Part shown: in pieces, positions 1 through 64,000 of the stretch
Layout of the letters: every line of letters starts with the position of its first letter
Numbering within the stretch: the first letter of the stretch is position 1
NCBI GenBank assembly: GCA_012862575.1
Contig: BLSF01000081.1
Span: forward strand, 62,001-126,000
Length of the DNA stretch: 64,000 bases
Direction: 5' to 3'
Origin: Parietichytrium sp. I65-24A
Taxonomy: Eukaryota > Sar > Bigyra > Thraustochytrida > Thraustochytriidae
The notes under the pieces: generated by a model
Database searches by the model: none
The model's input: only the letters and a program-made list of their open reading frames with translations
Told to the model about the DNA's origin: nothing
Made by a program: the position numbers and the translations under genes

Positions 1-1051
1 GAGGGCCAGAGAAGTTTATCTTTTTATAGTGCGGATTTTTATTTATATGGGTGGAGTACCATGAACAGTAGCACTCTGGACCTCCTCAGACACGTGTGCT
101 CCCAATTTGACCCCTCACACCCTTTTGGTGAGAATTGGTGTGAGGAGAGTTTCCTAAAATGAAAAAACTTCCGGAAAATTTTGCGGGGAGCTAGAGGGGC
201 TAGTGAAAATCACTTCCCGACGTAAGACTATCTAGTGAATAGGTCCCATTCTATTGCATCACTAATCATATTTGATAGGAGCAAGTAGCTTTGTGCAAAT
301 TTCTTCTGCGGAGTAGGGTTTAGGATAGACATCTCATTATAGATAGAGCTTTGATACTTTCTTCGTTGAATAAATTTTGGGCCGAATCATTCGTATCACA
401 TTGAACTACAAATTAGCGTACTTTGATGTGAGAGAACGATCGCTTGTTATTGTTTTAAGTAATACAAAGTTAGTAGGAGTATTCGATGTCATATTGCTGA
501 GAGGGGGGACCCTACATGCACGCCTATGCTTAAACCTTATCTGCGCAGTTAATACGAGGCTAATAAATGCGCAACTAGAGTTCCCTCTTACAAGATCCAG
601 AAACAGAGGTCCGCAATTTGATAATTCAGCCATACAATGGAATGCATCGGTCACTAAATTGCGGGCTCGGTAGCTATCTTTACTAGTATCATTACATATT
701 TCAGTACGTTAGTGTCTAATGGATGGCTCAGAGCAAGCGATACCCTAAGTCTGGTATTTAATCCCCGCCAAAGTTGTCGCGCCAAAAGCGGGACCAAAGT
801 CCGGCTAGTCCGGCTAGCAAACTGCTGTAGTGAGCGACCGAATGGTTCTCCGGATGGGTTCTTCAAGCGAGAACCCGTCCTCTTGGGTTCTCGGTGTACT
901 ACACCATTTTATTTACTTTTCAAAAGCATGACAGAAGAGTTTGGCATCGACAACATCAACATCGACGTCAAAATGGAGAAGGCTGGCTGGCGCACGTGGA
1001 ACTCGCAATGTAATTTCCCCAAACAAAGCGCAAAATGCGTACGGAGTCCGT
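1..1051. other. gene-free left edge
   Basis: No coding region I can support. Reading frames here are short and lack family features. The one visible structure is an 11-bp stem with a 7-nt loop at 852-880, just before the 3' end of the DTW-domain gene. Two direct copies of a GTCCGGCTA-like string lie at about 800-820. Confidence 0.5.
852..880. other. perfect-loop hairpin
   Basis: Bases 852-862 pair with 870-880 (ten Watson-Crick pairs and one G-T wobble) around a 7-nt loop. It lies about 170 bp beyond the stop codon of the minus-strand gene at 1052-2011, so it could be in that transcript's 3' region. No RNA family is recognised. Confidence 0.4.
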
Positions 1052-2011
1052 TCAAACCGACGAATCGGCGTTGGCAGCTGCGTTTGCCGCCTCCCGTTTC
1101 TGCTTTTCAGCGACGTATTCAACCTCGAGGCGAAAGATTTTGCGAAATTGAGCGGCATAGATGGCGAGAAGGTTGTCGTACCGGCCGTCGTATTCCACCC
1201 GAGGCGCCTTCGCCGCGTTTTGAGCTCGCGAGGTCATGGCGCAAAAATACTCCACGTAAAAGTGGTAGATGGCTTCGATGGTGGCGAGGTACGAGTCCGG
1301 GTATCGCTGGTATCTCCAAAACATTGTCTTGTACTCCTTGAGGTGAACGCGAGGAATTCCGTCCAGTTGCGGAAGTCTGTCCAAGCCCGGCGCTTTCGAC
1401 CACTGTGCGTCAAGCACCACGACCGTCTTAATGTTGGCCAGGTTTGGCGTGTCCGAAACGAGCGTTGAGTTCTCACCGGGAAATATCACGCATGTGGATT
1501 CTTTGTCAAAGGTAATGTTCTCGGGCAAAGGCAGCTCATACGTCTGTGCTTGGTCCGCGCCGGCGAGCACCTGCGCATGAAGTGAGCTACTCTTCTGCCT
1601 CTTCTCTTTCGGGTGACGAACCACAACGAGCTTTACTGGCAGATCCGCCAACTTTGGCAGCACCACATTGTCGAGCGGAATCAAGCAATCGTAGCAATAC
1701 AGACGGTTGTTTCTCACCATGCCGCACTTGGAGCACGGCTGTTTGGGCACATTGTCGGGAGGGCTCAGGTACTCGTCGAGGCGCTCGGTGTCGGTGAGCT
1801 GAAGCTGCATGGCGTCCATGACCTCCTTCTTCTTCAGCAAGATGGAGTAATTCAGCGGGATCGCGTATCCCGTCGGCTGCACCCACGAGTACTCCGCGCC
1901 GTGCATCGCCGGGTGGTCTGGTTTCCCGCCTCGACTCGCTCCGGGCGAAGGCGGCACCTGAGCAATAGCATCTCCGTGGGCGACGTCCTGCTGTTGGTCG
2001 TCCTGCTCCAT
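1052..2011 (-). CDS. DTWD1: DTW-domain tRNA-uridine aminocarboxypropyltransferase (DTWD1-like)
   Basis: A 319-residue protein of the DTW family, enzymes that transfer the 3-amino-3-carboxypropyl group of S-adenosylmethionine onto uridine in tRNA (acp3U). Four cysteines at residues 93, 96, 106 and 109 (CSKC and CYDC) form the expected zinc site. The family signature appears as DAQW at 201-204, followed by the conserved aromatic stretch FWRYQRYPDSYLATIEA near 231-247. The ATG at 2011 starts the protein, and six 8-bp repeats begin only 3 bp upstream. The N-terminal 40 residues are Gln- and Pro-rich and not conserved. The alanine in place of the usual Thr/Ser of the DTW motif is a mild deviation. 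No introns are needed. Assignment to DTWD1 rather than DTWD2 rests on overall layout and is likely, not certain. Confidence 0.88.
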   Translation of the reverse strand: MEQDDQQQDVAHGDAIAQVPPSPGASRGGKPDHPAMHGAEYSWVQPTGYAIPLNYSILLKKKEVMDAMQLQLTDTERLDEYLSPPDNVPKQPCSKCGMVRNNRLYCYDCLIPLDNVVLPKLADLPVKLVVVRHPKEKRQKSSSLHAQVLAGADQAQTYELPLPENITFDKESTCVIFPGENSTLVSDTPNLANIKTVVVLDAQWSKAPGLDRLPQLDGIPRVHLKEYKTMFWRYQRYPDSYLATIEAIYHFYVEYFCAMTSRAQNAAKAPRVEYDGRYDNLLAIYAAQFRKIFRLEVEYVAEKQKREAANAAANADSSV

Positions 2012-2633
2012 CGTGTCTCACTGTCTCAATGTCTCAATGTCGCAATGTCTCACTGTGGCAATGCAGTCCTGCAATTCTCAACTCTCAAAACTCTCAACTC
2101 TTCGACCTCGCTCTCGCAGGTTTGCGACGCGCTCCAAGCATCTCCAAGCCACCAATAATTCTTACAACATGAGACGACATCTCTTGGCGGCCAGTAATGA
2201 ACTGGTACAGCGGAACGCTTTTGCAGCTCATCACAGGCGCATTCATGTATTCCATGGATGAAGAGATGGAAATAGATTGAATGAGATAGAGATAGATTGA
2301 TGCTCTTTGATGCTCTTCGGGGTTTGGGTTTTCACGTGGACTGACTGTGCGTTGCAAATAAGGCATTCAGGCATTCAGGCATTGAGGAGATGAGATGCTG
2401 GCATGGTTTCATAGAAATAGAGATGAAGATTGGTCGTGCGGCTGCGAAAGGCGCTGAATCGCGGGGCTTCGACGGCGCGTGAGAAACATAAATATATTCT
2501 TGTTCATGTGGACCTTTTTTCACAATTCACGACGAAAGAGGGGAGTGGAAGAGGTTGGGTCGGCACGGAGTATCGCCATGAGCCAAAGAACGGAGCGGCA
2601 TGCCATAGTGGTGTGTGAGAAGCATTAAAATCA
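2012..2633. other. intergenic spacer between two minus-strand genes
   Basis: Holds the 5' flank of the DTW gene and the 3' flank of the D-glutamate cyclase gene. It contains the 8-bp array at 2014-2061 and a second, shorter 8-bp array (ggcattca type, three units) at about 2362-2385. No further gene seen. Confidence 0.5.
2014..2061. repeat. 8-bp tandem array, 6 units, at the DTWD1 start
   Basis: Six units of the form TGTCTCAA (plus strand), with one or two changes in the outer ones. On the sense strand of the DTW gene the unit reads TTGAGACA. It ends 3 bp before the start codon, so it must be in the promoter or 5' UTR. Confidence 0.9.
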
Positions 2634-3767
2634 TCACAGGTTCGCAGAGCTGTTGGGGAGCCCCGCGGCGGTCCGGAGCTCCACAAACATCTCCACGTTT
2701 TTGTCAAAGGAGAACGAGTCCACGGAGTTACTTCCCTGATTGATCCCGTCGCGCGCCCCGCCTCGCACCGACTCTTCGAGGGTCTCGCGCGCTACCTCTG
2801 GTGATCCCATGACCACCTCCAGGCTCTTTCCCAGCGTGGGAAAGAGCCCCTTTTCTTGCGCGAGCACCGCAATGGCCGCAGCTAGCGCATACCCTCCCCA
2901 GTTGGACACTGAGCAGACGATGAGGCTGTGTGTGGGAATCACGCAGCCGATCAGCTGCCCAAGTTGGACGTGTTCGGCGACCTCTTGCGCCAAAACGCCC
3001 ATGCCCACCTCGTTGCCACCGTCCCCGACGCCGATGGACCTCTTGCCCGTGGCGGCACCTTCCTGGAACACTCTCTGGAACAGCAAGTCTAATGGCGCGA
3101 GCTTGTCCGGGCCCATGGCTCTGCCGCGCATGGTTCTCCTCACGCCGTCGCGGCCGTGCCCGGCCCTCTCCAGCGCGATGAAACAGTCTCCCTCTTCGAA
3201 CAAGCCGTCCAGCGCGAGCTGCGCACCAGTCCCCCATGCGTCCAACGTCGGGAAACGCACAAGCTCCACGCCGTCGCACAGAGCGATGCGACTCACCTGC
3301 CGCACGTCGCATTCCTCGCCACCATCTCCATCGTCGCCATCGTCGCCATCACCATCGAGGGCGCAGCGCAGTGCGAGCTCCACCGGCCGTGCGTTGACAT
3401 GCTCAACCGCCACCACGCACTTGACCCCGACGCCGCGCAGCGCTCGCGCCACCGCCGCAATCCCTGCTGGCCCGTCCGTTTCCTGCGCGCACTGTGCGTA
3501 CTGCGTCTTACCTCTCTTACCTCTCTGCGCATGCGCGCTCCGCTCGCGCGGGATCGTGGATGCTTTTGCTGCTGCTGCTGCTGCTGCTGCTGGTGTGAGG
3601 CACGGGAAGCCAGTGACAAGGACGGCCGTGCGGGATGTGGAGATTGCGCATCGCGCGGCGCGGGACAGCTGGTCGGCACCTGCGCGGTGGAACAGCGGCG
3701 CGAGACCGCGTGCGCCTTCGTCGCGCTGAACGAGACGCTGCAAGTTGTGAAGAACGCGCTGCGACAT
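2634..3767 (-). CDS. D-glutamate cyclase-like protein (DUF4392)
   Basis: A 377-residue protein resembling the C-terminal catalytic domain of mitochondrial D-glutamate cyclase (DGLUCY), which converts D-glutamate to 5-oxo-D-proline. Visible family landmarks are AVLVTGFPC near residue 48, ETDGPAGIAAVARAL in the middle and GVGDGGNEVGMG near 246-257. The true start is the ATG at 3767, giving MSQRVLHNL; the frame stays open further upstream only without ATG. A (GCT)8 microsatellite at 3568-3591 encodes an eight-alanine tract right after the TGF strand, and an Asp/Gly-rich loop (GDGDDGDDGDGG) follows later; both look like slippage-prone insertions. No clear mitochondrial presequence is seen. An 8-bp repeat array sits 23 bp upstream of the start. 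Confidence 0.85.
   Translation of the reverse strand: MSQRVLHNLQRLVQRDEGARGLAPLFHRAGADQLSRAARCAISTSRTAVLVTGFPCLTPAAAAAAAAKASTIPRERSAHAQRGKRGKTQYAQCAQETDGPAGIAAVARALRGVGVKCVVAVEHVNARPVELALRCALDGDGDDGDDGDGGEECDVRQVSRIALCDGVELVRFPTLDAWGTGAQLALDGLFEEGDCFIALERAGHGRDGVRRTMRGRAMGPDKLAPLDLLFQRVFQEGAATGKRSIGVGDGGNEVGMGVLAQEVAEHVQLGQLIGCVIPTHSLIVCSVSNWGGYALAAAIAVLAQEKGLFPTLGKSLEVVMGSPEVARETLEESVRGGARDGINQGSNSVDSFSFDKNVEMFVELRTAAGLPNSSANL
3568..3591. repeat. (GCT)8 microsatellite inside the D-glutamate cyclase gene
   Basis: Eight perfect GCT/AGC triplets, read as polyalanine on the minus strand. Confidence 0.9.
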
Positions 3768-3789
3768 GGCACCGTCTCCGACTCGATGC

Positions 3790-3853
3790 AGATGCCCAAA
3801 TCCGCAAATCCGCAAATGTGCAAATCCGCAAATGCGCAGATGAGCAGATGCGC
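3790..3853. repeat. 8-bp tandem array, 8 units, upstream of D-glutamate cyclase
   Basis: Units such as AAATCCGC and AAATGCGC on the plus strand; on the sense strand of the gene they read TTGCGGAT, TTGCGCAT or TTGCACAT. The array begins 23 bp upstream of the ATG at 3767. Confidence 0.9.
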
Positions 3854-4114
3854 AAGTACCGAGATCGACGCAGCGAACCGCCGACTGATAGAAGAGCGAG
3901 TGGCCTTCTTGCTCGCCCAGCGCGCTATCCTTGCGTTGACTTGGCTTGAAACCGACTCACTGTTGCGTTAGAAAGAGTGTTTGGAAAGAGTGGAAAGAAT
4001 GTGAACGTGTTCACGAAAATACGTGAAAACTATGCAACTCTGCGAACAAATTTGCCCGTCCCTAAAGTTTACTCTGTTTACTCGCTACGAAGTCTCCGAA
4101 GAGTCGAACGCAGG

Positions 4115-4154
4115 GAAAGAAAGAAAGAATGAATGAATGAATGAATGAATGAAA
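4115..4154. repeat. compound GAAA/GAAT microsatellite
   Basis: Three GAAA units followed by six GAAT units. Confidence 0.9.
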
Positions 4155-4255
4155 GATTGGACCATCATTGTTTTCTCTCTTTTCTTTCTTCTTCTTATTT
4201 TTTTTCATCTTGATCAATCAAGAACTTAAAGTTAATGAAGCTCCGCGATAAAACG

Positions 4256-4304
4256 GAACCCAGAACCCAGAACCCGGAAAATGGAAAACGGAAAACGGAA
4301 CCCG
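4256..4304. repeat. 7-bp tandem array, 7 units
   Basis: Seven consecutive 7-bp units drifting from GAACCCA through GAAAACG and back to GAACCCG. It lies about 490 bp upstream of the D-glutamate cyclase start and is followed by a GTCGCGT-type run at about 4335-4360. Confidence 0.85.
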
Positions 4305-5988
4305 TCGACTTGAGCATCGGCCAACATGGCCTCGCGAGTCGCGTCGCGTGTCGCGTGTCGGGCGGCGTTCGCGGCGATCTCCTCGAGGCTGGACTGTGAA
4401 GAGAGTTGGCGAAGGAGGGCAACGAAGAAAAGAAAGCGTTGGGTTCCTGGACTGTAATGGGTTCCGAGTCGTTGGGGTTCTGTTTCGGACCCGTTTGATA
4501 TTTGATAGTTGATTTAAGTTCTCAAGTTGATGATATTTTTGGAATCTTAATCTGAATTCGATGTAATTGTAATTGTAAAATTTTGATGTTGATTTTGATA
4601 TCTTGGATACGCGTCCACAATCAAGGTATCTGTCTATCTGTCCATGGACATTGTCTGATATCTACACCAGTTAGAAATTCAGAAGACATGTGGACCTTTC
4701 ATCCTTTTCGTTCGTGTGATCCTGGCTCGGTTCAAAATGAAACGATGTATCTGTCTGCCCTTTGTTTGCTGCAATTGACAGGGTCTTCAAAAGATGGTGG
4801 TCATTGGATTCGCAGTTGATTCGATTTTCAGACACCCATTTTCCAACGTAACCAAGAAGGTTTGGTTTAATAATAATAGAAAAATAAAAATAAAAATTGA
4901 AAGAAAAAAGCACATGGAAAAAAAATGAGAAAGAAAAACAAATCGACGATCCAAAGATTGCTTAGATTTCCTCGTTTCACAAACACTCTTCCCTTCAAAC
5001 TAGCTACTACCTCTCTACTTCATACTATAATACCCAGCGGGTCAGCTCTGTCCTCGCTCAAATACTGATTCCGCTAGCTCGTGCACTAACCCTGCTATAG
5101 CCCCCTCTACTGCCTACCTCCTCTGATTACGGGAAAGATAAGTGTGCACTACTGCTTCCACTAGATTCCTGCTAGTGCTGTGAATACACACGAGGAGGGC
5201 AGTTCAAGTTCCTGACGACGATGACTGATGGACTATGAACTGATGAACTGGTGAACCGGTGACTGGTAAACCGTGGGAGAACCGAAAAGAAGGGATGTCC
5301 AAGTGTGAAGAACCGTAAACAGAGACCAGAAGAACCAGGGAAGAACCTAGCGTGGGACTGTCAAAGGCAGAACGAATATTTTAATTAACAGCAATGAATG
5401 CGTGCCGGTGTCGCACAATGCAAGTCGAGAACTGCAAACAAGACGAAGAAAAAACTCACTACCTCCCACTCCTATCACCCGACTTCTACCCAATATCTAT
5501 CCCCCACTAGTCTTCCTCTTCTACCAGGTCCTACATAAAAACTTGTAGCTGGCTACTACCCCTGGCTAATCTACCCAGTAACGCTCCTCTGGTGGAAAAC
5601 GATTCACTGGTTCTACAGTTTCGAGTGCTTCGTGACTACGTCATACTGTAAGGATACAGTAGGAAAGTGTGCACCGTCTAGTGCCTCCTCAGCCAGCCAG
5701 TCATTAGTCCTCCACTGCTACCTCAGGTCTTACCAATATATAACCGAAACTGCCACCACTCCCGCTAGCAAGTCCCTGAGACTCTTACCTCTGGACCCTA
5801 GCGGCCCCGTACTCCTAACGCTCAAATAGCGACAAAGCCTAAGTCGGGTCCATCAGTGTGCGTCCGAGTTCTCTAGTCCACCGTTCATCCAGCCTGGTAG
5901 TCCTCATCTAGCGCATACCGTAATATAGGAACCCCCTCTCTCTCTCTTTCTCTCTCTCTCTCTCCTCTCTTTCTCTGTCATGTGGAAC

Positions 5989-6018
5989 ACTCACTCACTC
6001 ACTCACTCACTCACTCAC
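5989..6018. repeat. ACTC tetranucleotide array
   Basis: About seven ACTC units after a long CT-rich run. Confidence 0.9.
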
Positions 6019-6212
6019 CCCTTCCTCCTCCTAGCGAGTACCCTTAAAAGTGCGCTGAAGCGATAGAGAGATATAGAGATAGAGAGATAGGAGAGGTGTC
6101 CGCGGTCCGCGCAGAGGCTGGTAGGCCGAGCTTAGTCGCATCGTTGAGAGGACGAGGACAAGGTAGAGAACACGTGTCTGCGTGTCTCCGGTAAACATTG
6201 TTGCAGACATAT

Positions 6213-6237
6213 ATTCATTCATTCATTCATTCATTCA
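6213..6237. repeat. ATTC tetranucleotide array
   Basis: Six ATTC units, followed by an AGAGAC-rich stretch to about 6271, roughly 185 bp upstream of the RGS gene start. Confidence 0.9.
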
Positions 6238-6422
6238 TATATAGAGAGAGAGACAGAGACAGAGACAGACGAAGGGTAACGTACCGAGTACGTTGTCACA
6301 GGTGTGTGTATTTATTACCGTACTCGTCGCATCGCGGTTGGCGCTGGAGAAGCAGAGTGGAAAGATCGTTGGCAAGGAGAAGGAGAAGTGTGAAAAAGTA
6401 GGAGCAAGAAGAGTATTGGAGA

Positions 6423-7412
6423 ATGTCCACTGCGAGCGGCATAGGATCGGCAGGCATTGCCACTGGCGTGGGGCAGTGGTATCAGCTCTATGACGAGGAG
6501 TCCGGGAGGTACTTTTTCTTCGACAAAGGCACGAAAACAACGTCATGGGGTTTGCCTCTGCGAGATTGTCTCCCCGAAAGCGAGCGGGTGCCTCATGGTC
6601 GCGGCGAATCGGACTGGATGGTGTGCATAGATCCTCAGAGCGGCAAGAAGTTCTTCCAGAGTGTCAAGATCAAGCGTGTGCAATGGACGCCGCCGATCAT
6701 GTTTCGACCGTATTTGATGAGAATCCCTTACTTTCAGCAGAAGCGCGTGTCCATGGTCGGCGCAGCGTCCATCGGAGGAGCATCCCGCCCCACGCTGGAG
6801 AGGCAGCCGTCGCTCACGTTCATTGTGTCCAAGATCGGAATCGAAGATGTTCTGGAGAATACGACTACTTGTGCAGCTTTTCACCGCTTTTTGGTGGCCA
6901 CCCACGCCGAGGAAAATTTACTCTTCTGGGGTGCGGCCGAGGTGTTCCGCGTCGGAGAGTGGAAAGGCATGAAGGTTATCGGCGAGGCCACGGAGGACAC
7001 CCAAAACGGCGACGACGAGGGGTCGGCCATGTTGCAGGCGCAAATGATGGAAACCCGCGCGAGCTATAGAATAGGGTTTGTTCCTGGCGTCAAAAGAATG
7101 TCAGTGGGGCGCGAGGCGCGAGTCATTTTTGACAAGTTCCTGCGCGTGGATGCTCCCATGGAGGTGTGCGTGGATAGGAGAGTCGCCGACGAGGTTCTGG
7201 ACGGCCTCACCTCCCGCAAAAAGCTGGAGGACCGGACCCTTTTTGTGCGAGCGCAGGAGAGCGTTCTGCGCGGCATGGAAGAGGACCTCTTGCCGCGTTT
7301 CTTGAAGGTGGCGCTTTCCGATGAAGACGAGACGGTGGGCTCCAAATCCAACTCTTTCTGCTCCGATGAGGTCGTGCGGACCGCATTGAAACGTCTTGCA
7401 GGTACGGCCTAG
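6423..7412 (+). CDS. RGS-domain protein with two WW-like repeats
   Basis: A 329-residue protein likely to speed GTP hydrolysis by G-alpha subunits. Residues about 138-296 form an RGS domain: the AAFHRFLVATHAEENLLFW helices carry the conserved E-N pair that contacts the G-alpha switch regions, and the domain closes with FVRAQESVLRGMEEDLLPRFL. Ahead of it are two WW-like repeats at about 19-45 (WYQLYDEESGRYFFF ... W) and 65-91 (WMVCIDPQSGKKFF ... W-TPP), each with two tryptophans and a central G-x-x-aromatic strand. The second repeat shares the pattern W, DPxSGKK, aromatic with the tail of the class C receptor at 58366-62685. About 35 residues (GDDEGSAML region) expand one RGS loop. The start is the ATG at 6423. 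The frame needs no introns. Confidence 0.88.
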   Translation: MSTASGIGSAGIATGVGQWYQLYDEESGRYFFFDKGTKTTSWGLPLRDCLPESERVPHGRGESDWMVCIDPQSGKKFFQSVKIKRVQWTPPIMFRPYLMRIPYFQQKRVSMVGAASIGGASRPTLERQPSLTFIVSKIGIEDVLENTTTCAAFHRFLVATHAEENLLFWGAAEVFRVGEWKGMKVIGEATEDTQNGDDEGSAMLQAQMMETRASYRIGFVPGVKRMSVGREARVIFDKFLRVDAPMEVCVDRRVADEVLDGLTSRKKLEDRTLFVRAQESVLRGMEEDLLPRFLKVALSDEDETVGSKSNSFCSDEVVRTALKRLAGTA

Positions 7413-7992
7413 ATCTGCGCAACGTTAGTGGACCCCGAACTTTTGTCGCTCGCTTACTCTTGCCGAATCCCCAAAGTCGCGCCGGCTGGGGACCATCTGT
7501 CTTCTATATATATATATTTGTGCTGTCCACATGTATTACGTGTTTTCTCTTCCATTCACCGTTCGCTTGATTGTTTCTTTGTTTGTTTGTTTCAAGAAAA
7601 GAAACTTCTTCATTCAGTCCCAGCGACCAACAACCTAAAACCACATCGCCCGTCGAGTCAGGGACACAAAATGGCCCTCTACACCTTTCAAAATCAACCA
7701 TTTCAAACATCTTGCAGCACCATTTCATCTCCTCATTCTCGCAAGTTGCACCCATCGTCTTTTCGTTTCTACTCTCGGCGCACACTCTTCGCCTCAATAA
7801 CATTGCACAAAGACACATAAAGCCGCATGGAGAAGCAGTCCCTCACGGAGATGTCAAAACTGTCAGAGATCGCAGAGATCGCTGGTCACATTCGTTCATA
7901 GTTCATATCATGATCGCTCACATCTTCTTCGCTCTGTCAGTTTCACATTACACAGATTACACAGCATCCTGCGCAATCATCACATTCACTAC

Positions 7993-8020
7993 GGAAATCG
8001 ATGGAAATCGATGGAAATCG
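7993..8020. repeat. 10-bp tandem array, 2.8 units
   Basis: GGAAATCGAT repeated nearly three times without change. Confidence 0.85.
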
Positions 8021-8233
8021 AAAACGTGCAACCCAGACCTCAACAAATCTCCGTACGAAACTCGTTGTCCTTTCGCCTCAGGCGAATCGAATACTATTAT
8101 TTATACTAGTAGACAGTCACTCGACGTGCCGCGAAATTCGCACCGCAACGTCCGCGTCGCTTGTCTACAACCCACCTCCGAGCGGGCTGACAGTTCAGAG
8201 AAGCTAGCTTTCCCCATCGCGGACGCAATCCCC

Positions 8234-8257
8234 GCACGTACGCACGTACGCACGTAC
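8234..8257. repeat. 8-bp tandem array, 3 units
   Basis: Three perfect GCACGTAC units, about 490 bp upstream of the EDR2-type gene. Confidence 0.85.
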
Positions 8258-8746
8258 GCTCCGGGAGGAAGAAGGAGGAAAGAGGAAGGAGCAACGATTC
8301 GCGCGCGGTCTGGTTGAGCTCTTGCTGAGGCGCTGGGTGGTGTTGGCGGAACAGTTCGAGGTTTGAGGCAGAGGAAGTTGGTTTTTTTGTTTGGTTGTTT
8401 GTTCGTTTGCTTCACAGTCGATTCTGAGCACGGAAGCAGAAGAGCGAGATTTATGGGATAGTAGATAGTGACGCGGGCGGTGTAGGCAGGATTCGAAAAC
8501 GCGATCCAAACATCACCGCATTGTGGGCTGGCGATATTGGATTGAATCTTTCGAGCTTGGTCAGGTTTTTGGACAGGAAGACCTTGAACGTCGCAAGTCT
8601 GGGGGTGTTTGATCTGTGTGAATTGTGAAAACTGCGCAATCACTCTCTTTCGGGGAGAAGCTCCTTTTTCTGTGTTCCTTTTGTGGATCCGTTCGCTCGT
8701 TTCTCTCTGATAGCTATTCGCAGTTTGGTATTGGGCCGGAGTGCGA

Positions 8747-11338
8747 ATGGAAGATAGTCCTGAAAAACCGTCTGCGCGCCATGGCGCGGGGGCATTCCCG
8801 CTCCCTCGAGCGTCCACGGCCCTGAAGCGAGCAAAGGCCTCGGCGCGCTCCGCCAAGCAGCGCATGAAGGGTATGAAGAAGAACACGAGCGGGGTCAACC
8901 TTTTGGGGCACGGCATGGGCCGCCGAAAGAGTCAGACGGGCTTGATGCAAGAAGCGGTTGCCTCTCCGGTTGGGCAACTGACGAGTATCTCTCTCTCTGG
9001 TTTCATGTACAAAAGGCGCAGTGGCATGACCGGTCTTGCCGCGTCTCTCTTTCACCAGAGTGAGTCGTGGACGGAGCGAAAGTTCGGGGGGAGGCTTTGG
9101 ATTCTTCGATATTTTGTGCTCAAGAACGGTGTCATCTCCTACTATGATGTGCCCAAACACGTAAGAGAGGTAGAAGAGACTCTGTTGGGCCAGCGAGGCC
9201 CTCCAACCGCAGACGAGCTACTTGAGCACTGCCAACAATTTGTGCCGGAGGCGGGAAAGGAGCGCGGCTCGATCGAGTTGGGGAGAACTGGAGTACAGCT
9301 GAGAATGTCTTTCGGGCACTCCAGTCAATTTACCAACTTCATGAACGGCGTGCCGAACGCAAGTAGCGAAAAGTTGGCAGGCACACACACTACCCCTGCC
9401 AGTGCTCCCGGAGCTTCCTCTAGCACGGCGCAAAGTGCTGGTCCTGGAGCACACGGCCCGGGAGCTGCAAATCTTACAAAGTCAGGAACTCCGCGGCAGC
9501 AGCGAACTACGGCGGGAGATAGAGCGAATATGTCGGATGACCAAGCTGACGATCCGGATGCTCCCGGACTGATCGAGGCGCCAACCTTGGAAGATCATTC
9601 TTCGGCCAAAATTTTGCTCTCATCCGACTCTGCGTTACCTCAGAGCCCGAATGCAGCTCCTCACCACGTGCCAGACACAAGGTCGCCGAGTCCGTACCAG
9701 CTCGAAATTGTGTACAATAACATGCTGAACCCGAAAGAGTGGCAGTCATGGACTTTGTGCGCGATGGACCGCAAATCTTTCTTTCGCTGGACGCGTTCCA
9801 TATCGAGTGTCATCTACGCTCCGCGTGGGCAAGGAAATGTTCACCTTCCTGATGACGACCTCTCGGAAGATGACACCGAAGACATGGAGGCGCATCAGTC
9901 AAGCGGGAATCTCGAGGTCTGCAGTCCACGGACGGATGGCTCAGGGCGTGTTGTATACGAAAGTCCAATGGGTTCACTTGCTCTGGATGAGTTTGACTTT
10001 GTCCATGATGATGACGAGTATATGTCTGATGAATCGGAAGCGCCCACGTGGAAGAAGGCCCTAAAGTTCCTTTACAACAAGCAAATTCAGATTGCCACGG
10101 CACTGTGCTTTAGTAACACCATCCTTCTTGCTCGGGAGGAGATATCCTCCGTGGTTTCTCTCATGGTTCTCACCTTGGTCTCGCTCTTAATCATATGGAA
10201 GGTGCAGGATATCTCCGATGCGATAGGGGGGGGCTCGCGTATTCGCAGGGCACCAAATCAACTTGCGATCAAGACGCCAGCGTCCCCGCCCCGTGCCGTC
10301 GGGCCAGTCACAAGCACACATGCTGAGCACTTTACTCACCAGCCCTCTGCTGACAAAGCCGAATCTGCTGGCTCAGACAGCGCCTCCTTGCCGAATGCTT
10401 CACCCGCACAAGGCGAGGAGTCCGGCTCCTTCAGCCCTTCTTCAGCTCCAGGGGGTGGTTCGGCTCGGCAAGGTCCCATTTCAACCATGGGATTGCCCCA
10501 GAGGAAACGCGTTGGAGGACTGACTTTACCTTACATTCCGCGGTCAAGTGTGACCAAAGATGCGCAACATTATTGGACTGACTGTGAAGATTCTGTGCTA
10601 AACGTCCGTGTCGGCCCTGACTACAAGATAAACAAGCAAAAGGCGCCCACCAAACCGGCGCTCTTCAAAACCATTGGCATTGACCTCTTCGACGGTGAAA
10701 AGAAAATCAGCGACATGCTCAAGAAAGTCGCCCTTCCGTTCGACAAATGTGCCGATAAAGCCAGTATCCCAGAGCCCTTCCCGCATCTATTGATTATGAA
10801 CTTCCAGCTTCCCAAACCAGGATGCTCAACATTGAGCTCTGCAGACGGGCCGGGCTATACTTTCCCGCTGTACTACACCCCCTCCGCGGAAATGATCAAA
10901 CTCGCCAATGACATGAATGAGAGTAAATTTGTGGAGCCCTCGATCCGCCTGCTAAAGCGTTGGTTCGCCGAGTGTGAAACCAATCAGGCAATGAAGGAGA
11001 GGCTAAAGCTCGTGGGATATATTTTAAACCCAGATGAGTGCGGCCTCCCAGGATGGACTCAGGGATACAATGGCAAGCCTGTGATGATCCGCAAGTCTGG
11101 AACTGTATACAAAGACGCCGGTCTTCGTGTTTTTGAGATGGCCATTGACTTGCGCATGTGGGGATTCATGACCCGCAAAGGGGTGTCTGCATTGTTGCCA
11201 AATGCGCTGGCAAAGATGGACTTTATTGTCTCTTTGGTCGTGCAGGGAGAAGAAAATGACGAGTTGCCAGAGCGCGTCATGACCGCGAGCCACGTATCCT
11301 ATTTGCATACAGACCGAGCTTGCACTCTCGCCCCGTGA
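8747..11338 (+). CDS. PH and EDR2 C-terminal domain (DUF1336) lipid-binding protein
   Basis: An 863-residue protein. Near 83-165 are the first strands of a PH domain (SGFMYKRR, then GGRLWILRYFVLKNGVISYY); its last strand and C-terminal helix (EWQSWTLCAMDRKSFFRWT) appear only near 325-357, so some 150 low-complexity residues seem to be inserted in the PH fold. Residues about 445-487 hold a long hydrophobic stretch, perhaps a membrane hairpin. Residues from about 607 to 850 match the EDR2 C-terminal domain, starting HYWTDCEDSVLNVRVGPDY and including LLIMNFQLP and SPSIRLLKRW-like helices. Family members bind phosphoinositides and act at endomembranes or mitochondria in plants and protists. I start it at the ATG at 8747. 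A membrane-lipid sensing or transfer role is inference. Confidence 0.87.
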   Translation: MEDSPEKPSARHGAGAFPLPRASTALKRAKASARSAKQRMKGMKKNTSGVNLLGHGMGRRKSQTGLMQEAVASPVGQLTSISLSGFMYKRRSGMTGLAASLFHQSESWTERKFGGRLWILRYFVLKNGVISYYDVPKHVREVEETLLGQRGPPTADELLEHCQQFVPEAGKERGSIELGRTGVQLRMSFGHSSQFTNFMNGVPNASSEKLAGTHTTPASAPGASSSTAQSAGPGAHGPGAANLTKSGTPRQQRTTAGDRANMSDDQADDPDAPGLIEAPTLEDHSSAKILLSSDSALPQSPNAAPHHVPDTRSPSPYQLEIVYNNMLNPKEWQSWTLCAMDRKSFFRWTRSISSVIYAPRGQGNVHLPDDDLSEDDTEDMEAHQSSGNLEVCSPRTDGSGRVVYESPMGSLALDEFDFVHDDDEYMSDESEAPTWKKALKFLYNKQIQIATALCFSNTILLAREEISSVVSLMVLTLVSLLIIWKVQDISDAIGGGSRIRRAPNQLAIKTPASPPRAVGPVTSTHAEHFTHQPSADKAESAGSDSASLPNASPAQGEESGSFSPSSAPGGGSARQGPISTMGLPQRKRVGGLTLPYIPRSSVTKDAQHYWTDCEDSVLNVRVGPDYKINKQKAPTKPALFKTIGIDLFDGEKKISDMLKKVALPFDKCADKASIPEPFPHLLIMNFQLPKPGCSTLSSADGPGYTFPLYYTPSAEMIKLANDMNESKFVEPSIRLLKRWFAECETNQAMKERLKLVGYILNPDECGLPGWTQGYNGKPVMIRKSGTVYKDAGLRVFEMAIDLRMWGFMTRKGVSALLPNALAKMDFIVSLVVQGEENDELPERVMTASHVSYLHTDRACTLAP

Positions 11339-11784
11339 TTGACAATGTCGTTCGCCACTTGATCGACCGTATTACTTCTCCTCTCGAGTCGCGAAAGTAT
11401 CAGTTCGCCGTATTGCCTTTTGGGGACTCGAGTGTTTATTTGCTTTTGATTTTAAAACCATGTACAACTTGCTCCATCGTTGTATTGTTATATTTATTTT
11501 TATTTTGACTTTCTCGTATTGCTTTTAAATGACGTGGAGTGCAGTCAGTCCTTTATATAATAATTCCTTTTAAAAAAGACGGAAAATGCACTTACACATT
11601 GAAGGTTTAAACTCTACAGTCTCTTTGAAATACAACAGCAGCCGCCTTCCTGCCTCTTTCGAGATCTCGTGGCGCGCCGGGAGCCAATAGCAAGCTGCAT
11701 GCTTCCCACTCAACCGACATACAGTACGCAAACTGTTATTAAATTAGAAGAACGCACCAGATCAAAAATGTTCATTCCTCACAG
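11339..11784. other. convergent 3' spacer
   Basis: AT-rich spacer between convergent genes, presumably both 3' UTRs. Nothing else seen. Confidence 0.5.
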
Positions 11785-12495
11785 TCAGTCCAAGCGAGAA
11801 ATCAGGACATTTGCACAGCAGTAGCCAATCGCAAGGCGGTCCTTCTGCGTGCTGGCCACAACCCATCTCCCGCACTCCACGCACTCCAGCATGAGAGGAT
11901 CGACCTCCTCCACCTCAAACATTGTTGCCAACTCGGAGACCGTCTTTGTGTGGTCTTCATTTCGGCAGACTCTTTCTGAACTATATGTTTCCTTCGCATG
12001 CTCATTCGCCGAGCGCCATTCAGAGCTCCACGTTCTCTTGAGAGAGTCTTGAGTATTATTCTTCATATCAGAGCCTCTGGAGGACCGGAGCTGGGTCTTG
12101 GATTCCTCTTCTCCTTTTTGCCAAGCCATCAGCAACAGTTGCGTCTCTTTGCACTTTTCGAGCTGTTCCTTTAGGAACGATGACATGTCGATGCTCGAGG
12201 TGATCTGCATTGTGGGTTTCTGGCCTCCACTGCCCAGGAGATCCCCGCCATTTTCACGGTCATCGACCTCTTTCGACACGCATGTGCGCAGGCCTTTCTC
12301 CTCCACGACGGCCTCAACGAACAGCTTGCGGTTTTCCATGTACAAGTCCTTCAAGGCCTTGTACGCATCTTCTTGACTCGCCGAGAAACTATCCACCAGC
12401 TCCAGCTCCCTCCGTTTGACGCTCTCGGCCAGGTCTGGCAATGCGAACTCTGCCGCGACGGAATGCTCCTCCATCATGACCTGCGCGTGCTCCAT
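11785..12495 (-). CDS. hypothetical protein with C-terminal cysteine motif
   Basis: A 236-residue protein I do not recognise. It starts at the ATG at 12495. The middle is highly charged and predicted helical (EQLEKCKETQLLLMAWQK). The C-terminal 40 residues contain CVECGRWVV and GYCCANV, a C-x2-C followed about 18 residues later by CC, which could be a small metal site. Charged, low-Leu-bias codon content and an uninterrupted frame argue for a real gene, but there is no family match from sight. It may have further 5' exons. Confidence 0.6.
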   Translation of the reverse strand: MEHAQVMMEEHSVAAEFALPDLAESVKRRELELVDSFSASQEDAYKALKDLYMENRKLFVEAVVEEKGLRTCVSKEVDDRENGGDLLGSGGQKPTMQITSSIDMSSFLKEQLEKCKETQLLLMAWQKGEEESKTQLRSSRGSDMKNNTQDSLKRTWSSEWRSANEHAKETYSSERVCRNEDHTKTVSELATMFEVEEVDPLMLECVECGRWVVASTQKDRLAIGYCCANVLISRLD

Positions 12496-13707
12496 GCCCT
12501 ATGTATTATGCTCGCGATGACATCGCTCGCCCACTTGGCGTCCAAGTCAATCGTCAAGGCCAGACAGCGACTCAGCTGTGCGAGCCCAATGTGAAGAGAT
12601 CGCTCGAGTGGTCTGCGGCATATCCGGTCACATGGATAGACTTCTATATACTTGCGTGTGCACAATTTCTGCCCAAGTAGCACTAGAGAAGTTTGATTGC
12701 AAAAGATTGGAAAAGTGTTGCACCTTTGGTCGTGAGGTTGTCTCTCCAGAAGTCATCGCCAATACAAACCCAATCGAATTAAAGCAGAACATGACAGAAT
12801 GCGACAGAGCAGAACAGGATGATGGCTTGTGTTGATGGTTTCTCGGCTTATCTGGTGGCAGCCAAGCCGCTGTGGAGAAAGGCGACTCTGGAGGATTGTT
12901 TCACTATCAATCAAAACAAATTTCCATGCACAATCGAGTCGAATGACGTTCACACTGATTCGCAACCCTAAAGTCCCCTTGAACTCGTCGTCTCATTCGT
13001 CGAGCTGGTATCCAGTGCCTTTGACTGTTTCATTCTCACGTGCAAAAATTGGTATCTTGTGTAAATTTCACAAAGTGTTCAATTGACAGACTTTCCCAGT
13101 TTCATAGTCTCGGAGTTCGACGTCGTGGCGCGTTGTCACATGAACGGATTTCTCGTTCACGATACTGCCCTCCATTACGCACGTTTCGCCAACTTAACCG
13201 TAATTATTCGTCACATTGGACCTCTTCATGACGATAACCCATAGTAATTCTCCACGTTCTGCACTTTTCTGCATATTTCTGCACGTTACTCATCGTCCAC
13301 AGCCTGTACTACTCATTTCACGTCACACATACTCCCTTGTGACGCGATTCGCGAAAAAGCAACCCAGAGGGAATCGAAAAGATCGGCGCTAGCCCAGACG
13401 CTTCTTACTGTTTACATTAGCCAGTGCAGCTAGCGAGTCTCGTGCGTATCCTTTTCCAAAACTGACTCTCTCTAAGAAGCGCGTAGTCGCGAGGACACCT
13501 GGGACGACAAAAGATCCGTTGGGCGGTACGGCGGCGTACGTCACGGTGGGACGATCTCGTTCGTTCCTTTTGGTGTGGAGTGTGTGGAGTGGGACAAACA
13601 CTAGGCCTCGGAGTGGCGCAAGTTGGTTGGAGTTGTGGATCGCGTGTGTAGAAAATAGTAGATTTGAGTGGAGAAGTTGGGGCACAGGAAGCACAGGACA
13701 CGGGAAA
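12496..13707. other. divergent intergenic region
   Basis: Separates the hypothetical gene (minus) from the epsin gene (plus) and must contain both promoters. Short GTGGAGTG-type direct repeats occur near 13574-13590. No gene or RNA is recognised. Confidence 0.45.
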
Positions 13708-15479
13708 ATGGACTACTTTGACAAAGCGAAGGACCTGTACAATCAGGCGGTGAAGGCCGTGTCGAAGACGGAGACGGAGAAGAAGTTGGCAGAAGCATTG
13801 TCCAATGCGAACTGGGGCGCAAGTACGACGTTGCTGCGCGAGATTGCGAATTTGACGCATGATTATCAAGAGTACTCGGTGGTGATGAGGGAGGTGTTTG
13901 ACACGCTGTCGCAGCAGCCAAAGTACTGGAGGCAGATCTTTAAGGCGCTCACACTACTCGAGTATCTGGTCAAGAACGGCGCAGAGAGGTGTGTTCAGGA
14001 AGCGAAAGATCGTATCCATCAGATCAGGACCTTGACCGGGTTTAGTTTCTATCACGATGGTGGCGAGAAGGGCGCTGGTGTCAGAGAAAAGGCGAAAGCT
14101 CTTGTCGAGCTTTTGGGTAAGTTTTTCCATGTGGGACCAGATGGAGTGTTTGGCTCCTGCGATGATGGATCTTTGCACTGATGGTTTCCTTTTTTTTTTT
14201 TTTTTCCCCTCTCGTAGGCGACTCGGAGCATATTGCAGAAGAACGGGAAAGAGCGCGCGCTCTTAAAGACAAATACACTGGCATCGGCAGGGACGGACAG
14301 TTTGGAGGCTCTTCTGGCGCGGGTGGCAGCTACGAGCGCGGTGCAGGTATTGGACGGTATAATGACGACACATTTGGTGGCGACGGCCTAGACTCCAAAG
14401 AGAAGAAGAAGAAGAAAAAGAAGGAGAAGAAAAAGAAGAAGAAGCACAGCAGCGACAGTGACGACGACGATGATGATCTCTCATTCGGCGACGACAAGGC
14501 AAAACAAGATGACGACGACGACTTCGGGGACTTTGGTGGCGCTAGTTTCGAGCCTGATTTTGGCGACGACGATGATGATGATGCCGAAAGCAGCAAAAAG
14601 AGCAAGAAGAAGAAGGAAAAGAAGAAGAAGGATAAGGAGAAGAGCAAATCTAAGAGCCGTGGCCAAAGCGGTGGCGACGAGGAGGACCTCTTCGGCGGCG
14701 CCCCCGCTTCCAGTCCTGGCGGATTTGATCCTTTCAATGACGGTGGCGCCGGCAACGAGTGGTCTGGGTTTGAGTCTGCTCCAGCTCCTGCTCCCATGCA
14801 GCCACCGCCGCAACAACACCGGCTCTCAGGGTCGGGATCCGACTTTGGAGACTTTGACGGATTCCAGCAAGCACCTGCGCCTTCTATGCCTCAGCAGCCG
14901 TCTATGCAGCAATCTGGGGGCATGGACATGTTCGGGGGCATTTCGCAGCAGCCGCCTCAGCAGCAGCAGCAGCAACCTATGAACCAGAACCCTATGGATT
15001 TCTTCGGTGGCCCTGCTCAGGCTCCTCAGGTCCAGCAACACCAGCCTATGAATCCAATGGGGGGATTTGCTCATCCAAACAGCCAAACTCCTGCGTACCC
15101 TTCTCACAACGGAAGCCATGCCCCCCACAGCACGCAGCAAAAGAGCGATCCGTGGTCTGGGCTTGTTGACCTTGGCAACCTGTCGCTTAACGACAAAAAG
15201 GACACCTCGAAGCAGTCCCCAAATTCATTGTCCCAGCGCCGCATGTCTGGCGGAAGCCCGACCTCAAACCCGCATGGCAACATGATGATGGGTGGCAACC
15301 AGCAGGCGCAAGGCATGAACATGGGTATGAGTGGCATGGGCATGGGCATGGGGCAGCAGCCCATGATGGGCCATCAACAACCGATGATGATGCCGCAACA
15401 AGGGTTCCAGCCGAACAATGGCATGCAGCAGCAGCAGCAAGCACCCAAGAAACAAGACGATGACTTTTTGCTATTTTAG
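13708..15479 (+). CDS. epsin-type ENTH-domain clathrin adaptor (2 exons)
   Basis: Exons 13708-14116 and 14218-15479, joined by a 101-nt intron (gtaagt ... T-rich tract ... tag), give a 556-residue protein. Residues 1-140 are an ENTH domain: the helices from KLAEALSNANWGAS through YWRQIFKALTLLEYLVKNGAERCV are typical, and it should bind PI(4,5)P2 and bend endocytic membrane. A Lys/Asp-rich block follows, then a Gln/Met/Gly-rich tail with adaptor motifs: GFDPFND near 305, DPW and the clathrin-box-like LVDLGNLSL near 445-460, and a C-terminal DDDFLLF. No clear NPF motif is seen, and ubiquitin-interacting motifs are not obvious. The G of codon 137 is split by the intron (G|GC), and the join restores the conserved ELLGDSEHIAEER stretch. 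Confidence 0.92.
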
Positions 15480-15884
15480 AAATAAAGACACGAAAAGGAA
15501 ATGAAGGTTTACCTCCTTTTGATCCTCTGTAACATTTTCGACCACGCTCACCTTGGTGACCAACATTCACAAGCACACAAATCCTCCTCTTCCCCTCTAC
15601 TAACAACATCTCTTATCGCCTCCACCTACGTCCTTCATAGCACTTCCTCTTACTCCTTCTTCTAACCGCCTTCCCTACCCTCCCGACCCTAAACCTCTCT
15701 AACAACCTAAGTAATTCTTCCCCTATTACATTTGTTTAACAGCCGTTACTCCATACGCCTTGATAGTCGTTCACTAACCGAAGCAACCACGCGCTAGAGA
15801 AGGCGTATGTCCGATTATCCTAACCATATACAGTCCTATGAGGAGCGCTACGAAGCAATGGCTGGCCATCCATTCAACATCATT

Positions 15885-15911
15885 CAACAACAACAACAAC
15901 AACAACAACAA
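15885..15911. repeat. (CAA)9 microsatellite
   Basis: Nine perfect CAA units about 210 bp upstream of the A49 gene. Confidence 0.9.
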
Positions 15912-15939
15912 ACTATGCGAAACTAATCCATCGTCCATA

Positions 15940-15967
15940 CATTTGACATTTGACATTCGACAATTTG
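15940..15967. repeat. 7-bp tandem array, 4 units
   Basis: CATTTGA repeated four times with drift, about 150 bp upstream of the A49 start. Each unit contains TTG or TTCG. Confidence 0.8.
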
Positions 15968-16119
15968 CAACGAGCGCCTTCGCGGACTGGGACGGGGACA
16001 CCTTGGGACACTTTGGGACGTTCGGTGGGACGCTCGGTGGGACGACGGGGACAGAATATCTTATCTCGTTATCTTGTGGGCTGCAGGTGCGTGGCGCTGG
16101 TTGCAATTGAGGTGGAGAG

Positions 16120-18051
16120 ATGGGCGAGAAGAGCAGGAAGAGGTCGCGTTCTGAGGAGGAAGAGGAGAATGGGACGGCGCTGAAGAGCAGGAAGGTGGAC
16201 AAGTCGAGTAAGGATGCGTCCAAGGAGAAGAAGAACAGAAAGAGTGTGAGTGACGAGAAGAAGAAGAACAAGAAGAAGAAGAACAAGAAGAAGGATTCAG
16301 AGTCTTCGTCATCTTCTGATTCTGATTCTGGTTCTGGTTCTGAATCGTCGTCGAGTTCGTCCTCCTCCTCGTCGTCTTCTTCTTCTTCGTCTTCCGTGGC
16401 CAGAAAGAAGTCCAGTTCGAAGAAGGACTCCAACAAGTCAAAGAAGAAGAGCAGCAAGGCGGAAGACCCAGCCGCGGAAATGTCGCCAACGACGGAGAAA
16501 GCAGTGAACGGATCCCCGGTCAAATCGAAGGACATGGACGCCATGTCTGTATCTTCGGATTCGGAGGAGGACAGTCCCAAGAACGAAAAGTCTAAGAAGA
16601 AGAAGAAGCGTGTCTCCTTCGCGTTGGAGCAGAGCGCCCGGGATGCGTCTTCGGCGGAGGAGTCGGAGGACGAAGAGGAGGACCTCAGCTTTGATATGGG
16701 GAAAGCACCCAAAGAAACCCCAAAACTCACCGCATCAGTTGCTGCTCCGCTGCCAGAGAAGGTCTCCCTGCGTGTGTCCAAGTCCTCGTCTAACAAATCC
16801 ATGATTGCCACGTTTCCCCAGTCCGAAGGGCTTTCGAAAACAGCAGCTCTCGAACTCGGGCTCTTTCGACGAGGAAGCAAGCCTCATCAGAAGATTTTAT
16901 TTGGGCGTTTGAACGAAGTCAAGTTCGAGGGAAGGAACTTTGGGCCAGGTCAGAGCTCAGACAACAAACTATGCCGCTACCTGGTCTTCAAGTACAAGCC
17001 AGACACAAAAACTGCAGAGTTGCTCAACACCGAGCCTGCATGCCAATTTCCAGTCGAGATGCACAGCTCGGTGGTCACACTACCTGAACCAAGCGTCAAC
17101 ATTAAGGATGTCCATCTGGAGGAACTTGAGGTCGAAGAGGGAGAAACCGCTATTGAAGCAGAGCAGCGCAAATCTCGAGCGCTATACTTCGACCGCACGA
17201 ATTCTCTTGTTGGCAGCTTTGGAGCGGCGAAGGCCAAAAAGAAGATCCAGTCTTACGAAATGAATAAACTTACTGGATCGGCTATGGTCACCGCTGATGA
17301 CGTCAAAGAGACGCTTAAGAGTGACAACATCGTGGTCCAGGAGAAGAGTGAGGGAATAGAGTCCTCACGCAGGGCTCTTCTGCCACCTTACCACCCCGAT
17401 GCAACCAGGGTAGCCAAGGTCTATCTTGAAAACGAGATCATTCCGGAAGCACTGAATGAAGACCTCAAGTCTTTCATGAAGAGGATGATCCCTATCGCTC
17501 GGAGCCACGAAGAAATTGGCAAGCTGGAGGAGAAGAACCGAATCAGCGTTATCGTCGCTGAAAACTTTCACAAGATGGCCGACGGCCACATCGAGGACAA
17601 GAAATTGCTCAAGAAGATGCTTCGTTTGTTGTGCTTTGCAGAAGTGCTCATTAGATTTTATCGCAGCCGGAAACAACTCACTCAGATGGATGTGGAGAAG
17701 CTGCCGGCGAGGCTCGGTGGTGTGTCTGACGCCTTCCTGGCTTGGCTTCTGGACACTTTCACGGAAAAGACCAGTGGAGATTACACGAGATCGCAAAAGA
17801 TGACCGACCGCCTCATCCTGCGGATTTTCGCTACAGTCCTCATCCTGGAGGGATTCAAGTTGAATCCTGACAAGGTGAACAGCTTGGCGGCATCTTTCTC
17901 TCAGCCCGTCAAGTGGGTAGAAAACTATTTGCGCGAGCTCGGCTGTAAGGTGACCACCAAAGGAAAGCGTGGAGACGGAAAGACCGCAGAGCTCACGATT
18001 CCACTCACGTTTCCAGACTATAGCGCTGCTGGCAAGAGACGCCCTCGTTAG
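16120..18051 (+). CDS. RPA49: RNA polymerase I subunit A49 (RPA49/POLR1E)
   Basis: A 643-residue homologue of the Pol I subunit that with A34.5 forms a TFIIF/TFIIE-like module aiding initiation and elongation on rDNA. The dimerisation part starts near 248 (LFRRGSKPHQ, KYLVFKYKPDT-like strands near 285). The C-terminal tandem winged-helix part runs from about 419 (LLPPYHPDATRVAKVYLEN) to about 625 (SQPVKWVENYLRELGC). The first 225 residues are an extension absent from yeast A49 (about 415 residues): Lys-rich clusters flank a run of some 40 Ser/Asp/Gly residues, like nucleolar NOPP140-type proteins. Start at the ATG at 16120; no introns. It converges with the acetyltransferase gene, 215 bp apart. 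Confidence 0.92.
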   Translation: MGEKSRKRSRSEEEEENGTALKSRKVDKSSKDASKEKKNRKSVSDEKKKNKKKKNKKKDSESSSSSDSDSGSGSESSSSSSSSSSSSSSSSSVARKKSSSKKDSNKSKKKSSKAEDPAAEMSPTTEKAVNGSPVKSKDMDAMSVSSDSEEDSPKNEKSKKKKKRVSFALEQSARDASSAEESEDEEEDLSFDMGKAPKETPKLTASVAAPLPEKVSLRVSKSSSNKSMIATFPQSEGLSKTAALELGLFRRGSKPHQKILFGRLNEVKFEGRNFGPGQSSDNKLCRYLVFKYKPDTKTAELLNTEPACQFPVEMHSSVVTLPEPSVNIKDVHLEELEVEEGETAIEAEQRKSRALYFDRTNSLVGSFGAAKAKKKIQSYEMNKLTGSAMVTADDVKETLKSDNIVVQEKSEGIESSRRALLPPYHPDATRVAKVYLENEIIPEALNEDLKSFMKRMIPIARSHEEIGKLEEKNRISVIVAENFHKMADGHIEDKKLLKKMLRLLCFAEVLIRFYRSRKQLTQMDVEKLPARLGGVSDAFLAWLLDTFTEKTSGDYTRSQKMTDRLILRIFATVLILEGFKLNPDKVNSLAASFSQPVKWVENYLRELGCKVTTKGKRGDGKTAELTIPLTFPDYSAAGKRRPR

Positions 18052-18266
18052 GGGACCATACAGTAGCAGCATCTGTGCAGATCAGCAGCTCCACCAACTT
18101 TCCTCCCCCGCTGGCCACAGGTTTATTAGTAGTGGAACCAGTTGACATCTTGTGAATCGTTTTGCCGCTAATTGGTGGTCGACTTGTCTCAGCGCAGCGT
18201 GAAACATCGCCACGACGTCGAAATCAGCACTCGAGAGAGAAAGGCAACTCTGCAAATGAGAGATGG

Positions 18267-19765
18267 TCACTCCAGCTGAGCTGGCGAGTTGTTGTTCGCG
18301 CTGTCGGGCTTACGCTTGGAGCGGATAGCCCACTTGTCCTTTTTGATGTCAACCTTGAGCGGCGCCCAATGAATTTTTTCAGGCAACACTGCTGGGCCTT
18401 TGAGCGGTAAACCTCTCAGCTTTTCCTTCATAAGATTTTCGTCTGCACATAAAACGTGGCGGCCATTGATAAATTTGAGCAGGCCGAGGAATTTCAGCGC
18501 AAGCACGACATCCTCGGTCTTGATAGAAGTAATCCTAGTGATGTCAAAGACAGATATTTTGTCATCTTTGATACGAATCAATTCTTCCAAAATCGCTCGA
18601 CACCAGTAGCTCCTGTAGCTGATTTGGCCCAGGTCACTTAGAGGCTTCTCCGGCGAGCCGACTTTCTCCTCCTTCTTAGAGAGTTCGTAGCTGAAAGAGA
18701 TGAGGAATTTACCGTACCCCTTGCGCTGATAAGGCGGAAGCGTCAGAATGCAAGCCAGGTTATAACCTTGTTCTGAATACTTTTCCTTGCTGAAATAACC
18801 CACGATATGGTACCCTTTCTCGTCAAATTCACAGAGCACATAAAACAAGAACGGGTCCACGTCAAAGTGCAGTGTTTTGTGGTCGAGAAAGAACTTGGCC
18901 AAATAGCAGAGATTCTGTGAGTAGACCTTGGATTTGGCGCCATCTATCTCGAACATGGATACTTTGGCAACTTCATCTCGGTAGATTTCATCACCAGGAG
19001 GATGGAACTGTGTGCACTTTTTGTAGTGCCGCGCCAGCTCGGACTGATAACGAAACATCTCCAGCGTGAACTCGGAGATGTACAAAAGATCAATCGGCCC
19101 ATCTGGTGTATACTCGGAAGGCACCGGGGAATAGTACCACGTGTTGATAACGTTTCGTCCGAGCTCAATCTGATTCACGTTCTTGATCTTTGTGATCTCC
19201 TCGTGCTCGCGGATGCTCGCCTCGTCCATCCCGTTATTCTCTCCGTAGTCTTCTTCCACAAACTCCACAACCTCGGACTTTTTCTGGGTCCCGTCCGGAT
19301 GCTGCTCGCTCGAGTCCTCCTCTTTAATCCACGAATCCATGCGTCGATTCTAGCCCGTCGAAATCCCAATCGTGTCCAACGTTCACCACAACGGCACGGC
19401 ATCAGCAATCGAGTCGACAAATTCAACGCCGAAAAACCAACCCACAGCAAAAATAAAATAAAACAAAATAAATAAAATAAAATGGCCGCACTTACAAATT
19501 CCACAAAGTGAACATAATAGCTCACTTTGCCGTCCTTCGCCTTCTTCCGCTCAATCACGTCACACAAACGGTACGTGCCGTCGCCCGCGTACTTGCAAAA
19601 CACCTTTGCGCCCACTTTAAACATGCCAGTTTCGTCGCGTACGGTTTCATCGTCCGCATCTTTGCCCTTTTTCCCGTTCTCATCCCTCTTTCGGCCTTTC
19701 TTCTTGCGCCCATCTTCGTCCGCTGCGTCCCCGGCTGACCGTTTCTTCCCTTCCTCCTCGCGCAT
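18267..19765 (-). CDS. ESA1: MYST-family histone acetyltransferase, Esa1/Tip60-like (2 exons)
   Basis: Exons 19496-19765 and 18267-19349 (146-nt intron, gtaagt ... ctag) give a 450-residue protein. Residues about 49-95 are a chromo-barrel/Tudor-knot domain (VGAKVFCKYAGDGTYRLCDV ... VHFVEF-NRRMDSWI), with the splice falling exactly inside the conserved F-N-RR-DSW stretch. The MYST HAT domain covers about 165-430: catalytic Cys about 290 in ACILTLPPYQRKGYG, acetyl-CoA loop QRKGYG about 298-303, general base Glu about 324 in SPEKPLSDLG. The usual C2HC finger lacks its first two cysteines (ISEFTLEMF) but keeps His and Cys, as in yeast Esa1. Such enzymes acetylate H4 and H2A within NuA4. The N-terminal 40 residues are a basic Lys/Arg/Asp tract. 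Confidence 0.93.
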
Positions 19766-20757
19766 CCTTCTATCTCACTTGTCCTCAAATTAAAGTACGC
19801 GGCGTATGCGCCGGTGTCCTCGCAGAGTCTACCGACTTCCAATTGTCCGATACCTCATTACGTTGTGCGGTTAATGTAGAAATTGTAGAAATGCGAAGGT
19901 GAATAAACGTAAAGAAGGAACAATGTTTGAGAACTGGAAAATTAAAATTCGAACACTGCATGTGGCGGGCAGTTGCAGGTCCGGCCCGAGCCGTGAGAGG
20001 AGGAAGAGGAGGAAAAGAAAAGGAGGAGGAGCTCGTGGACGAGAGCCGCATGCATCGAAGAATGGGTTTCAATCAATCACCTACTCACATTTGGTGCGAA
20101 GATGCCCAGTTGGTTCTCAAGTGGAGAAACCGCGAGCCGATTCGCGACAAAGAAGAACCATAAGCGCGTCTGCTAAGTGACCTGCCGGATGACAGATGAC
20201 CTGGGTAAAACACCTCGCCGACTCTTTGATTCGTAATCTTGTGCGCGGACCTCCATGCCCGATTGTCCTCTCCCGGTTGTCAACATTTCGGCGGCCGAGT
20301 GGCGCAGTACATGCTGTGGATGTACGGAGGGAGGGAATGGGAATTAATCATCGCTGATGCGACCTCTATACTTCTCACATCCACTTACCTCCTTCGCTCC
20401 TCGAACTCATCAACCAGTCACACTCGTCAATGATCGATCACTTGGTGACCAACTCATCGCCGATGAACATCGTCCCACGTCCACGAATAGGTTAGGGTGT
20501 AGAGGTTTATCGGTTAGGGTTCCCCACGCTGGACCAGTTTTAACAAGAATGCGGCCCGAACTGAGACCTGAACTATTCATGTACAGATTAGTATCAAGAG
20601 TAAGTTGACTGCGGACGGAGTTTAAAGTCCGGGGGCATGATCCAAAGTGTTTGAGAGAATGACGGCCATGCGAGTGCACGTTGTGTGCACGCGCATAGTT
20701 GCATAGTTGCATAGTTGCAAAGCTGGATAGTTGCATAGTTGGAGGACAGCAGACGAT
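19766..20757. other. divergent promoter region
   Basis: Between the MYST gene and the isomerase gene. Open frames around 19899-20180 on the plus strand have no family features. The isomerase-proximal end carries an 8-bp array. Confidence 0.5.
20693..20740. repeat. 8-bp tandem array, 6 units, upstream of the isomerase gene
   Basis: Four perfect GCATAGTT units and two variants (GCAAAGCT, GGATAGTT). It ends 17 bp before the isomerase ATG at 20758. As a circular unit it reads TTGCATAG. Confidence 0.9.
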
Positions 20758-21719
<962 letters not shown>

Positions 21720-21960
21720 TTTAGTAGAGTCCCCTTGGTTGTTGACAAAGTATACCTGTTCTCCGTTCTTGAAGCTGAGATTATTATTTTTTCTTCCCCA
21801 CGAGAACAAAGCCAGATATCATAGTGACAAAAACAATCTATTGTGCCTCAACGAAAGAAAAGGAAGGCAAAGTAAGAAGGACGATTTGAATATCTATACA
21901 AATACGCTACACATTCGCACGTATCACAGACTCTCTGTTTGCAGTCTGTTGATTTGATTC

Positions 21961-23061
21961 TTACTGATTGCCTGAGCGACACCTCTTAATCTCCATAAGC
22001 ACCGGTACCAAAGATATGACGCGTTCTCCGCCCAAAAGTCGGGAAGTCTTTGGCAGGTCCTCAGAGCCTGCGACATCGCCTTGCAACGTCCAGCCAGCAG
22101 AGACAGGATCGTAGCTTGGGTTGTGGATCCGAACTACGCGTTGCCCATTGCCCAATTGCCTTGACTTTGAAATGAGACCGTGAAACTTGCAGAGCCCATG
22201 AGTAAGGAGTCGATAAACCCCGCTCTTGAAACTCAACTCTACCACTGGCCCGAGCTCGGCGGACACATCGATACGCGGTTCACTCAACAGTACACGAGAC
22301 AAGCCTTCCTTGTGTGCGTCAAGAGCTGCGGGGCCCTCATTTTCCATTGCGGCAAGCAGGTAGTTCTCGAGGTTTTGCAAAAAGAAGCAAAAAGGCTCCC
22401 GAGTACCAGTGTGCAGCAGGTGGTGACGAAGTGACTGATCAAGCCTGCTGAACCGCGAAACAATGCCGTTTCCTCCGCTTGAAGCTTTCGAAGCGCGCCC
22501 CTCCGTCTCGCTTGCCGAGCCAGCTCTAACGAAACCGCCTTCGCAGTTGAGAAAATCTCGCCTCATCTCATCAGTGAACCCTGTAAAGGCGCTCGAAAAC
22601 TCGCGTTCGTAAATGAGCTTTGCAGCTGCGCGAACGTCGAAAAACGCTGGGTCCATTTCGTAGGCTGCGTTGTTTTTGTTCGAGATCTCGACATTCATGT
22701 CGGCCCCGATCCTGCGATCGTTGAGCCATCGACGTTCCTTCTTTCGACTCACGGCCCGGCGTTCGCCACGCTCGTCAAAGACCAACTTGACTGGCGACAT
22801 TTCCCGAGTCCGGTCCTCCTTAGCCCTCGAGTGCGGCCTCGACGTGTTCTTGTTGGACCTCCGTCCGCTTGGCGTAGGCGTTGCGGCTCCTCCCACTGCG
22901 TTTTCCGCCACCACAACCCCCTTCGTAAGGGGCTGGTCATCGTCCAATCCAGCGAGGAAAACGACGCCACCATCTTCGCTCGCCGGCTCGCGGCCAGAAT
23001 TGTCCTCAGACTCTGCCATTCTCACTCTCGAGGGGGTCTTCGCGGCCTCCATCCCAGACAT
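21961..23061 (-). CDS. R3H-domain protein with R3H-associated N-terminal domain
   Basis: A 366-residue protein from the ATG at 23061 (MSGMEAAKTPSR). Residues about 110-175 resemble the R3H-associated N-terminal domain: ERRWLNDRRIGADM, then FFDVRAAAKLIYEREFSSAF. Residues about 250-300 look like an R3H single-strand nucleic-acid binding domain (ELSFKSGVYRLLTHGLCKFHG), although the Arg of the R-x3-H pattern is shifted or diverged. The first 100 residues are disordered and acidic. The frame stays open for 75 codons upstream but without an ATG. RNA or ssDNA binding is inferred from the family. It converges with the isomerase gene, 241 bp apart. Confidence 0.75.
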   Translation of the reverse strand: MSGMEAAKTPSRVRMAESEDNSGREPASEDGGVVFLAGLDDDQPLTKGVVVAENAVGGAATPTPSGRRSNKNTSRPHSRAKEDRTREMSPVKLVFDERGERRAVSRKKERRWLNDRRIGADMNVEISNKNNAAYEMDPAFFDVRAAAKLIYEREFSSAFTGFTDEMRRDFLNCEGGFVRAGSASETEGRASKASSGGNGIVSRFSRLDQSLRHHLLHTGTREPFCFFLQNLENYLLAAMENEGPAALDAHKEGLSRVLLSEPRIDVSAELGPVVELSFKSGVYRLLTHGLCKFHGLISKSRQLGNGQRVVRIHNPSYDPVSAGWTLQGDVAGSEDLPKTSRLLGGERVISLVPVLMEIKRCRSGNQ

Positions 23062-24121
23062 TTTCTCACGAATGCCAATTCCCCAGAAATCTTGCAGCGT
23101 CTTCGCTTTGCCTTTCTCTCCGCACAGAGCTCTACCTTCTTTTCTCCCGCCACAAAGCTGCACCAGAGTATTGACCTCAACAGGCAATACAGAACGCGAT
23201 ACCAAACGACTGAGCCAATTGCGAGAGACAGACACAGACACAGACACGTCAATAAAATCCCAGCTCTTCCACCAAAAACCACACAAAGGTGTCTAATAAA
23301 TCACACCCAATTCAATTCAAAATCGATACATGTGTACACCACTCCGCCGTCGCACTTCTCCACTCTCCACATGGCGTTCTCCACATCCGCGCCGGCACTC
23401 ATGCCACGCCAAAGGGAAACTCCGTATGGCTGGCCCAGTTTTCCCGTGTGTCCTCATCCCCGTCAACAACCTCTGGCCCACTCGCCAGTCTTCCCCTCTC
23501 CCCAAACATCGCCGCTGCACACACTACTCACCGCACAGTTCAATCCGTTTGATCGAATTCGCCGATTTCACCGATTTCACCGCGGACACCTCCTAAATGC
23601 CTAAATGCCGAGCTCTCCCTTTGCCTCCTTTCCGCTCTTCCCACTTTCGCTAATACCCACCCACCCTAAACACTAGCACCCAAAAATGGCTACGATAAAT
23701 GTTAAAGTGCTTATGAGGGAGTCGGAAGGGTAAGGGTATATAGATGTTGGAGTAGAGTGGCTGAGCACTAGGGCTAGAGGTAGGTGGTCGGCGTAGGACA
23801 CGTGTGGGAAGTGCTAGCTGAGTGGTAGAGAGTACTATGGGCAGGAAAAGTCTGAGTGGTCGTTTCCGCAACGAGACAGGATGCACATAAACATAAGGGG
23901 GAGAGTGGGGAGAGAATGAAAGAATGGAATGAAAGAATGACAATGAAATTGAATTGTGGAAAGAAAGAAAGAGGATTGATTCCATCAATCCTGGAATGTT
24001 CTTTTCGAAGGTAATGGTTCACGACTACGACGGGTGGTTTGTGGAGCGGCTTGTAGTCCAGTTTCTTTGTTTTTGGAAGATGAGGTGAGTTCCGTTCAGC
24101 AGCTTCGCACCGTGACCGAGC
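23062..24121. other. intergenic spacer between two minus-strand genes
   Basis: 5' flank of the R3H gene and 3' flank of the coiled-coil gene. It contains a short GACACA array near 23227-23250 and small 8-9 bp direct repeats at 23561-23610. No gene seen. Confidence 0.45.
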
Positions 24122-25099
24122 TTAGAGGCCCAGGTGACTTCTTGCATTGGCGATTCTGAACATGCGCTTCTCGACAGCAGCTTGCACCTCTGGATCTATG
24201 TCTGCAGAAAAGATTTGCGAACGATCTTCGCCGTCGCATTTCTGCTCTTCGATGGAGCCCATGAGAGAATTCATGTCGGAGATCATCGCTGACGGTTTGA
24301 GGTGAACAAAGTCGCTAGCGCTTTGAAATGAGTCGATGGAAGATCTGTGCGACATTCTCGGGATGGAAACGTGGTCATCCCTTTCGGAGCGCGCCGTCGA
24401 TGCGTAGGAAATAGTAGAACCGCGCCTTTTTGCTGACCCCACTCCCGAGAGAGACACTGTGCTTTGCGCCTTTTGCCGGTCATGGTCGATCATGTCCTGC
24501 AATGTATGCAGGCCAGTGGCGCGTGAACTCATCAGACTGTGACAGGTAGCAGCGCGAATTGTGTGCTCTAGCTCCGCTTTAGAAATCTCGATCTGGTGCT
24601 TCATTCGCTCTACCTCCGCCTCGAGCTCCGAAATCACGGCTTCGTTTTCAGTTTGCGAACACTCAAGCTCTTTGACGACTTTTTGCTGAAGCTCTTCACG
24701 CGCCCTCCACTTTTGCATGGACCGGATGGCGTCGTCCAGGTCCTCTCTGTCGCGGGCGTTTATTCTGTGGAGTTCGGCTACATGGTCTAATAGTGACTCG
24801 AAGAGCAAGCTGGTGCAATGTGCAATTGCACTTGCGCCTTCGCTTGTAAATCCTGTTGCCCCTTGCTCCAGCATTTCGGCTGCTCGCCAAGCCTTTGCCT
24901 TTGCGTGCCGCTTCACGCTGCACAAAAATATCCTATCAGCTCCGCGCAAGCTCACGAGACGAAGATACCACTTGACTTACCTTTCCGGAAGCTCCTCTCG
25001 CATCGAGCCAACCTTTTCTGCGCATCGCAGAAGACAGCTCGCAAGGGTGGCGACGGCCATCTGCAGCTCTGCATTCTCGCGGTTTGCAAGATCGTCCAT
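24122..25099 (-). CDS. coiled-coil protein of unknown function (2 exons)
   Basis: Exons 24981-25099 and 24122-24917 (63-nt intron, gtaagt ... gcag; the split codon reads AG|C) give about 304 residues. The join makes one continuous helical frame: MDDLANRENAELQMAVATL, then SMREELPE-SVKRHAKAKAW. Residues about 75-180 form a strong heptad-patterned coiled coil (EELQQKVVKELECSQTENE, ISELEAEVERMKHQIEISKA). The C-terminal third is Ser-rich with an SSIDSFQSASDF segment. No family recognised; the layout suits a cytoskeletal or centrosomal scaffold. An upstream exon cannot be excluded because the frame runs on for about 20 codons without ATG. Confidence 0.68.
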
Positions 25100-25955
25100 T
25101 CTCCCAAGCAGAGTCGCCAACCAACACGGATGCGCCTCGAAACTTGCTCTGCGCCTTTGGGCCGCCCTTCACGCTGCGCTGAAGGGCCTCAAGTTCCAGT
25201 TCGGAATTCGGAGAGCAGTTGCGAGCCACGACCCTGCTGCAACCCTCGCTTTCCACGCGCCTCTAGCTAGCCCTTGCACTTGACACTGTCACTCCGCCTC
25301 ACTAACGGTCCTTGCAATTACACACCTTCCTCAATTTCCGCTCGTCGCATTCGGCATTGCAACCGCAAATACTCTGCAGATGGCACCGGTCCACGCGAGC
25401 AAAGCTTGCTTTACAGCGTCAGTTCTGCGCGTCTTTATCGTATTTATTTCAAAGCCGAAAAGACCTTTCATTATATGTTTTCATTTGCACAAAATCCAAG
25501 AGGCTCTTTGCGACTTGGTTTCCTTTCACTTTCCACTTCTTCACTTTGTGTCACTTTCCACTATGCGCATGGCACCCCATCGCCTTAAGCAACACTTATA
25601 CAAAACAATAGTCTTCTGGCGAAGTTGCATGTTAACGGCTCTCAATTCCAAAGTGCGGAGCACACCTCTCGAGTTATTGTTACTGACTTACATGCGACCA
25701 CATGTCAAAGGCGCAGCGGGCGAAGGGCCATTGTCATTGGATGGAGATCGATGCGCAAGTTGTTGTTGTTGTTGTTGTTGGCTGTCGGTTGTGCGAGCAC
25801 GTGGAGATTAGTGGCAGGTCAGCAGTGCAGGAAAGGCTGAGGTCGTGTGGGTCACCCGCAAACACATTTCATCGTCGAATGTTGGCGGTCTGACGCGAGA
25901 ACAGCAGAGTTGCAGAGGAGCTGGGCTCGGAGACGAGCTGCGAGCGGCGCGGGAG
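25100..25955. other. divergent intergenic region
   Basis: Between the coiled-coil gene (minus) and the armadillo gene (plus). A (GTT)6-7 run lies at about 25762-25780. No gene recognised. Confidence 0.45.
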
Positions 25956-27779
25956 ATGAGGCTACATGTCCACGCGAACGGAGTGGACTTTGTGACGTGC
26001 TGCGAGAGTGGGTCGACGATCTTGGAACTGAGGAAGGATATTGAGCGGCAGTACTCGAGCCTGAATCCACGACTTGCGTAAGTGAAATCGTATCGCGGGG
26101 CTTTAATTTGCTCTGGCTTTGGCTTGGCGGGTTGAATTGAGTAGTGGCTTATCATGAGTTCGCGTTTGTGATTTGGTTTGGCGCGCAGTCCGCTCGCGAC
26201 GCACTCGTTGCGGGACAATAAGGATTATTTGCTTCCGGACAGCTTGATTGCCGGCCAAGTTCTCGTGGATGGGGACCATGTGTTTACGGTGCCTGAAAAA
26301 GAGTTGCGACCAGCCCCGGATGTCGACTTGTCACAGGTGCTGAGCCGGTGGCAATATTTTCAGCGTTACACATTATTAGCAGTCTCAGCGACAGTCAAGA
26401 GGAATGTCAAGGAGAAAAAACCTATACATATCGACCAAGGCGTGGCTCTCGTGCTCGTGGAAATGCTCGCTTCGACAGACCCAGAGACCGCGCGCGAGTC
26501 CATACGGCTTTTGGAGGCGATTTTATGCGGTCCGTATGGCACTCCAAACAATATCGGTGTTTGTAACAAGCCTTCGAGCCCCGGATACCAGTGTCTCAAG
26601 TGGATTTGCACACTTGGGCTTTATAGCACGGACGACGCCACTATGTTTGGTTGCGCGGTTATTCTCGACTCGCTTTTAGGAAGCGATTATTGCAAGCAGA
26701 CATTGATTAAATTCGGCGCAGGTGCTGCCCTCATGCGGCTTGCTCGCAGCGAAGACAAAGACACTAGAACAGTTGCGACGAAAGGGCTTCTAAAGATGAC
26801 GAATTCGGAGAGGCGAGAGAGTAACAAGGCCAGGCGGAAACATCTGCCGCCCATTGGTTCGCCAACGGAGCGTAGCGAAGGCGGCAGGCTTGGCGAAGTC
26901 GCCATGGAGATGTTTGCAAGCGTTGACGACGCGCTGGTAAATTTGGAAACCTCTGATGTGCGACAGGTCCAGCGCATGGCGTTGGAGACTATATTAAGAG
27001 AGGCTGGAGCGGACTCTTTACACCGAATCGCGGCCACAGACGGTCCGCGCTTTATACGTGCTTTTAAGCGAGCGTGCCGAACTTCAGACCCGGTTCTCAC
27101 TCAACTCGTTAGCGATATTCTCGTGGAGGTATGTCCTAGAGAAGAGGAATCGCACATTTTATTTCGCGGAGGGGGCTTCGAGCTGCTTGTTATGCTCGTG
27201 GAAGACGAGGAGGAATCGCTGCGCCCTCGCTCGCACCGTTCAGGATTAGGCCTCACACCACGCACGCCTTCACTCCCTAGCCGCCTGCATACAATTTGCA
27301 GCCAGAAGAATTTCCCGCCTCCCGTTAAACTGCTCGTGAACACTCTTGTTCAGTCCTCGTCACCAGCCGTTCGCCAAATCGTGGCAGAGACCATCCTGAG
27401 CCTCTCCAAGGAAGATGACGCGAATGAGCTTTACGCTTACATTGGTCTATTGCTTTCTGCGGCTTCAAACAGCCCTCACGACGGGTCCGAGGAAACCTTG
27501 AGCTTGGCTCAGACCCTTAGCGTCCTGTCCGTTCGAGAAGCGAACAAGCCCAAGCTAATCAAATACGGAGCCGTGGGCGTTTTTTGCCAACTACTGATCA
27601 CCGACGAGCGCATTGAGGTCCAGCGAACGTCCGTAAAGGCCCTCGCCAACCTCGCGTCCAGTACGCCAGAGCACCGCGCAGCAGTCATCCAGGCGCTCCA
27701 ATCGTCGCCGGACCCTTTGGACAGCTTCTCGGACCCGATCATCACCATGTATCTCGAGATGATCTTCATCGCAGACTAG
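25956..27779 (+). CDS. armadillo/HEAT-type repeat protein with a beta-grasp-like N-terminus (2 exons)
   Basis: Exons 25956-26077 and 26189-27779 (111-nt intron, gtaagt ... gcag; split codon GC|T) give about 570 residues. The first 75 residues (MRLHVHANGVDF ... STILELRKDIERQY ... DGDHVFTV) have the strand-strand-helix-strand rhythm of a ubiquitin-like fold and are continuous only after splicing. The rest is helical repeats of armadillo type: QGVALVLVEMLASTDPETA, FGAGAALMRLARSEDKDTR, YGAVGVFCQLLITDERIEVQ with NLASSTPEHR. A linker at about 220-240 is basic and Ser/Pro-rich. It is probably a protein-binding scaffold; the exact family is not recognised. Confidence 0.75.
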
Positions 27780-28340
27780 CATGCTCACCAACGAGCCTCT
27801 CATTCGCAGCATTCCTTCATTCCTTCATTCAGAACACATCCAGCTAATAGTCCATCATCCGCGGAAGCAACCATCCCTGCTCACGTCGTGCCCACGCCCG
27901 TGCGCGCGAACGGGAAGAGTAAGAATGTGGCGACACGGAAGCACGGTCAGACGAAGGCTTCGGCGCCAAGAGTGTGGCGAAGCTGCAGGGATAGCTGGAG
28001 GTGTTTGTGATAAAATCGCAAGTCCTCCCACCTGAAGGAGACACTCTTTCAGTGTGGCGAGTGTGGCGAGTGTGGGAAAGCATTTACAACACCGTGCTAC
28101 CGTCCCGCGTCTCAGCCCAACTTGCCACCGAGCTCCTCGCCCGAACCTCAAACTCACACTCACACATACACATACACACATACACACATACACTCACGCC
28201 TCGTCTGCCTAGCTCCGTGCCTCTTGCCAGTGCCAGTGGCCGCCTCGCGAGCTGAGCTTGCCTTGTCCACTCTCCATTGTCCCGTGTCACATGTCAGTTG
28301 TCACTTGCAGATAACGTTTTACAGCTGTTCGCGGCTGGGA
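27780..28340. other. intergenic spacer
   Basis: Between the armadillo and W-repeat genes. It contains a CA-rich run (ACACAT type) at about 28149-28195. Confidence 0.45.
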
Positions 28341-29045
28341 ATGGCTGCGGCACGGGCCGCGACGAGCGAGTCTACGGTGGACAGATGGCTCTCGTGGCTG
28401 TCGCAGTCGGGGAGCGTGGAGCGTTTGCGCGAAAAGAAGCTGGAGGAGTGGGAGCTGTGCCGTTGGTTCGGGCGCTGGCGCGAAAACGCAGGGCATTCGC
28501 GAAGGACGCGACGAGAAGAGCGGTGTAGGAGAGCGAAGACAGCGCGGCAGAATGTACTGGTGCTGCGGAAGCGGAGGGCTCTGCGCAGCTTGTATGCAGC
28601 GATGGCGGCCAGGCTTTTGCGCGGTTTGGCAGTGAAAATGCATGAAACGGCGGTGTTGAGGAAGGGTTTTGAGGCATGGACACGGTGGACCGCGAAGGTG
28701 AGGAAGCGCAAGCGTGCGGCGAGGCACAGAGATCTCACGGTTATGCATGGCTGCTTTGCGCGGTGGGAGGAGTTTGTTCTTAAGCAGAAGAGGAATACAT
28801 GGGCCACGTTGGCAGAAGCTGCCGCGCGCAAGGAGGTCGAGACGACGCCGTGGCTGGCGAAACATCTGCTGCTGCGCAAGCTGGGCGCAAGTGCGCGTCG
28901 AAAGATCCTCCTCGAAGCGTTTAGGTTGTGGCGGTTCCATGCAACTGTAATTCGCATGCTTGCAGTTGCTCGCCCACGCTCTGCAAAAGCTTCGCTGCGC
29001 AATTTATCCCGGCGTGGCACGGGAGTGATCTTCGAAGTTGCATGA
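28341..29045 (+). CDS. Trp-repeat helical protein, possibly Sfi1-like (centrin-binding)
   Basis: A 234-residue, very basic helical protein starting at the ATG at 28341. It has repeated helices of the form L-x3-F-x2-W: CRWFGRWREN about 40-49, LRKGFEAWTRW about 106-116, MHGCFARWEEF about 135-145, LLEAFRLWRFH about 190-200, with a weaker copy LRSLYAAM about 81. This is the pattern of Sfi1 repeats, which bind centrin at spindle poles and basal bodies. The protein is much shorter than animal or yeast Sfi1, so it may be a short relative or have more exons. A longer frame runs antisense (28319-29467) but is Ser/Arg-rich without repeats, so I prefer this strand. Confidence 0.55.
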   Translation: MAAARAATSESTVDRWLSWLSQSGSVERLREKKLEEWELCRWFGRWRENAGHSRRTRREERCRRAKTARQNVLVLRKRRALRSLYAAMAARLLRGLAVKMHETAVLRKGFEAWTRWTAKVRKRKRAARHRDLTVMHGCFARWEEFVLKQKRNTWATLAEAAARKEVETTPWLAKHLLLRKLGASARRKILLEAFRLWRFHATVIRMLAVARPRSAKASLRNLSRRGTGVIFEVA

Positions 29046-29784
29046 GGAGGTCTTTTCAAAGACATTCTGGAACCGAGGGTGCTTGGCTGGCACATGGACC
29101 TCGAGACTCGGTTCACTTGGCTCGAAAACGTCATGTTTTCATTGCAGTGAACACCAGTCTCGAGGAATCCGTTCCTGCTGCGAGTGACCCTTACATTCTT
29201 GGAGAGTAGATTCCGGTCAATCTCCATTTGTTGTTTGCTGGTCAAAGATACTCTGCGATCAATATTATTATTTGTCATTGCAAATGTTAAGGCCAACTCC
29301 GCGAGACGTTGAGCATTGCGACTCCAACTTTGCAAGCTTGAGAACAACCGCACGACGACATCATGTCTGTTACAGATCGATCTTTCGGGTTCTGACACCG
29401 ATGCCAAGAAATGGTCCACGAACACGTGCACCGTCCTTGTGCTCCAGTTCAGCCACCGTGCACCCACATCTCATTTCCAAAAGAGTGTTGCTTCCATCCA
29501 AGCCTCCAACACTCTCCATTAATTTATTGATCAAGATCTCTCTCTAAAAAGCTCCAACGAATTGAGTAATTAGTCCACTTTGAACCCTGCATCTCTTGCA
29601 GAATTCAGAATTCAGAATTCACTGTTAGATCATTTCCAAACAAATTCCATTCCTGCCATCACGCTGCCGCCTTCGTTGACCCAAGCGATCCCAAGCGCAT
29701 AGTTATGCATAGTTCCATCTCTCACAATCCCACCATCGCTAATAACACCGCCGTCCCTGTTGAGCCTCTCCTCTCACTCCCACT

Positions 29785-29812
29785 CATTCATTCATTCATT
29801 CATTCATTCATT
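29785..29812. repeat. CATT tetranucleotide array
   Basis: Seven perfect CATT units. Confidence 0.9.
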
Positions 29813-29962
29813 CCAGCAACACTCCGCACAACTCGAGCCCCATCCGCGCGCGTACACCCCACACCTCCCCGCGTACACCCGCCAGTCTTTCCTCCCCACA
29901 CGAAAAAAGACAATCCCTCACCTCATCTTTACCAGCTCTGCTTCCCACTGCCCCTCAGCACA

Positions 29963-29997
29963 CAGAGACCAGAGACCAGAGACCAGAGACCAGAGAG
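29963..29997. repeat. 7-bp tandem array, 5 units, upstream of ABCF
   Basis: CAGAGAC repeated four times perfectly plus CAGAGAG. It ends 59 bp before the ATG at 30056. Confidence 0.9.
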
Positions 29998-30055
29998 AGC
30001 GCGGACACTCAGAGAGAGAGAGAGCGGGAGAAGGAAGAACAAATAGCCGAGCAGG

Positions 30056-32671
30056 ATGGGAAAAGGCAAGAAGAAGGACCGAATGGCGCTGCTGAGCGCA
30101 TTGGCGGGCGATCAGGAGGCGGAGTCGCAGGCGCAGAAGACGACGGAAGAGGAAGGGCTGAGCAGGAAGCAGAAGCGCGAGGCCAAGTTGGCGAAGAAGC
30201 AGCAGAACAAGAAGAAGCAGAACAAGAAGAGTGCGACCAAGCAGGAGAGCGAGGACGACGACGAGATGGAGAATGACAATGACAATGAAAATGAGGATGA
30301 GAATGAGAATGAGGAGGAGAATGAGAATGAGAATGAGGATGAGAGCGAGGAGGATGCGCCGAAAAAGTCCGCGTTCGCGATGATGGACGACGATGAGGAC
30401 GACGATGAGGACGACGAGGATGATGAAGGGCAAGTTCGCGGGGCCGCTTCGGGCTTTGCCGCTCTGGGGCTGTCTGACGAGGAGGAGGAGGAGGAGGACG
30501 ACTCGAGCAGCAAGAAGAAGAAGAAGAGCAAGAAGGAGAAGAAGGAAAAGAAGGAGAAGAGCAAAAAGTCCAAAAAGTCCAAGAGCGGAGACGATGAGCA
30601 GACCGAGGAGGTATTCTATGGGAATCCTGAGGATGAAGGGTTCTACGAACAGTCCAATGTAGACGGCGCTGGAGCTGAGGACGACGCCGAGGATGGGAAG
30701 AAAGGCCGCGGGAGAAAAGGCAAGCTTAGCAACAAAGAGCGCAGGAAGCTCAAGGAGTCTCAGGAGTCCGAGCTGCGGGACAAGGCTCTCAAGGAACTGG
30801 CCAATAAGGAAACCGACTTTGCGGTCTCTGCCACCATTCAGGCCAAGGATGAGGCCTGGGAGAATGCAACTGACATCAACATTCCTAGCTTCACAATTTC
30901 GGCCTACGGCAGAACGCTTTTCAAGAATGCTGAGCTCAAGATCGCTGCTGGACGCAAATACGGTATTGTAGGTCCAAACGGACACGGCAAGTCCACCTTG
31001 CTCAAGCAAATGGCCAATGGCGAACTTGCGATCCCGCCTAAGATTGACTGTCTTTACGTGGAGCAGGAAGTGAAGGCTGACGACACCCCTGCAGTTGAGA
31101 TGGTGTTATTGGCGGATAAAACCCGCACTCGCCTGCTCGAGCGCGAGAAGGAAATTATGCATACTCTGGAGAACGATGTCAACGACGAGCTCTCTCTGGA
31201 GGAACACGAAAAGCTTCAGACCGAGCTGAAGGATGTCACCGACGAGCTGAGGTTGCGCGGCAACGACTCGGCGGAGGCTAGGGCGCTCTCCTTGCTGAAC
31301 GGTCTAGGTTTCACCAAGGAGATGCAGCGTGCACCAACCAAGTCTTTCTCCGGAGGTTGGCGCATGCGTGTGTCGATTGCGCGCGCATTGTTTCTGGAGC
31401 CAACCTTGATGCTTCTCGATGAGCCTACTAACCACTTGGACCTCAATGCCGTGCTCTGGCTGGACTCGTATTTGCAAAAGTGGAAAAAGACTCTCATGAT
31501 TGTGTCCCATGACGAAGACTTTTTGGACTCTGTGTGCACAGATATCATCCACCTCGATCAGCAGAGACTGTTCTACTACAAAGGAAACTTTAGCATGTTC
31601 AAAGACCAGCTTGGCATCCACAAGGAGAAGATGAAGAAGGATTTTGAAAAGCAAGAAAAGCAGCTCAAGGCGCTGAAGGGCAAAGGTAACACCAACAAGA
31701 AAGCTGCTGAACAGCTCGCCAAAAAGTCCAAGCGTGAGGGTGGCGGCGCGCGCAAAGGCAAGAAGGGATTGGAGCAAGAAGACGAGGATGCTTCTGGTGG
31801 TCTTGCCGATCGTCACTTGCTCTCAAGGCCAAAGGATTACGAGGTCCAGTTCACATTTCCAAACCCGACCGATCTTGCGCCACCTATTATTCAAGTGGAC
31901 GAAGTATCTTTCGCATACGGGGCAGGCAAGCGCTTGTTCAAGAAAATCTCTTTTGGTATCGACATGGAGTCCCGTATCACAATCGTCGGTCCTAATGGTG
32001 TGGGAAAGTCTACTCTACTAAAGTTGGTCACCGGAGAGTTGAGTCCAACGAAGGGAGAGGTCAAAATCAATCGATTTCTGCGAATTGCGCGGTATCACCA
32101 GCACTTCGTGGACGTGCTCCCACTGGACCTGTCCCCAGTGGACTTTCTCCGAAATGCACATCCCGAAATTTCGTATCAAGACGCGCGTAACCGCCTGGGC
32201 CGTTTTGGCCTTGAGGGAACTGCACACACCATCAAGATGCTCAACTGCTCTGGAGGTCAGAAGGCGCGTGTAGTATTCGCCTCCATGAGTTTCCAGGCAC
32301 CTCACATTCTGATCATGGATGAGCCTACCAATAACTTGGATTTGGAGAGTATTGACGCTCTATGCGAGGCTATCAACGCTTTTGAAGGTGGTGTCGTTCT
32401 GGTTACTCACGACGCCCGGTTAATTCAGGAGACCGAGTGTGTGTTGTGGGTCGTTGAAAAGCAAACTGTGTATGAGCAGATTGGTGGGTTTGAAGCCTAC
32501 AGAGATGAGATCCTCAGGCGCCTCGCAAAGGAGGAGGAAGAAGAGAAAGCGCTACTCGAAGAGAAGCAGCAGCGCGCCAACGCTGCCCGCCAGCAAAAAT
32601 TGGACGAAATTGCCGCCCGCCGCAAGGCCAAGCTCGCAAAATCCGGCGTGGCGCCTCCAAAAGCACCATAA
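30056..32671 (+). CDS. ABCF-family ATPase (ABCF1/GCN20 type)
   Basis: An 871-residue soluble ABC protein with two nucleotide-binding domains and no membrane segments; relatives act on ribosomes in translation and, for GCN20, in GCN2 signalling. Domain 1 has Walker A GPNGHGKST near 305, signature SGGWRMR near 432 and Walker B LMLLDEPTNHLD near 451. Domain 2 has GPNGVGKST near 645, CSGGQKAR near 731 and ILIMDEPTNNLD near 751. The inter-domain linker is Lys-rich (MFKDQLGIHKEKMKKDFEKQ). The N-terminal 230 residues are extremely charged: Lys blocks and long Asp/Glu/Asn runs, as in ABCF1. The C-terminus is another Glu/Lys helix. Start at the ATG at 30056, no introns. Confidence 0.93.
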   Translation: MGKGKKKDRMALLSALAGDQEAESQAQKTTEEEGLSRKQKREAKLAKKQQNKKKQNKKSATKQESEDDDEMENDNDNENEDENENEEENENENEDESEEDAPKKSAFAMMDDDEDDDEDDEDDEGQVRGAASGFAALGLSDEEEEEEDDSSSKKKKKSKKEKKEKKEKSKKSKKSKSGDDEQTEEVFYGNPEDEGFYEQSNVDGAGAEDDAEDGKKGRGRKGKLSNKERRKLKESQESELRDKALKELANKETDFAVSATIQAKDEAWENATDINIPSFTISAYGRTLFKNAELKIAAGRKYGIVGPNGHGKSTLLKQMANGELAIPPKIDCLYVEQEVKADDTPAVEMVLLADKTRTRLLEREKEIMHTLENDVNDELSLEEHEKLQTELKDVTDELRLRGNDSAEARALSLLNGLGFTKEMQRAPTKSFSGGWRMRVSIARALFLEPTLMLLDEPTNHLDLNAVLWLDSYLQKWKKTLMIVSHDEDFLDSVCTDIIHLDQQRLFYYKGNFSMFKDQLGIHKEKMKKDFEKQEKQLKALKGKGNTNKKAAEQLAKKSKREGGGARKGKKGLEQEDEDASGGLADRHLLSRPKDYEVQFTFPNPTDLAPPIIQVDEVSFAYGAGKRLFKKISFGIDMESRITIVGPNGVGKSTLLKLVTGELSPTKGEVKINRFLRIARYHQHFVDVLPLDLSPVDFLRNAHPEISYQDARNRLGRFGLEGTAHTIKMLNCSGGQKARVVFASMSFQAPHILIMDEPTNNLDLESIDALCEAINAFEGGVVLVTHDARLIQETECVLWVVEKQTVYEQIGGFEAYRDEILRRLAKEEEEEKALLEEKQQRANAARQQKLDEIAARRKAKLAKSGVAPPKAP

Positions 32672-33230
32672 GTCTCGTGTTCCATCCACTCTGGTGCACT
32701 TTATATTCCACAAATTTACTAACAATACATCACTTCTCCTTTTTTCGCACCTTGCAATCGGAAGATCTCGTAATTTCACACGAAATGCAAAACTCACATC
32801 GGTCCTCGGCTCTTGCTAACCATTTAGAGCAGTTTAACACCGGTTGATTCGCCAAATAAACTGCAAGCGAGTCAACTCAAAGTTCCAAGCAAGCCACTTC
32901 CATGCAGAGTTTGCAGGCTTCGCCACTCAAGCTGGGCGAAACATTCCTAAACTCCCACCCAGGCTTCTCTTCAAATTCGTTTGCAACCCATTCCATCGCA
33001 GCAATCTCTCCATCAACGCAGAGTACAGACGTCAAATTTCTTGCTCACATTGCTGAACGCTCTGTGGCCACAGTGATTGTCACAGACAACGACCATGGAA
33101 ACGATGGCCATCGCCTTCTGGAGCATTGAGCTCCGCCGCAACTTGACTCCAAAACACGCAACGTTTTCGAGCGTCTTGCAGACCGTACAATCGGGGTTGC
33201 TTTCGATTTGTATGACCCCGACATCCGGGC

Positions 33231-33369
33231 CCTTTGGCATCCTTTGGCATCCTTTGGCATCCTTTGGCATCCTTTGGCATCCTTTGGCATCCTTTGGCAT
33301 CCTTTGGCATCCTTTGGCATCCTTTGGCATCCTTTGGCATCCTTTGGCATCCTTTGGCATCCTTGGGCA
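33231..33369. repeat. 10-bp minisatellite, 13 perfect units
   Basis: Thirteen identical CCTTTGGCAT units (33231-33360) and a degenerate fourteenth. Because 10 is not a multiple of 3, each frame reads a ten-residue repeat; the minus strand gives PKDAKGCQRM. Perfect identity means recent expansion or ongoing homogenisation. Confidence 0.95.
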
Positions 33370-33398
33370 ATTGGGTTCGTTCTCAATTCTAATCTCTG

Positions 33399-33425
33399 AC
33401 TGCCGACACTGCCGACACTGCCGAC
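33399..33425. repeat. 9-bp tandem array, 3 units
   Basis: Three perfect ACTGCCGAC units. Confidence 0.85.
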
Positions 33426-33550
33426 AGACCGCCATACTTTGACGTCTCCGTTTTCAATTGATTTGCTTTTCAAGTCTCCATCATGTTGATCCGTCTCCAC
33501 ACGTCTAATCTTCATGAACATAGTTAGTCTAAAGAATGAAATAGGCCTTT

Positions 33551-33590
33551 GCACTCATTGCATCTCATTGCATCTCATTGCACTCATTCC
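33551..33590. repeat. 10-bp tandem array, 4 units, upstream of the TPR gene
   Basis: GCACTCATTG followed by two CATCTCATTG units and CACTCATTCC. It ends 65 bp before the ATG at 33656. As a circular unit the core reads TTGCATCTCA. Confidence 0.85.
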
Positions 33591-33655
33591 ACAACTGGAC
33601 GAACAACGCTGCAACACTGCAACATTGGGGCCCCGCAGCAGGCCGGCAGGCGCCC

Positions 33656-35203
33656 ATGTGGAAACTATTGTGTCTGTGTTTGGCGCTGTGCGCGTGGTCG
33701 TGTGGGAGCACAACGCGCTTCGTGCGCGTGGCGAGCGGCGCCGTGGAAGCGCGGCACGCGGTTGATTACACCTGGCGGAATGGGCACTCCGGCGACTCTG
33801 GGGATACTGGCGACTCTGACTACTCTGACTACTCTGGCGACTCTGGCCCACGGGACCCGGCGCACGGGGACGTGGCAGATGTGGGGTTCATCGCGCTAGC
33901 CGATGCCCAGCCGGTGCGACGCGAAGCCGCCGCGTCAGGTCCGTGGCGCCAGGTGCTCAGCACTGTGGGCGAAATGTTTCGAAGAGGCAGGTCGGAGAAG
34001 GGGCAGACCTCCTTCGCCAAAGACGCGAGCGAGCAGCAGAAGCACAACCAGCAGCAGAATATGGACGGCTCTGATCGCGCTGGCCACGCCAATCGTGGAG
34101 GTCAGAGCGCCGAATATGATCACGAGCCTCGCAATGATGAGCAGCAGCAGAAACAGCGTGTGAATGGGGATGGGGATGGGGATGGGGACGAGGATCTGGG
34201 CGGGTCTGATGAAGCCGGAAAGAAATTCGCGGTGGTGGGGTCTGTGGAGCTAGCATACTTGTACGACGATGTTTTCCTGGAGAACGGGATGAGCATGGCC
34301 GAGCAGGATGTGCACCCGAGCGCGAGGCATAGGTCGGTCGACGGGTTTGACGAGCCGGAGTGGGCGGAGCTGGCAACTAGATGGGACCACGTGCGAGGGA
34401 TCGAGATGCGTAGAATGCATGGGATGTCGTCTTCTGAGAAGGAGATTGAGGCCATCTTCCGAGAGCAGGGCGGCGTGCACCAAGTGCGTAAGCAACTGCA
34501 GAATAAGATCCTGGTAGCCGGCAGGAGCAACCCGGAAATGTGGGCGGTGTGGAACCAGCTCGGCAACACCTTCCGGGCGACGGGGGACGTGCACCACGCT
34601 ATTCAGTGCTTTCGGCGGGCGCTCCACCTTAAACCTGACGATGCGGATATTCTCTTAAACCTCGCCGTGGTCCTCCAGAACCTCGGCTTTCTAGACGGCG
34701 CGGAGATGCTCATTCGGCACTCCGTGCAACTGCAACCTCGCGGAGTTCTTCACCATTTTATCCTTGGCAACATTCTCTCAGACCTCGAAAAGTTCCACGA
34801 AGCCGTGAACGCTTATCGCTGGTCCTTGCGAGTGCAGCCCAACTTTTTGCCATCTCTTAAGCGCTTGCAGGAGCTTGGCGAATCAGTGACAGGACCAAAC
34901 ACGAGGGAGTATGTGTCGGAGGAAGGAAGTGCTCACCAGACGGACTCAGAAACGGAACAGTCCATCGTTGGCTTCAGTGCGGGGGATCTTCTGTACGAAG
35001 TATTGTTAGCGAATAATATTATTGGAATCGTCCTTTTCGGGCTGGGCCTTGCCCTTATATGGTGCAGCGGAGGTGATTTTGGCGATCCAGCAGATGAGAG
35101 CGGCGACGAAGACGATGGCGAGGAGAACGCAGGGGCCGCGCTTGGAAAGGCAAAACGTAAATCTGGAAATCGTAAAAAGCTTAAACAAAAAAAGTTTCAG
35201 TAG
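33656..35203 (+). CDS. secretory-pathway TPR protein with C-terminal membrane anchor
   Basis: A 515-residue protein from the ATG at 33656. Residues 1-18 are a signal peptide (MWKLLCLCLALCAWSCG). Then come a Gly/Asp/Ser/Tyr repeat (SGDSGDTGDSDYSDYSGDSG, 45-64) and a long Gln/Asn/Gly/Asp-rich low-complexity part to about 185. Three TPR units occupy about 295-397 (WNQLGNTFRATGDVHHAIQC, LNLAVVLQNLGFLDGAE, FILGNILSDLEKFHEAV). A membrane segment lies at about 450-470, followed by an acidic then Lys-rich tail. The order suggests a type I protein with TPRs in the lumen or outside and a short basic cytosolic tail. The TPR block resembles the C-terminal part of TTC17, but this is a loose similarity. 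No introns. Confidence 0.8.
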   Translation: MWKLLCLCLALCAWSCGSTTRFVRVASGAVEARHAVDYTWRNGHSGDSGDTGDSDYSDYSGDSGPRDPAHGDVADVGFIALADAQPVRREAAASGPWRQVLSTVGEMFRRGRSEKGQTSFAKDASEQQKHNQQQNMDGSDRAGHANRGGQSAEYDHEPRNDEQQQKQRVNGDGDGDGDEDLGGSDEAGKKFAVVGSVELAYLYDDVFLENGMSMAEQDVHPSARHRSVDGFDEPEWAELATRWDHVRGIEMRRMHGMSSSEKEIEAIFREQGGVHQVRKQLQNKILVAGRSNPEMWAVWNQLGNTFRATGDVHHAIQCFRRALHLKPDDADILLNLAVVLQNLGFLDGAEMLIRHSVQLQPRGVLHHFILGNILSDLEKFHEAVNAYRWSLRVQPNFLPSLKRLQELGESVTGPNTREYVSEEGSAHQTDSETEQSIVGFSAGDLLYEVLLANNIIGIVLFGLGLALIWCSGGDFGDPADESGDEDDGEENAGAALGKAKRKSGNRKKLKQKKFQ

Positions 35204-35625
35204 ACGTGTTATGGGCCGCAGTACCACGCTTTTTCACGCACCACTCACGAAAATTGTGACAACAGAAATTTTGGCGGGGGTGAAGATTCATCCCAAGCGG
35301 ATGTCATCTAACCCCCATCATCCCACGCCACCTGGTTGACTGTGTGAATATGAATTCAAAATTTTACTTTGATAAAAAGGCTTTTTTTTTCTTCTTTCTA
35401 CGTGTGTACACGAAAGTATGATTCAAATAAATAAAGTGGTTCGCATCCGTTTTGTCCATCCGTGGACAACCTGTCACCCGAAATTCAATAAGTAGTTTGC
35501 TGTACATGGGTCTCGAAAAGTTCCGAATAAATAAAATAAATAATGGGTCTCGACAACGCAAAGATTGCGGTTGTACAGTATGCGCTGAGGAGGTTCCGCG
35601 AGGCAATGTGCACTGCCCGCGCATT
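35204..35625. other. convergent 3' spacer
   Basis: Between the TPR gene and FIS1, both ending here. AT-rich; nothing else recognised. Confidence 0.45.
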
Positions 35626-36495
35626 TCAGGCGCTATTTTTGTGCCAGATGTACGCAGCCGGAACTGCAACGCCCATGGTGAAGAGCAGACCAACCGCACT
35701 TCGGCTGAGCATCCAATAATAGGCCAATGATTTGAGTCCACGAGCACGCTGATGGGCCCCGTTCAGCGTTAAAAGTGTTTCTGCGGCATCAATCGCATGG
35801 CGATAGTCGCTCAGCCTGTACAGACCGAGCGCGCGGTAGTAGATGCACATTTCCAGGAGAACAGATTCGTCTTCGGAAGCGGGCGGAGAAGCCTGTTTTG
35901 AGGAGAGCACGTGAGGACTGTGCGACGGTTCTTCCATACCCCCGTCACTACCGTCGTCCTTGGACTCTTCCTCCTCGGCGTCATCGTCATTGTCGGAGTC
36001 CGGCTGCTCCCCGATACTTGTTGGCCCATTTGAGCAGTGATCAAGATCGTCATTCTTCGAGTTTGGGTCCATACAGTCTTTGCGGTTCAACAAAACAAAC
36101 CCATCTTCGTCCTCAAGAAAAGGCGTCTCGATTTCGGAGTCCATGAGCCACGAGTTTTGGTTCATGCGCTGCATGTCCGCATTCGATATCTCTTCGATGC
36201 TGGACGGCGAGCCAAAGCTAGCGCCTCTCTCTTTCGTCTCAATCTCCCTCTTGAGCAGAGCCTCCAGCTCCTTCAAAAGCTCAATTCCGCGGCGAATCTG
36301 CCCGCGACTAGCGCTGCAGCAAAGCGCATACCCATACTGTAGCTTGATCCTCAAATTCGCCTGCTCTTTGCGCAAGTCTGCATCGTACTCGGACTTGAGT
36401 TTGGCGATCACATCCGCAGTTGCCAGCGTCTCCGCCGCCACTATTTCCGTCTCCAGCGACACCGGTCTTCCTTTCACCAGCACGTGCAGCAGCAT
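35626..36495 (-). CDS. FIS1: FIS1-like mitochondrial/peroxisomal fission protein with a large acidic insertion
   Basis: A 289-residue tail-anchored protein, about twice the usual 150. Residues about 40-87 are the first TPR-like pair (LRIKLQYGYALCCSASRGQIRRGIELL with the conserved R-x2-GI-x2-L pattern). Residues about 211-255 are the second (YYRALGLYRLSDYRHAIDAAETLL). Residues 266-284 are the membrane anchor, followed by the short basic end WHKNSA. FIS1 sits on the outer mitochondrial and peroxisomal membrane and recruits fission or turnover factors. Between the TPR pairs lie about 120 extra residues rich in Asp, Glu and Ser, in frame and without an obvious intron. They include EDEDGFVLL (128-136), which fits an ATG8-interacting motif. 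Start is the ATG at 36495; the frame upstream lacks ATG. Confidence 0.85.
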   Translation of the reverse strand: MLLHVLVKGRPVSLETEIVAAETLATADVIAKLKSEYDADLRKEQANLRIKLQYGYALCCSASRGQIRRGIELLKELEALLKREIETKERGASFGSPSSIEEISNADMQRMNQNSWLMDSEIETPFLEDEDGFVLLNRKDCMDPNSKNDDLDHCSNGPTSIGEQPDSDNDDDAEEEESKDDGSDGGMEEPSHSPHVLSSKQASPPASEDESVLLEMCIYYRALGLYRLSDYRHAIDAAETLLTLNGAHQRARGLKSLAYYWMLSRSAVGLLFTMGVAVPAAYIWHKNSA

Positions 36496-39230
36496 TCTCC
36501 ACCCCACTCTCTCGCAAATCTTCACTCTCTGCTTAGAATGTTAGATNTGTTAGTATTCTTGGTATTGTTTGTTTGTTTGTTTGTTTGTTGATCTGCTCCC
36601 TCCTCTCTCTCTCTCTCTCTCTCTCTGTGTGTTTGTTGCGCTTCTTCGCCGCTTTGACCGAACGCGCGCTTCACCTGTGTATGTGTGTATGCAAGCGTAC
36701 GCCAAGTGTCCTCGCAGGGTTAACCTTACTGGTACTCGGTATTTGGTGTTTAGGAGTGGAAGAACGTGCCAACTTTGGAGTGTGGAAATGTGGGCAATTT
36801 TCGGAACGAAGAATTGGTTAAGGAGGAGCCTAGCACTGCATAGCACTTGGAGGAGGTCCAAGCTAGGGTTTTGAATAAGATGGAATAGTGTCGGTGCTAG
36901 AAATATCGTTGTTCACGGCGTGTAGGAATGGCTACGGAAAGTGATAGTAGTGAGGTGTAGTTGGACCATCTTTTGTACGATTTCTAGCTCAGGTCCCCAT
37001 ACTCCATATACCGGAAAGTGTAATACCAACTTACACTACTGTTCAAGTTAAGCAGGGGTTATGTACCGACTCGAGCGAAAGAACTACGACCAAATTAAAG
37101 TAAACTATAGAGACGGCGGATGTTGCTATTACGTCGCTGGAAAAGGAGAAAAGTTGTAAAATCGGCTATCTGAGACTGTCTATACCATACAGTAGGAGTC
37201 AAGGAGAGGACTTACTACCGGGATATAGTCTTCAATTAGCTTGAAGTGGTACTCAACTAGCTAGGAATGCGGACGGCAAGGGAGAGAGCATGTTTGTTGT
37301 TTTGTTTTGACTGACTCGCTTTATGCGCATCAATGAATAGGTCAAAGAGAGATTTTGACAGGATGCACAGAAAAGCTGAAGTGAGCTCAACGTTCAGCTA
37401 ATTTACCGTGTAAAACTGAGAAAAAATAAAGAAAGAAATACCTGAGGCGACATTCTAAACTAAATTTTGGTTCATAACAAACAAACGGTCACAAGTTGCG
37501 AGTGCTTGCAGTATTAAAGTTAACTATAAGTCTCCGTAGGGAGATTCGGAGCGAGAGGAGGGAGGAAGGAAGTGTGTGCCACCTACTAGCACTATCGGTA
37601 GCTGTGAGTAGTGTGGGTGCCTGAACGCGAACAGTATACGTATCAATAAGACGTTATTAGCCGCTGACGTAGATAATTCCTTCACAATTGACAGTGAGTT
37701 CCGTCGTAGCAGTTCGTACAGCCTCGGTATAGCAAACTTGCGCAAGCAGCGCACGCTGGTGTCTTTCGAGTCTTTACTACATCGTAGCTACGCAGAGTGG
37801 TAGTACTGCTCGGTGAAACGTGGTTCCTGGACAGTAGTAATGAGTAGTGACGTGTAAATTTTTGGATTTCCCGACATTTTCTCCCAGATAGTGTTAATAT
37901 TATTTTCTTTAGCCGTTTAGGAATTCGGATGATTATGATTATTCCGTGAGTGACTATCACATATGCTAAGCAACTGGAACCGAGTGCTGAGGGAAGCAGG
38001 AGAATAGTTCCAGTTCCCTCTTTCAGGTCAGGTCAAAAATTGTTCGCCAGAAGCCACCCTGATACGTCCCATATGTCCCATGGTTTAGAACTCGAGTACC
38101 GAGTGTGAGTGCTGAGTTGGTGGCATTGGTACTGAGTACTCACAGTCAGTGCCGGTCGGAACAATTATTCGAGTAGCTTCTCATCATTATCATTATGCAA
38201 TCATCATCGTCATCACACGGCCAATCGTGATGCGCATCAATTAATCGTCAGCTCGTTTGGCGAACTCGCTCTACTGTGCATTCTTCCAAGATTGGAGCGG
38301 TGTGCAAACGACGAGCTGCTCACTTGCATGCGCAAGAAACGGTATCGAGGTTCCCGCCACATCTCGACGCTTGCTAACGCCATTGGTAATAATTGCCGTG
38401 TTGGAACTAGCGTTGGGGCCGGTCGGAGCAATGTGTGAACGGAGCGCCTCGTGTAGCTCAACATCATACGGTCATATTTGAACACAGTTTTTACACTCAT
38501 ATGCGCGTCAGCACGTGCAAGCAGTTCCTTTCAAGACTGCATCTCTGTCTCTTCATTTGAACAACACAGAAAACTACAAAAACCAGAATCCGGTACCATT
38601 ACTTACCGCCAATGTTAGAACCCTCCTCGCCTTTGCACATCTTTGCACGACACCTTAACAGGACGCTATAACGCCGGTCTAATAAAGTGCACACCTCTTT
38701 TGGAAGAGAGCCAGATTAAAAGTCTTATACAGCACTAGCCTTTTCCCCTGGTCTGGGAAACCCATTTGCAGCGGCGAAATCTGGTCCGCAATAGGAATCG
38801 GCTACTACAGCTAAGCTCTATGGGAAAAGTTTTTGCACTTGCTAGAGCATAGTTATGTACTCTTAATGCTCTCATACTTCACTGCTTCCATCTATCACTA
38901 ACAGTAGGACTGGGGGAAGAAATTACACGTCGTAGGAGTAAGTTAACCATACGCGGTAGCAGACGCTGCTGAGGACCGCTAGTAGCTTCCTATTGTCCGT
39001 AGGCGCGAGCATACCTTGGTCTGGTCAGCTGGTAGCAGCTCCTAGTGGGAAAGCGGTAGTGGAGAGAAGTTTGTACTCTGTGTAACGACGGGCGGCTCTA
39101 ATTCAGCGTTCTCGCAAACACGTTCCAGACCGCAAACACGTTTTGGCGAAAGAGTGACGGAGTGCGTTGTGTGTTGAGTGTTGTATGTGTTGTGCGTCGT
39201 GGGTGTAGTAGGTCAGCGGGGAAAGACGAA
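36496..39230. other. 2.7 kb gene-free region
   Basis: Holds GTTT and CT microsatellites near its left end, one ambiguous base (n) at 36547, and otherwise no coding frames with family features. The stretches 36880-37300 and 38600-39080 are rich in TAG and CTA triplets. No RNA gene or mobile element is recognised. Confidence 0.5.
36565..36590. repeat. GTTT tetranucleotide array
   Basis: About six GTTT units, followed from about 36600 to 36627 by a CT dinucleotide run. The only ambiguous base of the window lies just before. Confidence 0.85.
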
Positions 39231-40727
39231 ATGGCGGAAGGTTTGGCTGCCGAAGTCGGCGTGAGCTTGGCGGTGACGGCGGGCACGAAAGTATTCCGCG
39301 TCTTTGAACGGCAGTGGAGGGCGGTGGCGAATCCAACCAAGGAGTGCAAACTGTTGTACATCGATGTGTGCATCCTCGAGGAGGCTGCGGATGCGGCGGA
39401 GTTGGTGACAGAAGCCACCGTGCGCAGGTATTTAGAGAAAGTAAAGTTCGATGTGATGCAAAGCTCGCAACTTATTCATGAATATGTGAATATGGGAACT
39501 CGACAACGATTCTTCAAGGCACGCGCGATGGCCAATCGCTTTAAAGAGCAACACGATATTCTGGAAAGGCACATCGTACACCTCGGCAGGGAACTGCAAG
39601 GTCAGTCTACCTTTAACCTCACCGCTGCCCGCAAAGAGGCAAAGAACCTTGCCGACCAAAAATACGATGAGACCAACAAGGCTCGAGTCGATATTTTAGT
39701 TGATCAAATAGAGCTGGCAGGAAGAGAGAATGACGAAAATGCAAAGATGACATACTACTTCGAGCTCGCAGCCCTGCTTGGCGACGAGGCGTCGGCTAAG
39801 AAAGCTTTGGCTTCAAGAGTCAAGTCGATGAGATCTCTTGGAGTCAAGTCCATGAGATCCCTTAGTCCAGAGGAAGAGCTTGCGCCGTGGGAGGAAGGTA
39901 TCAAATCCCTGGGCCCTTTTGGAGTGTGCCGCGCGAGTGAATTGGACGCGGACAGCTTTAGCGTGGACTCGACGAATAGCACGAATCCGCGGTACGAAGT
40001 CAGTACCAAAAATACCAGACTTCGTCATTTTCTGAGCGTTCTCAATAAAGAAACTTTGTCTGGTTCGTTGTCTCCGATCGCCAAGGTCAATGTCCCTCTG
40101 ATAACCCGACAAGCGCTACTTATTCCACAGGATGCAACCGAATTTGCTTTGGTGTATCCTGTGGATGGTCTAGAGAATGCAGATCCTTCTCATTTTCATG
40201 ATACACCGAGGTACGAGGAGTATCTGTTGTTTCACGGTGGATTCGTCTACTTTAACAACAAGAAACGTGTGGTGGGAGTCAACTGCTTCTATGACAAAGA
40301 GAACAAGAACCCATTTCTTTGGTTTCAAAGCGCAATATGCCTCTCGAAGGACGTTGAAGAGGCTCTTCATTCAAGCAGTAGATTCCATCCTGTGACGGAA
40401 GCGTCTCTGATGGAGTCCGGTGCTATTTATTTCGCCTGGATCAACCCTGGGGAGAAGCTTGGAAACGCAGATGGTTCCGATTGGCTTTACGGCGCTTTCG
40501 CATACCTTAACGAAGACTCGGCGTACAACCAACTCTTTCCACTCGTAAGTATTGAGGACATTTTGAGCGTGGATTTGCTCGCAGACCGTGCTTCAACTCA
40601 AAGGAATAAACCTTTCAGGAAGAAGTTTGGGGCGGACGAAGATGATAAGCTGGTGTCCGTTATGGACAAAACCCCAAGCTCGGAATCTGCTCGCGCTGGC
40701 GGAAACGGTTGTTGCATTATTTCTTGA
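39231..40727 (+). CDS. four-helix-bundle (MLKL/HeLo-like) N-terminus protein with CaaX C-terminus
   Basis: A 498-residue protein of no family I can name with certainty, starting at the ATG at 39231. The first 125 residues are all helical and laid out like the N-terminal bundle of MLKL-type and plant helper-NLR proteins (VGVSLAVTAGTKVFRVFE, CKLLYIDVCILEEAADAAEL, ANRFKEQHDILERHIVHL). The middle has two copies of the phrase VKSMRSL. Residues about 265-465 form a globular, aromatic-rich domain (FALVYPVDGLENADPSHFHD, GFVYFNNKKRVVGVNCFYD, WLYGAFAYLNED). It ends GNGCCIIS, a classical CaaX box (CIIS) with a second Cys for palmitoylation, so membrane attachment is expected. There is no kinase or NTPase motif. 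No introns. Confidence 0.75.
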   Translation: MAEGLAAEVGVSLAVTAGTKVFRVFERQWRAVANPTKECKLLYIDVCILEEAADAAELVTEATVRRYLEKVKFDVMQSSQLIHEYVNMGTRQRFFKARAMANRFKEQHDILERHIVHLGRELQGQSTFNLTAARKEAKNLADQKYDETNKARVDILVDQIELAGRENDENAKMTYYFELAALLGDEASAKKALASRVKSMRSLGVKSMRSLSPEEELAPWEEGIKSLGPFGVCRASELDADSFSVDSTNSTNPRYEVSTKNTRLRHFLSVLNKETLSGSLSPIAKVNVPLITRQALLIPQDATEFALVYPVDGLENADPSHFHDTPRYEEYLLFHGGFVYFNNKKRVVGVNCFYDKENKNPFLWFQSAICLSKDVEEALHSSSRFHPVTEASLMESGAIYFAWINPGEKLGNADGSDWLYGAFAYLNEDSAYNQLFPLVSIEDILSVDLLADRASTQRNKPFRKKFGADEDDKLVSVMDKTPSSESARAGGNGCCIIS

Positions 40728-41485
40728 ACAGATTTTGCGATCACCGTCGCTCCAGCCCTAGTCACCTTCCAGGTAGTCCCGAATTCCGCAATCCGGGTTC
40801 TATGGCCTCGTTCTGGCACCTGTGCTAGATCAAAGCCCGGGCCTCACTCACCTTCTTTCCAATCGTTGCCCGGATGAGCTTATTAATAAACGTCTGACAG
40901 TGAATTCTGAAGAATTCTCCGCTGACAGTGCGGGTCATCCAGTGACCCCTAACATAGTATTACAACAAAAAAACACAAATTTATCACACCTGTTGCTCAA
41001 TTCTGTTCATGAATTCTGTAAAAATGCAAACAAACTCACGTGTCGGAAACATTCCCCTGGGCGTGCACGCACTTATACGCACTTGCCCTTCGTCCACCTC
41101 CCCATCTTCATCCACATTGACTTTGAACATCACATACATAACCTGGTACACTACTCCACCCGCAGAACAGCATCGCAGAACAGATTCAAACCCCGGCCTA
41201 CCTCAGCCGCCTAATCACCACCTACCACCCTGACCACAAAAGCGTTCCGCAGTTGGAAGCCAAGCAAAAAGCACGAAGCACAAAGGCAAGAGTCAAAAGT
41301 CAGAACTCAACTCAAGTCAGAGGTGCGCGAGAGTGAGGGAGACGTAGGAGTAGTATACATAGCACGATAAGAGGCGTGGAGAAGAGTACGCGAGTACCCC
41401 AGCGAGGATCGGCAGAGACTGGCGTTGTCGGGATTGCAGCTGTTCGGTCGGAGCGGAGGTTGGACGGATTGACGGACAAGTAAAG
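40728..41485. other. intergenic spacer
   Basis: Between two plus-strand genes. AT-rich with no recognisable gene. Confidence 0.45.
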
Positions 41486-42565
41486 ATGCAAGAGCACTGC
41501 GAACTGGTGGAGAAGTACGCGCGAGCGCAGAATGAGCGCAACTTTGGCGTCTCAGAAGATGTTTTCGAGCCTTTCACGGAAAGCGTTATGGACAAGCTGA
41601 GATGGTTTGCGAATGCGAGACTGCAAGTGCAGAAGAGTACCATGGAACCTGTAGATATTGAGCTGGCAGAGGAGGTGCAGGATTTGGAGCGCGAGACTGA
41701 GGCGAGAATGGCTGAGCTTGACAAGCAGAGAATTGAAGTGCCAGAGAGAATTGAGGAGCTTTTGAAGCGACACTGGAACACACTCGATCAGCAGATGCCG
41801 TCAGGAGAGGCGCACAGTTGTGCGCGAAGCAAAAAGACTGGAATGGCTCTGAGGAATTGCACCGCACGGGATGAGAAGATACAAAAGTTAAAGTCGCTTG
41901 TTGCGGAGCACAAGGCACTGATTGAAAATTTGGCCGGTTCTGTGCCGGGCACGACAAATATCTTGAGAGAAACAATTCGGGTTGCAATGAGCGGGGAGCC
42001 GTTGCAACAATCCGAGGTAGAAGAGTTGCTCGCAGCCAAGATCACGCAAACAGATGAGGGAAATGCAGCCCAAGAAGAAGCTAATCAGGGGGTAGTCTCC
42101 TCTGTGGACCAGCTTCCAAAGCACTACCAGCTGGTGAAAGGGGTGGCAAGATCCATGCGCATGACTAATTATGGCAGCAAACGGAGCAGAGAGGAAGCCG
42201 AGTTGGTGAACGCTTCCTCGACTACCCGTCCGTCCACTTCGTTTATCAATAAAAGCGCAGCCGTTACAGATGCAAGCCAAAGTTCCAGAGACACCGAAAC
42301 CGTACCGACTGTTCAAACCCGCCCAAAGACTTCCAGTGAAGAGAAGCAGTTGCCATCCCCCGACACAGCTGTTCGTGAGCCTGGCCGTGAGCTACAAAAT
42401 CTGGACCACTCTGTATCTTCCAAAAACACCTCAAAAACACCTATCAAAAAACAACAGCCTCGAACGCCGCAAAGCACGAAACGAAGGAAACTTGCGGCAA
42501 AGTCGCCAAACTCTGCAACGCCACGCCAAGAACTTTGCTCCACTCCGCACGGCCTGCGAGCGTAG
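41486..42565 (+). CDS. coiled-coil protein, candidate NSL1/Mis14 kinetochore subunit
   Basis: A 359-residue protein starting at the ATG at 41486. Residues 1-110 are helical: EDVFEPFTESVMDKLRWFAN, then PVDIELAEEVQDLERETEA and LDKQRIEVPERIEELLKRHW. The order (short N-terminal helix, D-x-L-x-E-V-x-x-L helix, KR-x3-P kink, long helix) matches NSL1 of the Mis12 complex, which links the inner kinetochore to Ndc80. The second half is disordered, Ser/Thr/Pro-rich and basic, ending in TPIKKQQPRTPQSTKRRK-like sequence that suits a nuclear protein with Cdk sites (TPQ, SPN). The family call is by layout only and is uncertain; the gene itself is likely real. Confidence 0.55.
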   Translation: MQEHCELVEKYARAQNERNFGVSEDVFEPFTESVMDKLRWFANARLQVQKSTMEPVDIELAEEVQDLERETEARMAELDKQRIEVPERIEELLKRHWNTLDQQMPSGEAHSCARSKKTGMALRNCTARDEKIQKLKSLVAEHKALIENLAGSVPGTTNILRETIRVAMSGEPLQQSEVEELLAAKITQTDEGNAAQEEANQGVVSSVDQLPKHYQLVKGVARSMRMTNYGSKRSREEAELVNASSTTRPSTSFINKSAAVTDASQSSRDTETVPTVQTRPKTSSEEKQLPSPDTAVREPGRELQNLDHSVSSKNTSKTPIKKQQPRTPQSTKRRKLAAKSPNSATPRQELCSTPHGLRA

Positions 42566-43191
42566 GGCTTGAGGAGAGCTCGATTCCTCTGACTCGAGAT
42601 TTAAAAACCTGGAATTGTACTACCAACTTGCTATCGATAACTTCGCTTCTCATACTTCTCGTACAATCTCTGTTTTCGTCTGTGCTTTGCTTCGCAAACA
42701 AATACGTATCTATTCGGCTTCTCCTCTTCTTTCTATCCCGCTGAGTGGTGTATAGCTTGCACTTTCTGAAAACATCACGGTTGGTCGACACTGTCAAATT
42801 GTTCTCCTCTTCTTGGAAAATGTGGCCGAGCTGGCTGTACGAAAGACAGTGCGAATTTGAACAAGTGAGCGAACTGATTGTGCCATGCAGCAAAAGAATC
42901 ATCTTATGCTTTGATAATAAAATGAAGACTTTATATTCTTGAAAGAAAACGTTATCTTCCTTTGGTGACTCGGAGGGGCGAGCTGCAACGGAGAATGTGG
43001 TGCGTACCAGCCGGCGAAAGGGACATTTCATGATTCGAGAATGCAGAGAAACGTTGTGTTTATGTTATTGAAAGAAAAAAGTTACTCTGGAGTGAGATTA
43101 GCTGCAACGGAGACTGTGGTGCGTACTGGGTAGAGTTCTTGCAAGCTGCTTCTCTGCAAACGACTGCCAAGCCGCCACGATGTGAAAATTT
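42566..43191. other. convergent 3' spacer
   Basis: Between the candidate NSL1 gene and ARPC4. A short imperfect direct repeat (GAGCTGCAACGGAGAATGTG / TAGCTGCAACGGAGACTGTG) occurs at about 42979 and 43100, unit spacing about 120 bp. No gene seen. Confidence 0.45.
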
Positions 43192-43855
43192 CTAAGCAAA
43201 TTGCTTCATGTACTCGTGGGCAACAATACGAGCACGGGTGTTGACGGTGATTTTCATTCCGTTGATCTCCTTGTCGATCTCTTCCATGAATTGTATTACA
43301 AAGTCCACCAGCTTGTGCTTCCAAAGGTCTTCCAGGTGCTTGTGGGTGATGAGAAAGCTCAGGTCAAACCCCTTCAACGCTTTGCGGCGGAGAATGATGA
43401 ACTGCTCTGCGCGCTGCATCAAGAAACGCGAAAACCTGTCTGTAAGAATCATTTCGATCTCATCGGCCTGCTTGATGCGGATGCTTACGCGCACCGAGTT
43501 GATCGAAGACTCGATAAAGCACTGCTCGTTTTCGTTTCTGGATACAGTCACAGGCTTCAGCAAGAGCTCGCGGCTGCCGCGAACCTCCACCTCCGGCTTG
43601 TTGTGCCTTTCCACCACCTGGGACGGAAAGTTTCTCAGACACATAGCCCCCTCCAGGGAGGTCCTGATACTGTCGAGATACGGCTTCAACGTGTTTGCCT
43701 ACCATCGTCCATTGCCCGCGCATTTTAAATTTCACCACGTCACATTCACCCACCCGGCCCAGGACATAGTCACATACACACAATCCTCACACGTCAGCGC
43801 CAACATCACTCGCCAACGAGCGATGTCCTCAAGCATAATATTACCAACTCACCAT
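43192..43855 (-). CDS. ARPC4: Arp2/3 complex subunit 4 (ARPC4/p20), 2 exons
   Basis: Exon 1 is just the ATG (43853-43855), followed by gtgagt; a 154-nt intron ends in tag and exon 2 (43192-43698) encodes the rest. The product, [12 protein letters not shown] and on, is 169 residues against 168 in animals. It is highly conserved: [16 protein letters not shown]-like core, [55 protein letters not shown]4 pairs with ARPC2 as the structural core of the actin-nucleating complex. The frame of exon 2 has a stop just upstream and no ATG before the conserved start, so a tiny 5' exon is required; the ATG plus perfect donor is the best candidate. Confidence 0.9.
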
Positions 43856-44819
43856 CTTTCCTCTAAAATCCTTTCTTTATCGTCTGTACACACCTGTTCT
43901 TCGCCGGCCTCCTCTACACATTCACAGTTCGCAACGCCAAAAAATCGTCAGTTTACCCATCATCTTCCCTTCCTACCGAATGCACACTTTCTTTTCATCA
44001 ATTTCCCCGCTCCTCTCGCGCAGCTCCCCTTCGCCGGTCACCTACATTATTTATCAGTCGCAGCGGCCACAACTGTACCAGTGGCGTACGCGAAAAGTGT
44101 CCTCGCGGATACTTCTACTGTGTGTGAACTGTAACTGCTAAGTAGTTCGACCAGTTCGGCCTACCTACTGTATCTTCTCCCTTCGCTAGCATTTTGTATA
44201 GTACACGCTAGTAACGCTCTGGAGTATCAGTGTTTGTGATAGATGGGGGAGGTAAGAGCTGTCTGATCTGCTTCCGCTTATTCCTTGAGTTCTAATGAAT
44301 TTATTAGCAACAACTAGGTTCCTGCCCCCTCCCTCGATACTACTGATAGTAGTAATAGGTCCCTACACGGACAGGGGAGAGGATAGCTAGGTGTAACACA
44401 GAACCCTCTTTCACCTACCCCAATCTCTAGCAGTTGACACGGGTGCTATGCCGATAGGACGTAGGACTACTAGAGGTGGGTAGATAGGGATCATCAGGGA
44501 TAGGGATAGGTCTAATGGTAGTGGTAGTGGAGAGTATAGTAGGAGTGATCAAGGCTGGCTACTCGAGTCTGCCCAACTGAAGGGGGGCATCCGGGGTGAG
44601 GTTCTACTAGCAGATACTCTAAAGGGGGGAAATGGTGTGTTGTGGTTGTTGTGGTACAGTGTTGTGCGACGAACGTTTGGAAGCTGACAGTGGATTGATT
44701 GGCCTTCCAAAAACGCATATTGCATACAAAGATGGGGGAAGACTCTGTTTTGACATTGACGTTTTGTTGTATCTTTTTGACGATTCTGAGTTCTGTTCTG
44801 ATTTATTTGGAGTGATATG
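43856..44819. other. gene-free region
   Basis: Pyrimidine-rich promoter side of ARPC4 up to about 44100, then a TAG/CTA-rich stretch to about 44620. No gene recognised. Confidence 0.45.
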
Positions 44820-45320
44820 GTGCAAGCATGAAGAGTTCGGAATTTGGAATGGGCGGTGTAGTGGCACGTTGAATGACCAAGATGGAGCGTAGCGCTGGCT
44901 CGCGATGCCCGGTGCCGTACTTCGGCACTAGAATGGTTGCCCGTCACATTCGAATCTGCTTTTAAGGGCTGTCGTACATTTGCGATATTATTAAGAGACA
45001 AAACGCCTCTCTGGTGTTGTTGACGGCATTCTGTGGCAGGAACCTATTCAAAACTTGCGGGTTCTTACTGACAAGTCGATCATCTTGAAGGAGGCATCAA
45101 GTCCTCGGTTCCAGCCCGATTGTTCTTAGACGTGTCTGAGAATTAGAGGTCGGTGAGAAAGGAACGCCCCTCTATGGTCAGCATAAGGTACTTTTGAAGC
45201 GGGTCTCTTCCATCTTAGCGGAGAATGACGAAGAGGCGAGGCATAATTTGGAACCTGAAAAACCTGAGGCGAATACAAAACTAACATGTTTTCATATACA
45301 CATATATCTACAGGCAAAGG
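44820..45320 (-). pseudogene. decayed tandem duplicate of the neighbouring CaaX-end gene
   Basis: The minus strand here aligns in order with the 3' half of the gene at 45342-46540. The stretch about 44880-45015 matches exon 2 (for example CATCGCGAG and CTACGCTC in the same spacing, and CGCAAATGTACGACA against CGCGAATGTACGACA). About 45055-45135 matches the end of exon 1 and the exon-intron border (CAATCGGGCTGG against CAACTGGGCTGG). By eye, identity is around 60-70 percent with gaps. The reading frame is broken in several places and the donor GT is changed, so no product is expected. It lies head-to-tail with its source, pointing to an old tandem duplication. Confidence 0.7.
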
Positions 45321-45341
45321 TCCGTCTCTACTAGAGTCAAT

Positions 45342-46540
45342 TTAGCAGATCGTGCAGCCACGTCTCTGTGGAACCAGGATCATGTGGCGGATAGCATTGA
45401 ACACCTGCAAAGGGCTGTGCTGTATGACCCAGACCGAGCGTAGAGATGACTCGCGATGTCCGCCGGCGTACATGCACATCATCATGCCTGGAACGATTGT
45501 CATCCACATGCAAACTCGCATGAAAGTGTTGTCGTACATTCGCGCCATCTTGTTGTTGTCGTCTGAATTTAGTAAGAAGGAGGAAGACACGTGTCAGCGA
45601 TTGGTTCCAATTGACTTCATTCTGTTGAAGGCACAAACTTAAACTTACAGATTCTGACTGACACGTCGCGTTCCTTGACAAAGACATCGAGATCCCGAGT
45701 CCAGCCCAGTTGTCGAACATACGATCTGACGAGGTACACGAGTGCGGACTTGTTCCAGTGAATCTCCTTCTTCATCTGAAGGCACCGCAGCTTATTCTTG
45801 TCGTGCAAATAGGAATCTACCATTTCCTCGACCGTCTTTTTGCTTCTGTCAGCGGTCGTAATTTTTCCGTACGGATAAATAAAGTGCGAAATGTCGATTT
45901 CATGTAAAAAATCTCTGACGCGCCTCCGTGTAGTGTTGCCATTGACATTTTCAGTTCTGTGGTGATATCCCTCAACCTTCAGATACACCACAGGCCTCGT
46001 GTTGTACATATTGAAGAATTTGTAGATCTCTTCGCGGTTGGACAGAAGAGGGTCGCGCGAACGAATTCCGCTGTGCAGGGTGTCCGACCTAATCTTCGCT
46101 CCAGAGTACGCCCAAGGCATAATAGGCATTGCTCCATCAGCGATCTCAATTTTCTCTGAGGCTTGATCTGCGGTGAAGGCTGGAGCAGGTGGAGCAAAGT
46201 TATTCTGGACGCCCGTGTAATCCACAGCGACTGGCATTCTTTGGTTATTCAAAACATTGATCTCCTCGGCAGTGAAGTAAGTTCCCTCTGGCGGAACAAT
46301 GCTTGCCGTTGCAATGTTCTGATATTCTGCGTCACCCGTGAGCTTGCTCACATCAAAACCTTGCATTCGATAATCGTTGAGAATATGCGCTTCGGGAATC
46401 ATTTCCGGCATAGCGTGAGAAACGGTACCGCTTTTGGTCTCAGGCTGCGACAAGTATGGAGTTGCCATTGGGATTTCTTCACTTGGCACGCGTGGAGCGC
46501 TTGGCTCTGGCATGGACCATTTCGCGTCATCTCCCAGCAT
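45342..46540 (-). CDS. unknown protein with hydrophobic C-terminal region and CaaX-like end (2 exons)
   Basis: Exons 45649-46540 and 45342-45562 (86-nt intron, gtaagt ... tcag; split codon T|AC) give 370 residues. The N-terminal 140 residues are Pro/Ala-rich and variable. The core, about 165-310, is conserved-looking: DPLLSNREEIYKFFNMYNTR, VYLKVEGYHHRTE, FIYPYGKITTADRS, ALVYLVRSYVRQLGWTRDLD. After the splice comes a Met-rich hydrophobic stretch (VCMWMTIVPGMMMCMYAGG) and the end RRGCTIC, which reads as a CaaX box with Cys as X. I recognise no family. A membrane-associated role, perhaps lipid-anchored, is inferred from the hydrophobic stretch and the terminal motif. A 5' exon upstream of the ATG at 46540 is possible since the frame stays open. 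Confidence 0.72.
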
Positions 46541-49013
46541 CGTTGCTGTCTGTTCTGTTTTCCTACTTACTCTCTCCAATCGCCGATGTATCTTTTGCTG
46601 CCTTGTATTGCTTTGCTTTCGGGTATTTCAATGTCTTTTGCTGTTTGGGGTTTGCAACATGTCGCTCAACCGCTCATGCCAGTTCAAGCGCACACACTTC
46701 GCTGGCACTAGTATTACCCAAAAGCATAACAGCACGCATAGTAGTATTAGGTACTTGGAACTTTTTCAGTTACAAATTCAATTAATCAACTCCTAGTCAG
46801 CTTCGAGTTCAGCGGCCACTATCGTTCGTCATAGACGATAATTAGTACAGTACTACAGTAGCAAATATATAGCTAGCTAGAGCATTCTTGTAAATGTGGC
46901 TACTGGGTGTATTAGTCCCAGCGTTAATGTCCAAGTAAATCCAAGTTTGCCTCGCTGAAAATGCTTACTCCCGAATGGCATTAGAAGAAGTAAGCAAGCA
47001 TCCGGTCACTACGATACACACTGGCAATGGGTTCGTTTGTACCGGTTTTGATTCTGAAATAGTTGTCCTGACAGTGAATCTGAGTTCCCTTACGGGTACA
47101 GTTGACTTATGCAAGTTGATGTGGGCTCCAAGGTGACTCCGCAGCAAGTCACTGCGAAACAATTACGAAGTTAATGTTGAGATCTTCCGAGTCCTGAACC
47201 TTTTCTCAGCTGACGGGGGCTGATCGCTTGTTCCATGAAGACTGCTGTTGTCAAACAACACACCGGCCCCAAGTAGCAGTGATTGAACCAGCTTTCACGG
47301 CCTGAACTTGACAGCCCAGCCGAACAAGACGACAAGTGCTTCTTGGGACAAGAATGTGCCCAGTGCGCTTGGCGCAAGAGACTTTGTACGACTTTGGATC
47401 TTTTGGGACTATGCCAGACGTCCCGAGAGGCCGCTGCCAGCTAGCTCCGATCGCGGTTAGCCTTTCGCATCTATTGAAATAGGGCGTTGGCACCGCCAAA
47501 TCTCGACAGACAGTGAAACTGATTTCCCACTTGTCGCAAAAAAGTTCTGATTTCTGGCGTCCGTTCTGTATGCCGATGGCCTCAAGGTTACCTAGCTGAA
47601 TAGGAGCCTGATCCTTGCGTCATTGCGTTTCGGTCGTTTTCGAACGCTATAGAAAACGAATTATCGCGGAACGGTAAAGCAAACTTTCCCCGCTCACTGG
47701 AATCACTGTACGTGCCTTTCTTTCCGCCATGCCGGATCTGAAGCAAGCTCTCCGAGCTAATGGAGCGTTTCTGTAGTAGTGAGACGTAGCCCTTGTCGGT
47801 TCGAGTCCATGGAAAAAAAAACATGATCAAGAATGCCTTAGCCGGCAAGCTGAAAGAAAAGATTTAATTGCTTGGAACGCGTCCGTTTTCATTGCTGCAC
47901 AGCAAAGAGGGTCATCACCTATGTTGCACGTTTCTACTTTTCTTGGCATCGCAGAGCAAAGGGAAGATCGCTACAGTTGGGTTCAACAACTGAGCGCGGG
48001 CCTTTCACTCCATCCGCAGCTCTTCTGCACTGCTCTGAAGCTGTCTCTGAAGCATTGGCTAAGGCCATGGTGCCAAGCCCGCTTTCGACATCATATTCCG
48101 TCTAGGGAGAACAAAATGCGCCAACCCAACCGCTGGCGCATCATGCTTTCCAACTCCTCGGAGCTTTCACCAACGTTCGAATCCCGAATCATCACCTCCT
48201 TCACCACCATTACCGAGCGAGACGGACAACCGAATTCAGGCAATCCAACGGAGAGAGCCTCAGAAACACCGAGAGAAACCGGGAAGGCAAGCAATCACAG
48301 CGATAACCCTCTTGATTTTGTCTGGTCCAAACAAAACTATCTGAGCATTTTGCACCACGCGCATCACAAAAGATCGAACGCGCCGCCGTTTGCTAGCTCC
48401 CATCACCCACCCACCCACCTTTCAGCCAATGATCCCAGAGTCCTCGAGCACCGCCCCATTCATCATCATCCTCCGAGTCGTCGTCGTCTCCCTCGCCCTC
48501 CAATAGACTTTCGCACGCTGCGCTGCGCCACCCTGCCTGGTCACACGTGAGCTCGTAATCTCTCATTCTCTCTATCTATTCCTCCATCCATCTATCTTTC
48601 TCCTTCTTCGTCGTCTTTCGTTTTCATTTTCATTTTCGTCTTTGTCTTCGTCTTCATTTTCGTCTTCGTCTTGTCGTCGTGGTCGTGGTCGTGGTCGCTG
48701 TAAGGAAAGTGAGGAACGGGAACCTCCAAAGAGTAGCTCAGCTTTGCGTTGTTGTCATTGTGTCATTGTGTCGTTGTGTCATTGTGTCATTGTGTCATTG
48801 TGTCAGTGTCGGCGGTGGACAGTGCGCGTGAGGACGCGTGAGGCCGTGGTCGCAAAAGTCTCAGAGGTCGGCGACACGGAAGTCTTGTTCGAGCTTGCAT
48901 AGGGATTGTGTCTTTGGCGCTTTTCGTATATCTCTCTCTGTCTCTCTGTCTCTCTCTCTCCGTGAGAAGTGAAGAAGTAAAGAAGGAAGGAAGGAGCAGT
49001 GCGGGGCGCAGAT
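46541..49013. other. 2.5 kb region without a supported gene
   Basis: Frames between 46960 and 48550 on both strands are short. The plus strand at about 47890-48075 reads protein-like (AEQREDRYSWVQQLSAGL resembles the last helix of a PH domain) and could be a gene remnant. From 48590 to 48700 there is a CGTCTT/CATTTT-rich run, then the 8-bp array at 48753-48808 and CT runs near 48935-48960 in front of the PIG-U gene. Confidence 0.45.
48753..48808. repeat. 8-bp tandem array, 7 units, upstream of PIG-U
   Basis: TGTCATTG units with two single changes; as a circular unit TTGTGTCA. It ends about 205 bp before the PIG-U ATG. Confidence 0.9.
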
Positions 49014-50408
49014 ATGGCGGTTGCTTTTGCCGGCGTGGGGCTTTGGCTGGTCGCAGGGTTGGTCGCTCGGCTGGGACTTCTGCTGGCGTGGGACGGGGTG
49101 CGCAACTGCCTGTCCTCGCAAGCAGAGCTGGTGACCCCGTTCTCGGACGTGCATGTGGCGTATTCGGGGGTTTTCCTCAAGCGCGTGGGCCACTCGGCGT
49201 ATGCGCAAGGGTACGCGCCGCCGCCGTTGGTGTTGGCGGTGCTGGATGCCGTGATGGGCGAGAATGTGGACGCCTTCAGGGTGAATGTGTTCTTGGCGCT
49301 CTTGTTTGCGGCAGCCGATGTTGTTGCTGCGGCTATGATTGCGTTTGCAGTTAAGAAGATGGTGGCGCGCGGAGGGGAAGAAGGAAACTTGCTCGAGATT
49401 GAGATGGTCAGGGAGACGGTGATTTCGGAGAAGAGCGGGAAAAATCAGTGGGGGCATTTCGACTTCTTAAACGACGTGCAGCTCAGCAGCGAGGGCGGGA
49501 GAATAGCGCTGCTGGCTCCTGAATACGCGCCAATATTCGCGGCTGGTTTCTACTTGTTTAACCCTTACACACTTTTATCTTGCGGGGCCATGACCCTCAA
49601 CGTGTTCACAAACTGCCTTGTGTTTACAACTCTGGCGGCTTCGCTAGCCGACAGCGCTCTTGCCTGCGGCCTAGCGCTGGGGGCTCTACTTTATGTGGAT
49701 GCTCTCCAGGTCTATCTTGTCGTACCTATCGTCTTGCAGCTCATCTGGAACGGCTCAAATCGCTCGACTATCAGTACCCTGGGTAGAGTCGTTTTCTTTC
49801 TCGTCTCCAGTGTTGCTGCTTTTGGGGGCCTGTTCTACATGTCTGGGTCAATGTCAGGCGACTTGGCAGAGTACAGCAATTTGTTTTACTTGCTGTATTT
49901 GAAGAAGCTTGATCTCCCAGACCTCAGCCCAAATATTGGGCTATGGTGGTACTTTTTCATCGAGGTATTTGTGGAATCCCGCTCTGTCTTTCTGTACGCG
50001 TTTCGCGCAAATATGCTGATCTGCACTATTCCTGTAAGCATCGCCTTGCGCAGGCACCCTCAGCTACTTGCACATACTCTGGTCGCAGCATACCAACTTT
50101 ATAACCCGTACCCCGAGCTCTCGGGCATCGGAGTCATCTTGACGGCGATCATGATGCACCCCCACTCGCTCAAGAGGATGAGCACCTTTGTGTACTTTTC
50201 CATCGGAGTAATTGGCACGTCGTGCATGCTTCCACTTATGAGATATATGTGGCTCACGGCAGGATCCGGCAACGCAAACTACTATTATTTCCAGACCCTA
50301 ATTCTGCAATTCTGCTTGTCCAATATCGTTGCAGGATTTGCGAGAACAGGCCCACTACGAGACAAGCACTTGAAGAAATACGGCAAGCTCAAACAGAAGG
50401 GGAACTAG
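49014..50408 (+). CDS. PIGU: GPI transamidase subunit PIG-U
   Basis: A 464-residue multi-pass ER membrane protein from the ATG at 49014. PIG-U is the subunit of the GPI transamidase that helps recognise the lipid part of the anchor before it is joined to proteins. Family landmarks: the first luminal segment with TPFSDVHVAYSGVFLKRVG (compare the SPYSG motif of homologues), FYLFNPYTLLSCGAMTLNVF near 180-199, and the most conserved stretch LSPNIGLWWYFFIEVFVESR near 305-325. Eight to ten hydrophobic helices are visible. The tail GKLKQKGN is basic. Human PIG-U is 435 residues, so length fits. No introns. Confidence 0.9.
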   Translation: MAVAFAGVGLWLVAGLVARLGLLLAWDGVRNCLSSQAELVTPFSDVHVAYSGVFLKRVGHSAYAQGYAPPPLVLAVLDAVMGENVDAFRVNVFLALLFAAADVVAAAMIAFAVKKMVARGGEEGNLLEIEMVRETVISEKSGKNQWGHFDFLNDVQLSSEGGRIALLAPEYAPIFAAGFYLFNPYTLLSCGAMTLNVFTNCLVFTTLAASLADSALACGLALGALLYVDALQVYLVVPIVLQLIWNGSNRSTISTLGRVVFFLVSSVAAFGGLFYMSGSMSGDLAEYSNLFYLLYLKKLDLPDLSPNIGLWWYFFIEVFVESRSVFLYAFRANMLICTIPVSIALRRHPQLLAHTLVAAYQLYNPYPELSGIGVILTAIMMHPHSLKRMSTFVYFSIGVIGTSCMLPLMRYMWLTAGSGNANYYYFQTLILQFCLSNIVAGFARTGPLRDKHLKKYGKLKQKGN

Positions 50409-50586
50409 ATCTTACTCTTGCTGCTGTACTGATGCCTGTTCAAACCAAAGTTGCCAATGTACCCATTTTTCTAGCTAGATTCTCTTTTTAAAATAGAATT
50501 TCATACTTCATCAACACAATAAAAGAAAAGAAACAAGTGATAAGCAATGCTCTCCATGCGTGTTTCGGTCATATCAAAAGCAATTC

Positions 50587-50862
50587 TCACTTAGCGCCCT
50601 CTTCCGCGTTGGCAACATCCAGGCTCTGCGCTTCTTCTCCCTCTGCTTGCTGCTTCTTCAAGGCCTCCAGCCTCGCCTTGTTCCTCTTGGCCACCAACCG
50701 CATTGTATTCTGCTGCTCCCTCTCCGTCATCTCCGACCAATTGGTGATCCTAGACAGCGTCCCGTCCGTGTTCACCACCATCGGCCCCAGCGCATCCAGC
50801 TTGACGCCTCCCGAACCCTCTTCCGCGCCGCCGTCTGGCGCGTCTCCAAGAGCCAGCGACAT
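50587..50862 (-). CDS. small conserved eukaryotic protein of unknown function
   Basis: A 91-residue protein from the ATG at 50862. The central part, LDALGPMVVNTDGTLSRI then NWSEMTEREQQNTMRLVAKR, reads like a small uncharacterised family found in fungi and plants, with conserved NxDGT-SRI-NW-MTE-E and KRN-x2-RL elements. The rest is Ala/Glu-rich and disordered. The frame extends upstream without ATG. No function is assigned. It is easily missed because of its size. Confidence 0.65.
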   Translation of the reverse strand: MSLALGDAPDGGAEEGSGGVKLDALGPMVVNTDGTLSRITNWSEMTEREQQNTMRLVAKRNKARLEALKKQQAEGEEAQSLDVANAEEGAK

Positions 50863-51374
50863 GCTCCTCGGCCCACACGGCGCTGCTGCTGCTGCTGCTC
50901 CGACCTGAGCCGTCTTCGCCACGGAGAGCACACGAGAAACGCAGGTCGTCGAAGTGCGTGCTTGTTCTGTTGGTCGACTGCGAGAAGTGTATCGAAAGAA
51001 GAGATGTCCCCAGCACGGTGGGCGAGTGATAGTCGATGGTCGATGGTCGACGTTTCAAAGTGGAAGAATGGAAGAATGGAAGAATGGAAGGACGGAAGGA
51101 CGGAAGACGATGTGTGAAGGGTAAAGTGTGCTTTGGAAATGTTTTTTACAACCTGGCCCTGGAAACGCAAAGTCAAACACATAATAAAAAGGACTGGCGC
51201 GATGGCAGCTTCCATCAAATCAACAACCTCTGTTGGCCTTGGACAAGGCTGTTTGAAAGACACCAGGCATCGGGCCGGGTTCGCACACAGATGTAATGAC
51301 TTATCTATCTCTCGCAAGACACTCACCCTTTTGCGCAAAGTCGATTCACAGACAGTCAGCATGTTCCCTAATTT
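50863..51374. other. intergenic spacer
   Basis: Between two minus-strand genes. It contains an 8-bp array (51061-51108) and a short GTCGATG direct repeat at 51033-51052. Confidence 0.45.
51061..51108. repeat. 8-bp tandem array, 6 units
   Basis: Three perfect TGGAAGAA units followed by TGGAAGGA, CGGAAGGA and CGGAAGAC. It lies about 200 bp upstream of the small gene at 50587-50862. Confidence 0.9.
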
Positions 51375-52505
51375 TCACAGCATTCCAGTGCTAGCCAAGT
51401 TGGTCTTGAAGATGATGTGTTTGCACATGTTGAAGACTGTGCGAACGTTGTTGGTGTTTGTGGCCATGGTTTGAAAAGGATATATATCTGACGCCATAGA
51501 GTCCACGCTCTGCAAATCTTTTGTGGCTCTGAAGATGCTCACAAATTGATCTTGTACATAGTCGACTGCCTCATCATAATCCGCTCCCCCCTCGTACTCT
51601 GGGAAGCAGACTCTGAGATCGACACGCTTTATTTTCTCCTCGAAAAGATCCTTCTTGTTGAGGAAAAGAATAATGTTAGTCTCCTCAAAATAGGGGCAAG
51701 CAACGATGTCTTTGAATACCGCCATAGCGTCATGCATCCGGTTTATTGTGGAGTCTTCCAGCAGAAACTTGTCATACTCTGAGAGCGACACCAAAAACAT
51801 GATTGCGGTGACGTTGTCGAAATGGCTGATCCACTTTTTTCGCTCGTTCCTTTGGCCACCCACGTCCAGCATGCGGCACCTTATGTTGTCGAGGGTGAAC
51901 TCGATTTTTACGACTCCACTCGTTCGTGCTCTCGCTTGCAAAATGTCGTCCGTGGAAGGCATATATGCGTTGTCAATAATACGGTGAATATGACTCATGA
52001 AATATGTGATTGGAACCTCCAACATTGAGAGTTTGCCTTCGTACTGCATCACCAGCGCGATGGCCGGGTCTTCCCACACCTCTTTGCACAGCATCCCTAT
52101 CTGAACTGCGCTCCCTTCAAACTCCACTTCTTGCCAGATCGTCAGCGTTTTCGATTCTTTGAGCAGATCCACGATCTTTTGGACTCGGGGCTGAAGCGTA
52201 ATGGTCACCTCCTCGAGGTCGTTTACTCCTTGTGCAACCACAAGGATACCGCGCAAGATGTTGAGTGACACCACGTGCTTGTGCGAGTTTGCATCTCCGA
52301 GGCCCTGCTCCGTGTGTAAAAATTTGAACTGCTTCAAAATTGTGCTCTTTCCGCTGTTTCCTGTCCCGAGAAGAAGGATCTTGACGATGCTTCTCTCTTT
52401 CTCGAAGTCGGCTGCGATCTGTGCTTCCACGGCCTCATTTCTATTCTTTGCTGCTCGCTGGGGATTTGCCCCAGGAGGGTCAGCAGTTCCAGCGCAATTT
52501 CCCAT
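51375..52505 (-). CDS. heterotrimeric G-protein alpha subunit
   Basis: A 376-residue G-alpha from the ATG at 52505. MGNC at the N-terminus supports myristoylation of Gly2 and palmitoylation of Cys4. P-loop GTGNSGKST at 47-55; switch I Arg192 and Thr195 in ARARTSG; switch II DVGGQ 214-218 with the catalytic Gln; NKKD 283-286 for guanine recognition; TMATNT at 346-351 in place of TCATDT. The helical domain is of normal length. Two deviations are notable: Asn50 replaces the nearly invariant Glu of the P-loop (Glu43 in G-alpha-i1), which normally salt-bridges to the switch I Arg over the bound nucleotide, and the TCAT Cys and following Asp are changed. Catalytic Arg and Gln are kept. It should couple to a receptor such as the one at 58366. 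No introns. Confidence 0.93.
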   Translation of the reverse strand: MGNCAGTADPPGANPQRAAKNRNEAVEAQIAADFEKERSIVKILLLGTGNSGKSTILKQFKFLHTEQGLGDANSHKHVVSLNILRGILVVAQGVNDLEEVTITLQPRVQKIVDLLKESKTLTIWQEVEFEGSAVQIGMLCKEVWEDPAIALVMQYEGKLSMLEVPITYFMSHIHRIIDNAYMPSTDDILQARARTSGVVKIEFTLDNIRCRMLDVGGQRNERKKWISHFDNVTAIMFLVSLSEYDKFLLEDSTINRMHDAMAVFKDIVACPYFEETNIILFLNKKDLFEEKIKRVDLRVCFPEYEGGADYDEAVDYVQDQFVSIFRATKDLQSVDSMASDIYPFQTMATNTNNVRTVFNMCKHIIFKTNLASTGML

Positions 52506-53178
52506 GGCAATTGGGTTCAACTCTTTTGTGTTTCCTTCCTCTTGGTCTCCTGCCCTTGATGTTGGCGCACGCAAAATCGAATGAGACGGACTTGCGTGGC
52601 GCGCCGCAGGAATCGAATAGCCGCCGCCTTGAAGTTGCTGCGCCCCGAGAAGGCCGCTGCTCCACCTTTTGCAACCCTCTTCCTCCCTCTATCTCATCTA
52701 CGAAACCGCGTCGCTCTCGCCTCCTCTTTGTCGCCGCACGCCGCCAAATACAAGAAACGACGTCCGCAACCAACGAAAAACAAACCCAACCTACTTGCCG
52801 CCAGAGACAGGCACAGCCTCGGCCACAGCAGACAACCGCACGGCCCACGCACCCCTTCCTCGCAACCTTTCCCGGCAACGCGATGGACGCGATGGAAGTG
52901 ACAAATTGGGTGATAATAAACGCAACGGATCAAGGATGATGGACGATAGATGATGGATGATGGATGGGGTTATAGGTGGATAGCTGGGTGGGCGGATAGG
53001 TGATGGAAGGTTAGGCAGGCGATGGACGATAGATGATGGGCGACGGAGGCACCCGGAGCTGCAAGAGCAAGCCAAAACAGACCCTACTCCTCCGCTAGCA
53101 AGGCCGCGTTCGGCCGGACTTGTCAGTTCTGACTTTCAATTTGGTTCGTTTAATTGTGTGCTTTCTTCCTTCCTTCAC

Positions 53179-53209
<31 letters not shown>

Positions 53210-55573
53210 CTTTCCCATCCTCTTTCACACGCCAACTCGCAACTCTTGACTGCTTTACCCTCTCTCTCTCTCTCTTTCTCTCAAATCTACTTTTTATCTC
53301 TGTCACGCTGCCTCCATAGTAGGAGCTTCTTTCGCAGTCAATTGACGTTGTGGATGTTGGCTGCAGTGCGCGCTCAACACTCAACATTCAATTGTCATTT
53401 CGCTGTCACCAACTTGACAATCCACTTCTAATTCCACTCACATCACTCACTCATGGCATCACTCTTTCCAAACGTACAAATCGCTGCGCATTGCTAACGG
53501 ATCTCGTAGGAATTGTTAGGCGGGGAGCAGTGGAAAGAATGTGCGAGCGAGCGAAATTGCGAGATATTGCGAGACAGACAGACTCTCTGCAGACAGTGAG
53601 AGAGTGTGTATGGCTTGTATTCATAAAGGCAAATTTACGACTATTTCACGATTGTATCGAATTGTTTGATTGTATTGGTTTCGATAGATTGAGTTAAGTA
53701 AGCGGGTTCCAGAGAGATCCAGGAAGGATGGGTTGATGTTGTTCTTGTTCTTGATGATGTTCAACATGTTGGTACAGAGGACGATCAAAATGGGTCGAAG
53801 AGCTTTGTCGCAAGTCGCGATTAAGAAATTTGGGAGGTCGCCGGAGTAGGCTCTGGCTACGTGGAGTTCGGTTGCAAAGGCATGTGCGTGAAGAAAGAAT
53901 GAAAGGAAGGAAGGAAGACGGGGAGAAGGCCGCGTCTTGCGAAAGAGAATACAACTTCGTTGGGAACAAGAATTGTAATGAAAATGAAAAGCCGCGACCA
54001 TCTTCTTCCATTTCTTTTGTTTCTATCGTACGCGCTTTGCAAGTGGTAAAGGCGTTGAGCGTGGAAGCACGACTGCTCGAAAGTGGCTGGACAGCTGACA
54101 GAGTGGGCAGGAATGCCTCGAAAGGATCATATGGCATTGTGTGTGAAGTCGAGGAGTTCGTTTCATTCTGAATTCTGCTCCAGCTCTCATTCGTACTGCG
54201 GTTGCAGGCTAGCAGTTTGGAGGTGCACTTTCGTTCGTTGGCCAAGCCACACGGCTGGTGCTGTGCTATGGCTGGTAGGTAGTCTGCACTCTCCTGCGAG
54301 TGAATAGCCTGTCTCGAAGTGTAGTTTGGCGAGATTGCGCGAGTGATGGAGCAGTTCGAGCGAGCGGAGCGAACGAATAAACCATAGGCTGGTAGGTACT
54401 CCTAAACTGCCGCGATGCCTAACGATGCGCCGAAGAAGCACGGGCCAGACCGTGATCTCTCGCTTCTGTTTGTGGTCGGTCGAGTGGCTTAACGTGCGCC
54501 ACTTTCTCATCTGGCAGAAAGCTGAAGACTAAAGACTGAAGACTTTGCTCGTGGCGCGTTGCTATGTAGCGTGCTTTGCTGGATAAATTACCACGGCCAA
54601 CGTCAGTCAGTCTGGCGCGATGACTTGGAAACAATTTTCAAAGTGCAGCGCGATAGCATTGGCTTAGCCATGAAGAGTTTTCCATTGTAACAGATAAATC
54701 AGCGACTCTCTCAGCTTAGAATGCCACATCAATTAAGTAGCTGTGGGCTGTCTGGCTGTGGATTTGTCTCCTTTTGCACGATGGCCAGCCGCACTCAAGC
54801 AGGGTTACTGCTCCTTCTTCTTCTTCTTCTTCTTCTTCTTCTTCTTCTTCTTCTTCTTCTTCAGCTTTTTCTGTCGTGGTCCGCGTTGAAGAGCACAATA
54901 CCTCGACTCCATCGATTCTATGCCAGTCTCTGGCCACGAATTTGTGCGTGTGAAATATGAAAGGAGATTCATCACTGCCTTCGACCGCATTGTCCTCTAT
55001 GTCGTCGAGCAAAAGAAGATTGAGCCGCTTTAGGTAGATTCCATCTGAAGCAGGATTGGATGACCAAAACTACCTTTCGAAGCGGCTTGCTTATCAGCCG
55101 CAACGGAGGCTTCGTCACGGCCACGGCGACGGTGCCCGAATCGTCAACGCATCATTTGCGGTGAGGGGCAAACAGATTCAGAGACACTACGGTTTGATGA
55201 GCCCTACTCGAAATGCTACCACAGCGAACGGATCTCCGCACTCCTCGGACTCCTCCGACTTGGACTACAAGGATCCTCTACTATTCCAAGTTGATTATAA
55301 GAGCCATTTGTTTGAAAGAAAAAAAGAAAAAAAAAAGTGATTCTGATTACAATACGAGTAACAAGTACAACCTGGTTTGTTTTCTCTGCACTCATCTTTC
55401 ATTTTGATTGTTTAATTGAGAATGAAATGAGGATCAATGGCGTGTTCTCTCGTTTTTTCGGCATTAGATGAGGACTCACTGTCGGTACTTTACCTATGGC
55501 AAGCCTATGATTTTAAAGAGCGGAGATGGGGTGGATATGTCCTCATACCTGATCGGAAGCCATACTTACACGC
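52506..55573. other. 3.1 kb region without a supported gene
   Basis: Left end: divergent flank of G-alpha with a 7-bp GATGGAT-type run (52935-52970). (TTTC)n and CT runs occur at about 53183-53285. Middle: no family features. Right end, 54716-55340: frames with protein-like composition on both strands around a (TTC)16 microsatellite, possibly a decayed or unrecognised gene. Confidence 0.45.
54814..54862. repeat. (TTC)16 microsatellite
   Basis: About sixteen TTC triplets; the minus strand reads poly-Glu or poly-Lys depending on frame. Confidence 0.9.
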
Positions 55574-56998
55574 TTAGATAACGACTCCTCCACGAGCGCT
55601 TGGCCCTCTTGGTGTTGCATTCGTCACCCCAATCTGAACGTTTGGCTCCATTGGAGGAGGATCCTTATGACTCGGTCCGGAGCCATTTCCGAATCTTTCA
55701 ATGACGATGCGATAAAGATCTTCTTTGGACTCCCCAAAGTCCTCAATTCCCTTCGCTCCCAAGAACCTCTTCAATGCTTTATGGGATATGAAATCTGTCG
55801 CATTCTCAATCACACCTAACTTTTGCAATATCGGTCTCACTTTTCGACCAAGGCGATTCGCGGCCTTTTGTTTCACGGCAGCCTCTCTTTGTTTCTGAGC
55901 CTTCTTCTTCGCTTTGCGCTTGGCAAGTTTCAGAGCTCTTGACTCCTCATCGTCAATTGTGTATCCAGACATCAATGCAGCTTGGTCGAATAGCTTGTCT
56001 ATCAGGTGGTGGACTTCATCCGCACCATCATCGTCATCATCGTCATCGTCGTCATCTTCAGCAGTCGCTCGAGCGGTCTCGTTTTGTTGTTCGGCTTCAC
56101 CACTGATCCGGCGCCTTTTGCGACCACTTGAACTTGAAGATTGTGAGTGGAGAGCCGCTCTCACCTTCTCTGCGATGTTTGGGTCCATATTTCTCATAAT
56201 TCTTCGGACTTCAGGGTCCGCATTCTCGTATGCCTTAGGCTTGACACCCCGTTTCATGATCTGTTTGGCTGAAGGTAGCGCGGTCAAATCCTTGGGTTTC
56301 GGCCGTACGGAATTCTCTCGGCGTAATTCACGGTCTTCCTTGGCTAGTCGATGCATTGGGACCGGCTCGATAATACCAACAAGATCGTCTGCGCGAACCG
56401 AGCGGAGCTCGCGCAGAGTTCTCCTTGCCTCGGACTCGGGCGCACGCAGATAAGCTTGCTCGTAGTCAGTGGAGGTAATGAAGCCACCAACAGGGCGGTA
56501 ATCCTCTCTCGGAAACCCGTGCACCTCGTGCAAGGTAGCAATCTGCTCCAGCGCCGTCACAACATAAAGATGTACATCCTTGTAATTAATTTTCCCCAGC
56601 TGCTCCCCGAAAACCAGATTCAGGTGGCGTTTTAGATCGCCAAGTTTTGAAGTTGTGTCTTCCTTATTTCTCTCGAGACCCTTCCGGTGTGCGGCGACAA
56701 ACCTGAACACCTCGTTGTACAGTGCCTCTGGTGTCAGCACTTTCCAGCCCCTTTTCACCACGTCCCCCGCAAGTCGTTTCGACATTTCTAAAATCGTCCT
56801 CTCCGCAGCGTCTGCAACCATATCTCTCATCGTGTTCGAAAAGGTGTTCTTCAAAACGGTCCGAAGCCTCCGCGAGTGTCCCTGCAAACTACCCACGACA
56901 AATTGCTCCAACATATCATTGACTGCTTTCTTCGGGTTCTCCGCCTGTTCAACGGGCTTGCGGGATACATTTGGGTGCCTTCTAGATCTAAGATCCAT
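55574..56998 (-). CDS. hypothetical nuclear-type protein with acidic and Lys-rich blocks
   Basis: A 474-residue protein from the ATG at 56998 that I do not recognise. Residues about 20-190 are helical and look folded (LEQFVVGSLQGHSRRLRTVL, YNEVFRFVAAHRKGLERNKE, YVVTALEQIATLHEVHGFPR). A basic part with SSSSSGRKRRR precedes a pure Asp run of ten residues near 315, then a Lys/Ala helix (LKLAKRKAKKKAQKQREAAV). The last 100 residues carry a small conserved-looking helix-turn-helix (SHKALKRFLGAKGIEDFGES) that could be a SAP- or LEM-like motif. Charge blocks and NLS-like runs suggest a nuclear or nucleolar protein. No introns. Confidence 0.68.
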   Translation of the reverse strand: MDLRSRRHPNVSRKPVEQAENPKKAVNDMLEQFVVGSLQGHSRRLRTVLKNTFSNTMRDMVADAAERTILEMSKRLAGDVVKRGWKVLTPEALYNEVFRFVAAHRKGLERNKEDTTSKLGDLKRHLNLVFGEQLGKINYKDVHLYVVTALEQIATLHEVHGFPREDYRPVGGFITSTDYEQAYLRAPESEARRTLRELRSVRADDLVGIIEPVPMHRLAKEDRELRRENSVRPKPKDLTALPSAKQIMKRGVKPKAYENADPEVRRIMRNMDPNIAEKVRAALHSQSSSSSGRKRRRISGEAEQQNETARATAEDDDDDDDDDDGADEVHHLIDKLFDQAALMSGYTIDDEESRALKLAKRKAKKKAQKQREAAVKQKAANRLGRKVRPILQKLGVIENATDFISHKALKRFLGAKGIEDFGESKEDLYRIVIERFGNGSGPSHKDPPPMEPNVQIGVTNATPRGPSARGGVVI

Positions 56999-58365
56999 TC
57001 TTCCGGGTCGCTCTTCGCTGTCTAGTCCTCAGCCGCACCCGCACACCCACCGCTGCTTTCAGCTCAGAGTCGGATCTCCCAAAGCCGACCCATACGCCGT
57101 CTCTCAGCCTCTCAGCCTCTCGATCACAGATCCACAACTTGGCAAGACAATGAGAGACTACCTCAAGCGGCCGCTGCATTTATATGCGAAGTATGATGAT
57201 GTACTCAGTACGCATGTACGGAGGCTCGCACTTGTCTCTCGTCTCCACGCAAGCTCACTTTCGGACCAATAATTCTCGACTCCCAAAGCTTTCTATGGCG
57301 AATCGCTATTATTGTTGCTTAGTACCGACCTAAGGATGTTGACGGTGATTGACTTGGAGAGAATGATGAGATGAGGACATATGAGGACAGCAGTGGAAAG
57401 CGAAAGAAGACGAGGTTGTGATTGTTGTGATGGCAACAAGGTGCGCACAGTGAGTTGCTTGGAAATGCGATGGTGATTCTGTTTTGAAAAGTCGAAACTT
57501 CACGGCGGGAGGGTGCACGACGGCAGACTTGATGGTTTGCGACCTGACCTAGCGATAGAGATGAAAACTCGAAAATTTTAGGAAATACAACCAGCTCTGA
57601 AAGGTAAGTCATGAGGGGAGCTGCAAACACTGCAGATCTTTTGGTATCGCGATGTATCGTGGGCATTCGCAGGATTCGCGGAGTATTCACGAGCGCTGGC
57701 AATAAGTGCAAAGGGTTTCGCAAAGCCACTGACTGGTACTCCTTACAAGCCGTTAATTCGTTTGTTCGTCAGGAAGTTTCCCAATGCGAACGTTAAGTTA
57801 TGAACTGCGGCAATGTGGCAGGCACATCGGCGACCATCAGAAGTCAGTAGTCACGAGATGATTGACTGTGAAAACCGAAGTCCACATCCGTCTCCAAACG
57901 CGAGCTGATCAAACTTCGTTTTGAGTCAATTCGTTTTACTGCTTACAACGCTGGTTAGAATCCGTCAACTAAGCGAAAGCAAACGCAAACGCAAAGCTTT
58001 TAAGAGTATCGGCAAAAGTAGAAGCAAAAGCAAGCGCTGCGAAATTGTAAAGGTCTGGCTGCAAAGAGTGGAAAGCAAGTCTAGCTAACCTCCCGACAAG
58101 ACGGAAAGGGCAGCGGAGCGAGCTGGTGTAACTTGGCGACCTTTTGCATTGTTTTCCTCGGCAGGTTTAGGCACAGGTGCAGGCACAAACTCTCAACGAA
58201 CTCGCTTGGGCTGACTCTTCTCCAGCCAGGTGTGAACCAACGTTCGCAGCGCAAGCTCTTCAACGAGCACCAGGCCGGGATCTGGAAGAGAGAAGAAAAA
58301 ACTGTGGCGCAGCCCGGGATGGTTGGCCAGCGCGCATAGACGTAAAGTCTGGTTTGTCGCGCGAG
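56999..58365. other. divergent intergenic region
   Basis: Between the hypothetical nuclear-type gene and the receptor gene. It includes GCAAAC-type 6-bp repeats near 57973-57996. No other gene recognised. Confidence 0.45.
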
Positions 58366-61300
58366 ATGTCACAGAGACGCAGGAGTCGCGCGCGGGCGCT
58401 CGCAGCATGGATCGGCTTGGTCGGAGTGGCCCTTTTTGCACAGGTTGCAGAGGCAAAGACGGTGAACAGACTATCGTGCACGGGCAAACTGAGGGTTTGC
58501 CAAAGTGGAGAGGACCCGTATCACGATGATGAAGAAGCTGGAGTGCAATACTGCACCGAGAATAAGCTTGATCGGCCGGCTGTGATACTAACCGGCGGAG
58601 GGTGGTGGACGTCGGTGTACAACATGTGGATCGCGCAGATCATCATGGAGGAACAGATGCAGGTTCCTGTGCAGATTGAGCAAGTCAATGGCGGGTCATT
58701 TCAGTATTGGACCTTCAACAACGAGGCTTATGATGTGCTTGACGGGAGGATGTATTCGTGGGACGCACTTCATCTCGCTGCGAATGGATCTATGGACTGC
58801 TCCACCGGCTTTAAAAATGTATATGGTAGTGTACCCGAAGACCTGACGGCAGCTGGGTGTACAACCAACTGCATGCCATGTGCGCATGCCATGCTAGAGG
58901 TGTGGCCGCACGGGCAAACTGACAATTATGATTTGTATGTGGAGGAGAGGAAGACACTGGAAGATGGGGGTTCGCTAGGCACGATCGGGGAACATGGGTG
59001 GTGGGCCAGCAAGGCGACATTGACCGAATTACCTTTGCTTTCCTCTTTCCGCGGGATGTCCAAGAGCAATAATTCAACGGAGGCGAACCCGACGAGGATT
59101 TTTCGAAAGGCTCTGACTTTGGGTCAATATTGCAACTATACCTACTGGGAGTGGGAATACATTGCCAGCTCGTTCGGAGGGCCGTCTCAAAACCTGAAAG
59201 CAGCTAACATGTCACATTTTTGCCACCATTTCTTTGAGTCGTCAATGGGAGCAGAATATCCCGACCTCCCCTGGAGCGAGCAATACGATACGGAATATCA
59301 GGCGCTGCGATGGGATCAGCTGCAGCGGTGCGCGTCGAACGAGAATGTCACGGTAGGGCTTTTATTCTATGAGCTTTGTGTTCAGTTCTGGATCACTCCT
59401 ACAGACCTTGACGAGAAGCTACCTGGAGCAGCAACTGGGCTCAATAGAGCTGGCTATGCCCCTGACATCAAGTTCTTATACCGGGGCTTCTTCATGCCGT
59501 TCGAGGATGGCGACATTGGGTTTCTGCAGACAACAACGTGTCCTCTCAATACCTGGATGGACTCTTCCCCAGGAGCTGAAGATTGGACGGTTTGGGACAA
59601 ATCAGGCTATGGAGTGGACGGGTACACTAGATTTGAAAATTATGACCCTGACATTATTGAAAGTTTGCAATTGAACCTGAAGCCTATCTCGATGAGATCT
59701 GATGTGCGAAGTGTCCTAGAAGTGTCTGCTCGACTAAGCGAGGAAAATCCGGACGAATTTTCTCCAGTCCTTCTATCCTGGTTCAAACCAAGCAGCATCT
59801 TCCACCGGAAAGACTACAATATGAGCAACGAACCTTGGGGAGGTTACTCTGGAGCAAATTTTGAGCTCGCCAGGGTACAGCTCCCAGAATATGCGTCTTC
59901 TTGTGAAACCTCTCGCAGGAATTACAGCGAAGCTTGCAAAGCAGGCGAATATGCTTCGACTGATGACACAGAGCAATGTGGCTATGGGCAGCAGGTCCTC
60001 TACAAGGTATTTGCGTCCAAGCTCAAGGACTACTCTCCTGAAGGATACAGATTTTTGAGACGGATGAAAATCACCACCGAAGACCAAGAGTGGATTTTAT
60101 CGGAGATTGACTATAGCCAGAACGCTGCGTACTCTACAAACCACCCCACTAGAATACGAGACGTGGTGTGCGAATGGGTAAAGAACAACGAAAATGTCTG
60201 GAAGAATTGGCTCCCAATAACTTCCGATCAAGTGCGATGCTTAGGGGAGCTTGGGGATCCTTTTGCGGTCGAGGATCCGAATTATTCGGAAGCGACGGAC
60301 AGCGTCAAGGAGTGCTCCAATCACGGGTATTGCAACTACACAGATGAGTCGCTGAAACTTCACCCAAATGCTGGCGATTGTGTATGTGATCTCGGGTACC
60401 AAGGCGACGATTGCTCCGGTCTAATTGAGCCTGCTTCACTGAATGTGACATACACCAGTGCGGTATTTGTGCTCATAACCCTGTTGAATCTGGGAACCTG
60501 TGCAGTGGCGTCCCGGCTTTTAAAACGCCTGGAAAAGTTCGAAAAGGTGTCGATCGTGTTTCGAGTCTCCCACCCGAGCTTTGTGCGCCTGAATCTGATT
60601 GCTATTATAGCTGCCTGCGTGGGGTCTTTTTTCTGGGCTGGCACGGCCACCATCATCCACTGCTTGGCACGGCCGATATTTACAACAGTACCACTTAATG
60701 TGGTGAACTGTCTCATGTACGTGAAGTTGATGCGCAAGAAAATGCGATTTGCCATGAATCTAGAAGATATCCACGGCCATCTCTATCCTCTCCTTGGTTT
60801 TTTCGCAGGACTTTTTGCTGTCTGGTTCTTCTTGTTTTCGCCGTATGCCGAGGACGTCAGGTTGGAAGATCGAGTGTGGGAAAAGTACTCTTCGTGCAAT
60901 TTTGGCTCCAATCAAGCCGCCTTTGAAGCGCTCATCTTGGTCACGTCTTCTTTTCTTGGAGTGTCAAATTGTATGCTAAGCTTTGAGCTCCGGAAGAAGC
61001 CAACTTATTTTGACGAAGGTGGCGACCTTTTGAAAACCTCGTGGGCACTGAATGGTCTGATGGCGATTCTCTATGTCAGCGCACAATTTGTGGTGTCCCC
61101 AAACGAGCAGGGAAAGTATATCCTGAATACCCTTGTCCCGCTCTTGTGTTGCTGGTCTGTTTTGTATCTTCTGATATGGCCGAAATTTCGCGTTCACTAC
61201 TATTTTCCGGAGAAGAACAATTTGAAAGACGGGCTCTATCACCCAACTGGGGATCCGGCGCTGGCAGTGGGCGACCCAGTCGCGAATGTGCCCAAAATTC

Positions 61301-62685
61301 TTGCGGAGGAGGAAGCCGAAGATGCGCGTTTGAGCAAACTCAGAGAACACGCGGCCCCAATGGCGAAATCATCGAGCAGGCCCATGCCTGCTGGGCGCCC
61401 AAGGCGACTGACGATGGGTGTCTCTCTGCGACGCAAGGTATCCGTAGCCTTTCAGAGCGGGTCCAACATGATTGGAGCATTTTTACAGAAGCGCCAAAGC
61501 ATAGCTCCAATGACCAGGCACCAAAAGGTGCACATTGAAAACCTTGAGAGTCTCGATCGTCTAGATGAGTTTCCGCCACCGGAGGAGGAGGTTTTAAAAG
61601 ACCCTCACAAGATGCACGATGAGACCAAAAGAGCGATCGCCTACAGGAGTCCAGAGATGTACTTTCTTTTGGAGAAGCGGCTTAAGATCATCGAGCGAGA
61701 GAATGCCGAGCTGACTAGAATTCTGCAGGAGCACCGCATTGACCCGGTAACTGGAGAAATAGACGAGGACTATCTTGCAGCCCTTCACCGCGTCGAAACA
61801 GAGTACAAAGAAAAAATGCACCTCTTGGAAACCGATCACAGTCAGGAGGTTCGCGAATTGCGACAAGAGAATGAAGACCAGCGAAGGCTGTACGAGAGAG
61901 ATAAAATCGATGCTGTGGCAAGACTCACAAAGGAAAAGATGGACGCAATCGCCGATCTCAAGGCAGAGACATTCCACCAGGTTCATCAGCTCTCACGATT
62001 GGAACAGGACAATATTCGTCTTGCCAATACTTTGCGCGGGACCTTGCCGGAGCTTTCGAAATTCCTTGCTGCATTTGGATTCGATGAACACGAGCAAAAT
62101 CTCTTGCAAGAGGGAATCGATTCAACGGAAAAGCTCATATTGGCCTCAAAAGAAGATCTTCAAGCCGCGGGAATGCGCCTCGGTCACGTTCGCAAATTGG
62201 GGTCAATATTACAATCTATGGAGGTCGCAACTCCATTCGTTGTCATGCCCGAGGCAGCAGAACCCAGACCTCAATTTTCCAAGGCAGAGCCTGCTGAGGC
62301 TGACGAGACATTCGACAACAACCGCTCAGATGGCCATGGGCAGCGAGAGGAACGAGCAGGCACTACGTCCAAATCAAAGAAACCGAAGCAAAAGAAGAGG
62401 AAGAAGGATCAACAACGTGATCCAGGTTGGCTTATTAACCGTGATCCGAGCAGTGGCAAGAAGTACATGATCCACCCTCAAACTGGCGAAACAAAGTGGT
62501 ACGAGGGGGAGGCAGACCCAAATCCGACATTGCAAAGGCTTGGCGAGAGGCAAGACGTGGAGGCCGTATTCTCCGATGACAGTGACGTGGAGGAAACAGT
62601 TTTGGCCGACGAAAAGGATGGAAGCGAGGCGAAGCAGGACAAAAAGTCTAAGAAGCTCAAGAAAAAACCCAATCAGCACGAGTGA
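58366..62685 (+). CDS. class C GPCR with betaine-binding-type ectodomain, EGF, coiled coil, SAM and WW-like modules
   Basis: A 1439-residue receptor. Signal peptide 1-30. From about 70 onward the ectodomain resembles the OpuAC/ProX substrate-binding fold (ILTGGGWWTSVYNMWIAQII, W-aromatic cluster, LEVWPHGQTDNYD), with many Cys and N-glycosylation sites. An EGF-like module is at about 649-684 (CSNHGYC ... CVCDLGYQGDDC). Seven helices span about 694-941 with class C hallmarks: FRVSHPSFVRLNLI before helix 2, TTVPLNVVNCLMYVKLMRK in helix 3, and WPKFRVHYYFPEKN after helix 7. The cytosolic tail has a basic linker, a coiled coil (about 1098-1225), a SAM domain (about 1226-1285, LLQEGIDSTEKLILASKEDL) and a WW-like module (about 1352-1382, GWLINRDPSSGKKYM). 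It probably senses a small solute and signals through G-alpha. Start is the ATG at 58366. No introns. Confidence 0.9.
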   Translation: MSQRRRSRARALAAWIGLVGVALFAQVAEAKTVNRLSCTGKLRVCQSGEDPYHDDEEAGVQYCTENKLDRPAVILTGGGWWTSVYNMWIAQIIMEEQMQVPVQIEQVNGGSFQYWTFNNEAYDVLDGRMYSWDALHLAANGSMDCSTGFKNVYGSVPEDLTAAGCTTNCMPCAHAMLEVWPHGQTDNYDLYVEERKTLEDGGSLGTIGEHGWWASKATLTELPLLSSFRGMSKSNNSTEANPTRIFRKALTLGQYCNYTYWEWEYIASSFGGPSQNLKAANMSHFCHHFFESSMGAEYPDLPWSEQYDTEYQALRWDQLQRCASNENVTVGLLFYELCVQFWITPTDLDEKLPGAATGLNRAGYAPDIKFLYRGFFMPFEDGDIGFLQTTTCPLNTWMDSSPGAEDWTVWDKSGYGVDGYTRFENYDPDIIESLQLNLKPISMRSDVRSVLEVSARLSEENPDEFSPVLLSWFKPSSIFHRKDYNMSNEPWGGYSGANFELARVQLPEYASSCETSRRNYSEACKAGEYASTDDTEQCGYGQQVLYKVFASKLKDYSPEGYRFLRRMKITTEDQEWILSEIDYSQNAAYSTNHPTRIRDVVCEWVKNNENVWKNWLPITSDQVRCLGELGDPFAVEDPNYSEATDSVKECSNHGYCNYTDESLKLHPNAGDCVCDLGYQGDDCSGLIEPASLNVTYTSAVFVLITLLNLGTCAVASRLLKRLEKFEKVSIVFRVSHPSFVRLNLIAIIAACVGSFFWAGTATIIHCLARPIFTTVPLNVVNCLMYVKLMRKKMRFAMNLEDIHGHLYPLLGFFAGLFAVWFFLFSPYAEDVRLEDRVWEKYSSCNFGSNQAAFEALILVTSSFLGVSNCMLSFELRKKPTYFDEGGDLLKTSWALNGLMAILYVSAQFVVSPNEQGKYILNTLVPLLCCWSVLYLLIWPKFRVHYYFPEKNNLKDGLYHPTGDPALAVGDPVANVPKILAEEEAEDARLSKLREHAAPMAKSSSRPMPAGRPRRLTMGVSLRRKVSVAFQSGSNMIGAFLQKRQSIAPMTRHQKVHIENLESLDRLDEFPPPEEEVLKDPHKMHDETKRAIAYRSPEMYFLLEKRLKIIERENAELTRILQEHRIDPVTGEIDEDYLAALHRVETEYKEKMHLLETDHSQEVRELRQENEDQRRLYERDKIDAVARLTKEKMDAIADLKAETFHQVHQLSRLEQDNIRLANTLRGTLPELSKFLAAFGFDEHEQNLLQEGIDSTEKLILASKEDLQAAGMRLGHVRKLGSILQSMEVATPFVVMPEAAEPRPQFSKAEPAEADETFDNNRSDGHGQREERAGTTSKSKKPKQKKRKKDQQRDPGWLINRDPSSGKKYMIHPQTGETKWYEGEADPNPTLQRLGERQDVEAVFSDDSDVEETVLADEKDGSEAKQDKKSKKLKKKPNQHE

Positions 62686-62892
62686 ACTCGGTCATTTGTC
62701 TCGTGTATATGGCACAGGGTTTAGCCGCTTGAGTGGCATCTGACAATGTCGCAAATACTCAACGCATCCTATTTGATTTCTATTTGGCGAGAGAGCCACT
62801 TTTCATGCGTTGAACTCGTGTCTAGTTGTAATTTTTTTATTTTTTTTTGGGAGTGGTGTAAGCAATATATTGACTGCAAGAAAGAGATTCGA
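62686..62892. other. short convergent 3' spacer
   Basis: Between the receptor and kinesin stop codons; T-rich near 62829-62850. Both 3' UTRs must lie or overlap here. Confidence 0.5.
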
Positions 62893-64000
62893 TCAGGCCT
62901 TCTTCTTATTCTGTACTTTGACTGTCTTGGCCGTTCCGATTTCACAGGAATTCACCTTGTGACCGAATCGGAGGGAGCACAAGCTTTCGTGCATGCTGAG
63001 CGGTGATAAATTTACAAACATGAGCGTCTTGCAGTTTCCGCCCAGAGAGTTTTGAAGAAGATAAGTCAGTTTTGAATTCCGGAAGGGCACGTGCTTGGAG
63101 CCATTAGCCAGAGCAAAAATGACGTCCCCAAGGCAGGAAAGAGACTTGTTAATAGCTTGTGTTTCCTTGAGCTGTTTCCCCTCTGCTTTGCTAGACGCCA
63201 ATCTCTCGCTTCCAGCTAAATCTACAAGGTTGAGAACCCCACGCAGCTGGTCTCCGGATGCAGTGTGAGTACCCGTGACGGTAAGCGTGAATACGCTGTG
63301 CGATCGAGAAGATTGCTCGTTGCTTTGTGTGGAGCCGACTGCTCGTGCATTTCTTGCGCGTCTCATTAGTTCCTCGAGATCCTCGGGGCCGTCAACTTGC
63401 ACCTCGGAAAGACCATCGACAGTAGTTTCCCCAGAATCTTGCTTGTGTCGAATTTCAAAGGTTGGTGCAGGTTCAGCACTTTTCCCATTAGACCCGAGGT
63501 CCCGAATGGTTTCGTTGTAAATCTCCAAAAAGCTTGCTTTCAGCTGGAAGTTCCACTCGTGCTGAGCAGCAATAACACTAAAGAGATGTTGAACGGCGCG
63601 TGGAATAATTCCGTTTCCGTTTTCACAAGACGGATTGCCGTCCATGGTGTACGTCTTGCCACTTCCAGTCTGGCCGTAAGCAAAAATGCATACCCGGTAC
63701 CCGTCTAGAACGGACTGGATGAGGTGAGAAACTTCTGAAAAGACCTGCTCTTGGCCATCTGTCTGGCGAAAAACTTTGTCAAATTTGAAGTCGTACACTT
63801 GCGGTGTCGTTTTGGAACCGTCCACCGACACCTTGGATTCTCCAATCAGAGTAAGCTGTTGCTTCTCCGGATCATCGAGTGGGTATTTGAAGAGCGGCTC
63901 CGACGTTTCCGATCCGATCAATGGACGGACGCGAGCAAAAACACGAATGTTCCCTTTCAGCTCCAAGATTGTGTTTCGAAGGTCGCGCATCGTTTGCTCT
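62893..64000 (-). CDS. kinesin-14 (C-terminal motor), 5' part outside the window
   Basis: The frame is open to the window edge, so only the last 368 or so codons are seen. It is a complete motor domain with the kinesin-14 neck ELKGNIRVFARVRP directly before it, which places the motor at the C-terminus as in Kar3/Ncd/HSET minus-end-directed motors. P-loop GQTGSGKTYTM, switch I NEQSSRSHSVF, switch II LVDLAGSER, and the microtubule-binding helix region LSCLGDVIFALANGS and HVPFRNSKLTYLLQNSLGG are all intact. It ends in a short basic tail (KTVKVQNKKKA). Likely role: spindle organisation or minus-end transport. The stalk and tail must lie to the right of the window. Confidence 0.95.
   Translation of the reverse strand, partial: EQTMRDLRNTILELKGNIRVFARVRPLIGSETSEPLFKYPLDDPEKQQLTLIGESKVSVDGSKTTPQVYDFKFDKVFRQTDGQEQVFSEVSHLIQSVLDGYRVCIFAYGQTGSGKTYTMDGNPSCENGNGIIPRAVQHLFSVIAAQHEWNFQLKASFLEIYNETIRDLGSNGKSAEPAPTFEIRHKQDSGETTVDGLSEVQVDGPEDLEELMRRARNARAVGSTQSNEQSSRSHSVFTLTVTGTHTASGDQLRGVLNLVDLAGSERLASSKAEGKQLKETQAINKSLSCLGDVIFALANGSKHVPFRNSKLTYLLQNSLGGNCKTLMFVNLSPLSMHESLCSLRFGHKVNSCEIGTAKTVKVQNKKKA

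Follow-up and report, generated by a model that had tools for sequence, protein, structure and literature searches.

The window analysed here, a stretch of 64,000 nucleotides from Parietichytrium sp. I65-24A, contains a gene for a putative class C G protein-coupled receptor (GPCR; Table 1). Its reading frame extends from an ATG at position 58366 to a stop codon at 62683–62685 and comprises 1439 codons without an internal stop, at the place where the first-pass annotation had located the receptor. The frame opens further upstream, at a GTG (58177), and the ATG ahead of the signal peptide-like stretch was taken as the start. Encoded in this order within the single frame are a signal peptide, an ectodomain, an EGF-like module, seven helices, a helical tail, a SAM domain and a WW-like module. 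By inspection, the N-terminus displays a basic n-region, a hydrophobic core and small residues ahead of K31, and the hydropathy profile contains one signal-like segment (residues 7–33) and seven hydrophobic segments beyond residue 690.

It is very improbable that two adjacent genes have been read here as a single frame. The frame runs unbroken from a signal-like start, and the join of an OpuAC ectodomain to a seven-helix (7TM) core within one frame recurs in three paralogues from the same genome. In line with the original assumption, the locus is for these two reasons regarded as one gene rather than an annotation fusion.

Table 1. Positions of the receptor gene, its modules and its candidate cage residues in the window
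Feature	Positions	Strand	Basis or remark
Whole receptor gene	58366..62685	+	single uninterrupted frame; 1439 aa and a stop
Signal peptide-like segment, residues 1-30	58366..58455	+	hydropathy, inspection
OpuAC/ProX-type binding ectodomain, residues 31-630	58456..60255	+	bacterial-only HMM 65.2 bits; hhalign to paralogues
Trp80, likely counterpart of TmoX Trp55 / DmpX Trp35	58603..58605	+	alignment via paralogues
Homologous stretch 1 (residues 174-234), containing cage Trp180 (LEVW) and GWW	58885..59067	+	HMM domain 1
Trp180, counterpart of TmoX Trp102 / DmpX Trp84	58903..58905	+	alignments, HMM
Trp407, candidate counterpart of TmoX Trp177 / DmpX Trp152	59584..59586	+	MAFFT with paralogues
Homologous stretch 2 (residues 417-616), containing Phe423 and Phe473	59614..60213	+	HMM domain 2
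Phe423, alternative to Trp407	59632-59634	+	ungapped HMM alignment
Phe473, counterpart of TmoX Trp222 / DmpX Trp202	59782..59784	+	alignments, HMM
EGF-like module, residues 649-684	60310..60417	+	EGF_2 E 0.0055, below curated cut-off
Class C 7TM core, approximately residues 694-941	60445..61188	+	7tm_3, hydropathy, own-genome class C HMM
Long charged helical stretch, coiled-coil-like in second half, residues 1133-1225	61762..62040	+	heptad moment versus shuffles
SAM domain, residues 1226-1285	62041..62220	+	PF07647 above cut-off
WW-like module, residues 1353-1378	62422..62499	+	PF00397 E 0.0013, below cut-off

The ectodomain and its aromatic cage

The ectodomain had been proposed to be of the OpuAC/ProX type and not of the ANF type, and both parts of this proposal were borne out. 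An HMM built from 46 OpuAC-type proteins of bacteria gives it 65.2 bits, whereas none of 2000 block shuffles exceeded 10.6, and the Pfam search of the window protein returned no ANF match. A search with the Pfam OpuAC profile itself (PF04069) reported no match in the window protein, whereas the three paralogues match it above the Pfam cut-off (E 1.2e-17 to 1.2e-22); hhalign comparison of the window ectodomain with those of the paralogues gave a probability of 98.6 (E 9e-16). Both halves of the ectodomain match the bacterial members, in two stretches that occur in the expected order, with the N-terminal ∼60 profile positions uncovered. The second stretch scores 46.8 bits with the bacteria-only profile. 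The first is weak alone (11.4 bits with bacteria only, 18.4 bits with bacteria and paralogues) and is placed identically in an alignment of 12 bacterial rows without the paralogues. As judged by sequence comparison, the ectodomain is homologous to bacterial betaine-class binding proteins, relative to whose OpuAC-type members it carries insertions, and two lobes are predicted for it from this homology. It is joined to a 7TM core rather than to an ABC permease or ATPase and, while homologous to a transport protein, is not one itself.

The window ectodomain has its sequence family and an aromatic cage in common with TmoX (4XZ6; TMAO) and DmpX (7YLE; DMSP), although the latter are free periplasmic proteins that bind the substrate for ABC importers of marine bacteria and have no membrane core. 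The cage of these proteins consists of Trp55, Trp102, Trp177 and Trp222 in TmoX and of Trp35, Trp84, Trp152 and Trp202 in DmpX. All four positions are aromatic in the aligned window protein, being occupied by Trp (two positions), Trp or Phe (one) and Phe (one). Trp80 aligns with a Trp of the paralogues, which in turn aligns with an invariant Trp of five bacterial proteins; its equivalence to TmoX Trp55 and DmpX Trp35 is likely, with the last link inferred. At the position of Phe473, a motif search of 44 bacterial proteins found W in 22, Y in 20 and F in 2.

Several features would fit an ectodomain of the same architecture in which the betaine site is absent, so that it recognises another solute, a cell-wall piece or a partner protein, or merely acts as a spacer for contact sensing. 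The hydrogen-bonding acid beside the cage (Glu131 in TmoX, Glu113 in DmpX) is replaced by His210, a further change is Phe106 to Gln, and Phe stands in place of Trp at one or two cage positions. In addition, the insertions in the ectodomain are long, its branch exceeds all others in the tree in length, and the outer part of the receptor contains ten N-glycosylation motifs. We nevertheless consider loss of the site somewhat unlikely, given that all four cage positions are still aromatic, that the EVW and GWW motifs are retained and that the fourth cage position varies between W, Y and F among bacteria too. Since the aromatic cage is kept, a quaternary-ammonium or sulfonium ligand is plausible, and binding of a betaine, choline, sulfonium or amine-oxide compound by the receptor appears to be a fair hypothesis.

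Seven-helix core, linker and cytosolic tail

Assignment of the core to class C was upheld by several lines of evidence. The 7tm_3 profile (PF00003) matches residues 730–940 with an E-value of 3.4e-7, scoring 30.6 bits in the Pfam search of the window protein, just below the cut-off of 33.5, and 35.5 bits, above it, in the genome search. The seven hydrophobic segments are accompanied by Cys766 and Cys844, a predicted disulfide pair (ahead of helix 3 and in outer loop 2, respectively) located in columns with Cys in 24/24 alignment rows, and by PK within 'WPKFRV' at the end of helix 7. With a profile built from 20 other class C cores encoded in this genome, the window core obtains 17.7 bits; the highest score among 2000 segment-preserving shuffles was 10.7. 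The PSFVRLN motif, put forward as a hallmark preceding helix 2, is present, albeit at the start of that helix.

Between ectodomain and core, the Pfam search gave no match to NCD3G up to an E-value of 10 and an EGF-like match instead (EGF_2, residues 649–683). The nine-cysteine domain is also absent from GABA-B and non-animal receptors (PMC3251606, PMC12716839). The EGF-like and WW-like modules named in the first-pass annotation each score under the Pfam cut-off (17.5 against 22.1 bits for EGF_2; 19.2 against 26.9 bits for PF00397), and the genome-wide set of 150 scored WW matches does not include the WW-like module. These two modules are the weakest parts of the architecture.

The SAM domain proposed for the tail, on the other hand, is matched by SAM_2 (PF07647) at 24.5 bits (E 3.1e-5), above the cut-off of 20.5. 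The region also weakly matches the SAM chains of SHIP2, Eph and Caskin in the PDB (best E 0.0058), and a SAM domain is present at one of the ∼79 class C loci of the genome. As for the coiled coil suggested to precede it, a Pro- and Gly-free stretch begins at about residue 1133 and encloses a region, at about 1182–1244, where the heptad signal is clear (z up to 3.9 versus shuffles), but no clear signal was found elsewhere in the stretch. The SAM/WW tail join of the window gene has no parallel among the three paralogues.

Paralogues and the history of the module combination

The three paralogues (L033, L034 and L035) resemble the window gene in their ectodomain family, in the positions of the cage Trp residues and in the single-frame join to a 7tm_3 core. 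They differ from it in being only about 790 aa long, with a short tail, and searches for EGF, SAM and WW in them gave no match at an E-value of 1. Their cores bear no recognisable similarity to the window core (hhalign probability 0.1; 13% identity) and reach 50 to 54 bits with the class C profile of the genome, against 17.7 for the window core. The linkers differ as well, the EGF-like match being confined to the window gene among the four OpuAC-7TM genes. With ectodomains plainly homologous and cores without detectable similarity, it is possible, though less likely than not, that the OpuAC module was grafted twice onto separate class C cores by domain shuffling, rather than that the cores drifted apart; such a history would be compatible with either reading of the ligand. 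However, single-sequence comparison has low power for divergent 7TM cores and the ectodomain tree is compatible with one or two origins. Moreover, the window ectodomain lies on a long branch too, so that rapid evolution of the entire gene may be all that is involved. The mismatch between ectodomain and core relationships bears on the freedom with which binding modules have been exchanged in class C history.

Proposed mechanism and known receptors

Animal class C receptors sense glutamate, GABA, calcium or sugars, mostly via an ANF-type module. We regard it as rather probable that the window gene encodes a protist class C GPCR whose solute-binding module, of type II and related to OpuAC, TmoX and DmpX, takes the role that ANF has in animals, with a betaine-class ligand, lobe closure and SAM assembly as outlined below. 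Judging from the anatomy of the protein, the aromatic cage would hold, between the two lobes, a small solute of the quaternary-ammonium, sulfonium or amine-oxide type, such as glycine betaine, choline, DMSP, TMAO or a similar compound. The EGF-like linker, standing where animal receptors have their cysteine-rich domain, would relay lobe closure to the seven-helix core, which would pass it to heterotrimeric G proteins, the alpha subunits of which are encoded in this genome. The helical stretch and the SAM domain may link receptors into dimers or larger arrays, while a proline-rich partner might bind to the WW-like module. GABA-B subunits pair through a C-terminal coiled coil; to our knowledge, they possess no SAM domain. 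The fullest version of this proposal, namely that a eukaryotic GPCR detects betaine-class osmolytes directly via a captured bacterial-type cage, clusters through coiled coil and SAM, and comes from a genome where one binding module has been grafted onto two separate class C cores, seems unlikely to hold in its entirety. If the cage reading is true, the receptor would be a defined candidate for the sensing, by eukaryotic microbes, of common osmolytes from algae and bacteria, and its ligand is directly testable because the cage residues are known.

An OpuAC module combined with a class C core was described in 2012 in six proteins of Allomyces macrogynus (AMAG_01750, 04252, 14324, 14326, 15836 and 17562; PMC3251606). 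Like the window protein, these carry a PF04069 outer module on a class C seven-helix core; they are fungal, and the accessible part of their description makes no mention of an EGF module, a coiled coil, or a tail with SAM or WW. The earlier statement that no such receptor had been described thus has to be narrowed to the full OpuAC-EGF-7TM-SAM-WW order, which was not found in the literature searched (bioRxiv and most subscription journals being outside its scope). Among other class C receptors, roughly half of those of gut fungi carry a binding domain with a type II fold ahead of the core, and some have EGF modules there; these binding domains resemble sugar-binding proteins, and OpuAC is not named in the accessible part of the report (PMC5168858). 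Non-ANF modules of other folds are likewise found on the class C cores of Dictyostelium Grl (BMP; PMC10445921) and animal mGlyR/GPR179 (Cache plus EGF; PMC12716839), whereas the GABA-B subunits combine the class C core with an ANF ectodomain (PMC12716839).

Ectodomain and putative ligand cage

The first-pass annotation, made from the sequence without tools, had read the ectodomain of the receptor as an OpuAC/ProX-type module. The OpuAC profile itself (PF04069) gives no match on the gene, either in a Pfam scan of the protein or in a genome profile search, but the call was right: an HMM built from bacterial proteins only (46 of OpuAC type, 41 from genome contigs and five from plasmid records) scores the ectodomain at 65.2 bits, against 10.6 for the best of 2000 block shuffles, with matches to two correctly ordered stretches (11.4 and 46.8 bits). 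PF04069 is found in three frames of the same genome (six matches at E 1), all three also carrying 7tm_3. These paralogues reach 134 to 139 bits on the bacterial HMM, and hhalign aligns their ectodomains with that of the window protein across 347 columns (probability 98.6, E 9e-16). PDB profile searches at E 1 retrieved betaine-class chains in 5/5 rows with the paralogue alignment and in seven of eight once the window protein had joined it, the eighth being a MECOM chain (E 0.33); this addition raised the score of the TMAO-binding protein TmoX from 39 to 52.6 bits. A tblastn search with a paralogue ectodomain matched 103 plasmid records at E 1, with 4e-20 as the lowest E of the 20 matches listed. 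Of five matched plasmid regions, two are unannotated at this place; in the other three, genes for choline dehydrogenase or for betaine/choline ABC components lie beside that of the binding protein.

According to excerpts of PMC8918994 and PMC10030565, TMAO is bound in TmoX by W55, W102, F106, E131, W177, F220 and W222, and DMSP in DmpX by W35, T64, W84, E113, W152, A153, Y200 and W202. In our alignments the first of the four cage tryptophans corresponds to W80 of the window protein, placed indirectly via the paralogues and further bacterial proteins; the second falls on W180, the third on W407 (or on F423 when aligned without gaps) and the fourth on F473. All four positions are Trp in the three paralogues, and a motif search in 44 bacterial proteins found W (22), Y (20) or F (2) at the fourth. 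The acid E131/E113 is replaced by His210, and F106 of TmoX by Gln184. Since the four positions are aromatic whereas the acid and F106 are changed, a cation-binding cage is predicted to be kept in outline. The receptor offers a testable ligand hypothesis, with a betaine-class solute as the candidate ligand.

Seven-helix core and earlier described receptors

Pfam detects 7tm_3 (PF00003) on the protein at E 3.4e-7, slightly under the curated cut-off; the genome search places it over the cut-off. By hydropathy the protein begins in a signal-like manner and has seven segments further on. Aligned with 23 class C cores from this genome, the window core shows their four invariant columns, the Cys pair included, and its helix 7 ends in WPK. 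On a profile of 20 such cores, the paralogues left out, it scores 17.7 bits (best of 2000 segment-keeping shuffles, 10.7). In view of this score, the shared columns and the 7tm_3 match, the core is class C, as first annotated, yet divergent. Unlike the ectodomains, which match clearly, the cores of the window protein and the paralogues show no match (hhalign probability 0.1%, identity 13%). Either the core of the window gene has diverged very quickly, or the binding module has become attached to two cores; an ectodomain-piece tree, with a branch of 4.04 for the window row, does not separate one origin from two.

OpuAC joined to a class C core is shared with six Allomyces macrogynus proteins described in excerpts of PMC3251606, which also lists PBP_like_2, LysR_substrate and SBP_bac_1. 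According to excerpts of PMC5168858, about half of the class C receptors of gut fungi have type II binding folds and some have EGF modules; varied outer domains appear in diatom, amoeba and choanoflagellate receptors (excerpts of PMC3727952, PMC10445921, PMC12716839). The annotation read the domains well. The novelty is less than it claimed in knowing of no described receptor with such an order: the receptor kind is already described, and what was not found in the literature searched is a class C receptor combining OpuAC or another binding-protein ectodomain with SAM.

Tail, neighbourhood and class C receptors of the genome

SAM_2 is over the Pfam cut-off and the coiled coil proposed for the tail agrees with a heptad signal over part of it, while the EGF-like and WW-like modules have weaker matches, both under the cut-off. 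Among 41 SAM_2 matches in the genome (E 0.01), one lies in a class C frame, the window gene; by place, none of the others comes as close as 15 kb to such a frame. WW is very common (at least 150 matches, 150 of 230 candidates scored). The distinctive part of the receptor is therefore its SAM tail and not its WW end. By eye, three of eight other receptor regions (L036, L038, L043) end in WW-like sequence, their outer parts being low-complexity and Pro/Thr/Ser-rich; for L039, among the eight, the listed frame is not the receptor.

Coordinates of the receptor, its modules and other features
Feature	Position	Strand	Remark
Receptor gene	window 58366-62685	+	single frame, 1439 codons and stop
EGF_2	residues 649-683
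Seven segments	residues 694-941
7tm_3	residues 730-940
Cys pair	residues 766, 844
Charged, Pro- and Gly-free stretch in tail	residues from ~1133
Heptad signal	residues 1182-1244
SAM_2	residues 1226-1285
WW	residues 1353-1378
WW then RGS, one protein	window 6423-7409	+
G-alpha gene	window 51378-52574	-	PF00503, E 5.8e-98; ~5.8 kb upstream of receptor
474-aa frame	window 55574-56998	-	no Pfam match at E 0.001
L042, PstS-like ectodomain	G000:C10:294500-298500		assigned by eye; frame holds an X

Contig C81, one of 172 in a genome of 42.5 Mb, carries the gene, whose neighbours (kinesin, PIG-U, G-alpha) are plainly eukaryotic. G-alpha matches over the cut-off number about 13 loci. The WW-RGS protein and the WW-like receptor tail hint at a possible common scaffold for both.

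The class C expansion is large, with 82 PF00003 matches at about 79 loci (three pairs of neighbouring pieces merged) and clusters on C71, C19, C85, C10 and C13; its receptors have binding ectodomains of three or more kinds. ANF, the usual module, has 24 matches, and at least 15 of the frames with ANF also have 7tm_3 (paired by contig, place and frame length). Of the frames that hold the six PBP_like_2 (PF12849) matches, four also have 7tm_3, one of them with two PBP_like_2 matches and one with a 7tm_3 match that is partial and under the cut-off; one further frame lacks 7tm_3. Class C receptors with such phosphate-binding (PstS-like) ectodomains occur in C38 and C10 frames and, as judged by eye, at L042.
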